Source: Microcaldota archaeon (GTDB taxonomy: Archaea > Micrarchaeota > Micrarchaeia > Micrarchaeales > Micrarchaeaceae). Taken from it: a stretch of 62,926 nt of DNA. Positions within the stretch are counted from its first letter, which is position 1, and each line of letters starts with the position of its first letter. The stretch lies in NCBI GenBank assembly GCA_021797495.1, contig JAJZZO010000006.1, positions 1 through 62,926 on the forward strand, given 5' to 3'. A model generated the notes under the pieces. That model was given only the letters and a program-made list of their open reading frames with translations, did not search any database and had not been told where the DNA came from. Made by a program: the position numbers and the translations under genes. Below are positions 1-62,926 of the stretch, piece by piece.

Positions 1-119
1 GCTCTTTCACCAGGTTCAGAAACTGAACGTAATCGAACCCGCTTTTTGCATTTTTGGGCTTGTAGGAATCAGCCTGCTCATCCCTTTTCGAACCCGCGCT
101 TGCCGGCGAAAATGCCAGA
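1..119 (-). other. left-edge stretch, possible truncated coding frame
   Basis: The minus strand has one frame open to the window edge, reading KRDEQADSYKPKNAKSGFDY before running off at base 1. No ATG, GTG or TTG in that frame lies between the tRNA-Glu and the edge, so it is either a gene whose start is unclear or chance. I do not recognise the peptide. Confidence 0.15.
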
Positions 120-194
120 TGCTCCCGCCGGGATTTGAACCCGAGTTTCAGACTTGAGAGGCCTGCGTCCTTGACCGGACTAGACGACGGGAGC
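120..194 (-). tRNA. tRNA-Glu (anticodon CTC)
   Basis: The minus strand folds as a cloverleaf: acceptor GCTCCCG pairs with CGGGAGC, anticodon stem CAGGC/GTCTG closes loop CTCTCAA with anticodon CTC (codon GAG), and T-loop TTCAAAT is normal. The discriminator is A at 120. CCA is not encoded. No intron is seen. Confidence 0.93.
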
Positions 195-241
195 GCATAA
201 GGGTTTGTACGCTTCAAATTATTAATATTTGTTGTTTTGCG

Positions 242-1054
242 CTATTTCCTCATTATGCTTGAGCGCTTCATACTATAAGGTGCGGAAATAGACTCTATGA
301 CGCTGTCTACTGGGAATCCAGAAGACTCACCTATCTCACACATCTCATTTATGAGCTCCAATTTTTTTGCTTCTACTGCTTCATAGTTTTTCATGAGCCC
401 GTGCATGTTGCCTATTATTCCGTCGATTTCGTATATGCTTCTGTTAAGCCTTTCAAGGTTGTCGCTATTTGAGCCTCCAATTGCGGCCGAGTTCCTGAAA
501 AGTTCCATACTTACAGCAGACTTCATCGCCTGCTTTATCGCTATGAAGGATTTTCTGTGCAATCCAGCAAGTATGCTGAAAGAGGCTTTTCCGACTGGTA
601 CGTCGTTTGCAGCAAGAATCGACGGTAGCAATATAAGGTTGTTTTCCGAGTTTATTCGTCTGTTTAAGCCATCGCTCATGCACGATGACATAAATGCTTC
701 CCTGTCTGCTTTGCTTGCACCATAAAAAAGGTTGACATAAGCTATCGAGGCGAGCCTTAACTCCCTATAAAGCACTTCAGGATCTATGTATTTTTCGGTA
801 TGCAGCAAATCGGAAATCTTGTTAAGCCTTAAGGAGTAAAGCCTTATGCGCTTGAGCCTGTTTCTGTTTTTGGAGTTTGCAGAGAAAACGGTCTCTGCAT
901 ATTTCACTGCAATCTGCATTGCCATTAATATGGACTTGATGGAGTTGAGGTTTGATATGTTGGTAAGCCGTGTAACCGTAGCGGTAGAGATTGTTCTTGA
1001 TCTTCTTTTTACCGAAGTGTGCTCTACTCTGCCAATCCGTTTAGTAACCTTCAA
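242..1054 (-). CDS. hypothetical basic helical protein
   Basis: A 270-aa protein I do not recognise. It begins at a TTG codon 9 nt after the stop of the DUF460-like gene; the next ATG in frame is more than 40 codons inside. The first 20 residues are very basic (six Arg, three Lys), the rest is predicted mostly alpha-helical with no membrane span or cysteine motif. It is the last gene of a three-gene operon after a thioredoxin-fold membrane protein and an RNase H-fold protein, so a nucleic-acid-related role is possible but only by proximity. Confidence 0.6.
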   Translation of the reverse strand: MKVTKRIGRVEHTSVKRRSRTISTATVTRLTNISNLNSIKSILMAMQIAVKYAETVFSANSKNRNRLKRIRLYSLRLNKISDLLHTEKYIDPEVLYRELRLASIAYVNLFYGASKADREAFMSSCMSDGLNRRINSENNLILLPSILAANDVPVGKASFSILAGLHRKSFIAIKQAMKSAVSMELFRNSAAIGGSNSDNLERLNRSIYEIDGIIGNMHGLMKNYEAVEAKKLELINEMCEIGESSGFPVDSVIESISAPYSMKRSSIMRK

Positions 1055-1063
1055 TTAATCGCC

Positions 1064-1558
1064 TTAACCCCATACATTTTTGTTGGAACGCCTTTTTGGA
1101 TTCCTGTTCTCTATTGCCTCGTTTATTGAATATTTCTTTATCACTTTTGCCATAATTTCGTCTACGTTTATTGCATATTTTTCTTTTGCCTTATGCTTCG
1201 CCTGTTTAAGCTTATTAGCATAATAATTATAAGCCTTTATCGCTGCAACGTAAGCATCGCGTTCGTGCGCATCCTTTATCGATTTCGTGCGCGCAAGCTG
1301 CCTTTTCTCCCCGAGCATTATATTGTCCTTCGGCATGAATACTACTGCATTGAACGCCGAGTTTATCCTCCTTACCATTTCTCCCCTGGTCTTCTTATCG
1401 CTTGCTATTATGCTGGGTATTCCTATGCCCCTTATGCTGCTTATGATCCAGGATTCGCCGCCGCTCTTCATATGTGCCGAATATACCAGATTCCCGTCAA
1501 GGTCCAAGCACGAAACCGCTACGGTTTTTCCGGTGTCTACTCCAACTATTATATGCAT
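1064..1558 (-). CDS. short DUF460-like RNase H-fold protein
   Basis: This 164-aa protein starts with MHIIVGVDTGKTVAVSCLDL, the first beta-strand and acidic residue of the RNase H/RuvC-like fold of archaeal DUF460 proteins (COG2433). Further support is the strand-helix order and a conserved acidic region around DAHERDAYVAAIKAY. Full-length DUF460 proteins are roughly 600 or more residues with long coiled coils; here only the nuclease-like N-terminal domain and a basic tail remain. It lies between a DsbA-like gene 18 nt upstream and a basic hypothetical gene 9 nt downstream. Function is unknown; a nuclease or nucleic-acid-binding role is family inference. Confidence 0.6.
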   Translation of the reverse strand: MHIIVGVDTGKTVAVSCLDLDGNLVYSAHMKSGGESWIISSIRGIGIPSIIASDKKTRGEMVRRINSAFNAVVFMPKDNIMLGEKRQLARTKSIKDAHERDAYVAAIKAYNYYANKLKQAKHKAKEKYAINVDEIMAKVIKKYSINEAIENRNPKRRSNKNVWG

Positions 1559-1576
1559 TCAACCATTCAGGCATTT

Positions 1577-2632
1577 TCAGCTTTTGAGACTGTTAAGCGA
1601 ATAATTTACCAGCTCATTTGCAGTTGACGGTATGGCCTCGTACTTGCAGTTCGCTATATATATGGGTGTAAATGTGACGTTATAGAAGCTTGCAAGCTGT
1701 TCTTGTCCTATCAGTTTAGAAGGTACATTTGCCATGCATGTGCCAAAGGCGCTCATGTTGAAACCAGAAGCCTGCGCCATGGAGTAGAGCGTATCGTTTG
1801 GCAGTGGTATGCCGTTGTAGGTCGCTTGCAGAGTGTCCATAAACTGCGGGAACTCCTTCTGTACAGAACCGCAAGCCAAATACGCTCCCAAGAGCTGCGT
1901 TTGTTTCTCGCCGTATTGCTTGTAATTGCTTATAGAGTAACCAGAGAACACGAACTTGTAGCTCATATTTATTTTATTTGGGTAATTTTTGCTGATGTTT
2001 ATCGCTTGCAATATGCTGTGTATTGCCCCAGGTGCATATGGGTCCGTTATAAGGTATACAGGTTCAGGGGTATTCGAAACGCACGTGGTCTTGTCACTTA
2101 TGGCTACGACGCCCTGTGCGACTACGTAGTTGTTTGTTACACTCTTTGGTTTTACCATTTGTATGAATGGAGTTTCAAGGCTCAGGTTGGAATCGTAGAA
2201 TTCCATTGATACGTTAAGTGTCGAATTGGTGAACGGGTCTTTGTAAGGCACTATAACAGACCATGTATTTGTGCTCGGTTGGTATGACACCTTTGACTTA
2301 TTGAGATACGAATAATAAGTTAATATCGAGAGGCTGGAGTTTACGTACTGGTAATTAGCAAGCACTTTCCCAGCTGCCTGCAATACCTGCGACTGGTTGT
2401 ACTTCGGGGTTATGCACGTGCTGTTGCTGGAGATGCCGTACTGGCACACTATCACGGATTTGAAGTTGGCTAATGAGAAAGCCAGAGCTATTAGCACTAT
2501 TACAAGTGCTATGAGCGCTACGTGCAGGTAGTCCAGACCGCCAAGCTTGGATGCCCTTTTGACAAGGAAAACCGGCTCTTTAGCTATGGCGTTTTTTGCC
2601 TTTCTGCTCTTCTTATCCATACCTTCTGTCAT
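1577..2632 (-). CDS. membrane-anchored DsbA/thioredoxin-fold protein lacking CXXC
   Basis: 351 aa with a basic N-terminus, one membrane span at about residues 35-55, and a large extracytoplasmic domain rich in Asn-X-Ser/Thr sites. The C-terminal half resembles DsbA-like thiol oxidoreductases: YLITDPYAPGAI occupies the place of the usual strand plus CPYC active site, and FTPIYIANCKYEAIP matches the cis-proline strand (TPT-F/I-V-N-G). The catalytic CXXC is absent, so disulfide exchange by the usual mechanism is unlikely; scattered cysteines remain. It may be a chaperone or structural relative. The start is MTEGMDKK; the second Met (2620) is an alternative. It heads the operon leading to the DUF460-like gene. 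Confidence 0.6.
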   Translation of the reverse strand: MTEGMDKKSRKAKNAIAKEPVFLVKRASKLGGLDYLHVALIALVIVLIALAFSLANFKSVIVCQYGISSNSTCITPKYNQSQVLQAAGKVLANYQYVNSSLSILTYYSYLNKSKVSYQPSTNTWSVIVPYKDPFTNSTLNVSMEFYDSNLSLETPFIQMVKPKSVTNNYVVAQGVVAISDKTTCVSNTPEPVYLITDPYAPGAIHSILQAINISKNYPNKINMSYKFVFSGYSISNYKQYGEKQTQLLGAYLACGSVQKEFPQFMDTLQATYNGIPLPNDTLYSMAQASGFNMSAFGTCMANVPSKLIGQEQLASFYNVTFTPIYIANCKYEAIPSTANELVNYSLNSLKS

Positions 2633-2649
2633 AAAATCACTTAAACAAA

Positions 2650-2746
2650 CGGGCCCGGCGGGATTTTCATCGGCTTTAAGCCGGTTTTGAACCCGCGACC
2701 TTCACCTTAGGAGGGTGCCGCTCTATCCAAGCTGAGCTACGGGCCC
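2650..2746 (-). tRNA. tRNA-Arg (anticodon CCT) with a 22-nt T-loop intron
   Basis: The acceptor stem is GGGCCCG/CGGGCCC and the anticodon loop CTCCTAA carries CCT (codon AGG). The D-stem is GCTC/GAGC and the discriminator is G (2650). The anticodon stem has four pairs plus a terminal G-A mismatch. Between T-stem halves GCGGG and CCCGC lie 29 nt rather than 7. Removing 22 nt restores the standard loop TTCAAAT and a 75-nt tRNA. The gene is 61 bp upstream of arginyl-tRNA synthetase on the same strand. Confidence 0.9.
2664..2685 (-). other. tRNA-Arg intron at T-loop position 59/60
   Basis: A bulge-helix-bulge can be drawn directly: outer helix is the T-stem GCGGG:CCCGC; central 4-bp helix is exon TTCA with intron TGAA; the 5' bulge is AAA and the 3' bulge AAT, cut after the second base of each. 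The intron holds its own hairpin CGGC-TTAAA-GCCG. Precise cutting leaves exon TTCAAA joined to T, i.e. a normal T-loop. Confidence 0.8.
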
Positions 2747-2807
2747 ATTGATTGCATAATACCTTAAGCAGGAAAAATTTAAAATGAATTGATTTATACC
2801 TTTCTTT

Positions 2808-4727
2808 TTACATGCGTTTTACAGGCTTGATCCCTACTGAGCGCAACAGCTCTCCGGAGAGCTTTTCGAAGGCCGTTGTTATTGCAAGCCTCGCGCTCCT
2901 TTGCTCTTCGTTCTCAGCCTTAAGTATCGGCACTGCCTCGTAAAACTTCCCGAATTCTACTGACAGCAATGTCAGGTACTCTATCACTATGTTGGGTTTG
3001 CACTCCCTTATGCTTTTTTCCAGTATGTCTCCAGCATAGGAAATCCTTTTTATCAAATCGAACTCCTGCTGCGATACATTATAACCGTCATGCACTTCCT
3101 TGCGGTTTTCAGAGCCTGAACTTTCCAGTATCCTTTCAGCCCTTGCATGCATGTACTCGCAGTATGGTCCGGAATTGCCTTCGAAGTTAAGTGCCCGCTC
3201 CCATGAAAATACAAGGTTCTTTTCATTTGAAAGCTTAAGGAACTCGTATTTTATGGCAGACATCGCTATGCTGTTCGCTACTTCGGCTTTTTCTCCTTCA
3301 CTCAAGTTGAACCTGTCCGTTATGAGCTTGGCCGCTTTTTCCTCCGCTTCCCTGATAAGGTCGTCGCATGTATACCCAATCCATGTACCCTTTCTCCCGG
3401 AGAGGGATACGCCCTCGAGCTCAACCACGCCATAAGCTACGTGTTTTATGCTGTCGGAATAGTCCTTGCCGCCAAGCATGGTTATCACAAGCCTGACTAT
3501 GGACTGCTCGTAGCTTTGCCTTGCGTCTATCGTGTTTATCGCAATATCTGCGCCACCAAAATCCATTGAGGCTCCTTCGTTTCCTGTGGAATAAAGCTCT
3601 TTTTTATCGTCTCCCTGCTCCATGAATTTATGGTAGGAAAAACTATTCGGGAGCAAGCCGAGCTTCCACATATGAAAGGCTATATCCTTGGCCACATAAT
3701 TCGGCGCGCCATTGCTCCTTACCAGCACTTTTACTCCTTCTTTCAGCCCCTTGAAGTCTTCGGAAAGCGCCTCAAGCTTCGAATGCTCTATTATCAAGCA
3801 GTTTGCGTAATCCCCTTCCTTAGGGGTTGTAGCTATGCCTTTTTCTTTCATCATGTCGAGCGCATGATCAAGCAGTTTTTTTCTCACTATGTCGCTTTCC
3901 CACACCAATACATCGTGGTATATTCCCATTTTTGCGAGTGTCTCGTATTCGGCCTTGACGAACTCTTCTGCCATCTCCCTGGCTGTCTTCGATTCGTAGG
4001 TTCCTCCCTGTTCCATGTTTACGAGCATGTTTGCTATCTCCTCTTTTACCTCCTTGTCATCCAGGATTCTGTTCACCGCTACGTACACTTTGCCTATCAT
4101 GCTGTCGAATTTCTTTTTGTCTTCGAACGTTACGCCTATCTTATCAAGATGGCTTAAACCCCACATAACCTCTGCAACCTGCAGTCCGAGGTCGTCTATG
4201 TAATCTTCGCGCTCTACATTGTACCCTGCGTTTCTATACAAGTTGGCTATGGCGTCTCCCAAAAGCACGTTCCTTACCTGCCCCATGTGCATGGGGTGTG
4301 CCGGGTTTATGCTCGGGTATTCTATTATGGCTTTTTTTCCATTGCCAGACTTTGAAGAGAAAATGGCATCAGAATTTACGGCGAATTCTACGACAGCTTT
4401 TGAATAAAGATCCCTGTTTATTGAGAAATTCACAAAACCGTTCTTTTGCAGGATATCTGCTATATACTTCGGTTTCTTTATGGCGCTTGCGATGCCGGTC
4501 GCCAGCTCTCCTGCGTCAACAGACTTTATTTTTGCTATCCTAAGTGCTATGTTAGAAGATATGTCGCCGAACATTTTCGAATTGTCGATGCTTTTCCTAA
4601 CGTCGTTTTCGTTAAATCCATCGTTTCCGGTGCTTTTTAGCGCCTCAAGCAGTGAAGCTACTATACCGTCTATCAATTCCTTGTACGGTTGTTGAACGTG
4701 CATTTCACCACTTTGATAATCGTGCAT
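2808..4727 (-). CDS. argS: arginyl-tRNA synthetase
   Basis: A 639-aa class I synthetase that charges tRNA-Arg. Residues about 1-110 form the N-terminal additional domain; the first signature is NPAHPMHMGQVRN near residues 141-153, and the second is SLSGRKG at 441-447 before the C-terminal DALR anticodon-binding domain. The HIGH motif reads HMGQ (147-150), so the last histidine is glutamine. The length fits the family. It sits immediately downstream of tRNA-Arg(CCT) and upstream of nothing else co-oriented within 30 bp except the tRNA, so the substrate and enzyme genes are neighbours. Confidence 0.95.
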   Translation of the reverse strand: MHDYQSGEMHVQQPYKELIDGIVASLLEALKSTGNDGFNENDVRKSIDNSKMFGDISSNIALRIAKIKSVDAGELATGIASAIKKPKYIADILQKNGFVNFSINRDLYSKAVVEFAVNSDAIFSSKSGNGKKAIIEYPSINPAHPMHMGQVRNVLLGDAIANLYRNAGYNVEREDYIDDLGLQVAEVMWGLSHLDKIGVTFEDKKKFDSMIGKVYVAVNRILDDKEVKEEIANMLVNMEQGGTYESKTAREMAEEFVKAEYETLAKMGIYHDVLVWESDIVRKKLLDHALDMMKEKGIATTPKEGDYANCLIIEHSKLEALSEDFKGLKEGVKVLVRSNGAPNYVAKDIAFHMWKLGLLPNSFSYHKFMEQGDDKKELYSTGNEGASMDFGGADIAINTIDARQSYEQSIVRLVITMLGGKDYSDSIKHVAYGVVELEGVSLSGRKGTWIGYTCDDLIREAEEKAAKLITDRFNLSEGEKAEVANSIAMSAIKYEFLKLSNEKNLVFSWERALNFEGNSGPYCEYMHARAERILESSGSENRKEVHDGYNVSQQEFDLIKRISYAGDILEKSIRECKPNIVIEYLTLLSVEFGKFYEAVPILKAENEEQRSARLAITTAFEKLSGELLRSVGIKPVKRM

Positions 4728-4763
4728 AAATTCACACTAAAAACTTTATCGCTTAGCAATTGT

Positions 4764-6311
4764 TCAATAACTTATTCTATCAAATTCTTTTAAGACCTTC
4801 GGTATTGCCGTCGCAACGTCGTAAGCTGTCGCATGCATGCCAAGCTCCTTGTAAAGCATGTCACCTATCTTCGCGTGAACATAAACTCCTGCCACTGCAG
4901 ACTTGAACGGCTCGCCCTTGTTCATTGCAAGGTAACTGGCAATTATTCCTGAAAGGACATCCCCTGTGCCCATTGTCGCGAGTGCCGGCGTTTCTGCCTT
5001 GTTTATTTTAAGCAGGTTTCCATCGGTGATTATGGTTTCGTTTCCTTTCAACACCAATGTGCAGCCATAAGTCTTGGCAAAGTCTATGGCAGTGTGGATT
5101 TTTGAGTCCATATTTCTCTTTGAAAGATCTATTCCGGAAAGGTACTTGAATTCCCCTGTGTGCGGGGTCAGTACCATGTTCCTTTCTATCAGGTCCTTGT
5201 ATCTAGAAAGCAGCCGAAGCGCTGAAGCGTCAGCCACGACATACTTGCCGTTGTTTCTTTCATACTCAAGGATTTCTGAGAAGTATTTATAATCCAGGTA
5301 ATCCAACTTTAATCCTGGGCCTATCACTATCGAATCGTGCTTTGCAGAAGTTATGTTCTGTATGTCCTGTTTCTGCAATTTGTCCTTAGAAATGCTGTGG
5401 AGTATGAGCTCAGGCATCATTCGCTGTTCGTTTATCAGTGCGTCTTCCGGGGTCATTATGGTAACATAGCCAGATCCAGTCTTCAAAGCCGCAAGGGCGT
5501 GTTCCGAAGCCATTCCTGTCAACAGCGGTGCGCCCCTGTAGTCGACGCTCCCACCAACTACTACAACGTTTCCGTGCTCGTATTTGTTTGCGTATATCAG
5601 CCGTGGTTTTGTCGCGAGCATCACGTCTCCCGGCCCGGCCATGAGCTCCACCGAAGGTGGAATTCCTATGTCTATAATATTGACAGAATAATGTTGCGCC
5701 TTTTCAGCTAGGTAATTCTTCATTTTGTGTATCGTAAGAACAACATCTGGATTTACGGCATCTATGTTCTTAGATCCTGTATCGGCGTTTATCCCGGAAG
5801 GAACGTCTATTGATATAATATATTTTTTTGATCCGTTTACGGTCTTTATCGCCTTAAGTACTGTATTGCTGAGCCTTCCGTGCATCCCTATGCCGATTAT
5901 CGCATCCACTACGTCGTCAGATTTTTTAACCATTAGCTTCAGCTTGTCAATATTTTCTGGGTTTATCTCTTCGACATCAACAGTGTTTTCCAGCATCCTG
6001 AAATTGAATCTTGCGCTTTCGTTTTTTAAGTCTTCATGGTTCCCTATGAGTGCTACTTGGATATCTGCAATGCTCATCAGGTGCCTTGCCGCCGACATGC
6101 CGATGGCTCCCTTCCCGCCAGGGCCGCAAACGAACGTAATCCTGTCGTTTCTGTGCTTCCTCTGCAGGTTTTCTGCTATCACCGAGCCTGTATCCTCTAC
6201 CATGAGTTTTTCGCTCATACCTAGCGCATTGGCATTAGCAAATAGGGCATAAGCGTCGTCTATGGTCATGTACTTTTTTGTGTAAAGGACAAACTCTTTT
6301 AGCTTTTGCAT
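4764..6311 (-). CDS. nnr: bifunctional NAD(P)H-hydrate epimerase / ADP-dependent dehydratase
   Basis: 515 aa with the fused architecture of NAD(P)HX repair enzymes. The N-terminal half (to about residue 215) is the YjeF_N epimerase fold, with VCGPGGKGAIG at 61-71 in the position of the usual G-NNGGDG loop and Asp-rich VDAIIGIG. The C-terminal half is the ribokinase-like dehydratase: IGPGLKLD, LTPHTGEFKYLSG and the catalytic GTGDVLSG at 448-455. It repairs hydrated NADH/NADPH. Its start lies about 85 bp from the divergent regulator gene. In the epimerase loop the usual NN/GD residues are altered, so epimerase activity should not be taken for granted. Confidence 0.9.
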   Translation of the reverse strand: MQKLKEFVLYTKKYMTIDDAYALFANANALGMSEKLMVEDTGSVIAENLQRKHRNDRITFVCGPGGKGAIGMSAARHLMSIADIQVALIGNHEDLKNESARFNFRMLENTVDVEEINPENIDKLKLMVKKSDDVVDAIIGIGMHGRLSNTVLKAIKTVNGSKKYIISIDVPSGINADTGSKNIDAVNPDVVLTIHKMKNYLAEKAQHYSVNIIDIGIPPSVELMAGPGDVMLATKPRLIYANKYEHGNVVVVGGSVDYRGAPLLTGMASEHALAALKTGSGYVTIMTPEDALINEQRMMPELILHSISKDKLQKQDIQNITSAKHDSIVIGPGLKLDYLDYKYFSEILEYERNNGKYVVADASALRLLSRYKDLIERNMVLTPHTGEFKYLSGIDLSKRNMDSKIHTAIDFAKTYGCTLVLKGNETIITDGNLLKINKAETPALATMGTGDVLSGIIASYLAMNKGEPFKSAVAGVYVHAKIGDMLYKELGMHATAYDVATAIPKVLKEFDRISY

Positions 6312-6395
6312 CTCATTAATTCCGTAATCTAAGAATAAAAATGTGGTGTTTCAATAGCCAAGGTCTATAAAATAAAGGAAAGCCTAGCAATAAGC

Positions 6396-7229
6396 ATGCC
6401 AAGGGAGGTAGTGAAGACGCTTGGCATCAAGGAGGGCGACGACATAGACTTTATACAGTACAAGGATTCGTATTACATAATAGCCAAAAGGAGCGACATA
6501 GCCAAGCTCATAACAGGCTCTCCCCAGCAGAAGTCTGCCACTGAGCCACAGCCTTTCAGGTCATACGCAGTGCCTAAGCTTTCCGAAGCAGAGATAGCCG
6601 TCCTCAAAAAATTGGACACGCTGAGATACAGCTCGCGCACTACGGACCAGGTGGCAAAGATACTGGGTAAGGACGAGAGGATAACATTCAAGCAGCTTGA
6701 AAAGAGAGGGGTTATAACGCCGTTCAAGGACGAGGCGCAAAAGACGCACTACAGCATACAGAAAATGTTCTACGACGCATACCTGATGAGGAAAAAGCCC
6801 GCGGAGCAGCAAAAGCCTGGATATTCGATAAACCTGAACAAGGTCAAGGTTGACCAGGTTGCCAAATCCACCGCCATACCGCAGGGGACCATAGAGAAGT
6901 ACATGGATTCGCTTCAAGATGCGGGATACATAGTTGTTCCAACGGAATCGGATGCCGCTGCCATATCTGCCGCCCTGGAAGACAGCATAAGGCGCGGCTT
7001 GGTGGTCGGTACAAGGGCCTTCAACAAAAAGTTCTACATCGTGATGCGCTCCTTCATAAACAGCAAGGCGCCTCTGGTAACAAGCCAGATATCGGAAAAA
7101 AGCACGCCAGTACCTGTCATAGCAAAGGCGTGCAAGCTCGACGAAGAAGCAGTAAGGGCGATATTGTACATACTTGCCGAAAGCGGCGAAGTAACCGAAG
7201 TGCGCAAGGACATATTCAGGCTCGCATGA
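6396..7229 (+). CDS. AbrB-like plus winged-helix transcriptional regulator (start uncertain)
   Basis: 277 aa from ATG 6396. The N-terminus MPREVVKTLGIKEGDDIDF is the second half of an AbrB/SpoVT swapped-hairpin DNA-binding fold, followed by two or three winged-helix-like segments (around residues 65-110, 145-185, 220-275). In the same frame upstream of the ATG, bases 6339-6395 encode AKVYKIKESLAIS, which is exactly the missing first AbrB strand, but no ATG, GTG or TTG is found there before a stop at 6336. A TATA-like stretch at 6364-6374 sits about 26 bp before the ATG and would give a leaderless mRNA. Either the AbrB domain is truncated, a rare start codon (for example ATA at 6354) is used, or a base is wrong. 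Confidence 0.75.
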   Translation: MPREVVKTLGIKEGDDIDFIQYKDSYYIIAKRSDIAKLITGSPQQKSATEPQPFRSYAVPKLSEAEIAVLKKLDTLRYSSRTTDQVAKILGKDERITFKQLEKRGVITPFKDEAQKTHYSIQKMFYDAYLMRKKPAEQQKPGYSINLNKVKVDQVAKSTAIPQGTIEKYMDSLQDAGYIVVPTESDAAAISAALEDSIRRGLVVGTRAFNKKFYIVMRSFINSKAPLVTSQISEKSTPVPVIAKACKLDEEAVRAILYILAESGEVTEVRKDIFRLA

Positions 7230-7268
7230 AATGGCAGGCAAAGCTCAAGCATTACCTAAACCTGCAGC

Positions 7269-7424
7269 TCATACATATATGAAGTGGTCTAGTATTATGA
7301 CTGCGAATGCGAATATTATTACTGCTATAAGTACTATTTTTGGGTTTATCTTTGGTCCTTTTGCCGGCGCATCGTAAAAGCTAAGAACGCCTGCTTGAGA
7401 CTGCGGTGAATATAACGATGCCAT
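7269..7424 (-). CDS. preprotein translocase Sec61 beta (archaeal SecG)
   Basis: A 51-codon gene. The protein starts MASLYSPQSQAG, continues VLSFYDAPAKGPKINPK, and ends in one hydrophobic span of about 20 residues. This is the standard archaeal Sec61 beta layout: a short flexible cytosolic part, the (R/S)-Y/F-(F/Y)-(D/E) motif, a KGPKI-PK motif just before the membrane, and a single C-terminal tail anchor. It is the non-essential third subunit of the SecYEbeta channel. A TATA-like stretch lies near 7457-7472 on the minus strand. It converges with the AbrB regulator gene 39 bp away. Sec61 gamma, SecD and SecF are also in the window; SecY is not. Confidence 0.85.
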   Translation of the reverse strand: MASLYSPQSQAGVLSFYDAPAKGPKINPKIVLIAVIIFAFAVIILDHFIYV

Positions 7425-7493
7425 CAAAACACTTCTTACACTGGCAATTTAGCTCTGAATATTAATAAAGCTTTTGCATATCCCAAACGAACG

Positions 7494-7501
7494 TTTTATA
7501 T
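7494..7501 (+). promoter_or_regulatory. TATA box of the 7.5-kb membrane protein gene
   Basis: TTTTATAT, preceded by an A-rich BRE-like stretch. Its distance predicts transcription starting near 7523-7525, where an ATG begins in a frame different from the main gene. Confidence 0.5.
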
Positions 7502-7523
7502 CCTTTGTCAAATCAATGTATAA

Positions 7524-8078
7524 TATGGTGATTGGCTGTCTGCACAACAAGGGGCTAAAACTAGCATAAACGGCGAAGAGCCTTGGATAACGAACCCGCA
7601 GGTAGACAAAAAGCTCTACACCAACGGGAAAAGCCCTGAAGACAAGGTTAACCTTTTCGGGCCTCTGTTTATCTGGGCTCTTGTCATAATGATAGGGATA
7701 GTGCTTGAGGTCATAGTTCCTGCGGTGCTCGGCAAAGGTGCCGTCTCATATGCCGCGCCATACAAAACTTTCGGCAACTATATACTGAACCTACCTGGCG
7801 TGATAATATTGCCTTTGGTCATATCTGTATGGATAGGCCATAAGGTCGGTGAGCTGGCAACAAGTGCAAAAAACGCCGTCAAGATGGGTCTTATCAATGG
7901 GATTTACGCATCGATAGTCTATGGCGTCATAATATTCGTTTCACAGCTGATGCTAAAATATACTACAGCGTACGCACTTACAATCGGCTTCATGGTAAAA
8001 TACCTTATTGCAATACCGATAGCGATAGTGATAATATTTACGATAATAATAGCCGTGCTTAACGAGTTGCGCCGCTAG
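7524..8078 (+). CDS. multi-span membrane protein of unknown function (start unresolved)
   Basis: The frame is open from a stop at 7521 to 8078. It encodes a soluble N-terminal part (containing NGEEPWITNPQVDKKLYTNG) and then four hydrophobic spans, beginning with NLFGPLFIWALVIMIGIVLE. The first in-frame ATG is at 7689, inside the first membrane span, so it cannot be the natural start. No ATG, GTG or TTG precedes it; CTG at 7536 is possible. An out-of-frame ATG at 7525 lies exactly where the TATA box predicts a leaderless start; one extra G there would give an in-frame MGDWLSAQQ start. I do not recognise the family. Coordinates mark the open frame. Confidence 0.6.
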   Translation, partial: YGDWLSAQQGAKTSINGEEPWITNPQVDKKLYTNGKSPEDKVNLFGPLFIWALVIMIGIVLEVIVPAVLGKGAVSYAAPYKTFGNYILNLPGVIILPLVISVWIGHKVGELATSAKNAVKMGLINGIYASIVYGVIIFVSQLMLKYTTAYALTIGFMVKYLIAIPIAIVIIFTIIIAVLNELRR

Positions 8079-8080
8079 CG

Positions 8081-9253
8081 TTACTTGGCTGCGCTCACTA
8101 TCTTTACGATGTCCCCATCCTTCAGCTCATAGCTTTTCCCAAGCCTCATCTTGCTTACCGCATCAACGGCATAGAGCATGCTCTTCCCTATGTCTGTGTG
8201 TATCCTCATTGCTAAATCGTATGTTGTGGAGCCAGTGGGCATCAGTATGGCATCAGGCAGCACGTTTCCAAAATGGTCAGAGAATTTATTGTCGTCCTCC
8301 ACCGGGTATGCCACTATCTGTTTCATCTCCCCGAAAATAAGCTTATTCATGAGCTCATTTACTCCTGTCCCATGCGCTGCAGAGAATTGCCTCATGTATT
8401 CCAACGCCTTAGCCTGTTCTTCGCTAGGCTTTCCTATTACCTCAAAGCCCTTTTCCCATGGTTTGTATGTTATCATGCCCGACACGTGCGCCTTTTGGAG
8501 CGCAAGTTCCATGGCAGCTGAGCATGCCACAGTCTCCATGCCGAACTCCTCAGCCTTTTTTGTTATCTCCTGCATGTTGCCGCTCGCGCCGTCTACGTCA
8601 GCCTTGTTTGCAGCTACTATGAAATGCTTCGAACCTAAGACCGCAAGCATGGCGAACCTGTTTATTCCCTCATCGGTCCAGTCTATATGTGAAGAGGAAA
8701 GCGAAAGCTTCTCTATCGCTGACTCTATGCCTCGTCTCGTTATGTTGAATCCTGTAAGAACCTCCTCCATAGCGTCAATGCCGGATTCCTTTTTAGATAT
8801 CTGCGGCATGTGCTTTCGTATTATGCCGGATACCCAATCGCTCAATTCGCGCATTATCATTTCCAAGTCGCTCGCTGGATCACCATTGCCGGGATTCCCG
8901 TACTCGTCTGTTTTCCCGCTCGCGTCTACAACTATTATGAATCCATCAGCACCCGAAAGGTCGTTCAGAAACTGGTTTCCCATACCCTTTCCATCGTGCG
9001 CCCCCGGAACGAGCCCGGCCACGTCGATGACATTTATAGGTATGAGCCTGACGCCGTTGTCGCACGACGAATTTCTTGGGTTGCATTTCTTTCCGATCCT
9101 TTTCTCAGCGCAATCATGCGCAACCAGGGCTACACCCTTGTTCGGGTCTATTGTGGTAAAAGGATAGTTTGCCACTTTCGCATCGATCGACGTGAGGGCA
9201 GAAAAAAGCGTGCTTTTCCCCTTGTTCGGTGCACCTATTATACCAACGAGCAT
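8081..9253 (-). CDS. ychF: OBG-family GTPase/ATPase YchF, archaeal type
   Basis: 390 aa. Walker A is GAPNKGKST at residues 7-15, the switch II region reads DVAGLVPGAHDGKGMGNQFL, and the base-recognition motif is ANKAD; the C-terminal about 80 residues form a TGS domain (DAILMPTGSTTYDLAMRIHT). The position normally occupied by catalytic Gln is hydrophobic, typical of the HAS subgroup. YchF proteins bind ribosomes and hydrolyse ATP or GTP; the exact cellular task in archaea is unsettled. The start codon follows the stop of the upstream permease gene by only 4 bp, so the two are probably co-transcribed, while its stop nearly abuts the convergent membrane-protein gene. Confidence 0.93.
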   Translation of the reverse strand: MLVGIIGAPNKGKSTLFSALTSIDAKVANYPFTTIDPNKGVALVAHDCAEKRIGKKCNPRNSSCDNGVRLIPINVIDVAGLVPGAHDGKGMGNQFLNDLSGADGFIIVVDASGKTDEYGNPGNGDPASDLEMIMRELSDWVSGIIRKHMPQISKKESGIDAMEEVLTGFNITRRGIESAIEKLSLSSSHIDWTDEGINRFAMLAVLGSKHFIVAANKADVDGASGNMQEITKKAEEFGMETVACSAAMELALQKAHVSGMITYKPWEKGFEVIGKPSEEQAKALEYMRQFSAAHGTGVNELMNKLIFGEMKQIVAYPVEDDNKFSDHFGNVLPDAILMPTGSTTYDLAMRIHTDIGKSMLYAVDAVSKMRLGKSYELKDGDIVKIVSAAK

Positions 9254-9257
9254 AAAA

Positions 9258-10574
9258 TTACCTGAAAAGTCTTTCCTTTACTGGATGTTTCTTGTCGATT
9301 TCAATTATTGCGTAGTATATCACCAAAAGTGACATTATAATTATAACCCCAAGAACCAATGCCTCTTTGGGCATTCCTATGAGCAATGCCATGATTGCAA
9401 TTATGGATATTACAGATACATATGGATACAATGGTGTTCTGAAGCTTCCGAGCCTTTTTATGCGTCTGAAGTGTATTACAGCAAAGCTTGACAGCATGTA
9501 AGAGAACAAAAGTCCGAAGTTGCTTATTGCAGCGATGACGTATATGTTTCCCGCAAAGAGCATCACAACGCCTATCACTGCAGATATGAGCACTCCGTTG
9601 AAAGCAACATCACGCTTTTTGTTGAACTTCGTGACTTGAATAGGGAGCAGTTTATCCTTGCCTATTTGGTAAAGTATTCTAGAGGCTGTCAATATCATGG
9701 CCAATGTTGCCGATGTAGTTGCTATCATAGCTCCTATATCCACTATGGTAGAAATGTAATTAGGCGCATGTACATAGTTCAAAGCAAAGGCAAGAGGGTC
9801 TGCAGCTACTGTGAATTTTATTGCAGGCACTAGAAGCAAAAGAGCCAATACTACAAGTACATAAACCACTATGCTTATAAGGACAGAATACAGTATTGCC
9901 ATTGCAGCTTTGTTCGGTCCTCCCTTTATGTCGGAAGTGAATGTGCTGATAGCCTGAAATCCCGAATACGCAAAAAATATGACAACACAAGCTGCAAATA
10001 TTGCAGTAAGCCCAGTTTCACTGCTCGGAGTCGTGAAATATGAAAAGCTGAAGTGAGTACCGCTGAAAAACGCTACAACAACAGCGAACGCAATGAAAAG
10101 CCCGAGTATGCTTATCTTCACCACCACCAATCCGAAATCCAATTTTGCCGCTTTCTTTATCCCGATTATGTTAACTACCGAAAGGACGAATATCAAAGCT
10201 ATGGAGAAATAAATGGCATAACCGGAACCTAAGCCGACAAAGCTTGCAGCGTAAGCGCCGAAACCCAAAGCAACTACAGATATGGCAGTGGCGAAGCTGA
10301 AGTACAGCAACACCCCTGTTATGAATCCGAGCTGGCTTCCAAATGCCTCATACACGAATGAGTACGCCGAGCCTTTCACTTTTGGAAGTATCGAGCCAAG
10401 CTCTCCCAATTGCAGCGCTATCAATACTGCAATCACTCCAACGAAGGCAAAAGCGATAAGCGCATACGAGCCAGCCAGTGCGATGGCAGTGCCGCTGAGT
10501 ACGAATATGCCTGCACCTATTATGGCTCCCAGTGCGACCGCAGTTGCAACCGCCACGCTTATCTTTTTTGCCAT
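9258..10574 (-). CDS. APC-superfamily amino acid permease
   Basis: 438 aa with about twelve hydrophobic spans. The first span contains the APC signature GAIIGAGIFVLSG (substrate-binding unwound helix), followed by LGELGSILPKVKGSAYSF. These transporters bring in amino acids coupled to protons or by exchange; specificity cannot be read from sequence. The gene starts 77 bp from tRNA-Leu, which is transcribed divergently, and is followed 4 bp downstream by ychF. For a host with few biosynthetic genes in view, uptake of amino acids would fit, but that is inference. Confidence 0.88.
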   Translation of the reverse strand: MAKKISVAVATAVALGAIIGAGIFVLSGTAIALAGSYALIAFAFVGVIAVLIALQLGELGSILPKVKGSAYSFVYEAFGSQLGFITGVLLYFSFATAISVVALGFGAYAASFVGLGSGYAIYFSIALIFVLSVVNIIGIKKAAKLDFGLVVVKISILGLFIAFAVVVAFFSGTHFSFSYFTTPSSETGLTAIFAACVVIFFAYSGFQAISTFTSDIKGGPNKAAMAILYSVLISIVVYVLVVLALLLLVPAIKFTVAADPLAFALNYVHAPNYISTIVDIGAMIATTSATLAMILTASRILYQIGKDKLLPIQVTKFNKKRDVAFNGVLISAVIGVVMLFAGNIYVIAAISNFGLLFSYMLSSFAVIHFRRIKRLGSFRTPLYPYVSVISIIAIMALLIGMPKEALVLGVIIIMSLLVIYYAIIEIDKKHPVKERLFR

Positions 10575-10617
10575 GCTTAAACACGACCTTGTTATTAACT
10601 AATACAGGACTCTATAG

Positions 10618-10628
10618 TTATATAAATA
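10618..10628 (+). promoter_or_regulatory. TATA box of tRNA-Leu
   Basis: TTATATAAATA, centred 27 bp before the mature tRNA 5' end, the spacing expected for archaeal TBP/TFB promoters. Confidence 0.6.
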
Positions 10629-10650
10629 TAAAGCGATATAATTCTGCTGC

Positions 10651-10736
10651 GCAGGGATGGCAGAGCCTGGTCAAATGCGACGGGTTTAGGGCCCGTTCTC
10701 CTAGCGGGTTCGAGAGTTCAAATCTCTCTCCCTGCA
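10651..10736 (+). tRNA. tRNA-Leu (anticodon TAG)
   Basis: Acceptor GCAGGGA/TCCCTGC with discriminator A; anticodon stem ACGGG/CCCGT closes TTTAGGG, anticodon TAG (codon CTA). The long variable arm (TCTCCTAGCGGGTTC region) is the class II hallmark of tRNA-Leu. T-loop TTCAAAT is uninterrupted. An accessory patch with recombinase and toxin-antitoxin remnants begins just downstream. Confidence 0.93.
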
Positions 10737-10809
10737 AATTCAAATCACGACGTCAAAGCAGAGTTCGAATCAGTAAAGCAATTCTTATGGATACTGAGCA
10801 CATTAATGA

Positions 10810-11049
10810 TTAATGGCTAAAATATTTGGTCTTGGTGCTGAAATAAGCTGTTATAACAAAGATGCTGTTGTCGGTTTCCCTGTATATAACCACTAGAGAG
10901 GTTAAAGGCAAACGCTTGACGCATAATATATAATCGCTCTTCTTAGTTACTTTATCTGGAGCAGAAAGTGCATCAATAACTACAGATCTATTTATGCCTC
11001 GTTCCCGAAGCCTCTTTAAAGCGTGTTTTGAAAAAACGAACAGTTTCAT
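10810..11049 (-). CDS. DUF4258 toxin-like protein
   Basis: 79 aa. The sequence FSKHALKRLRERGI followed by a short beta-rich domain ending VVIYRETDNSIFVITAYFST matches the DUF4258 family (RelE-related fold, usually the toxin partner). Its start overlaps the stop of the DUF2283 gene by 4 bp (ATGA arrangement), the standard layout of DUF2283-DUF4258 pairs. Whether it acts as an mRNA interferase is family-level inference. The pair lies between tRNA-Leu and a recombinase fragment. Confidence 0.75.
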   Translation of the reverse strand: MKLFVFSKHALKRLRERGINRSVVIDALSAPDKVTKKSDYILCVKRLPLTSLVVIYRETDNSIFVITAYFSTKTKYFSH

Positions 11050-11294
11050 CCAGTCACTGCCAGATTCTCGAATTGATGGACAATAAACTCATTGAGCTTT
11101 ACCTTCATTCTTGAGAAGTTTAGTATCTCCAATCCAACTATCTTATTGTTCCTATCAATATCTGCAATGACATTTTCTTCTAACCTGACGCTCTCCTTTA
11201 TTTTGCCCTTTGGATTTATCCTTATGTAAGCTGCATCCGCGTCAGAATCATACTCTAAAAAATATCTTTTCATTTGCATAGTAAATTTGCTCAA
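11046..11294 (-). CDS. DUF2283 antitoxin-like protein
   Basis: 82 aa. The core YFLEYDSDADAAYIRIN, ENVIADIDRNNKIVGLEILN is diagnostic of DUF2283: a small beta-rich domain with a Tyr-Asp-x-x-x-D-x-x-Y-I pattern. Start is ATG 11294; MQMKRYFLEYD (11279) is an alternative that begins closer to the domain. It is translationally coupled to the downstream DUF4258 gene and is the likely antitoxin. No separate operator could be identified with confidence. Confidence 0.75.
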   Translation of the reverse strand: MSKFTMQMKRYFLEYDSDADAAYIRINPKGKIKESVRLEENVIADIDRNNKIVGLEILNFSRMKVKLNEFIVHQFENLAVTG

Positions 11295-11327
11295 TGAATC
11301 TATATAAGCTTTTGCTGCAGTTTTGGA

Positions 11328-11669
11328 TTGTTATATGCAATAGGATCAGGTAATCGACTTGCGGGATTGGATGAGGTATATGATACCTTAGATGAAACAA
11401 GCCCGACAAGGAGCGTAAGGCATCTCCATAGGCTGACTACCCACAGCCTGAGGCACTACGCAATAACCAGCTTTGCGAAGCAAACAAACGGGAATCTGGT
11501 GCTTACAAGCAGGTTCGCTAGGTGCAGCGACCCAAGCACCACGATGGTTTACATAAGCACCAAGAAAGAGGAGCTCTACAAGGAAATAGACAACGCCTTT
11601 GGCCTAGACCAAGCCCTAAGCCTGAAAGCGAAGCTGACTAAAATTAAGATGTCTACCGTAATTCATTAA
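11328..11669 (+). pseudogene. C-terminal fragment of a tyrosine recombinase/integrase
   Basis: 113 codons starting at a TTG. The segment LTTHSLRHYAITSFAKQTNG carries the HxLRH box of tyrosine recombinases and STTMVYISTKKEELYKEI the nucleophile tyrosine region. The first catalytic Arg and the lysine are missing with the whole N-terminal half, and the third-box histidine before SDPSTT is replaced (ARCSDPS). Upstream, the frame stays open only to a stop at 11295. This is a remnant of an integrase, presumably of an element that entered near tRNA-Leu. Confidence 0.7.
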
Positions 11670-11694
11670 TATAGTCCTCAAGCGTGCCTTTGTG

Positions 11695-12165
11695 CTACCG
11701 TCCCTCTGTGGCATGTTCTACAATCCAATTTAGCCGAGGCGTGAATTCCTCTTTTAATGTGGTAGTCCGTCGGTCATTCAGTAATCCTATAATCTCGTAA
11801 AACATGTTTTCCATGCTTGTGTAAAATGCTTCATATAGATCGCCGTACTTTTCGCCTAGTCTGATTCCTGTTTCAACGTAAAAGACCATTAGTTCTAAGA
11901 CAAGCTTCTCGTCCTTCGATATTTTTTTGAAGTTTGAAATAAGTCTTCTTGCTTCCTTTAGATTTGGTCTCGAATCATTGAAAATGCACGCCTTTATTTT
12001 TCCCTTGAAATAGGTTAATGCCTCTTGCTCCCCACTTGCGCCTTCAAGTTTTAAGCCGAGCCATTCAAGATTCTCCTTTCTCAAATTTGCAATATTTAAC
12101 AATAGTGAAATCAATTCGTCCTTATTTGGAGCGTCTAATTTCTTTGTCAAGTTTTCCCCTGCCAT
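11695..12165 (-). CDS. DUF6155-like helical protein
   Basis: About 156 aa from ATG 12165. I chose this start because an AGGTG ribosome-binding site lies ten bases before it and it avoids overlap with the toxin gene; ATG 12219 is the longer option. The protein is all-helical: LTKKLDAPNKDELISLLLNI at the front, then LKEARRLISNFKK, ELMVFYVETGIRLGEKYGDL and YEAFYTSMENMFYEIIGLL. These resemble the pattern of DUF6155 proteins, whose function is unknown. It follows the frameshifted RelE-type toxin by 13 bp and is probably in the same transcript. Confidence 0.6.
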   Translation of the reverse strand: MAGENLTKKLDAPNKDELISLLLNIANLRKENLEWLGLKLEGASGEQEALTYFKGKIKACIFNDSRPNLKEARRLISNFKKISKDEKLVLELMVFYVETGIRLGEKYGDLYEAFYTSMENMFYEIIGLLNDRRTTTLKEEFTPRLNWIVEHATEGR

Positions 12166-12178
12166 ATATATTGCGCAC

Positions 12179-12576
12179 CTATCTTTTTCTATAGCCGAAT
12201 ATCTTGTCATATTCGTCATGGCTTATTATGTCAAGCACGTCGAGCCAGATTGATAGTATCTCGATTTCTGTATCCTCTCTTTGGGGTTGCTTTATTGTGT
12301 ATATCATCCGCCAAGCTCCTGAGAGATTGACCTTCCATAGGTTTGTAACATCGTAAAGCGAGATGTATTTCCGAGCAACGTTCTTCTTCGGTATATGAAT
12401 TTCGTAGCCATAATCCACCTTCAATATAGCTATTTTGTTGTCTATTGATTTAAGCAGCGTTTGGTGGAAGAAATACGTTATCCCTTTTGCAGAATCCTCA
12501 GCAACTTTTTTCTTCAGGGCCAGGTAAGCCTCCTTGGCGTCTCCAGCAGTTTTATTGATACGCGCTTCCCTACCAC
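12179..12576 (-). pseudogene. RelE/ParE-type toxin with a one-base frameshift
   Basis: The C-terminal part, PKKNVARKYISLYDVTNLWK, VNLSGAWRMIYTI, ISHDEYDKIFGYRKR, matches a common archaeal RelE-superfamily toxin. The matching N-terminal part is split over two frames. From GTG 12576 the frame reads VVGKRVSIKLL and soon terminates; at about 12544 the frame shifts by one base and continues GDAKEAYLALKKKVAED into the toxin. One extra base in the GGA region would restore a single 133-codon gene. In the downstream frame no start exists before TTG 12424. It directly follows the wHTH antitoxin gene (gap 4 bp). Confidence 0.65.
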
Positions 12577-12580
12577 AGTA

Positions 12581-12847
12581 TCACACAGGTAAGCCCTCTT
12601 GTTCGGCCTTCTCTAGCTTCCTGCTAGGGTTGAAAGTCCAGATAAAGCCCTTCTTAGTCTCAAGTACTATGCCACGCCTTTCCATGTAATCCAGTGCAAG
12701 GTTCAGAGTCGAGCGCATTACCCCTTTCTGTAACCTAGCGAGTATCTGGTTCCTGCTGACTGGGTTGTTAGCCTTCTTGACTACCTCTTCTATGGCCAAT
12801 ATAGTCTTAAGCGTAGGGTAATGAACGACCTCCTTTTGTAGTTGCAT
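12581..12847 (-). CDS. winged-helix antitoxin
   Basis: 88 aa from ATG 12847 (MQLQKEVVHYPTLKTIL). A longer frame begins at 12898, but the extra 17 residues are hydrophobic and overlap the promoter TATA, so the shorter start is preferred; GGTG lies about 8 bp before it. The body is a winged helix (NNPVSRNQILARLQ, ALDYMERRGIVLE, GFIWTFNPS). This family is regularly found just before RelE-type toxins in archaea and acts as their antitoxin and repressor. Here the partner toxin gene appears frameshifted, so the antitoxin may be an orphan. Confidence 0.75.
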   Translation of the reverse strand: MQLQKEVVHYPTLKTILAIEEVVKKANNPVSRNQILARLQKGVMRSTLNLALDYMERRGIVLETKKGFIWTFNPSRKLEKAEQEGLPV

Positions 12848-12856
12848 GATGAAACA

Positions 12857-12887
12857 CCTAATAAATATGTACCCTAATAAATATATA
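12857..12887 (-). promoter_or_regulatory. direct-repeat operator and TATA of the antitoxin gene
   Basis: CCTAATAAATATGTA (12857-12871) and CCTAATAAATATATA (12873-12887), written on the plus strand, are repeats 16 bp apart. They lie 10-40 bp before the antitoxin ATG and overlap the TATA element, the place where an autorepressor would bind. Confidence 0.45.
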
Positions 12888-12975
12888 AGCCTTTCCATGC
12901 TTTAAATTATAGTAAATCAACAGATAGTGGTTTCTCTACGCGGCATCAAAATCAAAAGCCTACTTGTTTCCATTT

Positions 12976-13014
12976 AGGGAACTAAAAGTTCCCTTAAATA
13001 GAACAATATGTTCT
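12976..13014. promoter_or_regulatory. two adjacent palindromes between antitoxin and NFACT-R genes
   Basis: AGGGAACTAAAAGTTCCCT at 12976-12994 is an 8-bp perfect inverted repeat with 3-nt spacer. AGAACAATATGTTCT at 13000-13014 is a 6-bp repeat with 3-nt spacer. Both share the GAAC/GTTC core, and GGAAC recurs at 13022. They could be operators for one dimeric regulator or weak hairpins after a transcript end. Confidence 0.4.
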
Positions 13015-13090
13015 GCAATTAGGAACATTCCCACTTTTCCCCATTCAAATCAGCAGCGTGGCTTTGGCTCATCTATGATTCGCCGAAATA

Positions 13091-13870
13091 TCAGACGTTA
13101 AAATGTTCCGTCGATATTGTTCCGGACGGAAGCTGCTGCATCACGTAATCTATATCGTCGTAGTCGAATGCCCTGACTATATCCTTCGCAGCGTCGCTCT
13201 TCTTCTTCTGGCCCTGAGTTACTGCTATGTAGCTCTTAATGCCCAGCCTTTCTATGGCGCGCAGCGGCACAGCATAAAGTCTGTCGTTATCAATGTAAAA
13301 TGCAAGTCCCAACGGCGTATTCCTGAACCATTCCCTTTCGCCTGTAAGCAAAAAACTTCCGGTCCCGAGCGAGCCTTTATCTGTCGCTTTGCTCACGTGT
13401 TCCCTCCGCATTGCGTATACGTCAACGCTCTTCTGCATGTTTTCCCATGCGCTGGAGTAGCTTGCGGCGAACTGTGCAACCTCTTCCTTAGCTTTCTGCC
13501 CTGCATTGATGCCTCCTTTCAGTATCACTACAGAAGCCCCGAATATGTCGGCATGGAAGAACAGGTCATTATCGTCAAAATAATCGGAATTTAGCTTCTC
13601 GTTCTGCTTTGCGTCCCTACCTCCTACCGCAAGCATTCCGTCAGTGCTGTTGAACCAGTGGAACCTTTCGTACCATTCGCGTTTCCTTACCACTTTAACC
13701 TTTGGCTTTTCCTTTTCAACGTGCGACTTTTTCTCGGCTTCCAGCCTCTTCTCTAGTTCCACTATCGTGCGCTCCGCTCCTTCCGCTTTGTGCACAAGCC
13801 TCTTTGATTTATTGTAATAGTCGTTGGCGTTTTCCTGCGCGCTTTTTGTAAAGTCTATCTTTACCTCCAT
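13091..13870 (-). CDS. stand-alone NFACT-R domain protein (RqcH/NEMF C-terminal part)
   Basis: 259 aa. Residues about 10-65 are a coiled coil typical of the middle of NEMF/RqcH (YYNKSKRLVHKAEGAERTI). Residues about 66-250 are the NFACT-R (DUF814) domain: EWYERFHWFNSTDGMLAVGG, NDLFFHADIFGASVVIL, and GSFLLTGEREWF. Full-length archaeal NFACT proteins have about 600-700 residues with NFACT-N and HhH domains first; these are absent here and the upstream neighbour is SecE, not a split partner. RqcH relatives act in ribosome quality control on stalled 50S subunits. Whether this short form keeps tRNA recruitment is doubtful, because that uses NFACT-N. Confidence 0.8.
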   Translation of the reverse strand: MEVKIDFTKSAQENANDYYNKSKRLVHKAEGAERTIVELEKRLEAEKKSHVEKEKPKVKVVRKREWYERFHWFNSTDGMLAVGGRDAKQNEKLNSDYFDDNDLFFHADIFGASVVILKGGINAGQKAKEEVAQFAASYSSAWENMQKSVDVYAMRREHVSKATDKGSLGTGSFLLTGEREWFRNTPLGLAFYIDNDRLYAVPLRAIERLGIKSYIAVTQGQKKKSDAAKDIVRAFDYDDIDYVMQQLPSGTISTEHFNV

Positions 13871-13874
13871 GATA

Positions 13875-14078
13875 TCATATCAGGGAAAGGTTTCCAACTA
13901 TAATCAGCGATATTATTATCCCAAGCACCAATCCGAGAATCCCGACTATAAGTATGCCTATTATTATTACCTTAGCCGTCTTCTTGAACTCGGCGTTCTT
14001 AGGCCTATAGCTTATGTTGATTATGTGCTTAGAGTTCGTCCAGAAGCTGTGCAGCCTTTTACCTAGGTTCATGTTCAT
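13875..14078 (-). CDS. secE: preprotein translocase SecE / Sec61 gamma
   Basis: 67 aa with the archaeal SecE pattern: an amphipathic helix (LHSFWTNSKHIINISYRPK), the conserved hinge KNAEFKKTAKV, and one C-terminal membrane span. It clamps SecY in the membrane. It lies 4 bp upstream of the NFACT-R gene on the same strand; in many archaea SecE instead precedes spt5, which is not here. ATG at codon 3 is an alternative start. A TATA-like CTCTATAAATAGC lies near 14111-14123. Confidence 0.85.
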   Translation of the reverse strand: MNMNLGKRLHSFWTNSKHIINISYRPKNAEFKKTAKVIIIGILIVGILGLVLGIIISLIIVGNLSLI

Positions 14079-14221
14079 GCAAATACCATAATACTGTTAT
14101 AACTTGCGCTCTATAAATAGCACGCTGTATATTTATTTTTTAACTGCGCATTTATAAAAATATACCTAAAACTTTATGTTTTGCTCGCTGCGCCAATCAT
14201 CAAACTTATAATTGTGTTAAT

Positions 14222-15394
14222 ATGCCAAAAGAAAAGGAATTGGATTATGATGGCATAGTCATACACTTCGGCGAGCTGTGGCTTAAGGGCAGGAACAGGC
14301 ACGAATTCATCGAACTGCTCGTAAGGAACATAAAGAGGGCATTGGGCGCTGCTGATTCTGAAAAACTCGAAAAGCTTAGGGACAGGCTTGTAATAAACGC
14401 GCATTCCGAAGAGGAGGTGCGCAGATGCCTGGAATCCTTAAAGCATGTCTTTGGCATATCGTGGTACGCCCCGTTCAGGATATCGAGCAACGACATCAAT
14501 GACATGATAAGAGTCTCAAAATATTTTTTCCATGACGGGGAAAGCGTGAGGATAGAGCCACACAGGGCATATAAGGAAGTGAGCTTCACGTCAAGCGACA
14601 TAGTTTCCAGTTTCATAAAGCTTGTTGACGAATTGGGTTTCATCCCTGACAAAAAATCTGAAAAAACTTTGCACATAGAGGTGTTGAAGGATTTTAGCAT
14701 CATGCACAAGGAAAGGTTCCAGGGCCTCGGAGGGCTGCCTGTTGGGGCTTCGGGTAAGGCGATAGTTCTTCTAAGCGGCGGCATAGACTCACCAGTAGCT
14801 GCATACTACGCAATGAAGCGCGGCCTCGAGCCAGTATATCTGCATTTTTATGCATATCCAAGCATAAGCGAGCTGAAGGGCACGAAGATGCCTAAGCTGA
14901 TAAATGTTCTACTTCCATATTCCGAAGGCGCGAAAATCTATTATGTGCCGGTGCACCTGTTTCAGATAGCAGCATTGCAGGAAAACCAGAAATACGAAGT
15001 TGTACTTTTCAAAAAGTTCATATACGAAACGGCGCAGCTTGTGGCAGAGAAAGAGGGCTCAAAGGTAATAGTGACAGGGGAAAGCCTTGGCCAGGTATCC
15101 TCGCAGACTGCAGAGAACCTAACTGCATCGTCTATGGGGATAAAGTGCCTTTTTTTCAGGCCGCTAATAGGTTTTGACAAGCAGGAGATAATAAGCGCTT
15201 CCAGGCGCCTGGGCCTGTATGATCTTTCCATAATTCCGTACAAGGATGCCTGTTCTCTGAGATCCAGGAATCCGGTCACCCGCATAGGTTATGCCGCCCT
15301 TGATGCAATATACGAGCGTAACGGAATGCGCTCGCTTGCTTCGGAAAGCCTGGAAAAAGCTACTGTAGAAAATTCCGTTCCCGAAACCCGATAA
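14222..15394 (+). CDS. thiI: tRNA 4-thiouridine synthetase ThiI
   Basis: 390 aa. An N-terminal ferredoxin-like plus THUMP region (to about residue 165) is followed by the PP-loop ATP-pyrophosphatase core SGGIDSPVAAYYAMKRG (185-201). GESLGQVSSQTAENL and YKDACSLRSRNPVTR are typical ThiI motifs; the Cys in the last is the candidate sulfur-handling residue. There is no C-terminal rhodanese domain, as in most archaeal ThiI. It adenylates and thiolates U8 of tRNA. The gene is transcribed divergently from secE and followed by a short membrane protein gene. Confidence 0.93.
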   Translation: MPKEKELDYDGIVIHFGELWLKGRNRHEFIELLVRNIKRALGAADSEKLEKLRDRLVINAHSEEEVRRCLESLKHVFGISWYAPFRISSNDINDMIRVSKYFFHDGESVRIEPHRAYKEVSFTSSDIVSSFIKLVDELGFIPDKKSEKTLHIEVLKDFSIMHKERFQGLGGLPVGASGKAIVLLSGGIDSPVAAYYAMKRGLEPVYLHFYAYPSISELKGTKMPKLINVLLPYSEGAKIYYVPVHLFQIAALQENQKYEVVLFKKFIYETAQLVAEKEGSKVIVTGESLGQVSSQTAENLTASSMGIKCLFFRPLIGFDKQEIISASRRLGLYDLSIIPYKDACSLRSRNPVTRIGYAALDAIYERNGMRSLASESLEKATVENSVPETR

Positions 15395-15471
15395 CACATT
15401 TAAATATAAAAATGCGTCATATTTTTAAATATTGACTCAGTATTATTAAATAAATAAATCAGGGTGAAAAA

Positions 15472-15756
15472 ATGGCAGAAAAGAAACCAGAAAAGCTTGT
15501 AGTGACGCTGGACCCAAGCATGGAGTATTCCAGGCGTTTGCACTATAACGAGAAACATTCAGGATGGGCAATATTCAAGGCAATATATTGGAGCATATAT
15601 ATATTCGTATTCGGTGTGCTGCTGTACACGTTGGTACCTGCAGGCATGCCTGTATCTGCATTCTTGGGCCTTGCGATAATGGTGCTTGCCATATTCATAA
15701 TAGTATATGGATTCAGCACATCGTTGCACATGAAGCTGATGAAGAGGTACGCATAA
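15472..15756 (+). CDS. small two-span membrane protein
   Basis: 94 aa. About 35 polar residues (MAEKKPEKLVVTLDPSMEYS at the front) precede two hydrophobic spans near residues 36-57 and 60-82, and the tail is basic. A GGTGA ribosome-binding site stands just before the ATG. No recognised family. It is flanked by thiI and the secF-secD operon, with its own terminator-like hairpin downstream, so it is probably a single-gene unit. Confidence 0.6.
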   Translation: MAEKKPEKLVVTLDPSMEYSRRLHYNEKHSGWAIFKAIYWSIYIFVFGVLLYTLVPAGMPVSAFLGLAIMVLAIFIIVYGFSTSLHMKLMKRYA

Positions 15757-15762
15757 ACATGT

Positions 15763-15790
15763 AAAGGGCTCATGCCCTTTTTATATTTTT
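15763..15790 (+). terminator. hairpin plus T-rich tail
   Basis: AAAGGGC TCAT GCCCTTT forms a 7-bp stem directly followed by a T-rich run, a plausible transcript end after the small membrane protein gene. Confidence 0.6.
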
Positions 15791-15869
15791 TTACTGTTTT
15801 TATATTTATAAGAAAACCAAGAACGGAGTAGCATTTATAATATTTGCCGATAAATAACTCTGTCTGCTA

Positions 15870-17081
15870 GTGCGTTGGCATGTTAGCGCTGCATACGAAA
15901 AAGGCTTAAGACTGATTGACTTGAACTATAATTTCTACGAAGCTAAAAGATACAAGTTGTTCATACTGATACCGATAGCGCTGCTTCTGATAAGCCTGTT
16001 TTTCATACCTAAAATACAATATGATTCGTCTCTTGCCGGCGGCATAACCGTACAATTTTCTACGACAAACGCCATAACCACTCGCGGGTTGACCTCCTCG
16101 ATGAGTTCGGTGATAAAAGGCGCAACGGCGTCTGTTTCACGGGTCGGAGCGGTATATACCGCATCGGTCATAATACCTGAGAATACGAGCATAGTGTCAG
16201 CCAACGACAAGCTTCTTGCTTTATATTCTGCGTATGGGTCTTATAGCTCGGCTGAAGTTGAACTTGTTTCGGCAGACACAGGTTTGAAATCAAACCCTAC
16301 AAACGCCACATTAAGGGCATCACAGGCGTCGGCCCAGGCCAATGTTACCGCATCACTGCTCAATATGAGTTCTGACCTCAGCTCCGAGCTTGTGCTGTTG
16401 GCACCTTTCATAAACACCACCGCCATTTCGTCATACAACAAGAGCGATGCGAACGGAATGCTTGCACTTGGAAAAGACTCGTATGCTAATGCCTCAGGTT
16501 CTTACAAATCAAAGATAATATCTGAAATGCGCTCCGTAGCTCCATTCACGTCATATTCCTATCAGGAGGTGACCCCAACCTTGGGTGCGTTCTTCCTGAG
16601 CAACATGGTGCAGATAATAATAGCCGCATTCATAATGATAGCGATAGCGGTTTTCGCGGTATTCAGGATACCGATTCCGTCGTTGGCAGTGGTCTTTGGC
16701 GCAGCAAATGACATACTGGTTGCGCTGGGCGCCATGGGTGCTTTCGGCATACCAATGGGCCTTGCCTCTGTGGGAGGCCTGCTTATGCTTATAGGATACT
16801 CGATAGACACCGAAATGCTTTCGTCCATAAGGATACTCAAAAGGAGCGAAGATACTGCAACTCACCGTGCGTTTGCAACGATGAAAACAGGCACGACAAT
16901 GACGATTGCTGCTATAATTTCCTTCGCTACGCTCTTCACCATAGCATATGTCTTCTACATACCTACATACATAGAGATAGCGGGCGTGGTGTTATTTGGA
17001 TTGATTGCCGACATATTCACCACATGGTTCGGCAATACTATAATGATAGTGTGGTATAAATCAAGCAGGGAGCCTAAATGA
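15870..17081 (+). CDS. secF: protein-export membrane protein SecF
   Basis: 403 aa from a GTG start. One N-terminal span (about 30-47), an extracytoplasmic domain unusually rich in Ser/Thr/Ala and Asn, then five spans from about residue 245. The RND-type signature appears as NDILVALGAMGAFGIPMGLA and YSIDTEMLSSIRILKR. SecF with SecD uses the proton gradient to help release exported proteins. The extracytoplasmic domain is larger than in many archaeal SecF. Its stop overlaps the secD start by four bases (ATGA). Confidence 0.88.
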   Translation: MRWHVSAAYEKGLRLIDLNYNFYEAKRYKLFILIPIALLLISLFFIPKIQYDSSLAGGITVQFSTTNAITTRGLTSSMSSVIKGATASVSRVGAVYTASVIIPENTSIVSANDKLLALYSAYGSYSSAEVELVSADTGLKSNPTNATLRASQASAQANVTASLLNMSSDLSSELVLLAPFINTTAISSYNKSDANGMLALGKDSYANASGSYKSKIISEMRSVAPFTSYSYQEVTPTLGAFFLSNMVQIIIAAFIMIAIAVFAVFRIPIPSLAVVFGAANDILVALGAMGAFGIPMGLASVGGLLMLIGYSIDTEMLSSIRILKRSEDTATHRAFATMKTGTTMTIAAIISFATLFTIAYVFYIPTYIEIAGVVLFGLIADIFTTWFGNTIMIVWYKSSREPK

Positions 17082-18661
17082 GCCAAAAAATTAGCTATCT
17101 GAGGGACAGGCGCATAATAATGCTTATAATAGTGTTTGCAGCCTTGGCTCTCCTCGATGTTCATTACGGACTTCATTTTGGCATAGAATTCATAGGCGGC
17201 ACACAGATACCTGTTACGCTAGAAAAGAGCGTAAATGCATCTGAAATGAGTAGCGTAATATCAACAATACAGCAGAGGGTATCGACTTTTGGCCTCAAGC
17301 AGGTTACTGTGGAAGGTATAGGAAGCAGCGAGATATACGTTACTCTTCCGAGCGTGTCAAGCACCGACATAAACAAAACGGCATCGATAATACAGAGCCA
17401 GGGCCGGTTCCTCGGTGTTGTCAACGGGGTGCAGGCCATAAACGGCAGCGCGATACTTCCCGGGAGCATAGGCATAGTTCCACCCACCACGATAAACAAT
17501 ACTGTTGAATGGACCGTCACTTTCTTCATAACGCAGACCGCAGCCAATTCTTTTGCAAAAGCAGTTTTCGGGCAGGCGAACAAGCCGTTGTATATGTTCC
17601 TTGACAGGCCTACAGGCGCGATAATACTAATAAACAGCTCGATGCTCGGCAATACCTCTGCGGGTGTGACTGCTTCGGAGGCAGAAACGGCAATGAAGCA
17701 TGCGCTAGCGTATAACAAAGCTCCGCTACCTCTGGTAGTAGTATACAATAACAATGCCAGCATAAGCGCTGCGGAGAGCTATCTGAACGTAAGCAAGAAA
17801 TCGTATACGCAGGTTTTCGCAAGCTACAATCTACCAGCTTCGCTAATAAGCTACGCAAAATCCCTAAACTATTCAATAAAACTAGAAAGCAAGGCCAACA
17901 TGACCCCGTCATTCACCGAAGTCGGTGTTGGAAATTTTACGCTCAATACATGGCCGATGGTAGGTTTACTGTCATCGCCGGAATTAAACCCGTCAATAAC
18001 CAACGGCAGCACAGGGGACAGTTACGAAATATCCGGTTCCGCGCCAACCACATTGGCATACGCGCAGAAACTGAACTTCGCTGACAACACATCAAAGAGC
18101 ATATCAAGCATACTCACTGGCGGTGCCCTTCCCGTGCAAGTGGTTGTGGGCACCCCTACATCGATACCGCCGACGTTGGGAAAGAGTTCGTTAGATATAA
18201 GCATAATAGCGCTGGTGCTTGCGATAGTGCTGGTTTCGATATTCATAGTGATAAGGTACAGGAAGATATTCCTTGTAGGCCCAATACTGATAACTACGCT
18301 GCTTGAGCTTTTCATAATAATATCCATAATCGGGCTTGTGGGTACGATAGACCTGTCAGCTTTTGCCGGAATGATAGCGGTGGTCGGAACCGGTGTGGAT
18401 GCACAAATAATAATAACCGACGAGATACTATCGAGAAAAAGCTCCACCGAAGCAGCAAAGACTATATTAGGAAACGCCTTTTATATAGTCTGGGCCGATG
18501 CGTTGCTGTTGATTATAGCGATGCTTCCATTATTCTTCTCCACTTCGCTTGTGGAAGTTATAGGCTTCTCCGAATCTACAATAATAGGCGCGCTTATGGG
18601 TGTGCTTGTAACAAGGCCGGCGTACGGTGCAATAGTGAGCAAGCACTATGTAAACAGTTGA
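17078..18661 (+). CDS. secD: protein-export membrane protein SecD
   Basis: 527 aa. The first span (12-30) is followed by the SecD-specific FGIEFIGGTQIPV motif, a large extracytoplasmic P1-like domain (about 45-370) and five C-terminal spans, with GTGVDAQIIITDEIL as the transmembrane RND signature. Translationally coupled to secF by a four-base overlap, and NMD3 follows at once. The order secF-secD is that of many archaea. Confidence 0.92.
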   Translation: MSQKISYLRDRRIIMLIIVFAALALLDVHYGLHFGIEFIGGTQIPVTLEKSVNASEMSSVISTIQQRVSTFGLKQVTVEGIGSSEIYVTLPSVSSTDINKTASIIQSQGRFLGVVNGVQAINGSAILPGSIGIVPPTTINNTVEWTVTFFITQTAANSFAKAVFGQANKPLYMFLDRPTGAIILINSSMLGNTSAGVTASEAETAMKHALAYNKAPLPLVVVYNNNASISAAESYLNVSKKSYTQVFASYNLPASLISYAKSLNYSIKLESKANMTPSFTEVGVGNFTLNTWPMVGLLSSPELNPSITNGSTGDSYEISGSAPTTLAYAQKLNFADNTSKSISSILTGGALPVQVVVGTPTSIPPTLGKSSLDISIIALVLAIVLVSIFIVIRYRKIFLVGPILITTLLELFIIISIIGLVGTIDLSAFAGMIAVVGTGVDAQIIITDEILSRKSSTEAAKTILGNAFYIVWADALLLIIAMLPLFFSTSLVEVIGFSESTIIGALMGVLVTRPAYGAIVSKHYVNS

Positions 18662-18665
18662 TTTG

Positions 18666-19322
18666 ATGATAAGATATTGCCCTACGTGCAACAGGTCAAG
18701 CGACGAGGCGCGGTTCATAGGGGAGTTTTGCGAGTTCTGTGTAGCTGACAAGATAAGGGCCACACTTCCAGAGGTGATAACAATAAGGCGCTGCCGGGTC
18801 TGCGGCTCGATAAGGGACAGCAAGGGGTTCACTGAAAATACTGAGGAATCCATGACAGACGCGATATCGCAGCAGTTCCACATGCCGAACTGCAAGATAC
18901 GCATAAAAGAAATGGACGAGCCGAGGAGGCGCGCGCTCCTTTTCTTCACGTGCGAACTGAACGAGGGCATAGTGCATTTTACATATGACGTTGCCTTAAA
19001 GTTCACGAAGGAGATGTGCCCGAGCTGCTACAGGAAAAGTGCGGGCTATTACGAAGCGATAGTGCAGATAAGGGGTTCGCAGTCTAACGTTGCCAAGTTC
19101 CTCGAGAGCTTTACGAGGTTTTTGGCAAAAGGAAACGCCTTCATAAGCAAAACTGTTGAGATGGGAAACGGAGTGGACATGTACGTTAGCGACAAGAAGC
19201 TCGTTACAGGCTATTTCATGCTGCACAAGACGCTCAAGCCCAAGGTGTCGTACAAGCTGTACGGCGTAAAGAAGGGCAAGAAGCTTTACAGGCACATATA
19301 CTCGCTAGTCCTGCATCCCTAA
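18666..19322 (+). CDS. NMD3-related 60S/50S export-adaptor-like protein
   Basis: 218 aa from ATG 18666 (a TTG directly before is the alternative). Zinc-binding pairs are visible: YCPTC, EFCEFC, RRCRVCG and EMCPSCYR. The last is followed by GYYEAIVQIRG, the conserved core of the NMD3 N-terminal domain. Archaeal NMD3 homologues are thought to bind the large ribosomal subunit, by analogy with eukaryotic NMD3; their actual role is not established. The gene follows secD with almost no gap and converges with thrS, the stops overlapping by four bases. Confidence 0.8.
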   Translation: MIRYCPTCNRSSDEARFIGEFCEFCVADKIRATLPEVITIRRCRVCGSIRDSKGFTENTEESMTDAISQQFHMPNCKIRIKEMDEPRRRALLFFTCELNEGIVHFTYDVALKFTKEMCPSCYRKSAGYYEAIVQIRGSQSNVAKFLESFTRFLAKGNAFISKTVEMGNGVDMYVSDKKLVTGYFMLHKTLKPKVSYKLYGVKKGKKLYRHIYSLVLHP

Positions 19323-21007
19323 TCTTTTGGGTTGCTCCTTTCCTCTATCTCCTTCTTGAGCGAGGCTATAACCTTTTCGAGCTCAAGCCCGTTCTCCTGC
19401 TTGCCGCTGCGCTTCCTCAAGGATACTGACTTCTTTTCTTCCTCCTTTGGACCGACTATGATCATGTAGGGCACTTTCGATAGCTGCCCCTCGCGTATCT
19501 TCTTTTCTAGTTTCTTGTCTGAAACGTCGAGTTCGGTCCTCAGCTTCGATCCCTTAAGCTTCTTGTAGACCTCTTCTGCATACCTGTTGCTTGCTTCTGA
19601 AAGCGATATCACGCGTACATGCGTGGGCGACAGCCACAGCGGCAGTTTCCCGGAGTAATGTTCAACCATTATGGCGGTAAATCTCTCTATGCTTCCAAGA
19701 ACTGCTCTATGAATTATGACCGGCGTATGCTCCTTGCCATCCTCGCCAGTGTAGCTTAATTTGAAGCGCAGCGGTAGTTGGTAATCGAGCTGTATAGTCG
19801 CGCACTGCCAAAGCCTTCCCTGTGAATCCTGTATATCAAAATCTATCTTCGGTCCGTAAAACGCGCCCTCTTTCTCCTTGACCTCGTAGCGCATTCCGTT
19901 TTTTTCCAGTGCTCTCTTTATGGACTCTTGCGCATCTTCCCAAAGCTTTTCATCACCCATATGCTCATCAGGCATTGTCGAAAGTTTTGCGTAATACTTT
20001 AATCCGAAAGTTGCATACACTTTGTCGACAAACTCAAGCATCAAAGACATCTCCTTTTCTACACCTTCCTCGCTTACGAATATGTGTCCGTCGTCTTGCG
20101 TTATTTCCTGGACTCTGAAAAGTCCGCTCAAAGCACCGCTTACTTCTCTCCTGTAAATTTTGTCGAATATAGCAGTCCTGAAAGGCAGTTCCTTATAACT
20201 CCAGCGCTTTGACTTATACACTAATATCGTTGAAGGGCAATTCATAGGCTTAAGCCCCAACTGCTCTGCTCCCTCGTCTACAAGGAACATGTTGTCCTTG
20301 TAAAAATCTATGTGTCCGCTGACATGCCATAGCGCAACGTTCGCAAGCGCCGGGGTGCTTATCTCCTTGTAATCGTAACTATTCTCTATCTCCCTTATGA
20401 AGTTCTTGAGCTCTCTGTATATTATCAGCCCGTTAGGGTGCCAGTAAACCATAGATGGGGATACCTCTTGGTAACTGTATAAGTCCATTGATTCCCCTAT
20501 GTTCCTGTGGTCTGCTTCCGGAAGTCCAACCCAGTCGCTCTTTTTAACTATAGAAAGATCGAGCTTCCTGTGTTTTTCCTTTTTGACGCTGTTATCCTCA
20601 GAACCGTAATGCTTTGATTGCTCTGCCAGAGGATGCCCCTTTATCTCTATCTGCCATTTCTTGTTCCATCCAAAAGGTGCGTATACTCCTTCTATTCCGG
20701 AACCATCCACTATTTTTCTCATATCCCTGAATATCTCCATTGCTTTCTTCGGCTCTTCCAGGTTGTCGCCCAAATGGGCAAAAGGGTAAAGTACAAGCTT
20801 TTCCAGCTTCTGCTTTTTCGCAAATTCAATGGCAGCTTCCATTGCCTTTTTGGCGATCTCAGCATTATCTCCTTTTTCTATCGTTGTAAGCAATACGAGC
20901 GCATTGTCAACATGTGCGGATTTCTCGTCGCTCTTTTCATACTCCGAAGCCTCTGGGGCAATCAGTTCATAATCCATGCTTTTTACGTCTAGCTGTAAAA
21001 TCCTCAT
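19319..21007 (-). CDS. thrS: threonyl-tRNA synthetase, archaeal type
   Basis: 562 aa. Residues 1 to about 140 form the archaeal editing domain related to D-aminoacyl-tRNA deacylase (MRILQLDVKSMDYELIAPEA, VLYPFAHLGDNL). The class II catalytic core has motif 2 around FRVQEITQDDGHIFV and zinc ligands in MNCPSTILVYK, DDGH and PVIIHRAVLGSIERF. The anticodon-binding domain starts near THVRVISLSE. It charges tRNA-Thr and removes mischarged serine through the N-terminal domain. Convergent with the NMD3-like gene. Confidence 0.95.
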   Translation of the reverse strand: MRILQLDVKSMDYELIAPEASEYEKSDEKSAHVDNALVLLTTIEKGDNAEIAKKAMEAAIEFAKKQKLEKLVLYPFAHLGDNLEEPKKAMEIFRDMRKIVDGSGIEGVYAPFGWNKKWQIEIKGHPLAEQSKHYGSEDNSVKKEKHRKLDLSIVKKSDWVGLPEADHRNIGESMDLYSYQEVSPSMVYWHPNGLIIYRELKNFIREIENSYDYKEISTPALANVALWHVSGHIDFYKDNMFLVDEGAEQLGLKPMNCPSTILVYKSKRWSYKELPFRTAIFDKIYRREVSGALSGLFRVQEITQDDGHIFVSEEGVEKEMSLMLEFVDKVYATFGLKYYAKLSTMPDEHMGDEKLWEDAQESIKRALEKNGMRYEVKEKEGAFYGPKIDFDIQDSQGRLWQCATIQLDYQLPLRFKLSYTGEDGKEHTPVIIHRAVLGSIERFTAIMVEHYSGKLPLWLSPTHVRVISLSEASNRYAEEVYKKLKGSKLRTELDVSDKKLEKKIREGQLSKVPYMIIVGPKEEEKKSVSLRKRSGKQENGLELEKVIASLKKEIEERSNPKD

Positions 21008-21206
21008 CGAAACACCTTAAAATCATAACAATCAATTACGCGAAGCACAGCTACTCCACCAACGAAATATAAAGGACTAGCTTTTGAGTTCATGCCTGCG
21101 GCTGGCCATCGAATCATGCTGTTTGGAAATAACCACCGGCCATTTTCACACCAGGATAAACGTGTTGACTATGTTGATAAAGCTATTTAATACTTATGTG
21201 CGGGAA

Positions 21207-21683
21207 TCATGAGGGCTGCATGTAAACGCACGGGACGAACCTGTTGCTTGGGCATGCATTGTAAGCCGTGACATTTACAAGATACGTGCCTTGAGAAGTA
21301 AGGCTTCCCAGATATCCTGTAACGTTAACAGGGCTGTAAGCCGTGACGTAGCTCGCTCCCGCTGTGGTACGCACTACAAACACTATCTCGTGCCCCAAGC
21401 CGCCGTTCTCGCTGCCGACGTAAATATCTGCTACATCTGGAGGAACTTGCAATAAAGTCAGCTGTTTTGCCGGGAATCCCTGTGCCCCAACTACTGCCGC
21501 AACGCTTGCCAGCTTGCTTGCCGCCTCTTGGGCCTCGGTAGTTGCAAGCGTCGAAGACGAAGTGGCTATCTGTATGAAGGCGAGCACCACTATCGGGAGT
21601 AATATTATAAGCCCGAACGATAACGTTATCAATAGTTCAAGACTCGACTGCCCCTTCTTGTACTTCCTGCGTTCTTTTCCCAT
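21207..21683 (-). CDS. class III signal peptide (pilin-like) protein
   Basis: 158 aa. KKGQSSLELLITLSFGLIIL has the archaeal class III (prepilin) signature: basic stretch, G-Q-S-S-x-E, then a hydrophobic helix; FlaK/EppA-type peptidase would cut after the glycine. The rest is a beta-rich extracytoplasmic domain ending CPSNRFVPCVYMQPS with two cysteines. It begins one base after the stop of the CBS gene, so the two share a transcript. Pilus or surface-fibre subunit is the likely role. Confidence 0.75.
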   Translation of the reverse strand: MGKERRKYKKGQSSLELLITLSFGLIILLPIVVLAFIQIATSSSTLATTEAQEAASKLASVAAVVGAQGFPAKQLTLLQVPPDVADIYVGSENGGLGHEIVFVVRTTAGASYVTAYSPVNVTGYLGSLTSQGTYLVNVTAYNACPSNRFVPCVYMQPS

Positions 21684-22817
21684 TTATACACTTTCTACCC
21701 GATCATATCTTTTCTTTTCTGATATATCCTTCTTTTTCTTTATCGATTCCATCAGCGCCTGCAGGACCTTGCTGAATGTCCTGTCAAGCAGGAAATCAGT
21801 GATCCTTACTTCTACAGCTCCGCATTTCTCCACATTCGCTCTTGCGTTTATCTCATACCTGCTGTTTTTCAGGTTCTTTATGTTTATCGATATATACTGC
21901 ACATTAACCTTTCTAAATTTTTCCACCTTCTCTATGAAAGCGTTGGCCTGCTCTTTTATGTCATACTCATATTCATACGTCGACCTGTCTATTCCAGATA
22001 TTATTATCCTGTTTTCGTAACTTTTGCGCTGTGCTATAAGCGACGCAAGCACGTCAGACACTGTCAATATGCCTGCAGGCATATCGTTGTTCAATACTAT
22101 GAGCGACGATATGGAATTCTTCACAAAACTTTGCACCGCACTCCTGATGTCGTCATTAACGTTTACCGTCTGTACATTTCTCTCCATTATGTTGCTTATT
22201 GTTATGTTTGACGGGGAGTAGCGTTTAGATTTCATTTCTGGGTACCGTTCGTCCGTAATGGTAAACTTTGATATCAGGTCGTGCCTTGTAACCAAGCCTG
22301 CCATTTTTCCGTTTTCTAGAACCAGAAGCCTGTTCTTATTATGGTCTGCCATGGCGCTGCTTGCCTGGGCTATGCTTGCCTGTGCGTCTATTGCCAAAGC
22401 AGGAGAAGTCATTATGTCCTTGCACTTGATGCCGTTAAGCATTTCCATCGAGAGCACCATTTTCATCAGGGTGAACCTGTCCAATATTCCAATTACCTTG
22501 TCGCCGTCCACATAAGGCAGCGCATTTCTTTTGCTCCTGTAAAAATAGAATATTGCATCGTCCAGGGAAGTCGTCCTCATTATCTTCGGCACTTTTATCG
22601 CGTATTTCAACGCAGGGGCGTTTTTGTTCAGCCTTAAGCTTTTTGATTCCCTGTGGACGCTTCTGAAATCTATTATCCCGTAGAAAGCACCGTCCTTGTT
22701 TATCAGCACCGCACGGTTCTTGTGCACTGCAGGAAGCACTTTTGTCATAGCAACGTTCGCATCAAATACAGGAACTTGCGATATAACACTAATAGGTATT
22801 CTCTCCAATGTCGCCAT
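21684..22817 (-). CDS. four-CBS-domain protein with C-terminal HPF-like domain
   Basis: 377 aa. CBS units can be placed at about 10-70, 78-130, 133-190 and 203-265; diagnostic pieces are DIMTSPALAIDAQASIAQAS, GKMAGLVTRHDLI and NIMERNVQTVNVNDDIRSAV. Residues about 285-350 (NAFIEKVEKFRKVNVQYISI, ARANVEKCGAVEV) resemble the alpha-beta fold of HPF/sigma-54-modulation proteins. CBS pairs usually sense adenine nucleotides or SAM. The combination suggests nucleotide-responsive binding to RNA or ribosomes, which is inference. The downstream pilin gene is contiguous. Confidence 0.75.
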   Translation of the reverse strand: MATLERIPISVISQVPVFDANVAMTKVLPAVHKNRAVLINKDGAFYGIIDFRSVHRESKSLRLNKNAPALKYAIKVPKIMRTTSLDDAIFYFYRSKRNALPYVDGDKVIGILDRFTLMKMVLSMEMLNGIKCKDIMTSPALAIDAQASIAQASSAMADHNKNRLLVLENGKMAGLVTRHDLISKFTITDERYPEMKSKRYSPSNITISNIMERNVQTVNVNDDIRSAVQSFVKNSISSLIVLNNDMPAGILTVSDVLASLIAQRKSYENRIIISGIDRSTYEYEYDIKEQANAFIEKVEKFRKVNVQYISINIKNLKNSRYEINARANVEKCGAVEVRITDFLLDRTFSKVLQALMESIKKKKDISEKKRYDRVESV

Positions 22818-22916
22818 TTAATCACCAAAACATTATTAATTAGCTAAGGAAAGAATATTAAGCATAAGGTAGCAAGCTTTTGCTGCGCCTTTGAATCTAC
22901 TGTGCGCACTCTTATT

Positions 22917-23003
22917 GCCGGGATGGCAGATAGGCTATGCAGCCGCCTGCAGAGCGGCGAAGGCGGGTTCGAAACTCCTATTGCGAAAATCCCGCTCCCG
23001 GCT
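22917..23003 (+). tRNA. tRNA-Cys (anticodon GCA) with a 16-nt T-loop intron
   Basis: Acceptor GCCGGGA/TCCCGGC with discriminator T as expected for tRNA-Cys. Anticodon stem GCCGC/GCGGC closes CTGCAGA (anticodon GCA). The T-stem halves GCGGG and CCCGC are separated by 23 nt; deleting 16 nt gives the normal loop TTCGAAT and a 71-nt tRNA with a short variable region. Confidence 0.9.
22974..22989 (+). other. tRNA-Cys intron at T-loop position 59/60
   Basis: The bulge-helix-bulge is T-stem GCGGG:CCCGC, central helix TTCG (exon) with CGAA (intron), 5' bulge AAA and 3' bulge AAT, cut after the second base of each bulge. The intron ACTCCTATTGCGAAAA is only 16 nt, with almost no inner helix. Position and motif are the same as in tRNA-Arg(CCT). 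Confidence 0.82.
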
Positions 23004-23041
23004 AATAAGGCTCGCAAAACGCGAAAACCATAGCACATCAG

Positions 23042-23488
23042 TCATATGTCTATGACGACGCTTGCCTTGTACTTGTTTTTTTCGCGAGTCACTTCCAAAG
23101 TGTAACCAGATACGCCCTTAACGTATATCTTGGAATACTTCACGTTCTCATCCACATAAAGTATTTTCACCGAAGCCGAAATCCCCGAATCTGTGCTCTT
23201 CGTATTTACGCTTTCTACGGAATAGCCGTAAGCCCCTATGGAATCAAGCTCCGAAAGGGCGTTTTGCAATATATACCAAAGCAGGTCCCTCTCGCTAGTT
23301 GCCGATTCTTTTATCTTGAGGCTTTTTGGCTTGATCAATCCGTGCTCGACATCCCTCGATATTGCGCTTATGCTTGCTTGCGTGTCGAACATCGCAAGCA
23401 GCGAATTTGCAAGCAGCTCTTCCATGTCTCTGCCGTATGAGAAGAACCTGACATCGGCGGTATGCGGGACGAATTTGTACTTTAACAT
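23042..23488 (-). CDS. archease, activator of the RNA ligase RtcB
   Basis: 148 aa from ATG 23488, chosen because GGTG stands about 11 bp before it and the family begins with the following strand; ATG 23512 is the longer option. MLKYKFVPHTADVRFFSYG holds the conserved HTADV motif with the metal-binding Asp, and the C-terminus ends in the typical VVIDI. Archease promotes guanylation and turnover of RtcB during tRNA splicing. It is adjacent to the intron-containing tRNA-Cys, and RtcB is encoded at 43-46 kb. Confidence 0.9.
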   Translation of the reverse strand: MLKYKFVPHTADVRFFSYGRDMEELLANSLLAMFDTQASISAISRDVEHGLIKPKSLKIKESATSERDLLWYILQNALSELDSIGAYGYSVESVNTKSTDSGISASVKILYVDENVKYSKIYVKGVSGYTLEVTREKNKYKASVVIDI

Positions 23489-23634
23489 CAATCTACACCG
23501 TAAAATCATCAAGATTTTTATTGTTGATTGTAAACGAAATTATTTAGTATGTGTTTGTCAAACTTATATGTCCTATGAAGAGAAGAGTAACTGCTGAAAA
23601 ATGATGACGCCCATTTCGGCTGAGGACTTTTACG

Positions 23635-25221
23635 GTGTTTTTGATGGCAGGATATGGCCATAGATTTAGCGCCCCGCTGCTAGCTACTGCAATATTGCTT
23701 TTGGTATTCGTCATAGCCTCCTACAATTCTATATCCGTAACTAATTTCTCCATATCAGATTCGGATCCTTCCGGTTACATAATAGTCCCGATGCTTATGC
23801 TGCTGGTTTTCATAGTGTTCTCATTCAAGGAGAAGCTTTCGATAAAATACTCGTTGCGCAATATCGCTTATGGGCTCATATTGGCAGCGGTATACTTTGT
23901 AGTATATGCATATGCTAACGTGTCGCTCTCGTTCCTTTTTGAGACATACAGGATAGACGCCATAATGTTCCCAATTTTGCTATCATCCTTTGCCGTAATG
24001 CTTTTTGGCACTGACGGGCTGAATAAGCTAAAGCCAGCAATAATCTTTTCTCTGTTTGCGTCTCCTCTTCTACTGATGCCAATACTTAATTTATCCTATA
24101 TTTGGACGAGTTTCAATGCGTATTCAGTATTCAATGTAATTAAGATTTTAGGAGCTCCAGTGTTAAGGCACGGCATAGTGATAAGCGGCGCATCAGGTTC
24201 TGCAATATCAATAGCCTCTACTTGCGCCGATATAGCTGCGTTCATCGGAATGCTCATGTTTCTGATACCTGTTGCGTATGTGTACAACGGCCCCATCAAG
24301 AAAAGAGTCATGTGGGTGGTATCAAGCATGTTATTGTTATTTGTACTAAACATAGCAAGGATGTCTGCAATAGCGATGGTCTGGGCATACTACGGGCTCA
24401 GCGCTGCACTAAATACGGTGCACTTATTCATCGGTCAGCTGCTCTTTGACATAACACTGATAGTGATGATACTTCTTGCACCGAAATTTGCAATGTATAT
24501 AAGGGCTCCAGTTCCAAGAAAACCAAATACAAAAACAAACCGGAAGCGTATGGCCGATTTACGCCACAGTACGGACCACAGGTTTTTCATCCCTGTAATA
24601 ACTTCGATAATCCTTGCAGTTCTTGTATTGTTATTTACGCTTCCGCTACAAGGCTATTCATACATAAGCCCGTTTGCGTTTGCCACGAGTACCAACTCTA
24701 TGTCGAATTCCAGCGTAATATCATCGTACGATTCCATTGTGCTGCATTCAAATTCCAGCATTAAGTCGTTGACATTCTCCGGCAAAGCCGAGCTCTTCGG
24801 AGTTTACAAGAGCAATGACATAAATACCTCTGCAAGCAGTTTTCTTTTCATAAATACTACGGCGAAGCCGTCACTGCCTGCCATAAACCAAGTAGCTTTA
24901 GGGAACATAATCGTGCATAGGGAAGAAGCCACCTCTTCCGGGATCACGATAAACGCTTATGTCACAAACTCTGAAGGCAAACTCTTCCAGATAAATTATG
25001 TTTCAATACCAAACAGGGTATTCGGGAATTATACTGTGGCAAATATGGAATTCGTGTCGCTGCTTAATTCAACATCAAACATAAGCAGCTGCAAGGCCAG
25101 TGCAGGCACAATACCTTCGATATATTCGTACATATACAATGCCCTACATGCAAGTTTTTCCAACAGCGATTCGGCAATATTCTGCCCTGCATTGTACTCT
25201 GCAGGCGCTGCAAGAGCGTAG
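23635..25221 (+). CDS. archaeosortase/exosortase family protein
   Basis: 528 aa from a GTG (ATG 23644 is an alternative). About eight or nine membrane spans occupy residues 12-285, and an extracytoplasmic domain with one further span near 315-335 follows. The catalytic triad of the family is visible: Cys197 in ASTCADIAAFIG, Arg242 in LNIARMSA, and His263 in TVHLFIGQLLF. Archaeosortases cut C-terminal sorting signals and transfer surface proteins to lipid anchors. The long C-terminal domain is extra compared with minimal members. Candidate substrates would carry a Thr-rich stalk plus membrane span, as at 57-60 kb. Confidence 0.82.
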   Translation: MFLMAGYGHRFSAPLLATAILLLVFVIASYNSISVTNFSISDSDPSGYIIVPMLMLLVFIVFSFKEKLSIKYSLRNIAYGLILAAVYFVVYAYANVSLSFLFETYRIDAIMFPILLSSFAVMLFGTDGLNKLKPAIIFSLFASPLLLMPILNLSYIWTSFNAYSVFNVIKILGAPVLRHGIVISGASGSAISIASTCADIAAFIGMLMFLIPVAYVYNGPIKKRVMWVVSSMLLLFVLNIARMSAIAMVWAYYGLSAALNTVHLFIGQLLFDITLIVMILLAPKFAMYIRAPVPRKPNTKTNRKRMADLRHSTDHRFFIPVITSIILAVLVLLFTLPLQGYSYISPFAFATSTNSMSNSSVISSYDSIVLHSNSSIKSLTFSGKAELFGVYKSNDINTSASSFLFINTTAKPSLPAINQVALGNIIVHREEATSSGITINAYVTNSEGKLFQINYVSIPNRVFGNYTVANMEFVSLLNSTSNISSCKASAGTIPSIYSYIYNALHASFSNSDSAIFCPALYSAGAARA

Positions 25222-25228
25222 TGATGAA

Positions 25229-26215
25229 ATGCATATAGAATACAGTTCCGGTTTCATAATATACCGCGAAAAAAAGGGAGTTATGGAATTTTTATTTTTG
25301 CGCAAATCGAACGGTGACATTGACATTCCCAAGGGCCACATAGAAAAGGGCGAGAACGCGCTCAGGGCAGCCATAAGGGAAACAATGGAGGAAACAGGTC
25401 TGAATGTCGAGCCTGACAAATTTTTCAGCATGCGCAGGTACTACTGGTTCAGGTTCAAGGGCGAAACCATAAAGAAATACCTTACGGTTTTCCTCTCTAG
25501 ATACCTGGGCGGAGAGGTAAAGGTGTCACCAGAGCATGAGGGTTTTGAATGGATCGAGCCGCAAAAGGCGATTGCTGAATACTCCAAGAAACATTATAAC
25601 TACGACCACCTAAGCGAAGCCCTGGAATACCTGGAGAAGAGGTCCATGCTCGAAGAGCTTAATTCCGCATACTCCGAACTGCCAGGCAAAGTCACCGGGT
25701 GGGAACTCAGCAAGAAATTCGTAAAGGGCGAGGGTCCGTCGAACGCAAGGATAATGGTCATAGGCCAGGCTCCAGGTGCCACTGAGGATGATACTGGAAG
25801 GCCCTTCGTAGGCAGGGCGGGCAGGCTCCTAGATGAGCTTCTCAAAAGTGCGGGGGCAAGCAGGAAAAAGGTATACATAACAAGCGTGGTGCAGTTCTTT
25901 CCTTATGGCAACAGGATGCCTACGGAATCGGAGGTCAACGCATGCAAGCCATTTCTGTTCAACCAGATCTCGATAATAAAGCCGAAGCTTATCATAACTT
26001 TAGGGTCTCTCGCATCTGGAGTGGTGTGCGGTGTAAGTGCCATAAAATCAAACCACGGTTCGGTCCTCAGGAAAGACGGAACAACCTACTTTGCCACCAT
26101 GCATCCAGCTGCTGCGGTGAGGATAAAAAGCAACATGCCTATACTGAAAGGGGATTTTGCAGCGCTGAAGCCGCTGGTCAAGGAAGCGCTTTCAGACAAA
26201 AAAGAAAAAGAGTAA
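25229..26215 (+). CDS. NUDIX hydrolase fused to a family 4-like uracil-DNA glycosylase
   Basis: 328 aa from ATG 25229, 8 bp after the archaeosortase stop. Residues 1-140 are a NUDIX domain with a full box: G36, E42, R50-E51, E54-E55, G57 (GHIEKGENALRAAIRETMEE). Residues about 150-320 are a family 4/5-like UDG: GQAPGATEDDTGRPFVGRAG (179-198), NRMPTESEVNACKPFL, and ATMHPAAAV with His292-Pro293. In normal family 4 enzymes four Cys hold a 4Fe-4S cluster; here only Cys239 is kept, the N-terminal CxxC is missing, and VVQFFPYGNR replaces the V-K-C-R/P-P-GNR Cys. The fusion suggests joint clean-up of damaged nucleotides and uracil in DNA. Confidence 0.85.
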   Translation: MHIEYSSGFIIYREKKGVMEFLFLRKSNGDIDIPKGHIEKGENALRAAIRETMEETGLNVEPDKFFSMRRYYWFRFKGETIKKYLTVFLSRYLGGEVKVSPEHEGFEWIEPQKAIAEYSKKHYNYDHLSEALEYLEKRSMLEELNSAYSELPGKVTGWELSKKFVKGEGPSNARIMVIGQAPGATEDDTGRPFVGRAGRLLDELLKSAGASRKKVYITSVVQFFPYGNRMPTESEVNACKPFLFNQISIIKPKLIITLGSLASGVVCGVSAIKSNHGSVLRKDGTTYFATMHPAAAVRIKSNMPILKGDFAALKPLVKEALSDKKEKE

Positions 26216-26271
26216 ATCTGGCAATATAAAAAATAGGGGGTAGAGCCTGCTGTAGGAAAGCAGGCTCCGCT

Positions 26272-26823
26272 TTACTGTGGGGGTGATATAATAAGTAAGT
26301 TAGTCGCCTTGCCAGCATCATATTTATAATAAACCTTGTGACCAAGCTGCAGCCTTTCTATAAGGCCTATCTTGTAGAGCTTGTTGAGCCTCGCGCACGC
26401 GGCGTTTTTGCCCCTGTAGCCCATTCCTTTGCGTATGTCCTCCGCACATGCCATGCTGTGCTCCGAGAGCTGTATGAACTGCATTATCTTTGCGTCTATC
26501 GGCGATATAGCCAGCTGTTTCGGCGTTTTTTCCGCCATGTCTGACCTTCTGTCTTCGTTGATGTCCTCTTCAGCAATAGGCTCGTTGAGCTCAGCCTCCA
26601 AGGAATTTATCTTGTCGAGCATCTGGTGCAGTACCATGGTGGTTTTCTTGTTTTCGTCTATCATGTATTTCAATAGCGAGAACATCTGCGAGCTTGTATC
26701 GGATCCTACATCTTTCCTTTGGCTCTCCATGCTGCTTTTTTCGGAAGCCTTCGTTTCCGAGAGCACATCGAGCTGCTTCTTTATGGAAAGAAGCTCATTT
26801 TCTATTTCCCTTTTCGTTCGCAT
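26272..26823 (-). CDS. coiled-coil plus winged-helix regulator
   Basis: 183 aa. Residues 1-80 form a charged coiled coil (KREIENELLSIKKQLDVLSE); residues about 105-175 form a winged helix (SPIDAKIMQFIQLSEHSMAC, YRGKNAACARLNKLYKIGLI, LGHKVYYKYDAG). The coiled coil implies dimerisation. An MarR/ArsR-like DNA-binding role is inferred; the target is unknown. It is convergent with the NUDIX-UDG gene and has a roughly 170-bp upstream region with repeated TGTTTCA elements that could be its own operator. Confidence 0.7.
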   Translation of the reverse strand: MRTKREIENELLSIKKQLDVLSETKASEKSSMESQRKDVGSDTSSQMFSLLKYMIDENKKTTMVLHQMLDKINSLEAELNEPIAEEDINEDRRSDMAEKTPKQLAISPIDAKIMQFIQLSEHSMACAEDIRKGMGYRGKNAACARLNKLYKIGLIERLQLGHKVYYKYDAGKATNLLIISPPQ

Positions 26824-26881
26824 CCGAATCGAAGCCCCAACCTATGATATTTCCATGACCCTTGCATAATGGGATCATAAT

Positions 26882-26906
26882 TGTTTCACAAATGTTTCAT
26901 GTAACA
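26882..26906. promoter_or_regulatory. TGTTTCA repeats upstream of the coiled-coil regulator
   Basis: TGTTTCA occurs at 26882-26888 and again at 26893-26899, the second continuing as a near-palindrome TGTTTCA-TGTAACA (one mismatch) to 26906. A TATA-like TTTAAATATATG lies upstream on the minus strand near 26941-26953, so the sites would sit in the transcribed leader. Confidence 0.4.
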
Positions 26907-26996
26907 ATCATGATTCAATCACAGATATTGTGTTGCAAACATATATTTAAAGCTTTCTCAAAATAAAGGACCAGTTAAAATTAGCGGAAGTGCGCC

Positions 26997-27887
26997 TCAG
27001 CGCCTTCCATGGAAGCGCTTTTTACCGTCGAATTTCCTGTGCTGGTTCTGCCCCATGCGCTGCTCCCTTTTCGGTTTCTCCTTTATCGGGGATGATGATA
27101 TGCGTTTTATTCCATTGCTTATGTCGTTTTTCAGCTTCTCTGCGATGAAATTCTTGGTGTAATAATCAGCCTTGAGCGCCATGGCGATCTTGGTGGCATA
27201 AAGCCTCGCTATCCTGCCTTTCAAATCCTTCCTGGCGTTGGTCACCTCCGGGAGCTTGAATATGACCCCATACTTCGGGGGTTTGCTCCCGAATTTTATG
27301 TGCTTGAACAAGGCCTTCTCCGCACCAAGCAATTGTACCGTGCTTGCGGGGAATGTTGCCAGCCTTTCCATGGACCCGGCTTTGCTCAACAGCTCGGCCG
27401 CTATCTTGTCCTCTGTTATGTAAGCTGTGTTCGGAAGCAGCCTGCCGACAGCGGCGCTTATGTAAGCGTCGAGCTTTTCTATCGAATCGCTCATGTCGAG
27501 CAAAAGCTTAGCGTATTCTATTATTACGTTTCTTTCCTCTTCACCCATCAATCTTCCTATGCTGCCCTCGAGCTTTCTGGCTATGGATTCCGCCTTGCCC
27601 GCATCGCCTATAGCGCTCTCTATGGCCTCCTTGCCTATGCTCCTGTCTGAGTTAAGTATGAGCGCCAGAGACGCGAGCGCCTTGGGGCTCGATACGCTTA
27701 CCTCAGGGAAATAGAGCCCGTACCATTCGGTAAGCCTCTCGTAGAAAAGGTTTTGGGACTTGAGCGCCTCGTTGTATGCGTTTATTGCCTGTATAAGCGC
27801 ATACTCTTCGCTCTCATAATTCATCTTTATCTTTTCCTTTGCGCTCTTTATCATGCGCTTTCTGAGTTCGTCAAAATCGTTCTCCAA
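26997..27887 (-). CDS. Nop5/Nop56-58 homologue without N-terminal domain
   Basis: 296 aa. A helical coiled-coil segment (FYERLTEWYGLYFPEVSVSS) leads into the Nop domain (LLPNTAYITEDKIAAELLSK, GSMERLATFPASTVQLLGAE, KYGVIFKLPEV) and a basic tail ending HRKFDGKKRFHGRR. Archaeal Nop5 is usually about 380-420 aa and starts with a fibrillarin-binding domain of some 120 residues; here that domain is replaced by about 45 polar residues. Nop5 bridges L7Ae-bound C/D guide RNAs and fibrillarin in 2'-O-methylation. Without the N-terminal domain, fibrillarin recruitment must differ or be lost. The Nop/RNA-binding half looks intact. Confidence 0.82.
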   Translation of the reverse strand: MENDFDELRKRMIKSAKEKIKMNYESEEYALIQAINAYNEALKSQNLFYERLTEWYGLYFPEVSVSSPKALASLALILNSDRSIGKEAIESAIGDAGKAESIARKLEGSIGRLMGEEERNVIIEYAKLLLDMSDSIEKLDAYISAAVGRLLPNTAYITEDKIAAELLSKAGSMERLATFPASTVQLLGAEKALFKHIKFGSKPPKYGVIFKLPEVTNARKDLKGRIARLYATKIAMALKADYYTKNFIAEKLKNDISNGIKRISSSPIKEKPKREQRMGQNQHRKFDGKKRFHGRR

Positions 27888-28228
27888 TAAATCACGTGAA
27901 ACCTAAGTTTTAAATTATGTGTCAGCAATATTAAAATGAATGCCGCAAAACATGCATAAATAATTGGCATGCAACGTTATAAAACTTAGTGCTTTATCCT
28001 AAAAATTTAGCTTCCTAGTTATCATGTAATTAACTCCAGATAGGCGCCGATACTCATTGTATCGGTCGTCAGGAGCATCTATTTATGCAACCACGACGAC
28101 AAAGAGAAAAGAAAAGAGAAGTTACCCCTTAAATTTATTATCGGTACAAAAGTATTTAAGAATTCAACTTCCTAAAATATGGTGGTAAAGTTATTTATAT
28201 GCAGCTGGAATATTGACGGTGTAGAATT
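27888..28228. other. intergenic region with a hairpin and a promoter
   Basis: No coding sequence seen. A perfect hairpin CCGATAC-TCATT-GTATCGG lies at 28047-28065, flanked by CTCC/GGAG that can pair outside it. A TATA-like TTATTTATATG at about 28190-28200 precedes the surface-protein gene starting at 28229. Divergent promoters for nop5 and the surface genes must both lie here. Confidence 0.5.
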
Positions 28229-28762
28229 TTGAAAACTGTAGTTGAAGGACAACAGAAGAGAGGACCACGCTGGTTTAATTACTTTCTTATTTTGTTCCTT
28301 CTCGTTGCGGTCTTGTATAGTTTTCTTGCAATGTCCTCGTCGTTTCATCCATTTTTAGGGCATACGTGTGTTGGTTATAGTCCAGTAGCGAAGTGTAGCC
28401 ATAATATTGTATACAATCAGAATGGCAGGATATCAGTTAATGTGACTACTATAGGATACAATGCGATTTACAACGTAAGATTTGCTTGCACATCTGGAAG
28501 CAAGAATGTTAGTGCCTTGGACTATAACAGCACCATAACATTCAACAACACCATAATCAATGGTACAATGCTGAAAGGATTTCCCGTAATGGTAAATGTC
28601 ACGTGTTACGAGGATGGATTACCTATATCGAAATCTAGCGTGTCTAACGGCGACCTAAGTTTCTTTGGAGCCCTATACGCTAATTATACATTGTCGCCAA
28701 ATGGGCAACCTAATTATGAAGAAATAGGAAGAATATCATTAGCTATTAGAAATGTAGGGTGA
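28229..28762 (+). CDS. membrane-anchored surface protein
   Basis: 177 aa from a TTG just downstream of a TATA box, consistent with a leaderless or near-leaderless mRNA. A basic N-terminus (KTVVEGQQKRGPRW) precedes one span at about residues 17-36; the remainder is extracytoplasmic, with several Asn-X-Ser/Thr sites and four cysteines. No recognised family. It is followed 8 bp later by the secreted glutamic peptidase-like gene, so both are probably co-expressed. It could be an accessory or inhibitor of that enzyme, which is a guess from position only. Confidence 0.6.
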   Translation: MKTVVEGQQKRGPRWFNYFLILFLLVAVLYSFLAMSSSFHPFLGHTCVGYSPVAKCSHNIVYNQNGRISVNVTTIGYNAIYNVRFACTSGSKNVSALDYNSTITFNNTIINGTMLKGFPVMVNVTCYEDGLPISKSSVSNGDLSFFGALYANYTLSPNGQPNYEEIGRISLAIRNVG

Positions 28763-28769
28763 TTGGGAT

Positions 28770-31466
28770 ATGACTATTACGCGACTTTTGATACTAGCTC
28801 TTTTAGTACTAGCATTTCAGTCTTACATATCTCTGTCTTATGCATGCACAACATTTATTCAGAATCCGAACAAAACCCAAATATTGCAGTACTTCGGCAC
28901 TGCGCAAACCGACAATGTTTCTGGGATATGTTCTATTGAAGCACTTTCTTATTATAACAAAACTGGAACATTGGCGTACTACAATCTTAGCATGGCAAGC
29001 CTGACGCCATATATAAACCATGATATAAATAATTTTTCGATGCCTAATATGAATGCGACAGCCGCTAATTCTACAATAATGCGCTTAAATCAAACAGGTG
29101 AGTACTGCGTAAGGTTCACGCCGAATGGCAATGATAATTACAAAGCGCAAAAAGCACACGTCCACAAGTGTAATCCTGGATGGATAAAGAATTCGCAGTT
29201 AGAAATTGATGTTACATCTCCAAATACTACATTGATAATACCAAACATTGGAAATGTAAAAGTTAAACGTAGTGGTAATTATAGTGCTGTAGGGGCAGCT
29301 AGCGTTACGACCAATAAAAGTGGCAGTGCAACGTGGGTAGGTTATACTGCTGTACCGAACTCTAATGCCGGAGCGCAGACTGTTACGTCCGTTTCTGGGT
29401 CGTGGGTCATACAGCCTGCACTATTCACTTCTACACCAAGGGCGTCTGCACAATGGGTCGGTATAGGTGGCACTGACGGTCCAATGAGTGGTCCAGTACA
29501 GATAGGCACTGCATCTTGTTATTGGGTAGCTACGCTGGGCTGTGTTAATATTGCTGGTCCATCGTACGGTGCGTTCTTCGAATGTGCATGTTTTCCACCG
29601 CAAGCTAATTTGCTTTTTATGGACATAAAACCAGGTGATCATATTAGCGCACGAGTGCAGTTGACCAAGGGAATCTTTACAAACTACTGGCAAGGAACAC
29701 TCACAGATCAGCGCACAGGTGCCACTGTCATATTCGTATACATACCCGGTACCCTTACTACCTTGGTCAATTCGACTGCTGAATGGATTGATGAAAGGCC
29801 CATGGTTGTTTACCCATTAGCTTATGATCTTAATAATTTTGTTACGACTAATTTTAGTAACAGTTACGCAACGATAAACTCCCAAACGGGTCCAATATCC
29901 TCGTTCAATTATTATAACATAAGTATGTATTCCAATTCACAGCCTATAAATGATACTTCAATCACTTCTAACTTCACTGGCTCCGGTTTCGAGGTGCATA
30001 ATTTTCGTGTATCTCAAATTTTTGTAGTAGGTAGAAGCGGCCGACAAGTAACGCTGGAACAAGGTAGTCCTTATGAAATAGAAGCTGCAGGGGATTATGC
30101 TACCGGGACCGGAATAGCTGGGGGTACTGGACCATACGAATACAGCTGGCTCATAAACTATAGCAAGGCCCCAGTACCATCAAATCCGAAATTTTTACCA
30201 GCGACCGGTTGCAATAATGGGGAGCCCTACGGCACTGGCGACACTGCCTACTGTAACGTCGCTGCTGACTACTATTCCCAGCCAGGAAACTACACCTATG
30301 AGCTAGAAGCTATGAATAACAACGTTGCTGGAGAAACTGTATATTCGGCTCCGTTAACAGTGCAGATAACTCCTGCAGCTGTTTCAACAGTGGCCTCCTA
30401 CTCAATATCGATAACCAACAACCAACAGGCAACTACTGCGCCGTTTCAGCAGATGCTTGTCATAGACAGTGCTTCATATCCTGGAATTGCACCTAACTGG
30501 GACAACGTTGAGTTCACCACAGGTTCTGACGCGACAGGCACGGTACTTCCAGCATGGGTCGAAAGCAATGCATCAAGTTCATCCACGCACACCATAGTTT
30601 GGGTAAAGATGCCTAATGGTGTGCCTTCCGGAACTACCACCATATACATGGATGTGATGCCAAACGCGGTTATGTCAGCGTCAGGGCCTACTGGCGAAGC
30701 CCCGCAGCTCTCTCCATCTTACGGCGAGTACGACAACGGCGCACAGGTGTTCAATTATTATGACAATTTCGCAGGGTCGACTTCTGGATGGAATTCATAT
30801 GCGCATAACACCTCAGCTACCGCAAACGATGGATTGTCGCTTACGATAAACGGCAACGGTTATTTCGTAACTGACACTGCGTACGGTCCTGGAACAGTGT
30901 TTGACACGTACATAACGGGCCCACAGGATACGCAGAACATAGGCTACATAGACACTTCACAGCCAACTGCGAAGGATCTCTATGGCAACATAGGCTGGAC
31001 TGGGGCATACATACGCGCGGCATGCGGCGTGACCTACGCCGATCAAGTAAATACCACAAACGAGGCAAACCCCTGCGGCAGCAGGTATGGCACGCTCTCG
31101 CAAAGCGAAGGTATAAGCGGAGTTTACAGCGTAACTCCCCTATCCCCCACCATGTCCGAACAGTCGCTTAATTACGGCGCCTATGGAAGCGTAAGCATTG
31201 GCGCGCAGAATTATCCTATGCCTGTAGGATTCAGCATAATGGGCCTCGACAAAGGCACAGAAACGATAAGAGCTTACTGGGCCCTTGTGCGCACCGCACC
31301 GCCCAACGGCGTGATGCCAAGTTATTCGTTTAGTAGAGCGTCTGATCCAATATCTATAATAAGTACATCAATCCCAACCTCAACTACGACAACTTCAACA
31401 ATAACGACTACAGGCACTACTACCAGTGTTACGTCAACTACGAGCACAACTATAACTCCACCGTAA
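28770..31466 (+). CDS. secreted peptidase G1 (eqolisin-like) with DUF2341 and lectin-like module
   Basis: 898 aa. A signal peptide (1-25) is followed by a domain to about residue 350 that fits glutamic peptidases: VSGSWVIQPAL, SAQWVGIGG, Gln244 in GPVQIGTASCYW, and Glu338 in STAEWIDERP, with IKPGDHISARVQ and GTLTDQRTGATV between, all in family order. Gln and Glu are the catalytic pair of G1 enzymes, which work at acid pH. Residues about 420-535 are an Ig-like region, 544-632 match DUF2341, and about 650-860 a concanavalin-like module. The C-terminus is a Thr/Ser stalk without a membrane span. The first part is more AT-rich in codon choice than the DUF2341 part, suggesting domain joining. Confidence 0.75.
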   Translation: MTITRLLILALLVLAFQSYISLSYACTTFIQNPNKTQILQYFGTAQTDNVSGICSIEALSYYNKTGTLAYYNLSMASLTPYINHDINNFSMPNMNATAANSTIMRLNQTGEYCVRFTPNGNDNYKAQKAHVHKCNPGWIKNSQLEIDVTSPNTTLIIPNIGNVKVKRSGNYSAVGAASVTTNKSGSATWVGYTAVPNSNAGAQTVTSVSGSWVIQPALFTSTPRASAQWVGIGGTDGPMSGPVQIGTASCYWVATLGCVNIAGPSYGAFFECACFPPQANLLFMDIKPGDHISARVQLTKGIFTNYWQGTLTDQRTGATVIFVYIPGTLTTLVNSTAEWIDERPMVVYPLAYDLNNFVTTNFSNSYATINSQTGPISSFNYYNISMYSNSQPINDTSITSNFTGSGFEVHNFRVSQIFVVGRSGRQVTLEQGSPYEIEAAGDYATGTGIAGGTGPYEYSWLINYSKAPVPSNPKFLPATGCNNGEPYGTGDTAYCNVAADYYSQPGNYTYELEAMNNNVAGETVYSAPLTVQITPAAVSTVASYSISITNNQQATTAPFQQMLVIDSASYPGIAPNWDNVEFTTGSDATGTVLPAWVESNASSSSTHTIVWVKMPNGVPSGTTTIYMDVMPNAVMSASGPTGEAPQLSPSYGEYDNGAQVFNYYDNFAGSTSGWNSYAHNTSATANDGLSLTINGNGYFVTDTAYGPGTVFDTYITGPQDTQNIGYIDTSQPTAKDLYGNIGWTGAYIRAACGVTYADQVNTTNEANPCGSRYGTLSQSEGISGVYSVTPLSPTMSEQSLNYGAYGSVSIGAQNYPMPVGFSIMGLDKGTETIRAYWALVRTAPPNGVMPSYSFSRASDPISIISTSIPTSTTTTSTITTTGTTTSVTSTTSTTITPP

Positions 31467-31591
31467 TTAACGAGTATCAACAAGCGCAGGTTCTGGGTTA
31501 CATTAAATATTGTTTTTACGAATACTCTGTCATATGTTTGGTCGAATTTCTATATTTTACGGGTGTATATTTATTGTTCTGTGGTGTATAA

Positions 31592-33094
31592 ATGGAAAAA
31601 GCTCTCATGGCTGATTTGGAAAACCTGGCATACAGGCGCGGCATAATAATACCTGCTTTCAAACCCTACGGCGAGCTCGCCGGATTCTACGATTACGGCC
31701 CAATCGGCACCGCCATAAGGAACAGGCTGGAATCCCACTGGCGCAGGACGTTCATAGAAAAGATGGGTAATCTCGAGATAAGCACAACGCTTATAGCGCC
31801 TGAAAAAGTCTTCGAGGCCAGCGGGCACCTCGCAAATTTCACGGACCCTGTGACAAACTGCAAAAAATGTCACGCAAGTTACAGGGCAGACAAGCTCCTT
31901 GAGGAATTCTACGAGAAAAAGGGAGACGCCAAGATGGCCGAGGCTGCAAAGCATATGCCATTCAAGGATCTCGACGAAGAGATAAAAAAGAACGGCATAA
32001 AGTGCCAGAAGTGCGGCGGTGAGCTTTCAGACGCAGAACCTTTCAACCTGATGCTCGGCACAAAGATCGGCCCATACGGCGGCGTGCAGGGCTATCTCAG
32101 GCCTGAAACCGCGCAGGGCATATTCATGGATTTCAAGCAGGTATTCCGCGACGGGGGCTACAAGCTGCCATTGGCTGTGGGACAGGTGGGAAAGGCTTTC
32201 AGGAACGAGATATCTCCTCGAAGGATGCTCATACGCATGCGCGAGTTCTCCCAGATGGAACTGGAGTACTTTTTCGACCCGGAAAGCGCATCGCTCAGCA
32301 TAAACGGAGAGGAGATAGACGAGAGCGTATTCTCCGAAAAGATAAACCTCCTCACTGCGGAAATGCAGGAGAATTCATCTGACGAGAAATACATGGGCAT
32401 AAGCATAGCTGAATGCATGTCAAAAGGCTACATTCCCAACAAGCTTTTCGCGTATTGCATCTACAAAGAGACACGTTTCATGGAAGAGCTTGGGTTTGAA
32501 AAGGATTCAGTAAGGTTCAGGCAGGTTCTCAAGAGCGAGCTGCCTCATTATTCAAAGGGGAATTTTGACATGGAGGTTGATTTCTTCGGCTCTTTCGAGG
32601 AGGTATCGGGAACCGCATACAGGACAGATTTCGACCTGATGAACCACCAGAAATATTCCAACGAGGACATGAGCGTCATAAACTCCGACAAGAAGATAGT
32701 GCCGCATGTCGTTGAAGTGAGTTTCGGACTTGACAGGCTTTTCTGGACGCTCTTAGGCTCAAAGCTTTTCAAGGATGAAAAACGCGGATGGGATGTACTA
32801 ATGCTGAACGATTACACGTCGCCATACGATTATGCGATATTCTCTCTTCAACGCGACGACAACCTTAACAAAAAAGCCATAGAAATAAGGAATGTGCTGC
32901 TTTCGAAAGGCATGCGCGTGTTTCTGGCGCAGAGCGGCAGCATAGGGAAGAGGTACGCCAAGGCCGACGAGACCGGCATACACTACGCGATAACCGTTGA
33001 CTATCAAACACTGGAAGATGGAACCGTAACCATAAGGGATTCGTACGACACTAGCCAAAAAAGGGTCAGGATTGAAGACATATATAAGATGTGA
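31592..33094 (+). CDS. glyS: glycyl-tRNA synthetase, archaeal/eukaryotic dimeric type
   Basis: 500 aa class II enzyme. LAYRRGIIIPAFKPYGELAG and FYDYGPIGTAIRNRL are the conserved N-terminal motif of the alpha2 GlyRS; GYLRPETAQGIFMDFKQ and GKAFRNEISPR are motif 2 surroundings; SFGLDRLFW lies in motif 3. CKKC and KCQKCGGE mark a zinc-binding insertion. The last 120 residues are the anticodon domain. Its 3' end overlaps the start of the OGG gene. Confidence 0.95.
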   Translation: MEKALMADLENLAYRRGIIIPAFKPYGELAGFYDYGPIGTAIRNRLESHWRRTFIEKMGNLEISTTLIAPEKVFEASGHLANFTDPVTNCKKCHASYRADKLLEEFYEKKGDAKMAEAAKHMPFKDLDEEIKKNGIKCQKCGGELSDAEPFNLMLGTKIGPYGGVQGYLRPETAQGIFMDFKQVFRDGGYKLPLAVGQVGKAFRNEISPRRMLIRMREFSQMELEYFFDPESASLSINGEEIDESVFSEKINLLTAEMQENSSDEKYMGISIAECMSKGYIPNKLFAYCIYKETRFMEELGFEKDSVRFRQVLKSELPHYSKGNFDMEVDFFGSFEEVSGTAYRTDFDLMNHQKYSNEDMSVINSDKKIVPHVVEVSFGLDRLFWTLLGSKLFKDEKRGWDVLMLNDYTSPYDYAIFSLQRDDNLNKKAIEIRNVLLSKGMRVFLAQSGSIGKRYAKADETGIHYAITVDYQTLEDGTVTIRDSYDTSQKRVRIEDIYKM

Positions 33095-34004
33095 TTCCTT
33101 GAACAAGGCCTATGACGCCTCTGGAAAAGTTCTTGATGTCAATATATTCAGCCTGGTGCACACGTTCGAAAGCGCGCAGCCATTGACATTCTATGCCGAT
33201 TACCTACGCGAAAGCAATTCCATAACCTATGGCTCTGGTAACCTATGCATCAATCTAAAATCTCACGAAAGCGAGTACAACGCCAGGCTCGAACTATTGA
33301 ATGGAAGCAGCAAGCGCTATTATGCCGAAGTTGAAAAGCGCTTCAGGCTTGCCGACGACATGGGAAGGATATACAAAAAGATTTCAATAGACAGCCATGT
33401 CGAAAAGGCCATAGAGCGTTACAAAGGCATGCGGCTTACGCTTAACGATCCCTGGGAGACAACAGTATGTTTCATAATATCCCAGTTCAACAACGTTAAA
33501 AGGATTAGGCTTATAGTAAGGAACATAGTCGAGCGCTTCGGGGACGAGATAGATTGTAATGACAGCTTGTCCGTAAAGTCGTTCCCGGACAGCGAAAAGC
33601 TTATGGAAGCCACGGACAGCGAGCTTAGGGCATTGGGCACAGGCTTCAGGTCCAAATACTTAAAAAGCGCAGCGGAGTTCTGCACAAACAACATGGACTT
33701 GTATAAACTGAATCCGAAAAACTACGAGAAGCTCAAGGCAAAGCTGATGGAGATTGACGGTGTGGGAGAAAAAGTCGCGGACTGCATAGCATTGATGGGT
33801 TACGGCAATCTCAACGCCTTCCCGACCGACGTATGGATAAAGCGGACCATGGAAAAGCTCTATTTCGACGGGAAGAAAGTGAAACCAAGGGATATACACG
33901 AGTTTGCGAAGGATTACTGGGGCGCCTATGCCGGATACGCGCAGCAGTATCTGTTCCACAGCGCCAGGACATACAGGGAAAACGGCACCTTGCGTAAAAA
34001 ATGA
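33072..34004 (+). CDS. ogg: 8-oxoguanine DNA glycosylase, OGG1-like
   Basis: 310 aa from TTG 33072, overlapping glyS by 23 bp; TTG 33099 would remove the overlap. The helix-hairpin-helix-GPD core is clear: LTLNDPWETTVCFIISQFNN, then EIDGVGEKVADCIALMGYG with catalytic Lys234, and AFPTDVWIKR with Asp253. These match OGG1 Lys249/Asp268. The enzyme removes 8-oxoguanine and cuts the abasic site. The N-terminal beta domain (SLVHTFESAQPLTF) agrees with the OGG1 rather than AGOG family. Confidence 0.88.
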   Translation: MKTYIRCDSLNKAYDASGKVLDVNIFSLVHTFESAQPLTFYADYLRESNSITYGSGNLCINLKSHESEYNARLELLNGSSKRYYAEVEKRFRLADDMGRIYKKISIDSHVEKAIERYKGMRLTLNDPWETTVCFIISQFNNVKRIRLIVRNIVERFGDEIDCNDSLSVKSFPDSEKLMEATDSELRALGTGFRSKYLKSAAEFCTNNMDLYKLNPKNYEKLKAKLMEIDGVGEKVADCIALMGYGNLNAFPTDVWIKRTMEKLYFDGKKVKPRDIHEFAKDYWGAYAGYAQQYLFHSARTYRENGTLRKK

Positions 34005-34050
34005 CGCGGAAAGAGTCTAAATATCTTTAAATATATGGAAATCGTTAATA

Positions 34051-35160
34051 ATGAGTGATGGCTGCACATCCACGGGCTGCAGATATACGGTGCATGTTTT
34101 GAGCATGAAAAAGTTTACCTCCTTAGGCAGGACGGCTTTAAAGAGCAATTTCACAGAGTTGGATAAGCCCTACAAGCTCAATTTCGCCATAACATACTGG
34201 TGCCAGTCCAGATGCGTGACGTGCAACATATGGCAGTTCAAGCCGAAGGGGGAGTTGAGCCTTGACGAGATAAAGGAATTCGCAAGGAAAAACAATTATT
34301 TCAAATGGGTGGAGCTTACCGGCGGCGAGCCATTCCTGAGAAGCGACATAGTCGAGATAGCGCGCGCGTTTGCAGAGAATTCAAGGGATCTTTACGTATT
34401 GACCATGCCTACAAACTCCCTATGCGGCAGGCAGATGGTGCTGGACAAGCTCACCAAGATATTGGAGTTGGGCATACCCAAAGTGTCGATAACCGTAAGC
34501 CTTGACGGCTACAGAGAGCTCCACGACAAGATAAGGGGCATCCCTGGCAATTACGACAAGGCTATAAGCATGTTCAAGGATCTCATGGAGCTGAAGAAGA
34601 GATACAAGAACCTGTATTTCGTGTTTGGCTACACGATGAGCTCGTTCAACCAGGGGCAGCTGATGAAAACAATAGAAGAAGTCAGGAAGGACATACTGGA
34701 AGTCACATACAATAACTTCCACCTCAATCTCGGCCAGGTTTCATCCAACTACTACGGGAATTCCGAGATACAGGTAAAAGGAACCCCTGAAATCATATCT
34801 AACGAGATCGCGGAATTCATAAAAAAGAGGAATTTCGAGTTAGGTATAATACCACAGATAGAGGGCGTGTTCCTGAAAAAGCTGCTCTATTACGCTAAGA
34901 CGGGCGACATGCCTATGAAGAGCAGGAGCCTGGAAGCGTCGCTTTTCATGGACAGCTACGGCTTCGTATACCCTTCCATAATGTGGGACAAGAAAATCGG
35001 CAGCATAAGGGAGCACGAGTATGACCTGACGAACATATGGTCAAGCGAGCTTGCAAAGCAGACGAGGCTTGAGATAAAGCAGGGCAAGGAGCCAAAGCAG
35101 TGGACCGCATGCGAGGCATATCAATCCATAACCGGCAACATACTGAGCTTCATACATTGA
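34051..35160 (+). CDS. radical SAM protein
   Basis: 369 aa. The 4Fe-4S cysteines are C51, C55, C58 in CQSRCVTCNIW, with ELTGGEPFLRSD as the SAM-binding GGE motif and TVSLDGYRELHDKIRG downstream, as in the MoaA/SPASM group. The C-terminal part (FMDSYGFVYPSIMWDKKIGS, TNIWSS) resembles a SPASM domain in layout but has just one cysteine, so no auxiliary cluster is expected. Two extra Cys lie in the first 10 residues. The substrate is unknown; peptide or lipid modification are common for the group. Confidence 0.8.
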   Translation: MSDGCTSTGCRYTVHVLSMKKFTSLGRTALKSNFTELDKPYKLNFAITYWCQSRCVTCNIWQFKPKGELSLDEIKEFARKNNYFKWVELTGGEPFLRSDIVEIARAFAENSRDLYVLTMPTNSLCGRQMVLDKLTKILELGIPKVSITVSLDGYRELHDKIRGIPGNYDKAISMFKDLMELKKRYKNLYFVFGYTMSSFNQGQLMKTIEEVRKDILEVTYNNFHLNLGQVSSNYYGNSEIQVKGTPEIISNEIAEFIKKRNFELGIIPQIEGVFLKKLLYYAKTGDMPMKSRSLEASLFMDSYGFVYPSIMWDKKIGSIREHEYDLTNIWSSELAKQTRLEIKQGKEPKQWTACEAYQSITGNILSFIH

Positions 35161-35186
35161 CACGTGTTAACATAAACCAGCGCTTT

Positions 35187-37592
35187 TTATTTAATCTTGA
35201 ACCTTTTGAATACTGCAACCTTTACAAAATCGTTTATGAATAACGCAGCTACTCCTAGCCCTACTATCGTTAAAATCTCATATGCGTTAAGCTTCGGTAC
35301 GAATATACCGAAATACGAAAGTACAAGCCCTACTGCAATGCCGAAAGTTATCGCCAACGCAAGGGTTTTGCTGGGCCTGGATTTCCAGAAGAAGCTTTTG
35401 GCCCTCATGTTCAGAACGCTGAATTCGTTTGTAATATTGAACATAACGAATGTTGCTGTCTGGAATGCTGGTATTCCAAGGTTAAACAGACCTCCCCTGA
35501 ATATTGGGACAAGCATAAGCGTTTCTAGGACAAGGAATATGCCTATTATTGCAGAGGAGTACATCATTTTTCTTACGTTCCATATATCTGGGCTCTTCGA
35601 GTATTCTGCATTGTCCGTTGATATAGTTATGTTTATTATGTCGTTGGTGAATATCAATATTATAAGCATGAAAGGTACTATAGTTATGAACCTGAAGACA
35701 AGGTACATTATGGCTATGAAGCCTATTATCTGAAAAGTCTTCAGTATCTTGACATTCGAATAGGTTATCATTCTCTGGAATATTCTTCTGCTTTCCTTTA
35801 CTGCGTCTACGAACACTTCGATACCGCTCTTTGTGAGCACCAAAGCCGCAGAGCTCTTTGCCACGTCGGTTGCGCTTTCTACGGCTATTCCGACTTCTGC
35901 CTGTTTCAACGCAGGGGCGTCATTGACCCCATCCCCGGTCATTCCAACTATGTACCCATCTTTCTGCAGGGTCTTGACTATTGTGTATTTATCTTCTGGG
36001 TAAACGTCTGCAAAACCATCTGCGCTTACTATTTTCCTTTGCAGCTCTTTTTCGTTTTTGCGCTCAGCCGTTATATCATATATCTTGTCTCCCATGGCAA
36101 CTTCGCTTGCTATTTGCATTGCGACTTTTATGTTGTCCCCTGTGAGCATCTTTGTTTTTACCCCCAGGGCATGGATCTCCTGTACCAGTTCCTTGGCATC
36201 ACTTCTAGGCGCATCATATAATGCTATCAATCCGCATAGCTTCCACTCCTTCCCATTTCCGCTCTTCGCTACTGCTATAGTCCTAAAGCCCTTAGCTGCA
36301 AACTCCTCTACAGTTTTAGCTACAAGCCTATGGTTAACGCGACCAGACATTTTAAGGGTTAATATCGTGTGCACTGCGCCCTTTGTAACGTAATACCTTT
36401 TGCTCCCCTCTTTGACTATGGCAGAAGTTCTTTTTGTGGATGGATCAAACGGGTAGAACTTTTCTTGCTTTGCGCTTTTTATCTTTTTTAGCTCCGCATA
36501 TTCTATTACAGAATTATCTATAGGGTCGTTGTCCTCTTTCCTCGAAGCTTCTATTGCATATCTTATAATATCGTCTTCAGAAGCTCCTATGGATCTGACA
36601 ATCCTGACTGTTATTTGGTTCTTTGTTATGGTTCCTGTCTTGTCCATGCAAAGTATGTTCATGTTTGATGTGTCTTCTATGGCTTCAAGTTTTGTAACTA
36701 ATACTCCCTTCTTGGCGAGCTTTTCGGTTCCGAGCGCCATGGATACTGTAAATGCTGCAGAAAGCGCAACGGGCACCGAAGCTATAAGAAGCACAAGCAG
36801 AAAGTTTATCACTATCAAAAGCTTTTGGTGAAGGACAAATATTCCGAATACAAGCATTATCGCTAGTATTATCCCATCGCCAACTAACAGGTATTTCACG
36901 ATGCCCATTATCGCCTGCTGCAGGTGGGATTTTACCCTTGCATTCTGGACAAGCTTCGCAGTCTTGCCATACACCGTATTATAACCTGTGCCCACCACTA
37001 TGCATAAAGCCTCGCCCTTTTTTGCCGTTGAACCCTGCCTTAAAAGCGCACCGTCGCCCTTTTGCTGCGGCATCGATTCGCCCGTTATTATGGATTCGTC
37101 TACCTGCAATTCCTCGGATTCCACCACCTTGCAGTCAGCTGGTATTATATCCCCGAGCTTTACTTTTATTATATCCCCCGGAACAAGCATTCTTGCCTTG
37201 ACCTCCTGCCATTTGTTGTCCCTGAGCACCCTGGCATAGCTCGAAAGCATTTCTTTAAGCGCATCCACAGACCGATCTGCCTTGTACTCTTCGGCGAAGC
37301 CTATTATCGCGTTGAATACAAGCAACGCAGTTATTATGTATACGTCCCGTATGCTGTTTAGGATATACGATAATATTATTACAATTATGAGTATGAGCTG
37401 CACAGGGCCTGTGAACTTCTTAAAGAATATCAGGGCATAATTCGGTTTTTTCGCGATGATTTCATTATAGCCATACTGCTCTATCCTGCTGTTCGCTTCC
37501 TTGCTCGAAAGCCCATGTGGTCCTGAGTGCAGAATGCCGTAAGTCTGGCTCAAGCTGAGCTTTTCTATCTTCTCGGATTGCAGCTCTTCCAT
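35187..37592 (-). CDS. P3A-type proton-pumping P-type ATPase
   Basis: 801 aa. Actuator loop ITGESMPQQKG, phosphorylation site MDKTGTITKN with Asp317, MLTGDN and GMTGDGVNDAPALKQAEVG hinge are all intact. ASVPVALSAAFTVSMALG in membrane helix 4 is the pattern of plasma-membrane H+-ATPases (P3A), as opposed to Ca2+ or Na+/K+ pumps. Length fits archaeal and bacterial P3A members without the long regulatory tail. It expels protons at the cost of ATP, useful for pH homeostasis in acid habitats. It is convergent with the radical SAM gene and followed upstream by a GPT-type transferase. Confidence 0.9.
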   Translation of the reverse strand: MEELQSEKIEKLSLSQTYGILHSGPHGLSSKEANSRIEQYGYNEIIAKKPNYALIFFKKFTGPVQLILIIVIILSYILNSIRDVYIITALLVFNAIIGFAEEYKADRSVDALKEMLSSYARVLRDNKWQEVKARMLVPGDIIKVKLGDIIPADCKVVESEELQVDESIITGESMPQQKGDGALLRQGSTAKKGEALCIVVGTGYNTVYGKTAKLVQNARVKSHLQQAIMGIVKYLLVGDGIILAIMLVFGIFVLHQKLLIVINFLLVLLIASVPVALSAAFTVSMALGTEKLAKKGVLVTKLEAIEDTSNMNILCMDKTGTITKNQITVRIVRSIGASEDDIIRYAIEASRKEDNDPIDNSVIEYAELKKIKSAKQEKFYPFDPSTKRTSAIVKEGSKRYYVTKGAVHTILTLKMSGRVNHRLVAKTVEEFAAKGFRTIAVAKSGNGKEWKLCGLIALYDAPRSDAKELVQEIHALGVKTKMLTGDNIKVAMQIASEVAMGDKIYDITAERKNEKELQRKIVSADGFADVYPEDKYTIVKTLQKDGYIVGMTGDGVNDAPALKQAEVGIAVESATDVAKSSAALVLTKSGIEVFVDAVKESRRIFQRMITYSNVKILKTFQIIGFIAIMYLVFRFITIVPFMLIILIFTNDIINITISTDNAEYSKSPDIWNVRKMMYSSAIIGIFLVLETLMLVPIFRGGLFNLGIPAFQTATFVMFNITNEFSVLNMRAKSFFWKSRPSKTLALAITFGIAVGLVLSYFGIFVPKLNAYEILTIVGLGVAALFINDFVKVAVFKRFKIK

Positions 37593-37646
37593 CTAACCTT
37601 CCATAAAGCTTTCCCAGTCTATTTATTTATAGCTTGGGCAAAATCT

Positions 37647-38690
37647 TCAAAGCAAGGCAAGGGATTTCATGCCAAAAGCCAAAAGCATGAAAAGCGCTTC
37701 TACAGCCCACATATACGCGCTGATCTCCCACTCCTTTGCCCTCTTTATCCTCATAAAAACGTGGGTCCAGCTATATATCTTTTTACCGTATTTGGATGTG
37801 AAGCTGCCATCGTTCTGAAGCGTACCCAAATCACTTGTATGAAACTTTTTTCTGGCATGCAACAGGAATTCTATTATCCACGGCATGAATATTATAATGC
37901 CAAAAGACTCCATATTGCCTATTATCATGTCAGCTACTATCACGGCTCCAAAAAAATAGGTGAAGCTGTCTCCGGGAACCATTTTCGCAGGATAAACATT
38001 GAATGCCGTAAATACCAGCATCGAAGCGAAAAGTATTCCCGAAACCAATACCCCAGTATAAGTCCCGTAAAAGATGCTATACAGAAGCAATGCAAATATT
38101 GCTATAGTACCGGTACCTGTGGCTATTCCGTCGAACCCGCCCAAAAGGTTGAATGCGTTTGCACCGAACATTATAGCGAGCGGCACGATAACAAGCGGGT
38201 AATATATGGACAATGCTATGTTGCCTACGAGCGGTATCCTAACTATTGAAACACCTGCGTTTATTGCCATGAGTGGTATCGCTCCCATGAACGTGAGCAC
38301 AGGTTTCTGCCACTGCTTCAGCCCGGCCCACGAACCTACCTTCTCCTCGCTGCTGCCTACTTTGCTTACCCTTATGTTTATATCGTCAATAAACCCAACT
38401 ATCGTTATCAGCAGTACTGACGTCATTATGCCGAACAGATCCTCTAACGACGCCACAGGCGTGTATAATCCAAAGCTGCTTCCGAATATATAAGTGAGCA
38501 ATCCTACGCTGAACCCGAAGGCTATCCCGAAACCAACTCCAGTTGGTATGACTGGCTTTGATTTCTTGTTGTGGTCAATAAGCGTTATTCCGGAAAACCT
38601 CATATACCTTATGAGGAAAGTAGTTGCAATAAGCGTTATAACCGCTCCTACTATCGAAGGTATTAGTATAGTGAGATATGTGTGGAACAT
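37647..38690 (-). CDS. UDP-GlcNAc:lipid phosphate GlcNAc-1-P transferase (GPT/MraY/WecA family)
   Basis: 347 aa from ATG 38690; a frame extends to 38762 but crosses the promoter TATA at 38721-38732, so the shorter start is chosen. About ten membrane spans. FIDDINIRVSK carries the Asp pair, FGANAFNLLGGFDGIATGTG is the family signature with Asn and Asp, and HARKKFHTSDLGT the C-terminal cytosolic loop. The enzyme loads the first sugar phosphate on a polyprenyl or dolichyl carrier for N-glycosylation. Many Asn-X-Ser/Thr sites in surface proteins of this window agree with that. Confidence 0.85.
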   Translation of the reverse strand: MFHTYLTILIPSIVGAVITLIATTFLIRYMRFSGITLIDHNKKSKPVIPTGVGFGIAFGFSVGLLTYIFGSSFGLYTPVASLEDLFGIMTSVLLITIVGFIDDINIRVSKVGSSEEKVGSWAGLKQWQKPVLTFMGAIPLMAINAGVSIVRIPLVGNIALSIYYPLVIVPLAIMFGANAFNLLGGFDGIATGTGTIAIFALLLYSIFYGTYTGVLVSGILFASMLVFTAFNVYPAKMVPGDSFTYFFGAVIVADMIIGNMESFGIIIFMPWIIEFLLHARKKFHTSDLGTLQNDGSFTSKYGKKIYSWTHVFMRIKRAKEWEISAYMWAVEALFMLLAFGMKSLALL

Positions 38691-38720
38691 AAGGTTACAC
38701 CGAATAAACCCTGTTGGTAA

Positions 38721-38732
38721 GTTTATATAAAA
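38721..38732 (-). promoter_or_regulatory. TATA box of the GPT-type transferase gene
   Basis: TTTTTTATATAAAC on the minus strand (core 38721-38732), about 36 bp before ATG 38690. It decides against the longer start at 38762. Confidence 0.5.
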
Positions 38733-38853
38733 AAGGATATTATAAAACTTATGTTTTTTCAACAGGTCCTGTCATACGGTTAATGCAATTGAGCGCAACA
38801 GCGTTTTTGGCTATGTTATTTAAAATTGTTATGTGAAATTATCATAATCACAT

Positions 38854-38927
38854 GCCCCTGTAGTATAACTTGGATAGAACATGAGCTTGCGGAGCTTATG
38901 ATCCGGGTCCAAATCCCGGCAGGGGCG
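38854..38927 (+). tRNA. tRNA-Arg (anticodon GCG)
   Basis: Acceptor GCCCCTG/CAGGGGC, discriminator G. Anticodon stem TGAGC/GCTTA (one G-T pair) closes TTGCGGA with anticodon GCG (codon CGC). T-stem CCGGG/CCCGG closes loop TCCAAAT: position 55 is C where nearly all tRNAs have T. No intron. D-arm is weak (GTAT...GAAC region). Confidence 0.82.
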
Positions 38928-39004
38928 TTAATCCTGATTTTTAAATCAGTGATGCATCAGTCAAAATCATATATCAGCTACTGGTTTGGGTCTCTGTGCT
39001 ATAC

Positions 39005-40198
39005 TCACTGCTCTTGCTTCAGGTAATCCTCCCCGAAGTACCGCTTAAATATATCGTCATATGTGCCTTTTACCGAACCCCAGTAGAACGTTGCCATCAT
39101 CTTCTTAAGCATATAATTTTCAAATGAGGGTTTTATGTCTTTTACAGGGGTGTCGTAGGTGCCAACAACAAACGTGGCTTTATGGCCTCCGACTTCAAAC
39201 GGGCAGTTCGTTCTTCCGGTGTAGATGTATCTTGTGCTTATCCCTTTTATTCCGTTTGCTATGTTGTTTGCAACAGCCATAGCTTCCAAATGGACTGTTA
39301 CGCCGGTCTTTGCGCTGGGAGCGTTTGTAACATCCCCGATGGCGTACGCATTCTCATACCCGTCTATCGTAAGCCTTTTTTTGTCAACCTTTACCCATCC
39401 GTCTTTATCTGCAAAGTCTGAACCGGAAAGTATAGTAGGCGTCTTATGCGGCGGTACTAGGAACAGGTAATCAAAAGGCACCTCATCCCCTTCCATGGAT
39501 ATAAGTTTCTTGCTCGCTGTGTCAACATGGTCAAGATTAAAAACCGTGTTTATCTTTATTCCTTGCGCTTCGGCAATAGGTTCGACTTCCTTGTTTACAT
39601 TCTCGGCAGGGTAGAATCTTGTGTATGGGGTGATGAAAGTGATTGATGCGCCGCTTACTTTATACTCTTTCAAGTAGTCCGAAAGCATGAATGCAGATTC
39701 GTTGGGCGAGGGCGGGCATTTGTACGGGAGCCCTGCAATTCCCATAATTATGCTGCCTGTTTTTATGGTTTTTAATTTGCGGTATATCTTTGCCGCATCC
39801 TCCGCGCTCGTATGGAAATCCATGTTGCTTTCACGTAGTCCCGGCACTGCATCATAATTGGGATGGCAGCCCAGCGCAATGACTATGTAATCAAAATCTA
39901 TTTGACCGCTTGATGCGGTAGTGACTTTTCTGTCTTTCAAATCTATTGAGACAGCTTGATCAAGGACCAGTTTTACTTTAGGTGTGAAGAGTGCTTTCGT
40001 AGGCCTGCGTATCTTTTTGGGGTTTTCACCCTCAAAAGCGATGTGCAGATACTCCGGCTGAAACTCCTGCATGGCGCTTTTTTCTATAACAGTTATGCTG
40101 GCTTCCGATGCAGCAATCTCCTTCTTAAGCAATCTTGCCAGTGCGTTAGCCGTAAGCTCTCCTCCAGCTCCGCCTCCAACTATAAGTATCTTGTGCAT
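39005..40198 (-). CDS. sulfide:quinone oxidoreductase-like flavoprotein
   Basis: 397 aa. Rossmann FAD motif ILIVGGGAGGELTANAL at 4-20, second FAD-contact YENAYAIGDVTNAPS, and a C-terminal amphipathic region. Conserved redox cysteines are Cys161 in GLPYKCPPSPNE and a second in RTNCPFEVGG, as in SQR; a third at Cys111 (ALGCHPNYDA). It would oxidise sulfide and reduce quinone, attached to the membrane. A type II NADH dehydrogenase is the alternative, but the cysteines favour SQR. It lies 4 bp downstream of a TusA-like gene in a sulfur operon. Confidence 0.85.
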   Translation of the reverse strand: MHKILIVGGGAGGELTANALARLLKKEIAASEASITVIEKSAMQEFQPEYLHIAFEGENPKKIRRPTKALFTPKVKLVLDQAVSIDLKDRKVTTASSGQIDFDYIVIALGCHPNYDAVPGLRESNMDFHTSAEDAAKIYRKLKTIKTGSIIMGIAGLPYKCPPSPNESAFMLSDYLKEYKVSGASITFITPYTRFYPAENVNKEVEPIAEAQGIKINTVFNLDHVDTASKKLISMEGDEVPFDYLFLVPPHKTPTILSGSDFADKDGWVKVDKKRLTIDGYENAYAIGDVTNAPSAKTGVTVHLEAMAVANNIANGIKGISTRYIYTGRTNCPFEVGGHKATFVVGTYDTPVKDIKPSFENYMLKKMMATFYWGSVKGTYDDIFKRYFGEDYLKQEQ

Positions 40199-40202
40199 AC
40201 GA

Positions 40203-40436
40203 TCACTTCTTCGCCATAATCTTTATTTCAACAGTATACACTCCATCCTTCTCATCAATGCTTACGAGCTGATTGCCAGTCCTGTCACACCACGCTTTCG
40301 CATCCGACTTTATGCCCTCATCTGTTGCGAGCAGTTCTATGACATCGCCATTCGCCGCTCCCTTATATGCACGCGCCAAATCTGTTATGGGTCCGGGGCA
40401 AGCGGAACCCCTGCTATCTACGGTTATTGTTGCCAT
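40203..40436 (-). CDS. TusA-like sulfur carrier
   Basis: 77 aa. TVDSRGSACPGPITDLARAY contains the TusA CPxP motif with the persulfide-forming Cys, followed by DVIELLATDEGIKSDAKAWC, the standard continuation. Extra Cys near residue 50 occurs in several TusA relatives. It passes sulfane sulfur between proteins. Here it is between DsrE-like and SQR genes, spaced 19 and 4 bp, so in one transcript. Confidence 0.88.
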   Translation of the reverse strand: MATITVDSRGSACPGPITDLARAYKGAANGDVIELLATDEGIKSDAKAWCDRTGNQLVSIDEKDGVYTVEIKIMAKK

Positions 40437-40455
40437 TTACTCACGCTTTAAAGCA

Positions 40456-40869
40456 TTATATAAATATGACCTGTTCTCCCTGTACTTCCTGCATGAATGA
40501 CGCCGCTCCGACTATGTCATCTACAATGGGATCCAAATCCTCCTTCTTAAGGCCCATCACGCCGGTCATCAGGGAACACGCATGAATCTTGACATCGCCC
40601 ATCTCTTTCGCCGTTTTGACCATCTCGTACCATGATGGCGTTTTTGTCTTTGCCATGCCCTCCATAAGCGCAGGCACCAAGTCGCTGAATTCGTTGGGCA
40701 TCCTATTAAAATCCTTATAACCGTCTTTTTTGAATGCAAGTAAAGCCCACCCGGTGACAAAAAGCCTGACCCGCATTTCCATATTGGCTGCAGTCTGTGT
40801 CAACACGCCGACAGGTATGAGCTTGTCTACAGTACCTGAATACACTATAATATTCAAACTATTTGCCAT
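40456..40869 (-). CDS. DsrE2-like sulfur-transfer protein
   Basis: 137 aa. SLNIIVYSGTVDKLIPVGVL at the front and VKIHACSLMTGVMGLKKEDL near the C-terminus fit the DsrE/DsrF-like family; the Cys in HACSLM is the likely sulfur-carrying residue. VRLFVTGWALLAFKKDG is the membrane-interacting hydrophobic helix of DsrE2 proteins. With TusA and SQR it forms a sulfide/thiosulfate-handling set known from sulfur oxidisers. First gene of the compact three-gene part, preceded by a 250-bp gap. Confidence 0.82.
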   Translation of the reverse strand: MANSLNIIVYSGTVDKLIPVGVLTQTAANMEMRVRLFVTGWALLAFKKDGYKDFNRMPNEFSDLVPALMEGMAKTKTPSWYEMVKTAKEMGDVKIHACSLMTGVMGLKKEDLDPIVDDIVGAASFMQEVQGEQVIFI

Positions 40870-41121
40870 ACACTCACCACGTTATACACGGATGGAAAGG
40901 TATTTAACTCTGCGAGCGGGAAGTCTCCTTCTGTGAGGGAGGGGTAGTTCACCAACGTTTACGATGTAGGTTGCACGGATTTTGCCGACTGTACAAAAAT
41001 GCGCGGAGTTTGCAGCATTGGAAACTAAAAAAGTCTTACTGTTGATTATACGCTCTGCTCAAGCGCATAAAAAATGCACCTTTGAAATGACGCCCTTTGC
41101 CTAAAGACTAATACCCGGCCT

Positions 41122-41529
41122 TTATTTTCTCGCGGCTTCATCAACTATGGAACCGAGCATTCCGGATATGTTGTTTATCACATCAAGGTTTTTGTCAAGC
41201 TGGTGAACTTTTCCCAGATGCAGCGGGTTGTAATACCTTAGCACTGTTTTTCCGTCTTCTTCGCTCACGAGAAGTTTTAGCGGCAGGTCTATTCCAATGC
41301 TTGGCTTGTCCTGCATAAGCTTCGTGCCTGCTTGTGCGTTGCCGAATATTATAAGCGTTTCGTTGCCGAGCTCTAACCCTGCATCAGTCGCGTTCTTCCT
41401 GTGGTCTATAACCGAAAAAACAGTTATGTTGCGCTTTCTTATTGCCGCAATCGCTTTTTCCAGCGTGGTGCCGAAATCATATTTGCTTTCCACTTTTATT
41501 AAACCGTCTACCATTGTAACACGCGCCAT
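41122..41529 (-). CDS. DUF302 family protein
   Basis: 135 aa. The strand KVESKYDFGTTLEKAIAAIR, FSVIDHRKNATDAGLELGNE, TLIIFGNAQAGTKLMQDKPS and GIDLPLKLLV make up a full DUF302 domain. DUF302 is widespread in sulfur-oxidising microbes near electron-transfer or sulfur genes; its biochemical role is unknown. It starts directly after the stop of the CxxC protein gene. Confidence 0.85.
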   Translation of the reverse strand: MARVTMVDGLIKVESKYDFGTTLEKAIAAIRKRNITVFSVIDHRKNATDAGLELGNETLIIFGNAQAGTKLMQDKPSIGIDLPLKLLVSEEDGKTVLRYYNPLHLGKVHQLDKNLDVINNISGMLGSIVDEAARK

Positions 41530-41808
41530 CTATTCGTTTCCATCTGTTGCATGTTCCGGGAGAGAGAATATGACTTCATCCATCTTTTCCCGCGAGCCCT
41601 CCTTGAGTACCTCGCTTTTTCTTATTATGAAGTTGTTGCCCCCAGATTTCTGTGCCACTTCGTATATGTGCCTCATGTAAAGCAGCAAAGCCTCCTTGTT
41701 CTTCTTTTTTATCTCTTTCTTGTAGGATTCGCATGCAAGGCACGTATGCCTTTTCTTCCCTGGTTCCGTGAGCAAGCTTATTACTATCTTATCTTCCACC
41801 AAACCCAC
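41530..41808 (-). CDS. small CxxC protein paired with DUF302
   Basis: 92 aa, unrecognised. RHTCLACESYKKEIKKKNKE gives one CxxC pair near residue 23, then a helical, lysine-rich middle and a beta-like end (NNFIIRKSEVLKEG). No membrane span. Its stop abuts the DUF302 start, so the two are translationally coupled. The single CxxC could be redox-active or a metal half-site in a dimer. Confidence 0.6.
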   Translation of the reverse strand: MGLVEDKIVISLLTEPGKKRHTCLACESYKKEIKKKNKEALLLYMRHIYEVAQKSGGNNFIIRKSEVLKEGSREKMDEVIFSLPEHATDGNE

Positions 41809-41936
41809 CTTGTAACAGATAAAGTAATAGGAAATAACTATATTTATACTTTTGTTTTTGATTGCGTGTGTTCTGGGATAAACAGTAACGTATAAATACT
41901 ATACTATTGCGATTTTGACATATTTAAGGTGTGGAA

Positions 41937-42905
41937 ATGGTGGAAAAAGAAATGGTAGAAAAAAACGCAGAAAAAAGTATCGGTAACACAGCAACTTCAA
42001 CACAAAATATAAATAGCAACATTACTGTGGCAAAAAGGAATGACACGGCAAAGAAGTATTCATGGATGTTCGACGGGGAGCAAGTGATAGCAGAACTGCC
42101 AGTAAGGTATGGTATGGTCATAGGGTTGGCAAATGAAGGGATAATCGGTCCAGCTGCCGCAAGGGCAAAACCACAGAAAGCCAAGAGTGTCAAGAGGCTC
42201 ATAGCCACTAATGTGAGAGTGGCATATACGGATGAAAGCGGCCAGCTTTTCAACGATAAAAAGAGGGCGAAAGTGGGCAGAAACGGCAGGCAGTTCTTTT
42301 TCTACGATAAAAATGCCTTTGAAGACTATCTCTACAATGCGATTAAACACAATTCCGAAATAATCGAGAACTACAAGAAAAGCAACAAAAGCTTCGCGAA
42401 ATTCTACGACAAGAATCACATTCCGGGAAAGTTCTCCAAAAAGTTGTTTAAAGAGGGATATATTACATCAGTGTATGTCCTCAACAACGTGGCTCCGGCT
42501 ACTGAAAAAACGTTCAAGAACAGCAATGTTAATAAAAGCGCAGGCATGAAAGCCGCCAAATACGTGGTAGGTGCGCATCGCGATACCAGCTTTTTGGACA
42601 GATTCAGAAAAGGATTCGCGCTCAACGGTACCGAACTTTATCTTCCAGGGATGGAACTCAACCTAAATCTCACGGAAGAAGGCAAAGCGCCCATAGCAAA
42701 GTTGACGAATTTGACTGGGAAACTCGGCGGAGATAAAGCATCAACAAGGGTTGCAGAATTTTATGTCAGGCCACGAAAGGAATCCAGCAAGGATCTAGAA
42801 GTCCTGGTGAATGACCTGATAGCCAAGGCAGACGGTATGAAAGCCTACGCAGACGGTAACTTCGCAATGGGGGAATACCAGAAGTACATGAGGAACCAAC
42901 CGTGA
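41937..42905 (+). CDS. hypothetical basic protein
   Basis: About 322 aa from ATG 41937, chosen because GGTG stands 5 bp before it; GTG 41931 is two codons earlier. The first 35 residues are low-complexity (Glu, Asn, Thr). The body is rich in Lys and Asn (KPQKAKSVKRLIATNVRVAY, FYDKNHIPGKFSKKLFKEGY), with no membrane span or Cys. No family recognised. It stands alone, transcribed toward the convergent rtcB gene, with a T-rich stretch after the stop. High charge fits a nucleic-acid- or ribosome-binding role, which is only a guess. Confidence 0.6.
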   Translation: MVEKEMVEKNAEKSIGNTATSTQNINSNITVAKRNDTAKKYSWMFDGEQVIAELPVRYGMVIGLANEGIIGPAAARAKPQKAKSVKRLIATNVRVAYTDESGQLFNDKKRAKVGRNGRQFFFYDKNAFEDYLYNAIKHNSEIIENYKKSNKSFAKFYDKNHIPGKFSKKLFKEGYITSVYVLNNVAPATEKTFKNSNVNKSAGMKAAKYVVGAHRDTSFLDRFRKGFALNGTELYLPGMELNLNLTEEGKAPIAKLTNLTGKLGGDKASTRVAEFYVRPRKESSKDLEVLVNDLIAKADGMKAYADGNFAMGEYQKYMRNQP

Positions 42906-43006
42906 ATGTTTAGTATCTGTTCTTTTTCTTTTTTCTTTTCTTAGATAAGCAGCATAAAACAAAAGCCGTGCATATGCTTATGCTGCTATATAATCCAGTT
43001 TTAGCC

Positions 43007-45955
43007 TTAGCCCTTAGCAACTCCCAACGGCAGCAGCTTCGCCACTATGTTGGAAATTCCTGCACCCTCGACGCTCGCCACCACATCATCGACGTTCTTG
43101 TAGGCCTGCTCTGATTCCTCGCTCACCAGTTTTCTGTCCCTGACGCGCAATTCTATGTGTTTGTCGTGCATCATACCTATGGTTTTCGATGCGGGTATCT
43201 CCCGTATTGCCTGGTGCCTGGACATTAGCCTTCCTGAGCCGTGGCACGAAGAGCCGAAGCTCTGCTCCATCGAACCCTCGAGACCTGCAAGGACGTAGCT
43301 TGCGGTGCTCATGCTCCCTGGTATGAGCACTGGCTGTCCGTATTCCCTGTAAATCTTCGGTATCTCGCTCCTTCCAGGGCCGAACGCTCTCGTAGCTCCC
43401 TTCCTGTGCACTATGAGCTTCTGCCTCTTTCCGTTTACACTGTGCTCCTCTTCCTTTGCTATATTATGCGCAACGTCGTAGACTATCTGCATGCCGAGCT
43501 CGTCCCAGCTTTTGGCGAAAACCTGTTCGAAGCTTTTCCTTATCGAATCTGTCATCACCTGCCTGTTAGCGAAGGCGAAGTTAACTGCCGATTTCATCGC
43601 TTTCAGGTAGTCGTCGGCCTCCTTGGATTCGGTATAAGCGTAGCTCAATTCCGGGTCAACGAGCTTTATGTTGTTCTTTGCATTGTAGTCGTTCAGCACC
43701 CTCAGGTAATCGCTGCATACCTGGTGCCCGTAACCTCTGGAACCGCTGTGCACCATCACCACCACTTGGTTTTCGAAAAGACCGAAAGCTTTTGCTTTCT
43801 TTTCGTCCATTATGCTGCCCACGCGCTGAACCTCAAGGAAATGGTTGCCGGCTCCGAGCGTGCCGAGCTGCGACAGCCCCCTCTTCTTGGCCAGATCGCT
43901 AACCTTCGACGGGTCAGCCCCTTCCATGCAGCCGTTTTCCTCGAGCCTTTCCAAATCGTCCTGTGATCCGAATCCCTGCCTTATGGCCTGCGATGCACCC
44001 TCGACCGCGACTCTTTCGAGTTCGCTCCTGGTAAATCCCTTCTTCGCCTTGCTGCCCACGCCGCTGGGCACGTTGCTGAACAGCGCATCCATGAGCTTGT
44101 CGAGCTTCGGCTTCGCCTCATCAAAGCTCAGGTTTGTCCTCACGAGCCTGACACCGCAGTTCGAAACAACCATACCGTTCGCTATGAAATCGTGGTTCAG
44201 GTCGTCCACAGTGATGTCGTATACATAGTCGTCGTACGGCTCCGGTGTTATCTCTTCAATCTCGTCGAACGCAAAGCTTCCTCCGGCATGCGATGCGCTG
44301 ATGAACTCGTCGAAGCGCTCCAGCTTCCATATCCTGGCGCTTCCGCTGCGCCCCCATACTGAATGTTCTATGAAGCCAACGTTTTCTCCCGTTGGGTCAA
44401 GACTGCTCACGATTTCTGACGTGGCTGCCCCAGAGTTGTGCATCGATATTGCTATGCTCCTTAAGCGGTCTCGCGAGGTCTTTCTGGCCATGAGGCCGCT
44501 TAAATATATAGCAGCGAGGCTCGCAAGGCTTTCCTTGGACCTGTTGTACTCATACGACACTGTGGAAAAGAACCTCAATAGGTTATCAGCATTCGATAGG
44601 ACTGCGAGCCTGTGGCCTGTCGTCTTCCCGTTTTTGCCCTCGTATGCGTAACCGTCCACTTCTGATATAGGCGAGCATTCCACTGAGAACGACTGCAACA
44701 TCTCCTTGAGGTCGCTTAGGAATTCCACGGCGTTTTCGGAGAGGGCCTTCAGCTTGTTCACGCTTACAGCAGGCTCCGAGAAGTTGTAGCCGTTGTTGGT
44801 CAATGGCTTGGTCATCTCTGCTCCGAAGTACGCCGCCAGGAAAAGGCGCTTCTGCCACTTTTCAGCTTTCTTGATCCAGTCAGGCACGGCATAAGCCTGT
44901 GTTGCTTTGTTCCCAAGCGGAACCCCAAGTGTTGCCATCAACACACCGAAGGCGCGCGCAGGGATGTGCAGACTGTATTCTTCGTTCGCGAAGACGCTGG
45001 TGCCGTACCTGGTCGTCACGCTGCAATTTTTACGCCTTGAGTAAATGCGTGATCTCACCCCTATGGAGGAGAGATCTGCGGCCACGTTCTCCAGGTCCTC
45101 CTTCTTCCCGTAAATCGCAGTTACAAGAGTAGTCCTTGGAATCGTGCCGTCTCCCATTACAAGGCCTATCACTTTCAACAGCACCGGTACTTTGGGATCG
45201 TTGAGCTGCAGGTCGATGAAGCCGAGCCTCCTGAGATGTGCCAGGACTTGGCGCCTTGCGTTCCCTGCATCGGTTATCCTAAGGCTTTCCATTGTCCGTT
45301 CTATGGCAGCAGCACCAGCTATGACTACGCTCTGCGGATTGGAGAATTCCACGCCGTCAAAACCGGTTACAACTATACGGCCTCCAGGGGCAAGTTTCCC
45401 GGCGTTCACCATGCCTGCGTCGGTGAGCATCGGGTGATCGGAGGTCGCAGCAATCTCACGCCCGTGCCTTGTTCTTATTTTAAGAATTTTGCCGCTGTGC
45501 TTCTTCTTCATTGCAAGTAGTACATGCGCCGAGGTCGCGCCCCTCTTTACCTTGTCGTATATGCGTACCGAAGCTGAGGACATGTCACATATGCGCTCCC
45601 ATGCGCCGAACCTGTTTAGGACTCTCGAGTCCTTGTGCAGGCAGTTGATATCGAAACCGATAGCGCCAGGAGATATTATGCCCTTTGTCGCAGGGAAAGC
45701 CGCCACGCCACCTACGGGAAAACCGTAGCCCTCGTGGCCGTCCGGCATGACGAGCATGCTCCCCACTATCGTGGGCAAGCTCGCTGCGTTAATCGCCTGC
45801 CTGAGTGTCCTGTCGCGCTGCATGTTGGATATTATATAATCGTTTGCGAATATTTTCACCGACGTGTTCATGCTATTCTGTTCGTCACCGTTTATCTCCC
45901 ATACAAAATCGCTTATCTTGTTTATCTTTACGCTTTTTTCATCCATTAGAACCAT
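43007..45955 (-). CDS. rtcB: RNA 3'-phosphate ligase RtcB, interrupted by an intein
   Basis: 982 codons: 104 N-extein, 495 intein, 383 C-extein residues, giving a spliced protein of 487 aa, normal for RtcB. MPDGHEGYGFPVGGVAAFPA and GAIGFDINCGVRLVR frame the insertion; GAGNHFLEVQ, VHSGSRGYGHQV and SSCHGSGRLMSR supply further metal and guanylate-binding His residues. RtcB joins 2',3'-cyclic phosphate and 5'-OH ends in tRNA splicing, with archease (23 kb) as activator. MDEK at codon 4 is an alternative start. Confidence 0.96.
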   Translation of the reverse strand: MVLMDEKSVKINKISDFVWEINGDEQNSMNTSVKIFANDYIISNMQRDRTLRQAINAASLPTIVGSMLVMPDGHEGYGFPVGGVAAFPATKGIISPGAIGFDINCLHKDSRVLNRFGAWERICDMSSASVRIYDKVKRGATSAHVLLAMKKKHSGKILKIRTRHGREIAATSDHPMLTDAGMVNAGKLAPGGRIVVTGFDGVEFSNPQSVVIAGAAAIERTMESLRITDAGNARRQVLAHLRRLGFIDLQLNDPKVPVLLKVIGLVMGDGTIPRTTLVTAIYGKKEDLENVAADLSSIGVRSRIYSRRKNCSVTTRYGTSVFANEEYSLHIPARAFGVLMATLGVPLGNKATQAYAVPDWIKKAEKWQKRLFLAAYFGAEMTKPLTNNGYNFSEPAVSVNKLKALSENAVEFLSDLKEMLQSFSVECSPISEVDGYAYEGKNGKTTGHRLAVLSNADNLLRFFSTVSYEYNRSKESLASLAAIYLSGLMARKTSRDRLRSIAISMHNSGAATSEIVSSLDPTGENVGFIEHSVWGRSGSARIWKLERFDEFISASHAGGSFAFDEIEEITPEPYDDYVYDITVDDLNHDFIANGMVVSNCGVRLVRTNLSFDEAKPKLDKLMDALFSNVPSGVGSKAKKGFTRSELERVAVEGASQAIRQGFGSQDDLERLEENGCMEGADPSKVSDLAKKRGLSQLGTLGAGNHFLEVQRVGSIMDEKKAKAFGLFENQVVVMVHSGSRGYGHQVCSDYLRVLNDYNAKNNIKLVDPELSYAYTESKEADDYLKAMKSAVNFAFANRQVMTDSIRKSFEQVFAKSWDELGMQIVYDVAHNIAKEEEHSVNGKRQKLIVHRKGATRAFGPGRSEIPKIYREYGQPVLIPGSMSTASYVLAGLEGSMEQSFGSSCHGSGRLMSRHQAIREIPASKTIGMMHDKHIELRVRDRKLVSEESEQAYKNVDDVVASVEGAGISNIVAKLLPLGVAKG
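44159..45643 (-). other. RtcB intein with LAGLIDADG endonuclease
   Basis: 495 aa. It starts with Cys1 (CLHKDSRVLNRFGAWERI) and ends HDFIANGMVVSN before Cys+1. Block B is seen in AATSDHPMLTDAGMV (T-x-x-H). LKVIGLVMGDGTIPR and RLFLAAYFGAEMTK are the two dodecapeptides of a DOD homing endonuclease. The C-extein Cys+1 is the RtcB Cys of DINCG, a metal ligand, so unspliced protein cannot be active. Confidence 0.92.
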
Positions 45956-46091
45956 CTTGAACGCTATCGGGACCGCAACGCGGCTTTACTATGTAGCCTT
46001 TATAAATCTATTCATTGCAAAATTAATTGCTTGTATTTATAAGCAATAGATTGGCTATCTATGTCTGTTAATTTATTTAAATTGCTACGTT

Positions 46092-46343
46092 ATGCTTAAT
46101 GATTTGGTGAAAAATATGGTAGTAGCGGTAAGTCCGTTATACGCTGTTGCTGCTTCTATAGCAATAGCTGGAGGATTGATAGGAACCGGAATGGCGCAGC
46201 AGGGAATCGGAGCTGCAGGCATGGGTATAATAGCGGAAAAACCGGAAAAGTTCGGACAGGTGCTGTTCTTCTTCGTTATACCTGAAACGCTTTGGATAAT
46301 AGGATTCGTTCTGGGGCTTATACTGCTGCTGCAGATACTCTGA
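46092..46343 (+). CDS. atpK: A-type ATP synthase subunit K (proteolipid c ring)
   Basis: 83 aa, two membrane hairpin helices. ASIAIAGGLIGTGMAQQGIG is the first helix with its Gly-rich packing motif, and VLFFFVIPETLWIIGFVLGL the second with the ion-binding Glu in IPET. No clear Na+ ligand set, so H+ coupling is likely. Codon 9 ATG is an alternative start. First gene of the ATPase operon. Confidence 0.92.
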   Translation: MLNDLVKNMVVAVSPLYAVAASIAIAGGLIGTGMAQQGIGAAGMGIIAEKPEKFGQVLFFFVIPETLWIIGFVLGLILLLQIL

Positions 46344-46362
46344 ACCCGTTCCAGTGATATAA

Positions 46363-46941
46363 ATGGGTCTCGAAGAGATCGTAGCGGAGATAAACAAGCG
46401 CAAAGAGCTCGAAGTTTCAAAGATAATCAGCGAAGCGAGGTCCGAAGCGAACAGGATAATAGCTGAGGCAAACGCAAAATCCTCGGAAGATTCGAAGGGA
46501 ATAATATCCAAGGCAGAGCTCGAGGCGTCGCAGTCGAGAGCCAGAGAGCAATCCAAGGCCAACATAGAAGCGAAGCGCATATTGTACGAGTCTCTTTCCA
46601 ATAAGCTCGCGGAAGCCGAAGCGCTGCTGCAGGGTAACCTATCTGAATACAAGGCTACCGACGGCTACAAGGCATTGCTCTTAAAACTGTATTCCAATGC
46701 GACCGAAGCCTTAGGGAAGGACAGCAGGATATATGTAGCTGAAGAGGACATGTCTATAATAAAAAAGAAATTCCCGAAGGCGAAGCTCAACGCCGCACAC
46801 GAGGGATTTTCATTTGGGCTTTACGCGGAATCGGCAGACGGCAAGATGACAATGGACTACGGCATCGAAAGCATAATCGCGCGCTCCAAGGAGGGATTCT
46901 ACTCCAGGCTCATAAAAGCTATAAATGGTAAAAATGACTGA
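46363..46941 (+). CDS. atpE: A-type ATP synthase subunit E
   Basis: 192 aa. Residues 1-100 are a long coiled coil (EIVAEINKRKELEVSKIISE, ARSEANRIIAEANAKSS), followed by the globular domain (YKALLLKLYSNATEALGKDS). It forms the peripheral stalk with subunit H. It overlaps the start of subunit C by 17 bp. Confidence 0.9.
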   Translation: MGLEEIVAEINKRKELEVSKIISEARSEANRIIAEANAKSSEDSKGIISKAELEASQSRAREQSKANIEAKRILYESLSNKLAEAEALLQGNLSEYKATDGYKALLLKLYSNATEALGKDSRIYVAEEDMSIIKKKFPKAKLNAAHEGFSFGLYAESADGKMTMDYGIESIIARSKEGFYSRLIKAINGKND

Positions 46942-48001
46942 TTCGACTTATATAGGCAAGTACGGCAGCTTCAGGGCCATGGCGACATCGCTGCTTCAGC
47001 AGGGTTTTTACCAGCAGGCGTCCGGGAAGCCATCGGAAGAGATTATGAAAATGCTCTCCGAAACGCGCTACAGGAAGGAGATAGACGAACTGTCTCAGCT
47101 TTACCAAATGCCAGACCTTTTCGAGGCTGTCATAAACGCGACCCTCTCTCGTTCAATACGCGAAGCATATTCAGCCATGCCGCCCCTTGCACAGCCTTTC
47201 GTGCAGGCTTACATAAGCAAGTGGGACATAGAGAATATAAAGCTGGTTTTGTCGTCAAAGGCGCTAGGTTACGAGCTTAGCGACACCGCCCATTTCATGC
47301 TCGCCGTGAAGAACCCCGTAGGCATTCTCGGGGGCAGCATAAGCAGGTCAGACTATGCCACTATGCTCTCGCAGAAAGATGTTTCATCGGTAGTCAACCA
47401 CCTTGCCAAATTCGGCTACGGCGCCGTGCTCATGTCGCATCTCGACGACTACGTCAAGAACGGCACACTGGGCCCGATGCTCACGGAACTCAGCACCTAC
47501 TATTACAAGCATCTCACTGAATCGCTGAGATTCTACAAGGGTGACGAGGGTCCGGTGTACGAATATGTCATCTCGCTCATAGATTCCGAGAACCTGCTCA
47601 ACGTGTCAAAGGCTTCATATATGAACGGCACCGATTTACAGCAATACGTCATGCAGGGAGGAAGGCTCAGCCCGCAGCAGATAGTGGAAGCGGTACAGGG
47701 GAAAGCGTCGGAACAGGTCATTGCCCTAATGGGGAACGCACAGCAGGATTCGGTGCAGAAATACGTGGCAGCAGGCAGGCTTTCCGAGCTCGAGGCTGCA
47801 CTCAAGAGAAGCCTGTATTCAAAATTCATGCCGCTTTTCACCGCTTCTTCCCCATCATTATCATATATAATAGGGTATCTGCTAAGGCTTGAGGCTGAAA
47901 GGGACACGCTCAGGGCGTTGTTGTTGCAAAGCTATTACGGCATAAAGGCGGATTTCGCAATGTACTCCTATGCTGGAGCGGTGAATTCGAATGGAAGCTA
48001 A
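46925..48001 (+). CDS. atpC: A-type ATP synthase subunit C
   Basis: 358 aa, all-helical and without membrane spans. YIGKYGSFRAMATSLLQQGF near the start, KWDIENIKLVLSSKALGYEL in the middle and LRLEAERDTLRALLLQSYYG at the end are the repeated helical motif of the d/C subunit, which links rotor ring and central stalk. ATG at codon 4 is an alternative start. Overlaps subunit F. Confidence 0.88.
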   Translation: MVKMTDSTYIGKYGSFRAMATSLLQQGFYQQASGKPSEEIMKMLSETRYRKEIDELSQLYQMPDLFEAVINATLSRSIREAYSAMPPLAQPFVQAYISKWDIENIKLVLSSKALGYELSDTAHFMLAVKNPVGILGGSISRSDYATMLSQKDVSSVVNHLAKFGYGAVLMSHLDDYVKNGTLGPMLTELSTYYYKHLTESLRFYKGDEGPVYEYVISLIDSENLLNVSKASYMNGTDLQQYVMQGGRLSPQQIVEAVQGKASEQVIALMGNAQQDSVQKYVAAGRLSELEAALKRSLYSKFMPLFTASSPSLSYIIGYLLRLEAERDTLRALLLQSYYGIKADFAMYSYAGAVNSNGS

Positions 48002-48320
48002 GTTTGGGCGTATAGCAGTTGTAGGGGAGCGCGACATATCGCTGGGCTTCAAGCTTGTCGGAATAAAAGATGTTTTCATAAGCGAAGGGAAGGATGCGGC
48101 GTCAACAATATCAAAGCTTATGTCGTCAAAAGAGTATGATTTGATAATAGCATCGTACAGGCTAAAGGCACTCATGAGTGCCAATGCAAGGCACCTTGCG
48201 GAGACTGCGACAAAGCCGTTGGTCATATTCATACCTTCCGAAAAGGAGCTCGCCGAGCAGTCTGAGTCAGTCGAATCGCTGGCCAAAAGGGTCCTGGGCG
48301 TCGACATATACAAAAAATGA
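47991..48320 (+). CDS. atpF: A-type ATP synthase subunit F
   Basis: 109 aa. Rossmann-like fold: KFGRIAVVGERDISLGFKLV, DLIIASYRLKALMSA, and LVIFIPSEKELAEQSESVES. Length and order match archaeal subunit F, part of the rotor with D. Start overlaps the subunit C stop by 11 bp. Confidence 0.9.
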   Translation: MEAKFGRIAVVGERDISLGFKLVGIKDVFISEGKDAASTISKLMSSKEYDLIIASYRLKALMSANARHLAETATKPLVIFIPSEKELAEQSESVESLAKRVLGVDIYKK

Positions 48321-48353
48321 ATTACAATTAAATATGTTTACAAGTTGATTTGA

Positions 48354-51300
48354 ATGAGCGGATCCATATACAGGGTTTCAGGTCCGGTTGTCATAGCCAG
48401 CGGATTGGAAAATCCGAACATGTACGATGTTGTGAGGGTTGGCAACGAGGAACTGATAGGAGAAATAATAAAGCTTGAAAAAGGCATGGCCACTGTGCAG
48501 GTGTACGAGGACACAAGCGGCTTAAGGCCCGGCGACGTAGTGAAAAGCACCGGCATGCAGCTTTCGGTGATGCTTGCTCCGGGTCTCGTGGGCTCGATAT
48601 TCGACGGGATCCAAAGGCCGTTGGACAAGATAAGGGCTGCCAGCGGCGATTTCATAGCGCGCGGCATAAACGTCGAGTCTCTGGACACCAAAAAGAAATG
48701 GGCGTTGAAATCGGTCCAGAAAAAGGGTGCCCATGTAAAGACGGGCGACATAATCGCAGAGGTTGAAGAGACGAGCCTAATAAAGCATAAAGTCATGGTG
48801 CCACATGGCGTCTCCGGCACGATAGCAAGCATAACAGATGGCGAATACACCATAGAAGAGCCGTTTGCTTCGATAAAGACCGATTCAGGAAAAAACGTCG
48901 ACATATCAATGCTCCAAAAGTGGCCGGTGAGAATGCCGAGGCCGGTAAGGGACAAGCTCCCTATGGAGGTGCCTTTAATAACCGGGCAGCGCGTCGTGGA
49001 TACGATGTTCCCCGTAGCTAAGGGCGGCACAGCAGCGGTTCCTGGCCCGTTCGGAAGTGGAAAATGCGTTACAGGAGATACGCCTGTCATGCTTTCTGAC
49101 GGCAGCATAGCCAACATAGAAAGCCTTTACGAGCATGCGGCATCGTTAGGCATCACAAGGGGCGACGCTAGCGAGACGTTGGCATACTCAAGCAGGTCAG
49201 TTGGACTGTTTTCTTTTACAAATAACAGGATATCGGAGAGCAGTTCAAGCACGTTTTACAAGGGTAAGAGTTCTACCGTGGTAAGGATACGAACGAGGAC
49301 AGGCAAGACGGTAAAGGTGACTCCTGTACACAAGCTTTTCAAGATAAGCGGCGACGGCAAAATAGTGGAGACGATGGCGAAGGACCTGAGCGCAGGGGAC
49401 TATATTGCGTCTGCGCGTCGTATAGAGACGAACTTCTCCGACCAAGCGATAGACCCGTACGAAATTGGTGGCATGAGGGCCATGGACAATGAAACGCAAG
49501 AATTTGCTTCCAAGCTTGCAAGGCATATCGGGCACATGAAAATAGCCACCGTACTGTCGAGGACCACTCTCGAGAGCCTTGCCAGACGCACAAAGACCGT
49601 GACTCCTAAGCTTGAATGGATCAAGGAGATGTGCCGAGCCGTGGGCGCACCATTGCCTGAACCGCATCTGTTCGTGGGCGACAGGCGCAGCAACGCGATA
49701 AAGCTGCCGAGAAAAGTAGACCCATACTTCTCCGAGTTTGTCGGATATATTGTATCAGAAGGCTATACACGCGGACCAAGTACTGTCGTATTCACCAATA
49801 CTGACGAAGAGGTGCTAAACAGGTTCGTGTACCTCGCCAAGAGGGTTTTCGGTATAAATGGCAAGATTGAGAGGCAGAGCGGCAAGGCGCCTAACGTCCT
49901 GCTCTTCAGCAGGGTGCTCGTCGAATTCCTCTGGCGTATAGGCACGGGCAGCTTGGCAACCGGGAAGCGCATACCTGAGATTATAATGAGGTCGAGCAAT
50001 GATTCGCTTGCTGCGTTCCTGACTTCGTACTTCATAGGCGATGGCTCGACGAGCGGCGGCGAGGTGGAGTTTTGCACTGCGAGCTACGACCTACAGGTAC
50101 AGCTCTCGTATGTGCTTGCGCGTTTCGGCATAATCCACACACTTGCAGACAAACATGTGGATGGCAGCACATACTACAGGATATTTGTCAGGGGCATTGC
50201 AAATCTAAAGCTCCTCTCCGCGGTGCTTACGGGTTCGCATCGCAAAGTAACTGCTATAGCAGAATACATTGCATCGAAGGACTCGGCATTCGACTCGATT
50301 GACGTAGTGCCTCTTTCACCCGCAACGATAAGCGACCTGTACAGGGGGCATGCTACCTACAATAAGCTGCTCGAATCCAGCATAGAGATATCGAACTACA
50401 TCGGAAACGGCGAGCACATGGGCACCAACACATTCAGAAAGTTCGCCGCTGCGATAGGAGCGACTGGTGCAGGCGATATGCAGCAGCTAACTTACATCAA
50501 CGAGCTGGCGGCGGCGCTGGATTATATATACTGCGACAGGATAGTGTCCATAGAGGAGCTTGAAGGGCCGTTCGACGTCTATGATGTGTCGCTCCCTGAA
50601 TTCGGGAGCAATTTCATCGGAGGAACAGGAGGTTTGGTGCTGCACAATACAGTCATACAGCACCAGCTTGCAAAATGGTCGGATGCAGACCTTATAGTTT
50701 ACGTCGGCTGCGGAGAGCGCGGCAACGAGATGACAGAGATACTTACGACATTCCCGGAGCTTAACGACCCTAAAACTGGAAAGCCGCTCATGGACAGGAC
50801 CATACTCATAGCGAATACTTCGAACATGCCAGTTGCTGCGAGAGAGGCTAGCATATACACCGCTATAACGCTTGCAGAATACTACAGGGACATGGGGTAC
50901 GACGTTGCGCTCATGGCTGACAGTACTTCGAGATGGGCCGAAGCGCTTAGGGAAATATCCGGCAGGCTCGAGGAAATGCCTGGTGAAGAGGGCTATCCCG
51001 CTTATCTCGGCAGGAAGATTGCGGAATTCTACGAGAGGGCCGGAAGGGTACATGTGCTGAACGGCAGCGTAGGCTCGATAACGGCCATAGGTGCTGTATC
51101 GCCTCCAGGCGGAGACATATCAGAGCCAGTTTCACAAAACACGCTGAGGGTCACGCGCGTGTTCTGGGCTCTCGACGCGTCGCTCGCAAACGCAAGGCAT
51201 TTCCCATCGATAAACTGGCTCAACAGCTATTCGCTTTATACCGACGACCTGGCAAAATGGTACGAGGTCAATATAAGCCCCGACTGGGCCGAGCTCTACA

Positions 51301-51692
51301 AGCAGGCAATGGCAACGCTGCAGAAAGAAGCAGAGATAAACGAGATAGTGCAGCTGGTGGGCTACGATGCTCTGCCGGAGCACGACAAGGTTGTGCTTGA
51401 CACTGCTAAGAGTTTAAGGGAGGACTTCCTGCAGCAGAACGCTTTTGACGAGGTGGACACTTACTCATCGATGAAAAAGCAGTACCTAATGCTCAAGTCC
51501 ATACTGCATGTGGGCGACGAGGAATCGCTCGCGGTTGACCACGGAGTACCTGCAGAATCGATGGCAAAGCTCGAGGTCAAGCAGAAGGTAGCCAAAATGA
51601 AGTTCGTTCCGGAAGCGCAGATAGAGGACTATGCGAAGGAGATATCGAAGCTCGCGGCCGGGATGCGCAACATAAAGGTTTCAAATGAATGA
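48354..51692 (+). CDS. atpA: A-type ATP synthase catalytic subunit A, interrupted by an intein
   Basis: 1112 codons: 237 N-extein, 528 intein, 347 C-extein, giving a 584-aa spliced subunit. GPFGSGK precedes the intein and [20 protein letters not shown] follows, restoring the Walker A motif; [31 protein letters not shown] and [16 protein letters not shown] are intact catalytic regions. It hydrolyses or makes ATP in the A1 head. Confidence 0.97.
49065..50648 (+). other. ATPase A-subunit intein in Walker A, with LAGLIDADG endonuclease
   Basis: 528 aa, beginning [20 protein letters not shown] and ending [10 protein letters not shown] before Thr+1. Block B is [25 protein letters not shown] and [20 protein letters not shown] are the two dodecapeptides of a homing endonuclease. 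The site (GSGK|T) is the VMA-b position also used in Thermoplasma and Pyrococcus; Thermoplasma has a mini-intein there, this one is full size. Confidence 0.92.
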
Positions 51693-51707
51693 TTCAACGG
51701 TGTAGAT

Positions 51708-53102
51708 ATGGGAGACATTTATTACAAGACAATAAACCAGATAACAAGCGTGCTTCTGTTCGTAGAGGGCATAAAGAACGCGGCATACAACGAGCTCGTC
51801 GAGATAAAGCTCGAGGACGGGCGTTCCGTAACAGGGCAGGTTCTTGATACCAGGGAAAACATGGCGATAGTCCAGTCGTTCGGCGAGACAAGGGGCATGA
51901 ACACCGGCACCACTGCGGTGAGGCTTACAGGCACTACGGCAAAGCTCAAGGTAAGCACCGACATGCTCGGAAGGATTTTCAACGGCATGGGAAAACCAAG
52001 GGACGATGGTCCGGAGATACTCAGCGGGGAAGAGTTCGACATAAACGGCAGTGCCATAAATCCATATTCAAGGGAAGAACCCTCTGAGTTCATAGAAACA
52101 GGGATATCAACGATAGACGGAATGAACACGCTGGTCAGGGGGCAGAAGCTTCCCATATTCTCGGCTTCCGGACTTCCGCACAACAAGCTCGCCGCACAGA
52201 TAGCCAGGCAGGCAAAGATATTGAACAAATCAGAAGACTTCAGCGTGGTTTTCGGAGGGATAGGCATCAACAGCGAGGAAGCCAACTTCTTCAAGAACGA
52301 GTTCGAGGAAACAGGCGCCATAGACAGGGCTGTGATGTTCATGAACCTCTCTTCGGATCCTTCGATGGAAAGGATAATATTGCCGAGGCTGGCGCTCACC
52401 ACTGCTGAATACCTTGCATACAAGGAGGACATGCACGTGCTTGTTATACTCACCGACATGACCAACTACTGCGAAGCGCTAAGGGAGATATCTGCTGCAA
52501 GGCAGGAGGTTCCAGGTAGAAGAGGCTTCCCGGGCTACATGTACACAGACCTTTCGACGATATACGAAAGGGCAGGAAAGATAAGGAATAGGAAGGGATC
52601 GATAACCCAGGTGCCGATACTCACGATGCCGGGAGACGACATAACGCATCCCATACCTGACCTCACGGGCTACATAACCGAGGGGCAGATAGTGCTCAGC
52701 AGGGAGCTGTACAGGAAAGGCATATACCCGAATGTCGACGTGCTGCTTTCGCTCTCGAGGCTCATGAATCAGGGCATAGGCAAGAATAGCACGAGGGAGG
52801 ACCACAGGGGAGTTGTGGACCAGCTTTATGCGGCTTATGCAAAAGGCAAAGATCTTAGAAGCCTTACGGAAATAGTGGGCGAGGAAGCGCTCAGCACCGG
52901 GGACAAGGCTTACCTCAAATTTGCGGACATGTTCGAGGAGAAGTTCGTCAACCAGGGGTATTACGAGGACAGGAGCATAGAGAAGACGCTGAACCTGAGC
53001 TGGGAGCTTCTGTCAAATATAGACAGGAACGAAGTCAAGAGGGTAAAAGAGGAGTACATAAAGAAGTACGGAAAATGGGAAGAGAAGGATGGCGCAAAGT
53101 AA
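51708..53102 (+). CDS. atpB: A-type ATP synthase subunit B
   Basis: 464 aa, regulatory non-catalytic partner of [21 protein letters not shown] replaces the Walker A motif as in all B subunits; [20 protein letters not shown] and [20 protein letters not shown] are standard. No intein. It follows subunit A after 15 bp with a GGTG site. Confidence 0.96.
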
Positions 53103-53721
53103 CATACGCACTACGAGGCTCGAGCTCATAAAAACGAGGGCGCGCATAAAGGTGGCAGCCAAAGGGCTCAACCTGCTGAAAATGAAAAGGTCGAGCCTGG
53201 TGCTGGCGTTCTTTGAGATGGCAAAGCAGATAAAGGCGATGAGGGGCAGCATGATCGAAAGCGTAAGGATAGCGCAGGACTCCCTCAAAATGGCCGACCT
53301 CATGGCGGGCCGCATAACCCTCGAAAGGATAGCTGCGGAGAATGCCGAAACATCCGCCAAGGCGTCATCGAAAAACATAATGGGAGTTAAGATACCTGAT
53401 CTTGAGGTAAAAAGCTCAATGCAGAATGAGGGCGCATACGAAATAATATCGATACCTGCTTCAGTGTTTGACGCAAAAAAAAGTTATGGGAATCTTTTTA
53501 GATTGCTGATAGAAGTGGCGGAGAAGGAGAATGCGTTGAGACTGCTGCTATACGAGATAGAGAAGCTCAACCGCAGGAGCAACGCCATAGAAAACGTGGC
53601 TATACCTAAGCTCAGCGAAAAAGCCTCATACATAAAGCAGAGGCTTGACGATATGGAAAGGGACCAGATAGTCTCAATAAAGTACATAAAAGGCAAACTC
53701 AATTCGCAAGAAGATGGTTGA
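53089..53721 (+). CDS. atpD: A-type ATP synthase subunit D
   Basis: 210 aa coiled-coil central stalk. [20 protein letters not shown] near the start and [20 protein letters not shown] near the end are the two halves of the antiparallel coiled coil with the conserved R-R-x-N-A motif. It overlaps B by 14 bp and the following small gene by 8 bp. Confidence 0.93.
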
Positions 53722-53905
53722 GATGGAAAGAAATTACACCTTATCAAAAATAATGCACGAACCAAATAAGATAAAGATTACGAAGAACGGCGAAAAGGCG
53801 CTTATGAGGTTTCAAAGGATAATGTACTTTGTCATGGCCATAAACATAATGGCCGCAATAACCGCAATAGCGGTGCTGATGTTTCTGTCCGGAGTGATAA
53901 AATGA
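53714..53905 (+). CDS. single-span microprotein inside the ATP synthase operon
   Basis: 63 aa, or 60 from the ATG at 53723. A basic cytosolic half (SKIMHEPNKIKITKNGEKAL) precedes one C-terminal membrane span (FVMAINIMAAITAIAVLMFL). Overlaps subunit D by 8 bp and subunit H by 4 bp, so it is translated as part of the operon. It is not a known ATPase subunit; it might be a membrane accessory of the complex. Confidence 0.65.
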   Translation: MVEMERNYTLSKIMHEPNKIKITKNGEKALMRFQRIMYFVMAINIMAAITAIAVLMFLSGVIK

Positions 53906-54219
53906 GCGATGTTTCAACACTTGAAAAAATAAAAGAGAGCGAAGATTTATATTCGAAAGAATTGGCGAAGGCGCAGCTTGATGCCGAAGCCATAATAAAG
54001 AAGGCGCATGCGGAAGCCGAGATAATAATGCACGATGCTCATAACAGGGCGGTGGAGCAATCGGACGTTATAAAGGTGGAAGCGGTAAAAGAGTCGAAAA
54101 AGAGGTTTGACGATACGATAGCAGCGCAGAAGACAAAGGTATCCGCGTTCAACAGCGTTTCAAAGGAGGAGGTCCTTAAAAGCTTCGCAGAAGCCGTATC
54201 GGAATCGTTTGACCTATAA
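53902..54219 (+). CDS. atpH: A-type ATP synthase subunit H (peripheral stalk)
   Basis: 105 aa, almost entirely coiled coil: LEKIKESEDLYSKELAKAQL, EAIIKKAHAEAEIIMHDAHN. This is the archaeal H/G subunit that pairs with E. In many archaea H is the first gene of the operon with I; here both are at its end. Confidence 0.82.
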   Translation: MSDVSTLEKIKESEDLYSKELAKAQLDAEAIIKKAHAEAEIIMHDAHNRAVEQSDVIKVEAVKESKKRFDDTIAAQKTKVSAFNSVSKEEVLKSFAEAVSESFDL

Positions 54220-54239
54220 TTCGGAATCACGGTGGAAAA

Positions 54240-56183
54240 ATGGTACTAAAGCCTGCAAAGATGTCAAGGGAGCGAATAATAATACCTAAGTCGCACCGCA
54301 GCGAAGCGTTAACCGTGCTCCACGACCTTGGCGTAATGCAGATAGAGCAGCTTCCGGACAACGTTGTTGCGATTCTTAACAGTAACGACGACATGGATTC
54401 AAGGGTCATAAGCGATTATGACCAGAAATTCAGGAGCCTAGAATCAATGCTCTACAAGTATGAGCCCAAGGAAAAATACCGATTTTCTAATGCAAGCGAG
54501 CTGATAAAAAAAGCGGAGTCCGTCAAGATAACGGAAAGGGTTGTAGAACTCACAAAGGAAATGTCGGCGTTAAGCGCATCGACGAAAGAGGCAAAGGATA
54601 CATTGGATCTTCTCAAAAAAATGCCCAGGACGAAGCATGATTTAAGCATATTCACAACAGAGAAAATAGTCTCGTTCGTCGTAAAGGGCAGGGAGCTTCA
54701 GAAGTTCAATTCCGAAGCGCACAAAGCGATAAAAGAATGCGTGCTCCTCAAGGGCGAGTATTCAACCATAATAAGCATGGAGAAAGATTCGGAAAAAGAT
54801 TTCGGCAACTATGTCAGGAACATGAAACTGGACATAGAAGTCATACCGAAAATGTCTGGTACTGTAGTCGAAAATGAAAAATTAATAGAATCACGCATAA
54901 ACGAATTAGAATCTAAATACGAAGCGTTAAAGGCTGAGCTGAACAACATCTCCGAAATACACTACCCGCTGGTCAGCGCAATACGCGAACAGCTTGATCT
55001 GGAGATGGAAAAGATAGAGGTGGTTTCAAAGTTCGGCTTCGGCATAAATGTGATTGCGATAGAGGGATGGGTGCCGGAAGATGAGGTGCAAAGGCTCAAA
55101 AAGGCTCTCAAAAAAGTCACGAACGACAGTTTCATAATGGAAAAGATGCATACGAAGGAGTTGCCACCGACCAAGCTTTCCAACCCCGTCACCGTAAAGC
55201 TTTTCGAATTTTTCATAAGGTTCTACTCGCTTCCAAAAAGCAACGAATTCGACCCTACGCTGATATTCGCCGTTGTCTTCCCGATATTCTTCGGCTTCAT
55301 GATAGGCGACGTAGGTTATGGCGCGATAATGTTCTTGGGTGCAATATGGCTGCTCCACAGGCTTAAGAACCCGCCAAAGAGAAGCCGCATACCGAAAGCC
55401 ATAAGCAAGTTCATACACACGATAATAAGCAACAACGGCTTGACGATATTGGCAAAGTCTATAATGCCTGGTGCCGTCATAGCAATGGTGCTCGGTGTCA
55501 TATTCAACGAGTATTTTGGATTCCAGCTGCCGTACAACGCCATATTCAACGTCGAGACAGGACTTCCGACATTATTGGTGGTATCCGGCTGGATAGGCGT
55601 AGGGATGGTTTCCTTCGGATTTATACTGGGTTTCCTGAACAACATGGCCATAGGGCGCAAAAAGCACGCTATAGGCAGAATAGGCTGGCTGATGGCCGCT
55701 TGGGGCATAGTTATATTCGGGCTCGCCGTTCTGCACAGGCAGATATTGTGGTTCCCTGATTATCCTGTAGTGGTTGCATACTTCCTGCTCATAGGCGGCA
55801 TCATAACGGTCCTAGCAACAGAGGGCTTCGAGTCGCTCATGGAGTTCCCGTCGCTCATAAGCCACATACTCTCTTACACTAGGCTTATAGGAATACTTCT
55901 CGCGTCAGTGATACTTGCCCAGGTTATAGACTTCATATTCATTCATTCCCTCACGCATTCGCTGCCTCTAGCAATTTTGGGTATCATAATACTAATAGTG
56001 GGCCAGCTTTTCAATATAGCAATAGCCCTGTTCGAGCCAGGGATACAAGGGGCCAGGCTTATATACGTGGAGTTCTTTTCCAAGTTCTTCACGGGGAACG
56101 GCAGGGAATTCAGGCCGTTCGCAAGCAGGAGGGCAAGGACAATAAGCAGCGTAGAAGAAGAGCATCCGTTGATTGAGCGCTAA
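54240..56183 (+). CDS. atpI: A-type ATP synthase subunit I (a)
   Basis: 647 aa. Cytosolic N-terminal part (to about 345) with RERIIIPKSHRSEALTVLHD, coiled coils and VIAIEGWVPEDEVQRLKKAL; membrane part with about seven spans after FFIRFYSLPKSNEFDPTLIF. LISHILSYTRLIGILLASVI holds the essential Arg of the proton half-channels. Last gene of the operon. Confidence 0.95.
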   Translation: MVLKPAKMSRERIIIPKSHRSEALTVLHDLGVMQIEQLPDNVVAILNSNDDMDSRVISDYDQKFRSLESMLYKYEPKEKYRFSNASELIKKAESVKITERVVELTKEMSALSASTKEAKDTLDLLKKMPRTKHDLSIFTTEKIVSFVVKGRELQKFNSEAHKAIKECVLLKGEYSTIISMEKDSEKDFGNYVRNMKLDIEVIPKMSGTVVENEKLIESRINELESKYEALKAELNNISEIHYPLVSAIREQLDLEMEKIEVVSKFGFGINVIAIEGWVPEDEVQRLKKALKKVTNDSFIMEKMHTKELPPTKLSNPVTVKLFEFFIRFYSLPKSNEFDPTLIFAVVFPIFFGFMIGDVGYGAIMFLGAIWLLHRLKNPPKRSRIPKAISKFIHTIISNNGLTILAKSIMPGAVIAMVLGVIFNEYFGFQLPYNAIFNVETGLPTLLVVSGWIGVGMVSFGFILGFLNNMAIGRKKHAIGRIGWLMAAWGIVIFGLAVLHRQILWFPDYPVVVAYFLLIGGIITVLATEGFESLMEFPSLISHILSYTRLIGILLASVILAQVIDFIFIHSLTHSLPLAILGIIILIVGQLFNIAIALFEPGIQGARLIYVEFFSKFFTGNGREFRPFASRRARTISSVEEEHPLIER

Positions 56184-56230
56184 GATAAAAATATAAAAAG
56201 CCCATTTTTATTATTTTTAAATGGAAGCCT

Positions 56231-56752
56231 TCAAGTTACCTTCTCCAGCACAGTACCTGATATGGTATGCGGGAACCCGGTCTGTATGTCTGTGTAATTT
56301 ATCAGTACATACCCTTTGAACAGCGAGCCGGGGCGTCCGCTGAACGCCGTGTTGTTGGTCCAGCACTGCAACGGGGTCACAGTATTGCCGCTTATCGTTA
56401 CGTTAGAGCCTATCTGCAAGCTTATCGCGTTAGGCACAAAGGAAACCATATGAGTCAACGATGCGTTGGAATTGCACCCTATCGCAGTTATGTTTATCGG
56501 GGAGCTTGTGGATTGCTCTAAGTTCACGATTAGGGTGCCGTTGGTATACATGGTACTGAAGATGCAGCTGAAATCTGCCGGGAATATGCAGCTCGTGCTT
56601 ACGAAAGAGCTGGGATTGAACAATCCCAATTCGAACAGCACACCCAAGGCTATCGCGATAATCAGTATCGCCCAACCGTATGTCATAAGATACTCCATGG
56701 CACTTTGGGCTTTGGTAGCTTTCAAGCTTATGTTAAACGCATGCATGAACAC
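56231..56752 (-). CDS. class III signal peptide protein (pilin/flagellin-like)
   Basis: 173 aa. KATKAQSAMEYLMTYGWAIL is the very common archaeal prepilin-type signature (A-Q-S-A-M-E-Y-L-M-T-Y-G-W-A). The remainder is a secreted domain with four Cys and many Asn-X-Ser/Thr sites. The two starts, MFMHAF and codon 3, differ little. Single gene, convergent with the ATPase operon. Confidence 0.82.
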   Translation of the reverse strand: MFMHAFNISLKATKAQSAMEYLMTYGWAILIIAIALGVLFELGLFNPSSFVSTSCIFPADFSCIFSTMYTNGTLIVNLEQSTSSPINITAIGCNSNASLTHMVSFVPNAISLQIGSNVTISGNTVTPLQCWTNNTAFSGRPGSLFKGYVLINYTDIQTGFPHTISGTVLEKVT

Positions 56753-57169
56753 ACATAATTCATTTAGGAAGTCGAATTCTTAAATACTTTTGTACGATGT
56801 AAGAGTTCAGAATTGTTACGGGATTTTGTCTAAGTAAAATCCTTCTTGTCTCCAGAAACACAAAATTATGCTCTCCGGAGGCAAAATATCTAGAAACTTC
56901 ACGAATAAAGTTCACTTGTCTTTGGACTGCAAAGCTCTCAAACTCTTACATCCTCAAGTGAGAGTATAAAATGATACTATAAGTCAAAACTTAAGCAGCC
57001 AATATCACTATGTTTTTCTGCTCGCAGCAAATTATCAGGCACCAAATATCAACTAAGATATTTTTAGGATTTGAAATAGTAATGTTATTAGACTTTTACA
57101 TACCTAAAGTATTATTTAATATTCTGAAGTAATACGCTATTACAAAAAGGTAATTTTATAGAAAAATTA
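56753..57169. other. AT-rich intergenic region
   Basis: About 417 bp with no credible coding frame or RNA gene. It must contain the divergent promoters of the pilin-like gene and the 958-aa surface protein. TATA-like elements are frequent; TTAAATACTTTTG at about 56779-56791 suits the minus-strand gene. I see no clear repeats. Confidence 0.4.
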
Positions 57170-60046
57170 TTGCTACATGTACTGTTTTTGCCCTTCTGCA
57201 TAGTATTAGCCATCATCTTTTTTCTCCCAGTTAATATAACTTCAGCAGCTGCTCCTGCCGTCCTACCCTCTGGCATTAGTGCATACACAAACCTCAACCT
57301 CAGCGCTTCGTGGAACGTGGGGCACGGTGCCTACGTTCAACAGATGGTCAATCTCACGGAGAGCAACACGATTTACGGCTCATACATAGCAGCCAGCAAC
57401 AGCATAGCTAACTTTGAATACTTCTACGGCAACGGCACGGTAATCCCTGCGTGGATAGAGAGCAACAGCTCTGGCAAGCTCATCACTTGGCTCAAAATCA
57501 AGAACACGACGGCAACGAATGGCATTTACCTCGGCTTTGCCAGCAAGACCACCAACCTACTCTCCAGCTCTGGCACAACAGGCATAGGCGAAGCCCCCCA
57601 GCTCTCCAGCACTTATGCAGAGTATGACGACGGGGCGAGTGTGTTCACGCATTATTGGGACTTTGCCGGGACTGCTTTGCCGAGTGGATGGACCGGTGTG
57701 AATTATACTGTAAATAATGGAGTTACTGTTAAGGCTCCCGGAGCTACAAATCTTTTAAATTATATCAATACTACAAGTGCAATATATAATACTACACAAA
57801 TAACAGAGTTTTATTTCCCATCGGGATTCGCTTTCGGTTCACCTATAGGAGGCACTACTGGGATAGGCGAAGGATGGGGATTAGGAAAAGCACCTAACAC
57901 CTTCGGTAATAATGGTATATCAGTTTATAACGATTATCACTATGGCGCAACATTCTTTCAAACAGCATTTAACGCGGCATCAAACGTTTCAAGCACATTT
58001 ACCACTGGGCCATCGTCGTTTATCTCTTCTATGTACTCTACATCTTCAAACGCCGTATTCGGCATAGGCACCAATCCTCCAAATTACAACAATGCTCATA
58101 ACGCCATTTTAACAAAAGATGTTTATGTTGGTAACTCATTCATATCTCTTTCGAGCTATGATAGTGATACCAAAATAGGTCCTATAGATTACATACGCAC
58201 GAGAGCATATCCCTCTTCTGGCGTTATGCCAAGCGTCAGCTTTGGAGCCGTACAGACTGTTGTGCCAACCCTGATCATCACCCATAACCCAGCCACCTAT
58301 GGCTCAAGCATAACCATTACAGCCACCTGCCTCGGCGGCGGCACCTGCGCCATAGACTACCCAAGCTTAGGCACCGCCATAGTCACAGGCACGGGCTCTG
58401 CAACATACACCTACAACGCCTTTGCTCTGGGAGTTGGCACATACTCAAGCTTCTACGCCAACGACATAACGGCAGGCACAAACAGCACGGGGCAGACGCT
58501 AACGATCTCAAAGGCAACTCCAGTAATAACGCTGCCTAACTTCCCTGCGAACTATGTGTACAACGGAATAAATGCAACAGCAACCGCCAACATAATCTCA
58601 TACAATAACCAACTGTCTGCGAACGCCTTCGTGAACAATGTTCTTATAACGTCTTTCGATACTGCAAATACCGTAACACTCGGTGCATCTGCAGGCAATT
58701 ACATATTCACCGCAAACACACTTGGAAACGGAAACTACACATCTGCTTCAGTAACAAATACCCTCACGATCTCAAAGGCAACTCCAGTAATAACGCTGCC
58801 TAACTTCCCTGCGAACTATGTGTACAACGGAATAAATGCAACAGCAACCGCCAACATAATCTCATACAATAACCAACTGTCTGCGAACGCCTTCGTGAAC
58901 AATGTTCTTATAACGTCTTTCGATACTGCAAATACCGTAACACTCGGTGCATCTGCAGGCAATTACATATTCACCGCAAACACACTTGGAAACGGAAACT
59001 ACACATCTGCTTCAGTAACAAATACCCTCACGATCTCAAAGGCAGCCCCTGCGATTTTGTTATTGTTTAAGAATTATACAAGTTCCGTATCCCTTGATGC
59101 AACTGGGGCAGAAAAGACGATAAATTCGACACTGCCATTCAACATAACTGCATCGCTGGATACTGTAAACAACCAGCTCAACGCCGGAATATACGTAAAC
59201 GCCTCTCTGAATGCCACCACTAATTCATTAAAAATCATAAGTTTTTCGGTCGGTAGTTTATCTGTAGGAAAGCACGTTATAACTTTCAACAGCCTAGGTA
59301 ACAACAATTATACATCCTTTGATTCAGCGTTTATAATAAACGCGTCGGCCCAACCATCGTCAAATCGCGGTCCTGTTATAAATTCCGCCTTTACGGTAGA
59401 AAACAATATCGTTTTGCAGGTATTACGATCAGTAACGAACAAGGTAAATTTTGAAAATTATAACATAACTCTGAAATTTGTTACCAACTATACTGGCAAG
59501 GCGAATCTGTCAATAATAAAAGAAACACCATCATTTAAATCCTATCCTGGATGCTCTTCAGTAACATCTGTTTTTTTGATAAACGCATCTGTTGGCGGTG
59601 CACCGCTAAATGTATCATTACCTTATACTTATTCTGATGTTCGGGCTAACTTGTTACTTGCAATATGTAAAAACAACAGGTGGGAGCTGATTAAGAATTA
59701 CACAATAAATCCCTACGCCCACACAATAAATTTCATTACCCCTATTTATTCAATAATTGGGTTTGTACCTCCGAATTATACTACAAGTATAACTACCTCA
59801 GTAACAACTTCTACTACAGTCTCTTCTACCTCTACCACTAAAACCACCACCAAATCTACTTCAACAATACCTTCGGTTAAATCAACAATATCATCAACAA
59901 CTATAATGCCTACAACAACAATACTTAAGCATCCTGAGAAATTGAACGCCGACTACATAATCTTATTGATTGCATTTGCAATAGTCTTGATAATAATCGG
60001 TGCATATTATCTAATATCTAAGCATAAAGCCCGTGTCAAAAAGTAA
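57170..60046 (+). CDS. large surface protein with DUF2341-like, lectin-like and tandem Ig-like repeats
   Basis: 958 aa from TTG. Signal peptide 1-25. Residues about 35-130 match DUF2341 (GNGTVIPAWIESNSSGKLIT), then a concanavalin-like module to about 355. After a short Ig-like unit come two identical 88-residue repeats encoded by 58502-59029, a third diverged unit, a further beta domain, a Thr/Ser/Lys stalk, and finally a hydrophobic span with basic tail (HKARVKK). The ending is like an archaeosortase sorting signal or plain membrane anchor. Surface adhesion or S-layer-related role is likely, unproven. Confidence 0.75.
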   Translation: MLHVLFLPFCIVLAIIFFLPVNITSAAAPAVLPSGISAYTNLNLSASWNVGHGAYVQQMVNLTESNTIYGSYIAASNSIANFEYFYGNGTVIPAWIESNSSGKLITWLKIKNTTATNGIYLGFASKTTNLLSSSGTTGIGEAPQLSSTYAEYDDGASVFTHYWDFAGTALPSGWTGVNYTVNNGVTVKAPGATNLLNYINTTSAIYNTTQITEFYFPSGFAFGSPIGGTTGIGEGWGLGKAPNTFGNNGISVYNDYHYGATFFQTAFNAASNVSSTFTTGPSSFISSMYSTSSNAVFGIGTNPPNYNNAHNAILTKDVYVGNSFISLSSYDSDTKIGPIDYIRTRAYPSSGVMPSVSFGAVQTVVPTLIITHNPATYGSSITITATCLGGGTCAIDYPSLGTAIVTGTGSATYTYNAFALGVGTYSSFYANDITAGTNSTGQTLTISKATPVITLPNFPANYVYNGINATATANIISYNNQLSANAFVNNVLITSFDTANTVTLGASAGNYIFTANTLGNGNYTSASVTNTLTISKATPVITLPNFPANYVYNGINATATANIISYNNQLSANAFVNNVLITSFDTANTVTLGASAGNYIFTANTLGNGNYTSASVTNTLTISKAAPAILLLFKNYTSSVSLDATGAEKTINSTLPFNITASLDTVNNQLNAGIYVNASLNATTNSLKIISFSVGSLSVGKHVITFNSLGNNNYTSFDSAFIINASAQPSSNRGPVINSAFTVENNIVLQVLRSVTNKVNFENYNITLKFVTNYTGKANLSIIKETPSFKSYPGCSSVTSVFLINASVGGAPLNVSLPYTYSDVRANLLLAICKNNRWELIKNYTINPYAHTINFITPIYSIIGFVPPNYTTSITTSVTTSTTVSSTSTTKTTTKSTSTIPSVKSTISSTTIMPTTTILKHPEKLNADYIILLIAFAIVLIIIGAYYLISKHKARVKK
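58502..58765 (+). repeat. 264-bp perfect tandem repeat, copy 1
   Basis: Starts ACGATCTCAAAGGCAACTCC. Encodes 88 residues of an Ig-like domain. By direct reading it is base-for-base the same as copy 2. Confidence 0.9.
58766..59029 (+). repeat. 264-bp perfect tandem repeat, copy 2
   Basis: Identical to copy 1 including silent positions; the following sequence repeats only ACGATCTCAAAGGCA before diverging. Confidence 0.9.
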
Positions 60047-60306
60047 AAAAACACAACAAACATGCGTTGAATTCAACTGAGCTTCAGCTTTAGCCAAATT
60101 AAATTTGCTACCTTCATTGTCAAAGCAACTATTCAAACAAAGTAAATCGGGCTCGTGAAGAAAATATAAAACCTGAACAGGATACGCCCCTTGAGGAACT
60201 AGGAACTGATAAAACACATCCTTTGCTTGGTACAGTAATTGCATGAACGCAAAAGGAGCCAGCACTTTTTACTGGTTGAGGATGTCACGCCTAAGAAAAG
60301 ATTAAA

Positions 60307-61986
60307 TTACTTAGGCTGCCCTGAGGCATCATGCATGTATTTACTTTCCAGCTTTGCAAGGTCTATTTCGCAGCCAACAACCGGTTCCTCTATACCGAAA
60401 TTGTTCAATACCTTGGGGTGCAGCTCCCCTATGGCACCTATATCCCTATTGCTAACCATAACGGCAGCGCATCTGCCAGTTATAAATGATGCGTCGGACT
60501 TTTGCTCGAAGCTTGCTTTTATACCGATTGAAGTTAATATCGCGATTACTATGGACTTAGCCTCAGCAAAATCCGCTTTCGCGTGTTCCGAAACGAATGC
60601 CATATGCTTGCCTTCTATCACCTTCCCGTTCGATATGCCAAAAACATCGCCTATCTCGAATATCTTATATGGCATGGGTTCCGAAGAGGAATCTGAAAGA
60701 TTGCGCATTAGAGCAGGAAGTATCGAACAGCGCATTATGCTTATATTCTCGGTCTTGGCGTATTTTATGCTTATTACGCCGTCCGGCTCATGTTCCCTTT
60801 CCATAAGCTCAAATTCGTATTTCTCGTTTGTGAGATAATTGTTGTAAGCTTCCGTATATCCTAATCCTATCATAGTTTCGGTAACTGCATTTTCAAACTC
60901 TGAGAAGTTTTCGGGTTTTCCTGGATTTACGCTGGGTACAGCCCTAGATTCAACATTATCATAACCGTATGCGAACATCAGGTCCTCGTACACATCCTGA
61001 TTGTTAAGCACATCGTAACGATAGGGTGGAATGCTAACGGTCGCAGAACCGTTCTTTTCAGCATTTGTTAAGATATACCCACTCATCGCCGCAAGCTTCC
61101 CTATATCAAATCCTGTTGCCTTATACCCTATTATCTCGTTGAGCCCTGAAGTCTTTATTTTTGCGGTTTCCGACTTCAGCTCTGGAAAATGCTTGCTTGT
61201 ACTGTCGGGAGCCAAAACCTTTACAGAATAAACTTTTGCTCCTGCATCTATGAACCTGCATGCGAATATATCGGCAACTTTGGAAACGACATTCGCGTCA
61301 GTTCCAGTTATGTCTATGAAAAGGCTTTTCGTATGGACTGTGGTCTTTGTGTAAGAGGAATTTGTTATCGGTATCAGCGAAATGATTTTCTCGCTGTCCT
61401 TCAGGAATGGGAATATAGTCTTCTTGTTCTTTCCCATAACTGTATTTTTATATGCGGTCCCTTTCTGCGTATTTTCTATTATGTCGGCGAAATCCATCTC
61501 TTTATTCTCGAGCAGTGTGACCATCTTGCCTTCGCGGGCTCCATCATAAGTCAAATCGCCTTTTATGGCCGAAAGGTCATGTATTCCCATCGCAAGCTTT
61601 CGCCTGTTCCTGCCTAGCGTTTCGCTTATCTTCTCAGAGAAGTTTATCAGGTAGCGCAGTGAGTCATCGGTAAAAGATACGTCTTTGATGACAAGCGCAG
61701 CTATGTACGGCCTTACCGCTTTTACGCCGGTCCCGGCTTTTACCGTAATGCCGCTATCGCCGCTTGATGAATAAGCCCTCGGCTTTCTCACGCCCTCATG
61801 CAGCGCCAGTTGCCTCGAAAGCCCAACTATATCAAGCAGGTCGGGTCTGTTAGGCGTTATATCTATCGTTATCTCCCTGCCGTCATCGTTTTCGACTTCC
61901 ATGCCTATCTTAGGCACCGTCTCCTCGGGCTTACGCAGTCCAGACTCCTTTACGAGGTCGCTTTTCAAGAATGTTATGGTTGCCAT
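60307..61986 (-). CDS. pheT: phenylalanyl-tRNA synthetase beta subunit, archaeal type
   Basis: 559 aa, size of the archaeal/eukaryotic beta chain. ITPNRPDLLDIVGLSRQLAL is the B3/B4-near motif, GRNRRKLAMGIHDLSAIKGD and FPFLKDSEKIISLIPITNSS the archaeal B3/4 editing domain, and KIFEIGDVFGISNGKVIEGK the class II-like fold. Four bp separate it from pheS upstream, so an operon. Confidence 0.95.
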   Translation of the reverse strand: MATITFLKSDLVKESGLRKPEETVPKIGMEVENDDGREITIDITPNRPDLLDIVGLSRQLALHEGVRKPRAYSSSGDSGITVKAGTGVKAVRPYIAALVIKDVSFTDDSLRYLINFSEKISETLGRNRRKLAMGIHDLSAIKGDLTYDGAREGKMVTLLENKEMDFADIIENTQKGTAYKNTVMGKNKKTIFPFLKDSEKIISLIPITNSSYTKTTVHTKSLFIDITGTDANVVSKVADIFACRFIDAGAKVYSVKVLAPDSTSKHFPELKSETAKIKTSGLNEIIGYKATGFDIGKLAAMSGYILTNAEKNGSATVSIPPYRYDVLNNQDVYEDLMFAYGYDNVESRAVPSVNPGKPENFSEFENAVTETMIGLGYTEAYNNYLTNEKYEFELMEREHEPDGVISIKYAKTENISIMRCSILPALMRNLSDSSSEPMPYKIFEIGDVFGISNGKVIEGKHMAFVSEHAKADFAEAKSIVIAILTSIGIKASFEQKSDASFITGRCAAVMVSNRDIGAIGELHPKVLNNFGIEEPVVGCEIDLAKLESKYMHDASGQPK

Positions 61987-61990
61987 GTGA

Positions 61991-62926
61991 TCACAGTTTG
62001 ATTGGCTGCCTTCTCCTTAGCCATCCTATATCGTTCTTGTACATCTCGCTCAGCGAGTTTATCTTTAGGTATTTGAACATCAATCTGTCCAGGCCTGCTC
62101 CCCAGGCTATGACTCTCATGTCGGTCCCAAGCGCCTTGGTTATCTCCTTCCTTATTATGCCCCCACCGCAAAGCTCAATCCAGTCTCCGTGCTCTTCATC
62201 GTAGTAGCTGGCTTCTAATCCTGGTTCGACAAAGGGAAAATACGACGGTTTGAACTTCACCTTGAAGCCGAGCCTTCCGTAAAACTGTTCGAGGGTGCTT
62301 TTGAGGTTTGATACTCCTAAGCCTTTTCCAATTATTATCCCGTCCAGCTGGTGCAGCTCTGCAAGGTGCTTGTAGTCCATGCTCTCGTTCCTGAAAACCT
62401 TGCCTATAGAAAACAATTTTATAGGATATTCGATTGAGCTGCCGCTGCCGTAATTTCTTATGTTGTGGGCAGAAACGCTTGTGGTGTGTGTCCTGAGGAC
62501 CGGTTGTTCCGATGTCTTATAATTCCAATTCTTCCAGCCCTTCTTGTGCATCCTAGCTACTTGCTTCAGCAGCTCCTCTTCGGCAACACCTATGGCTTCA
62601 GGGTTGCTAAGGAAGAATGTGTCCTGCATATCCCTTGTCGGGTGGTCCTGCGGGGAAAAGAGCACATCGAAATTCCAAAAAGAAGATTCTACAATCGGCC
62701 CATGCGTTTCAATAAATCCCTGGCTTATCCATATGCTCCGTACGAGGTTCATAAACTCCTTCATAGGGTGCCTTCTTGCAGCGTACGTGTTCATCACGGG
62801 TTCGTTAACATCGTATTGTCTGAATTGCGATTCCTTCCATGCACCTGACTTTATTATCTCCCTTGTGAGCCTGCCTACGCGTTTATCGCTCGTTTCTCGC
62901 GAAAGAGCTTCTTCTCCTAACGGGGT
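61991..62926 (-). CDS. pheS: phenylalanyl-tRNA synthetase alpha subunit, 5' end beyond the window
   Basis: The gene extends past the right edge. In view are FRQYDVNEPVMNTYAARRHP upstream of an internal ATG at 62797, the motif 2 region KVFRNESMDYKHLAELHQLD, FPFVEPGLEASYYDEEHGDW and GWGAGLDRLMFK-like motif 3 (AWGAGLDRLMFK). The N-terminal DNA-binding-like helices are missing here. Starting it at 62797 would cut the conserved domain. Confidence 0.95.
   Translation of the reverse strand, partial: TPLGEEALSRETSDKRVGRLTREIIKSGAWKESQFRQYDVNEPVMNTYAARRHPMKEFMNLVRSIWISQGFIETHGPIVESSFWNFDVLFSPQDHPTRDMQDTFFLSNPEAIGVAEEELLKQVARMHKKGWKNWNYKTSEQPVLRTHTTSVSAHNIRNYGSGSSIEYPIKLFSIGKVFRNESMDYKHLAELHQLDGIIIGKGLGVSNLKSTLEQFYGRLGFKVKFKPSYFPFVEPGLEASYYDEEHGDWIELCGGGIIRKEITKALGTDMRVIAWGAGLDRLMFKYLKINSLSEMYKNDIGWLRRRQPIKL

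Follow-up and report, generated by a model that had tools for sequence, protein, structure and literature searches.

The tRNA-Cys gene and its insert

The window, that is, the whole analysed stretch of 62,926 nt, corresponds to contig C9 of a Micrarchaeaceae genome of ~0.96 Mb (959 kb in 20 contigs, 89% complete). On its forward strand it carries a gene for tRNA-Cys(GCA) with an insert in the T-loop; the features relevant to this gene are listed below.

22917–23003, forward strand: tRNA-Cys(GCA) gene, 87-nt precursor
22917–22973, forward strand: 5′ exon, positions 1–59, with anticodon GCA; forms a perfect cloverleaf with the 3′ exon
22963–22967, forward strand: 5′ half of the T-stem, GCGGG, predicted outer helix of the splicing motif; pairs with CCCGC at 22991–22995 and covaries across relatives
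22968–22971, forward strand: TTCG (positions 54–57), exon strand of the 4-bp central helix; pairs with 22984–22987 in the MFE fold
22972–22974, forward strand: AAA, putative 5′ splice-site triplet in the terminal loop; cut AA|A predicted from the BHB rule
22974–22989, forward strand: 16-nt intron ACTCCTATTGCGAAAA at position 59/60; present (13–31 nt) in 34 and absent from 56 of 90 tRNA-Cys genes
22984–22987, forward strand: CGAA, intron strand of the central helix (4 bp); across 142 T-loop introns, base 57 covaries with the intron base opposite it
22988–22990, forward strand: AAT, 3′ bulge of 3 nt in the MFE fold; cut expected at AA|T
22990–23003, forward strand: 3′ exon with T60, the 3′ halves of the T-stem and acceptor, and U73
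23042–23512, reverse strand: archease, the RtcB cofactor (PF01951, E = 4.5e-19), tail-to-tail with tRNA-Cys
43007–45955, reverse strand: RtcB tRNA-splicing ligase (PF01139, E = 1.2e-161) with an intein (PF14890, E = 4.2e-16)
2650–2746, reverse strand: tRNA-Arg(CCT) with a 22-nt intron at 59/60 (2664–2685), helix UUCA:UGAA and an inner stem

The T-loop with its insert reads TTCGAA-ACTCCTATTGCGAAAA-T, which exceeds the standard 7 nt by 16 nt, and ACTCCTATTGCGAAAA occurs once in the window, on the forward strand. Given the raw gene, ARAGORN returns a wrong, truncated call (22918–22987) with a poor acceptor; upon removal of the 16 nt, a standard tRNA-Cys of 71 nt is regained as a perfect cloverleaf, with all stems paired and U73 in place. 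From the gene alone, AA repeats permit three registers of the intron boundaries, each of which gives an identical mature tRNA, and the register 22974–22989 is favoured by relatives that have C or T at position 59. An earlier note on this DNA had located an insert at precisely this T-loop site, as the exact position and the perfect spliced tRNA bear out, and had read it as an intron; the spliced cloverleaf and the conservation in relatives strongly support this reading, with a tRNA intron of archaeal type placed at 59/60. The case that the note had named as speaking against an intron, a second and intron-free tRNA-Cys gene, was looked for in this 89%-complete genome and was found neither by a tRNA sweep nor at BLAST sensitivity; likewise, no second tRNA-Cys was detected at BLAST sensitivity in the closed genome of Candidatus Micrarchaeum sp. 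A_DKE, a member of the same genus.

Precursor fold and splicing motif

In the MFE fold of the 87-nt precursor (RNAfold), UUCG and CGAA form a 4-bp exon–intron helix stacked on the T-stem; the 3′ splice site lies in a 3-nt bulge (AAU), and the terminal loop measures 12 nt. The central helix is seen both in this fold and in the covariation of base 57 with its intron partner. A canonical full BHB does not form, as the MFE fold has no inner helix and its 12-nt terminal loop offers a single possible C–G pair; because a closed second bulge is missing at the 5′ site, the motif is classed, as modelled, as a bulge-helix-loop (BHL), a relaxed form of the BHB. On its own, the fold of the precursor has a modest z-score (−1.5), and the argument therefore draws on comparison rather than on energy. 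Of shuffled versions of the 16 nt, 0.56% have CGAA where the helix needs it; the stronger evidence is the conservation of the insert in 33 other genomes.

The 4-bp TTCG:CGAA helix and the near-absence of an inner stem, both described in the earlier note, thus reappear in the RNAfold structure; its designation of the insert as a BHB intron gives way to the relaxed BHL, in which the 5′ site lies within the 12-nt loop. Its comparison with tRNA-Arg holds for the AAA and AAU bulges, which match those of tRNA-Arg(CCT), but not for the helix, which is UUCA:UGAA there instead of UUCG:CGAA. The suggestion that 16 nt is nearly the smallest possible size for a BHB intron is refuted by the published range for archaeal tRNA introns of 11–129 nt, with medians mostly of 12–25 nt (PMC4090602), and by relatives whose introns at 59/60 measure 13 nt in tRNA-Cys and 12 nt in the tRNA-Arg(TCT) of one genome (G103). 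In an order-wide pattern search, T-loop introns spanned 12–41 nt, within the bounded length range of that search; 16 nt is a typical size that is not close to the lower limit.

Comparison across the order

A BLAST-level search for tRNA-Cys produced matches in 141 of 148 relatives, from which 90 genes were parsed: an insert of 13–31 nt at 59/60 is present in 34, including the finished A_DKE genome (NZ_CP060530), and the remaining 56 have a plain 7-nt T-loop. Within the genus of the host, the tRNA-Cys of one genome (G006) is precisely intron-free, with conserved and syntenic flanking DNA. On the EndA tree, ~6 changes of intron presence are needed, of which well-supported branches force only 2. 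All 34 intron-bearing genes have G57, compared with 23 of the 56 intronless ones (p = 8e-10), which otherwise have A57; TTC at 54–56 is likewise invariant among the 34. The T-stem, the halves of which are split by the intron, covaries across relatives at pairs 49:65 and 50:64 (G-C, A-T, T-A and C-G, G-C, G-T, A-T).

A wider set of 142 T-loop introns from the order shows base 57 paired with its intron partner as A:U (126), G:C (13) and G:U (3), with no A:C; the search pattern had fixed purine and pyrimidine, not pair identity, and, since the genomes are related, a Fisher p of 6e-16 assumes more independence than there is. AAT is the commonest 3′ triplet in this set (90/142). Of the 148 genomes, 131 contain matches to a simple pattern for 59/60 T-loop introns, and the reversed pattern gave 7 hits in all. 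As separate observations, two genomes (G097 and G142) each have two tRNA-Cys-like matches, the parsed copy being intron-free in both. A deviant TPsiC at 54–56 (TGC in 8, CTC in 3, TCC in 2), with U very unusually missing at 54 or 55, occurs in 13 of the 56 intron-free tRNA-Cys genes and in 0 of the 34 intron-bearing ones.

Splicing enzymes and known systems

The host genome encodes an EndA of 390 aa that matches the epsilon2 endonuclease of ARMAN-2 (4fz2/9w2k; E = 2e-170, 66% identity) and conserves Y236, H251 and K282 of the catalytic triad as well as the ASL residues Y160/K161. RtcB and archease are both encoded, and both lie in the window. As a side observation, the gene for RtcB, a ligase needed for splicing such tRNAs, carries an intein of its own; in addition, tRNA-Cys, which needs RtcB for joining, stands tail-to-tail with archease, the RtcB cofactor (22917–23512), with similar downstream DNA in relatives of the genus.

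In the proposed splicing pathway, UUCG (54–57) of the precursor, rather than forming the T-loop, would pair with the CGAA close to the intron’s 3′ terminus; the resulting 4-bp helix, stacked on the T-stem, would leave the 5′ site in an open loop and the 3′ site in the AAU bulge. The homodimeric epsilon2 endonuclease of the genome would then cut AA|A and AA|U, followed by joining of the exons by RtcB and archease to yield the 7-nt T-loop UUCGAAU. That the insert is a noncanonical archaeal tRNA-Cys intron at 59/60, excised by epsilon2 EndA and with its exons joined by RtcB and archease, is held with very high confidence; the cuts, the joining and the removal in the living cell are what we infer from these features, and removal is almost certainly the work of the cell’s own tRNA-splicing enzymes.

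The closest precedent is ARMAN-2 (Ca. Micrarchaeum acidiphilum). According to a 2025 NAR paper (PMC12397907), its pre-tRNA-Cys(GCA), a ‘BHL-type’ substrate, is efficiently cut in vitro by wild-type EndA; cutting is lost in ASL alanine mutants and is very poor without the ASL. One relative in our set (G023) encodes an EndA with 100% identity, over 375 residues, to the crystal chain of the ARMAN-2 enzyme (4fz2) and is therefore ARMAN-2 or nearly so; its tRNA-Cys holds one intron, ACGAATGCGAAAA, of 13 nt at 59/60, and no other insert. Judging from the genome sequence and the labels in that paper, this intron would be that of the published Cys substrate, and the intron in the window would thus be the ortholog of a tested substrate. 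The two share the orthologous tRNA, the 59/60 site, the UUCG:CGAA helix, the AAU bulge and the BHL; they differ in length (13 versus 16 nt) and in that cutting is reported for the ARMAN-2 precursor.

Other systems are more distant. The noncanonical T-arm introns of Crenarchaeota/Thermoproteales also include 59/60 as a listed site and use relaxed BHB forms (HBh′/hBH) (PMC4090602), whereas their removal there is by (alpha-beta)2 endonucleases with a CSL and removal here would be by an epsilon2 enzyme with an ASL. The nucleomorph tRNA-Cys of Guillardia theta likewise has a T-arm insertion, of 3 nt and with proven excision (PMC4090602), but in a eukaryotic remnant genome and with a far shorter intron.

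Alternative explanations

Retention of the insert in the mature tRNA-Cys, as an enlarged T-loop, is highly improbable: positions 54–57 would stay locked in a helix that prevents the T-loop/D-loop elbow, the insert is exactly absent in relatives and varies in length from 13 to 31 nt, the splicing enzymes are encoded, and in vitro cleavage of the ARMAN-2 counterpart has been published (PMC12397907). Still less probable is a pseudogene in decay that took up a T-loop insertion at random while another tRNA-Cys does the work. Poor tRNA-Cys scores from standard finders (ARAGORN, Rfam) are what such a pseudogene would give; however, all stems are perfect after splicing, another tRNA-Cys was not found by the sweep or at BLAST sensitivity in the 89%-complete genome, and the insert recurs, along with compensatory changes in the stems, in 33 further genomes, a conservation that refutes this explanation.

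The junction 59/60 is identical to that of the permuted or split tRNAs of Thermofilum pendens and Cyanidioschyzon merolae (PMC3218864), which also share a BHB-type motif. In a permuted gene, the 3′ half lies upstream of the 5′ half; here, the halves are unpermuted, the 5′ half preceding the 3′ half at a distance of 16 nt, which refutes this origin and leaves it a negligible probability. An assembly or sequencing artefact, for which only the draft status (20 contigs) could be cited, is refuted as well and is the least probable of all, given that inserts of this type occur independently in 33 other assemblies, the finished A_DKE genome among them. With the intron at 59/60 thus preferred, it is real, functional as we infer with high confidence, and ordinary for the clade, the last because the matching ARMAN-2 intron has already been cut in vitro (PMC12397907). 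By itself, it matters little, being one more ortholog of an intron for which such cleavage is on record.

T-loop introns in other tRNAs

Within the host genome, T-loop inserts are also present in tRNA-Arg(CCT) (22 nt), tRNA-Arg(TCT), tRNA-Arg(TCG) and tRNA-Ala(GGC); tRNA-Arg(GCG) at 38854 has no insert. The introns of tRNA-Arg(TCT) (contig C4) and tRNA-Arg(TCG) (contig C7) measure ~33 and ~82 nt, respectively, and the helix in tRNA-Arg(TCT) contains one U-U mismatch. The short G57-type intron is also seen in tRNA-His of other genera. Among 15 Ala, His and Arg genes, ARAGORN found 0 raw and all 15 after in-silico splicing. A practical point of the survey is that T-loop introns at 59/60 hide Cys, Ala(GGC), His and Arg tRNAs from standard finders; as a result, tRNAs that seem to be ‘missing’ from such a genome have often only escaped detection.

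The tRNA-Ala(GGC) of the host (contig C11) has a UUCG:CGAA helix identical to that of tRNA-Cys, and its intron, ACTTTCATTGCGAAAA, equals the Cys intron in length and matches it at 13 of 16 bases. Similarly, the Cys and Ala(GGC) introns are equal in length within each of the host, A_DKE and a third genome, G007 (16, 13 and 14 nt, with 13, 12 and 12 matches), and differ between these genomes; in G005 and G006, the tRNA-Ala intron is unrelated and longer. It is possible, though rather doubtful, that the Cys and Ala(GGC) T-loop introns of the genus evolve in concert, the T-arm and intron being repeatedly copied between tRNA genes as if by gene conversion or reverse splicing. A permutation test of the Cys/Ala pairs within the genus has a floor of p = 1/6, with three genomes only; once Cys/His pairs of further genera are included, p is 0.036 (score) and 0.009 (length), part of this signal being a shared consensus (AC...GCGAAAA). 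Intron transfer among tRNAs has already been described in Thermoproteales (Fujishima 2010, as cited in PMC4033280 and PMC4090602), and a literature search found no paper on A_DKE tRNAs. Intron gain, loss and inter-tRNA transfer can be tested directly on the presence/absence pairs within one genus and on the resemblance between the Cys and Ala introns.

Apart from these introns, tRNA-Glu(CTC) lies near one end of the contig that forms the window (C9, 120–194) and recurs in shortened form at the start of another (C20, 35–96); the second copy may be a genuine duplicate or an artefact of the contig end.
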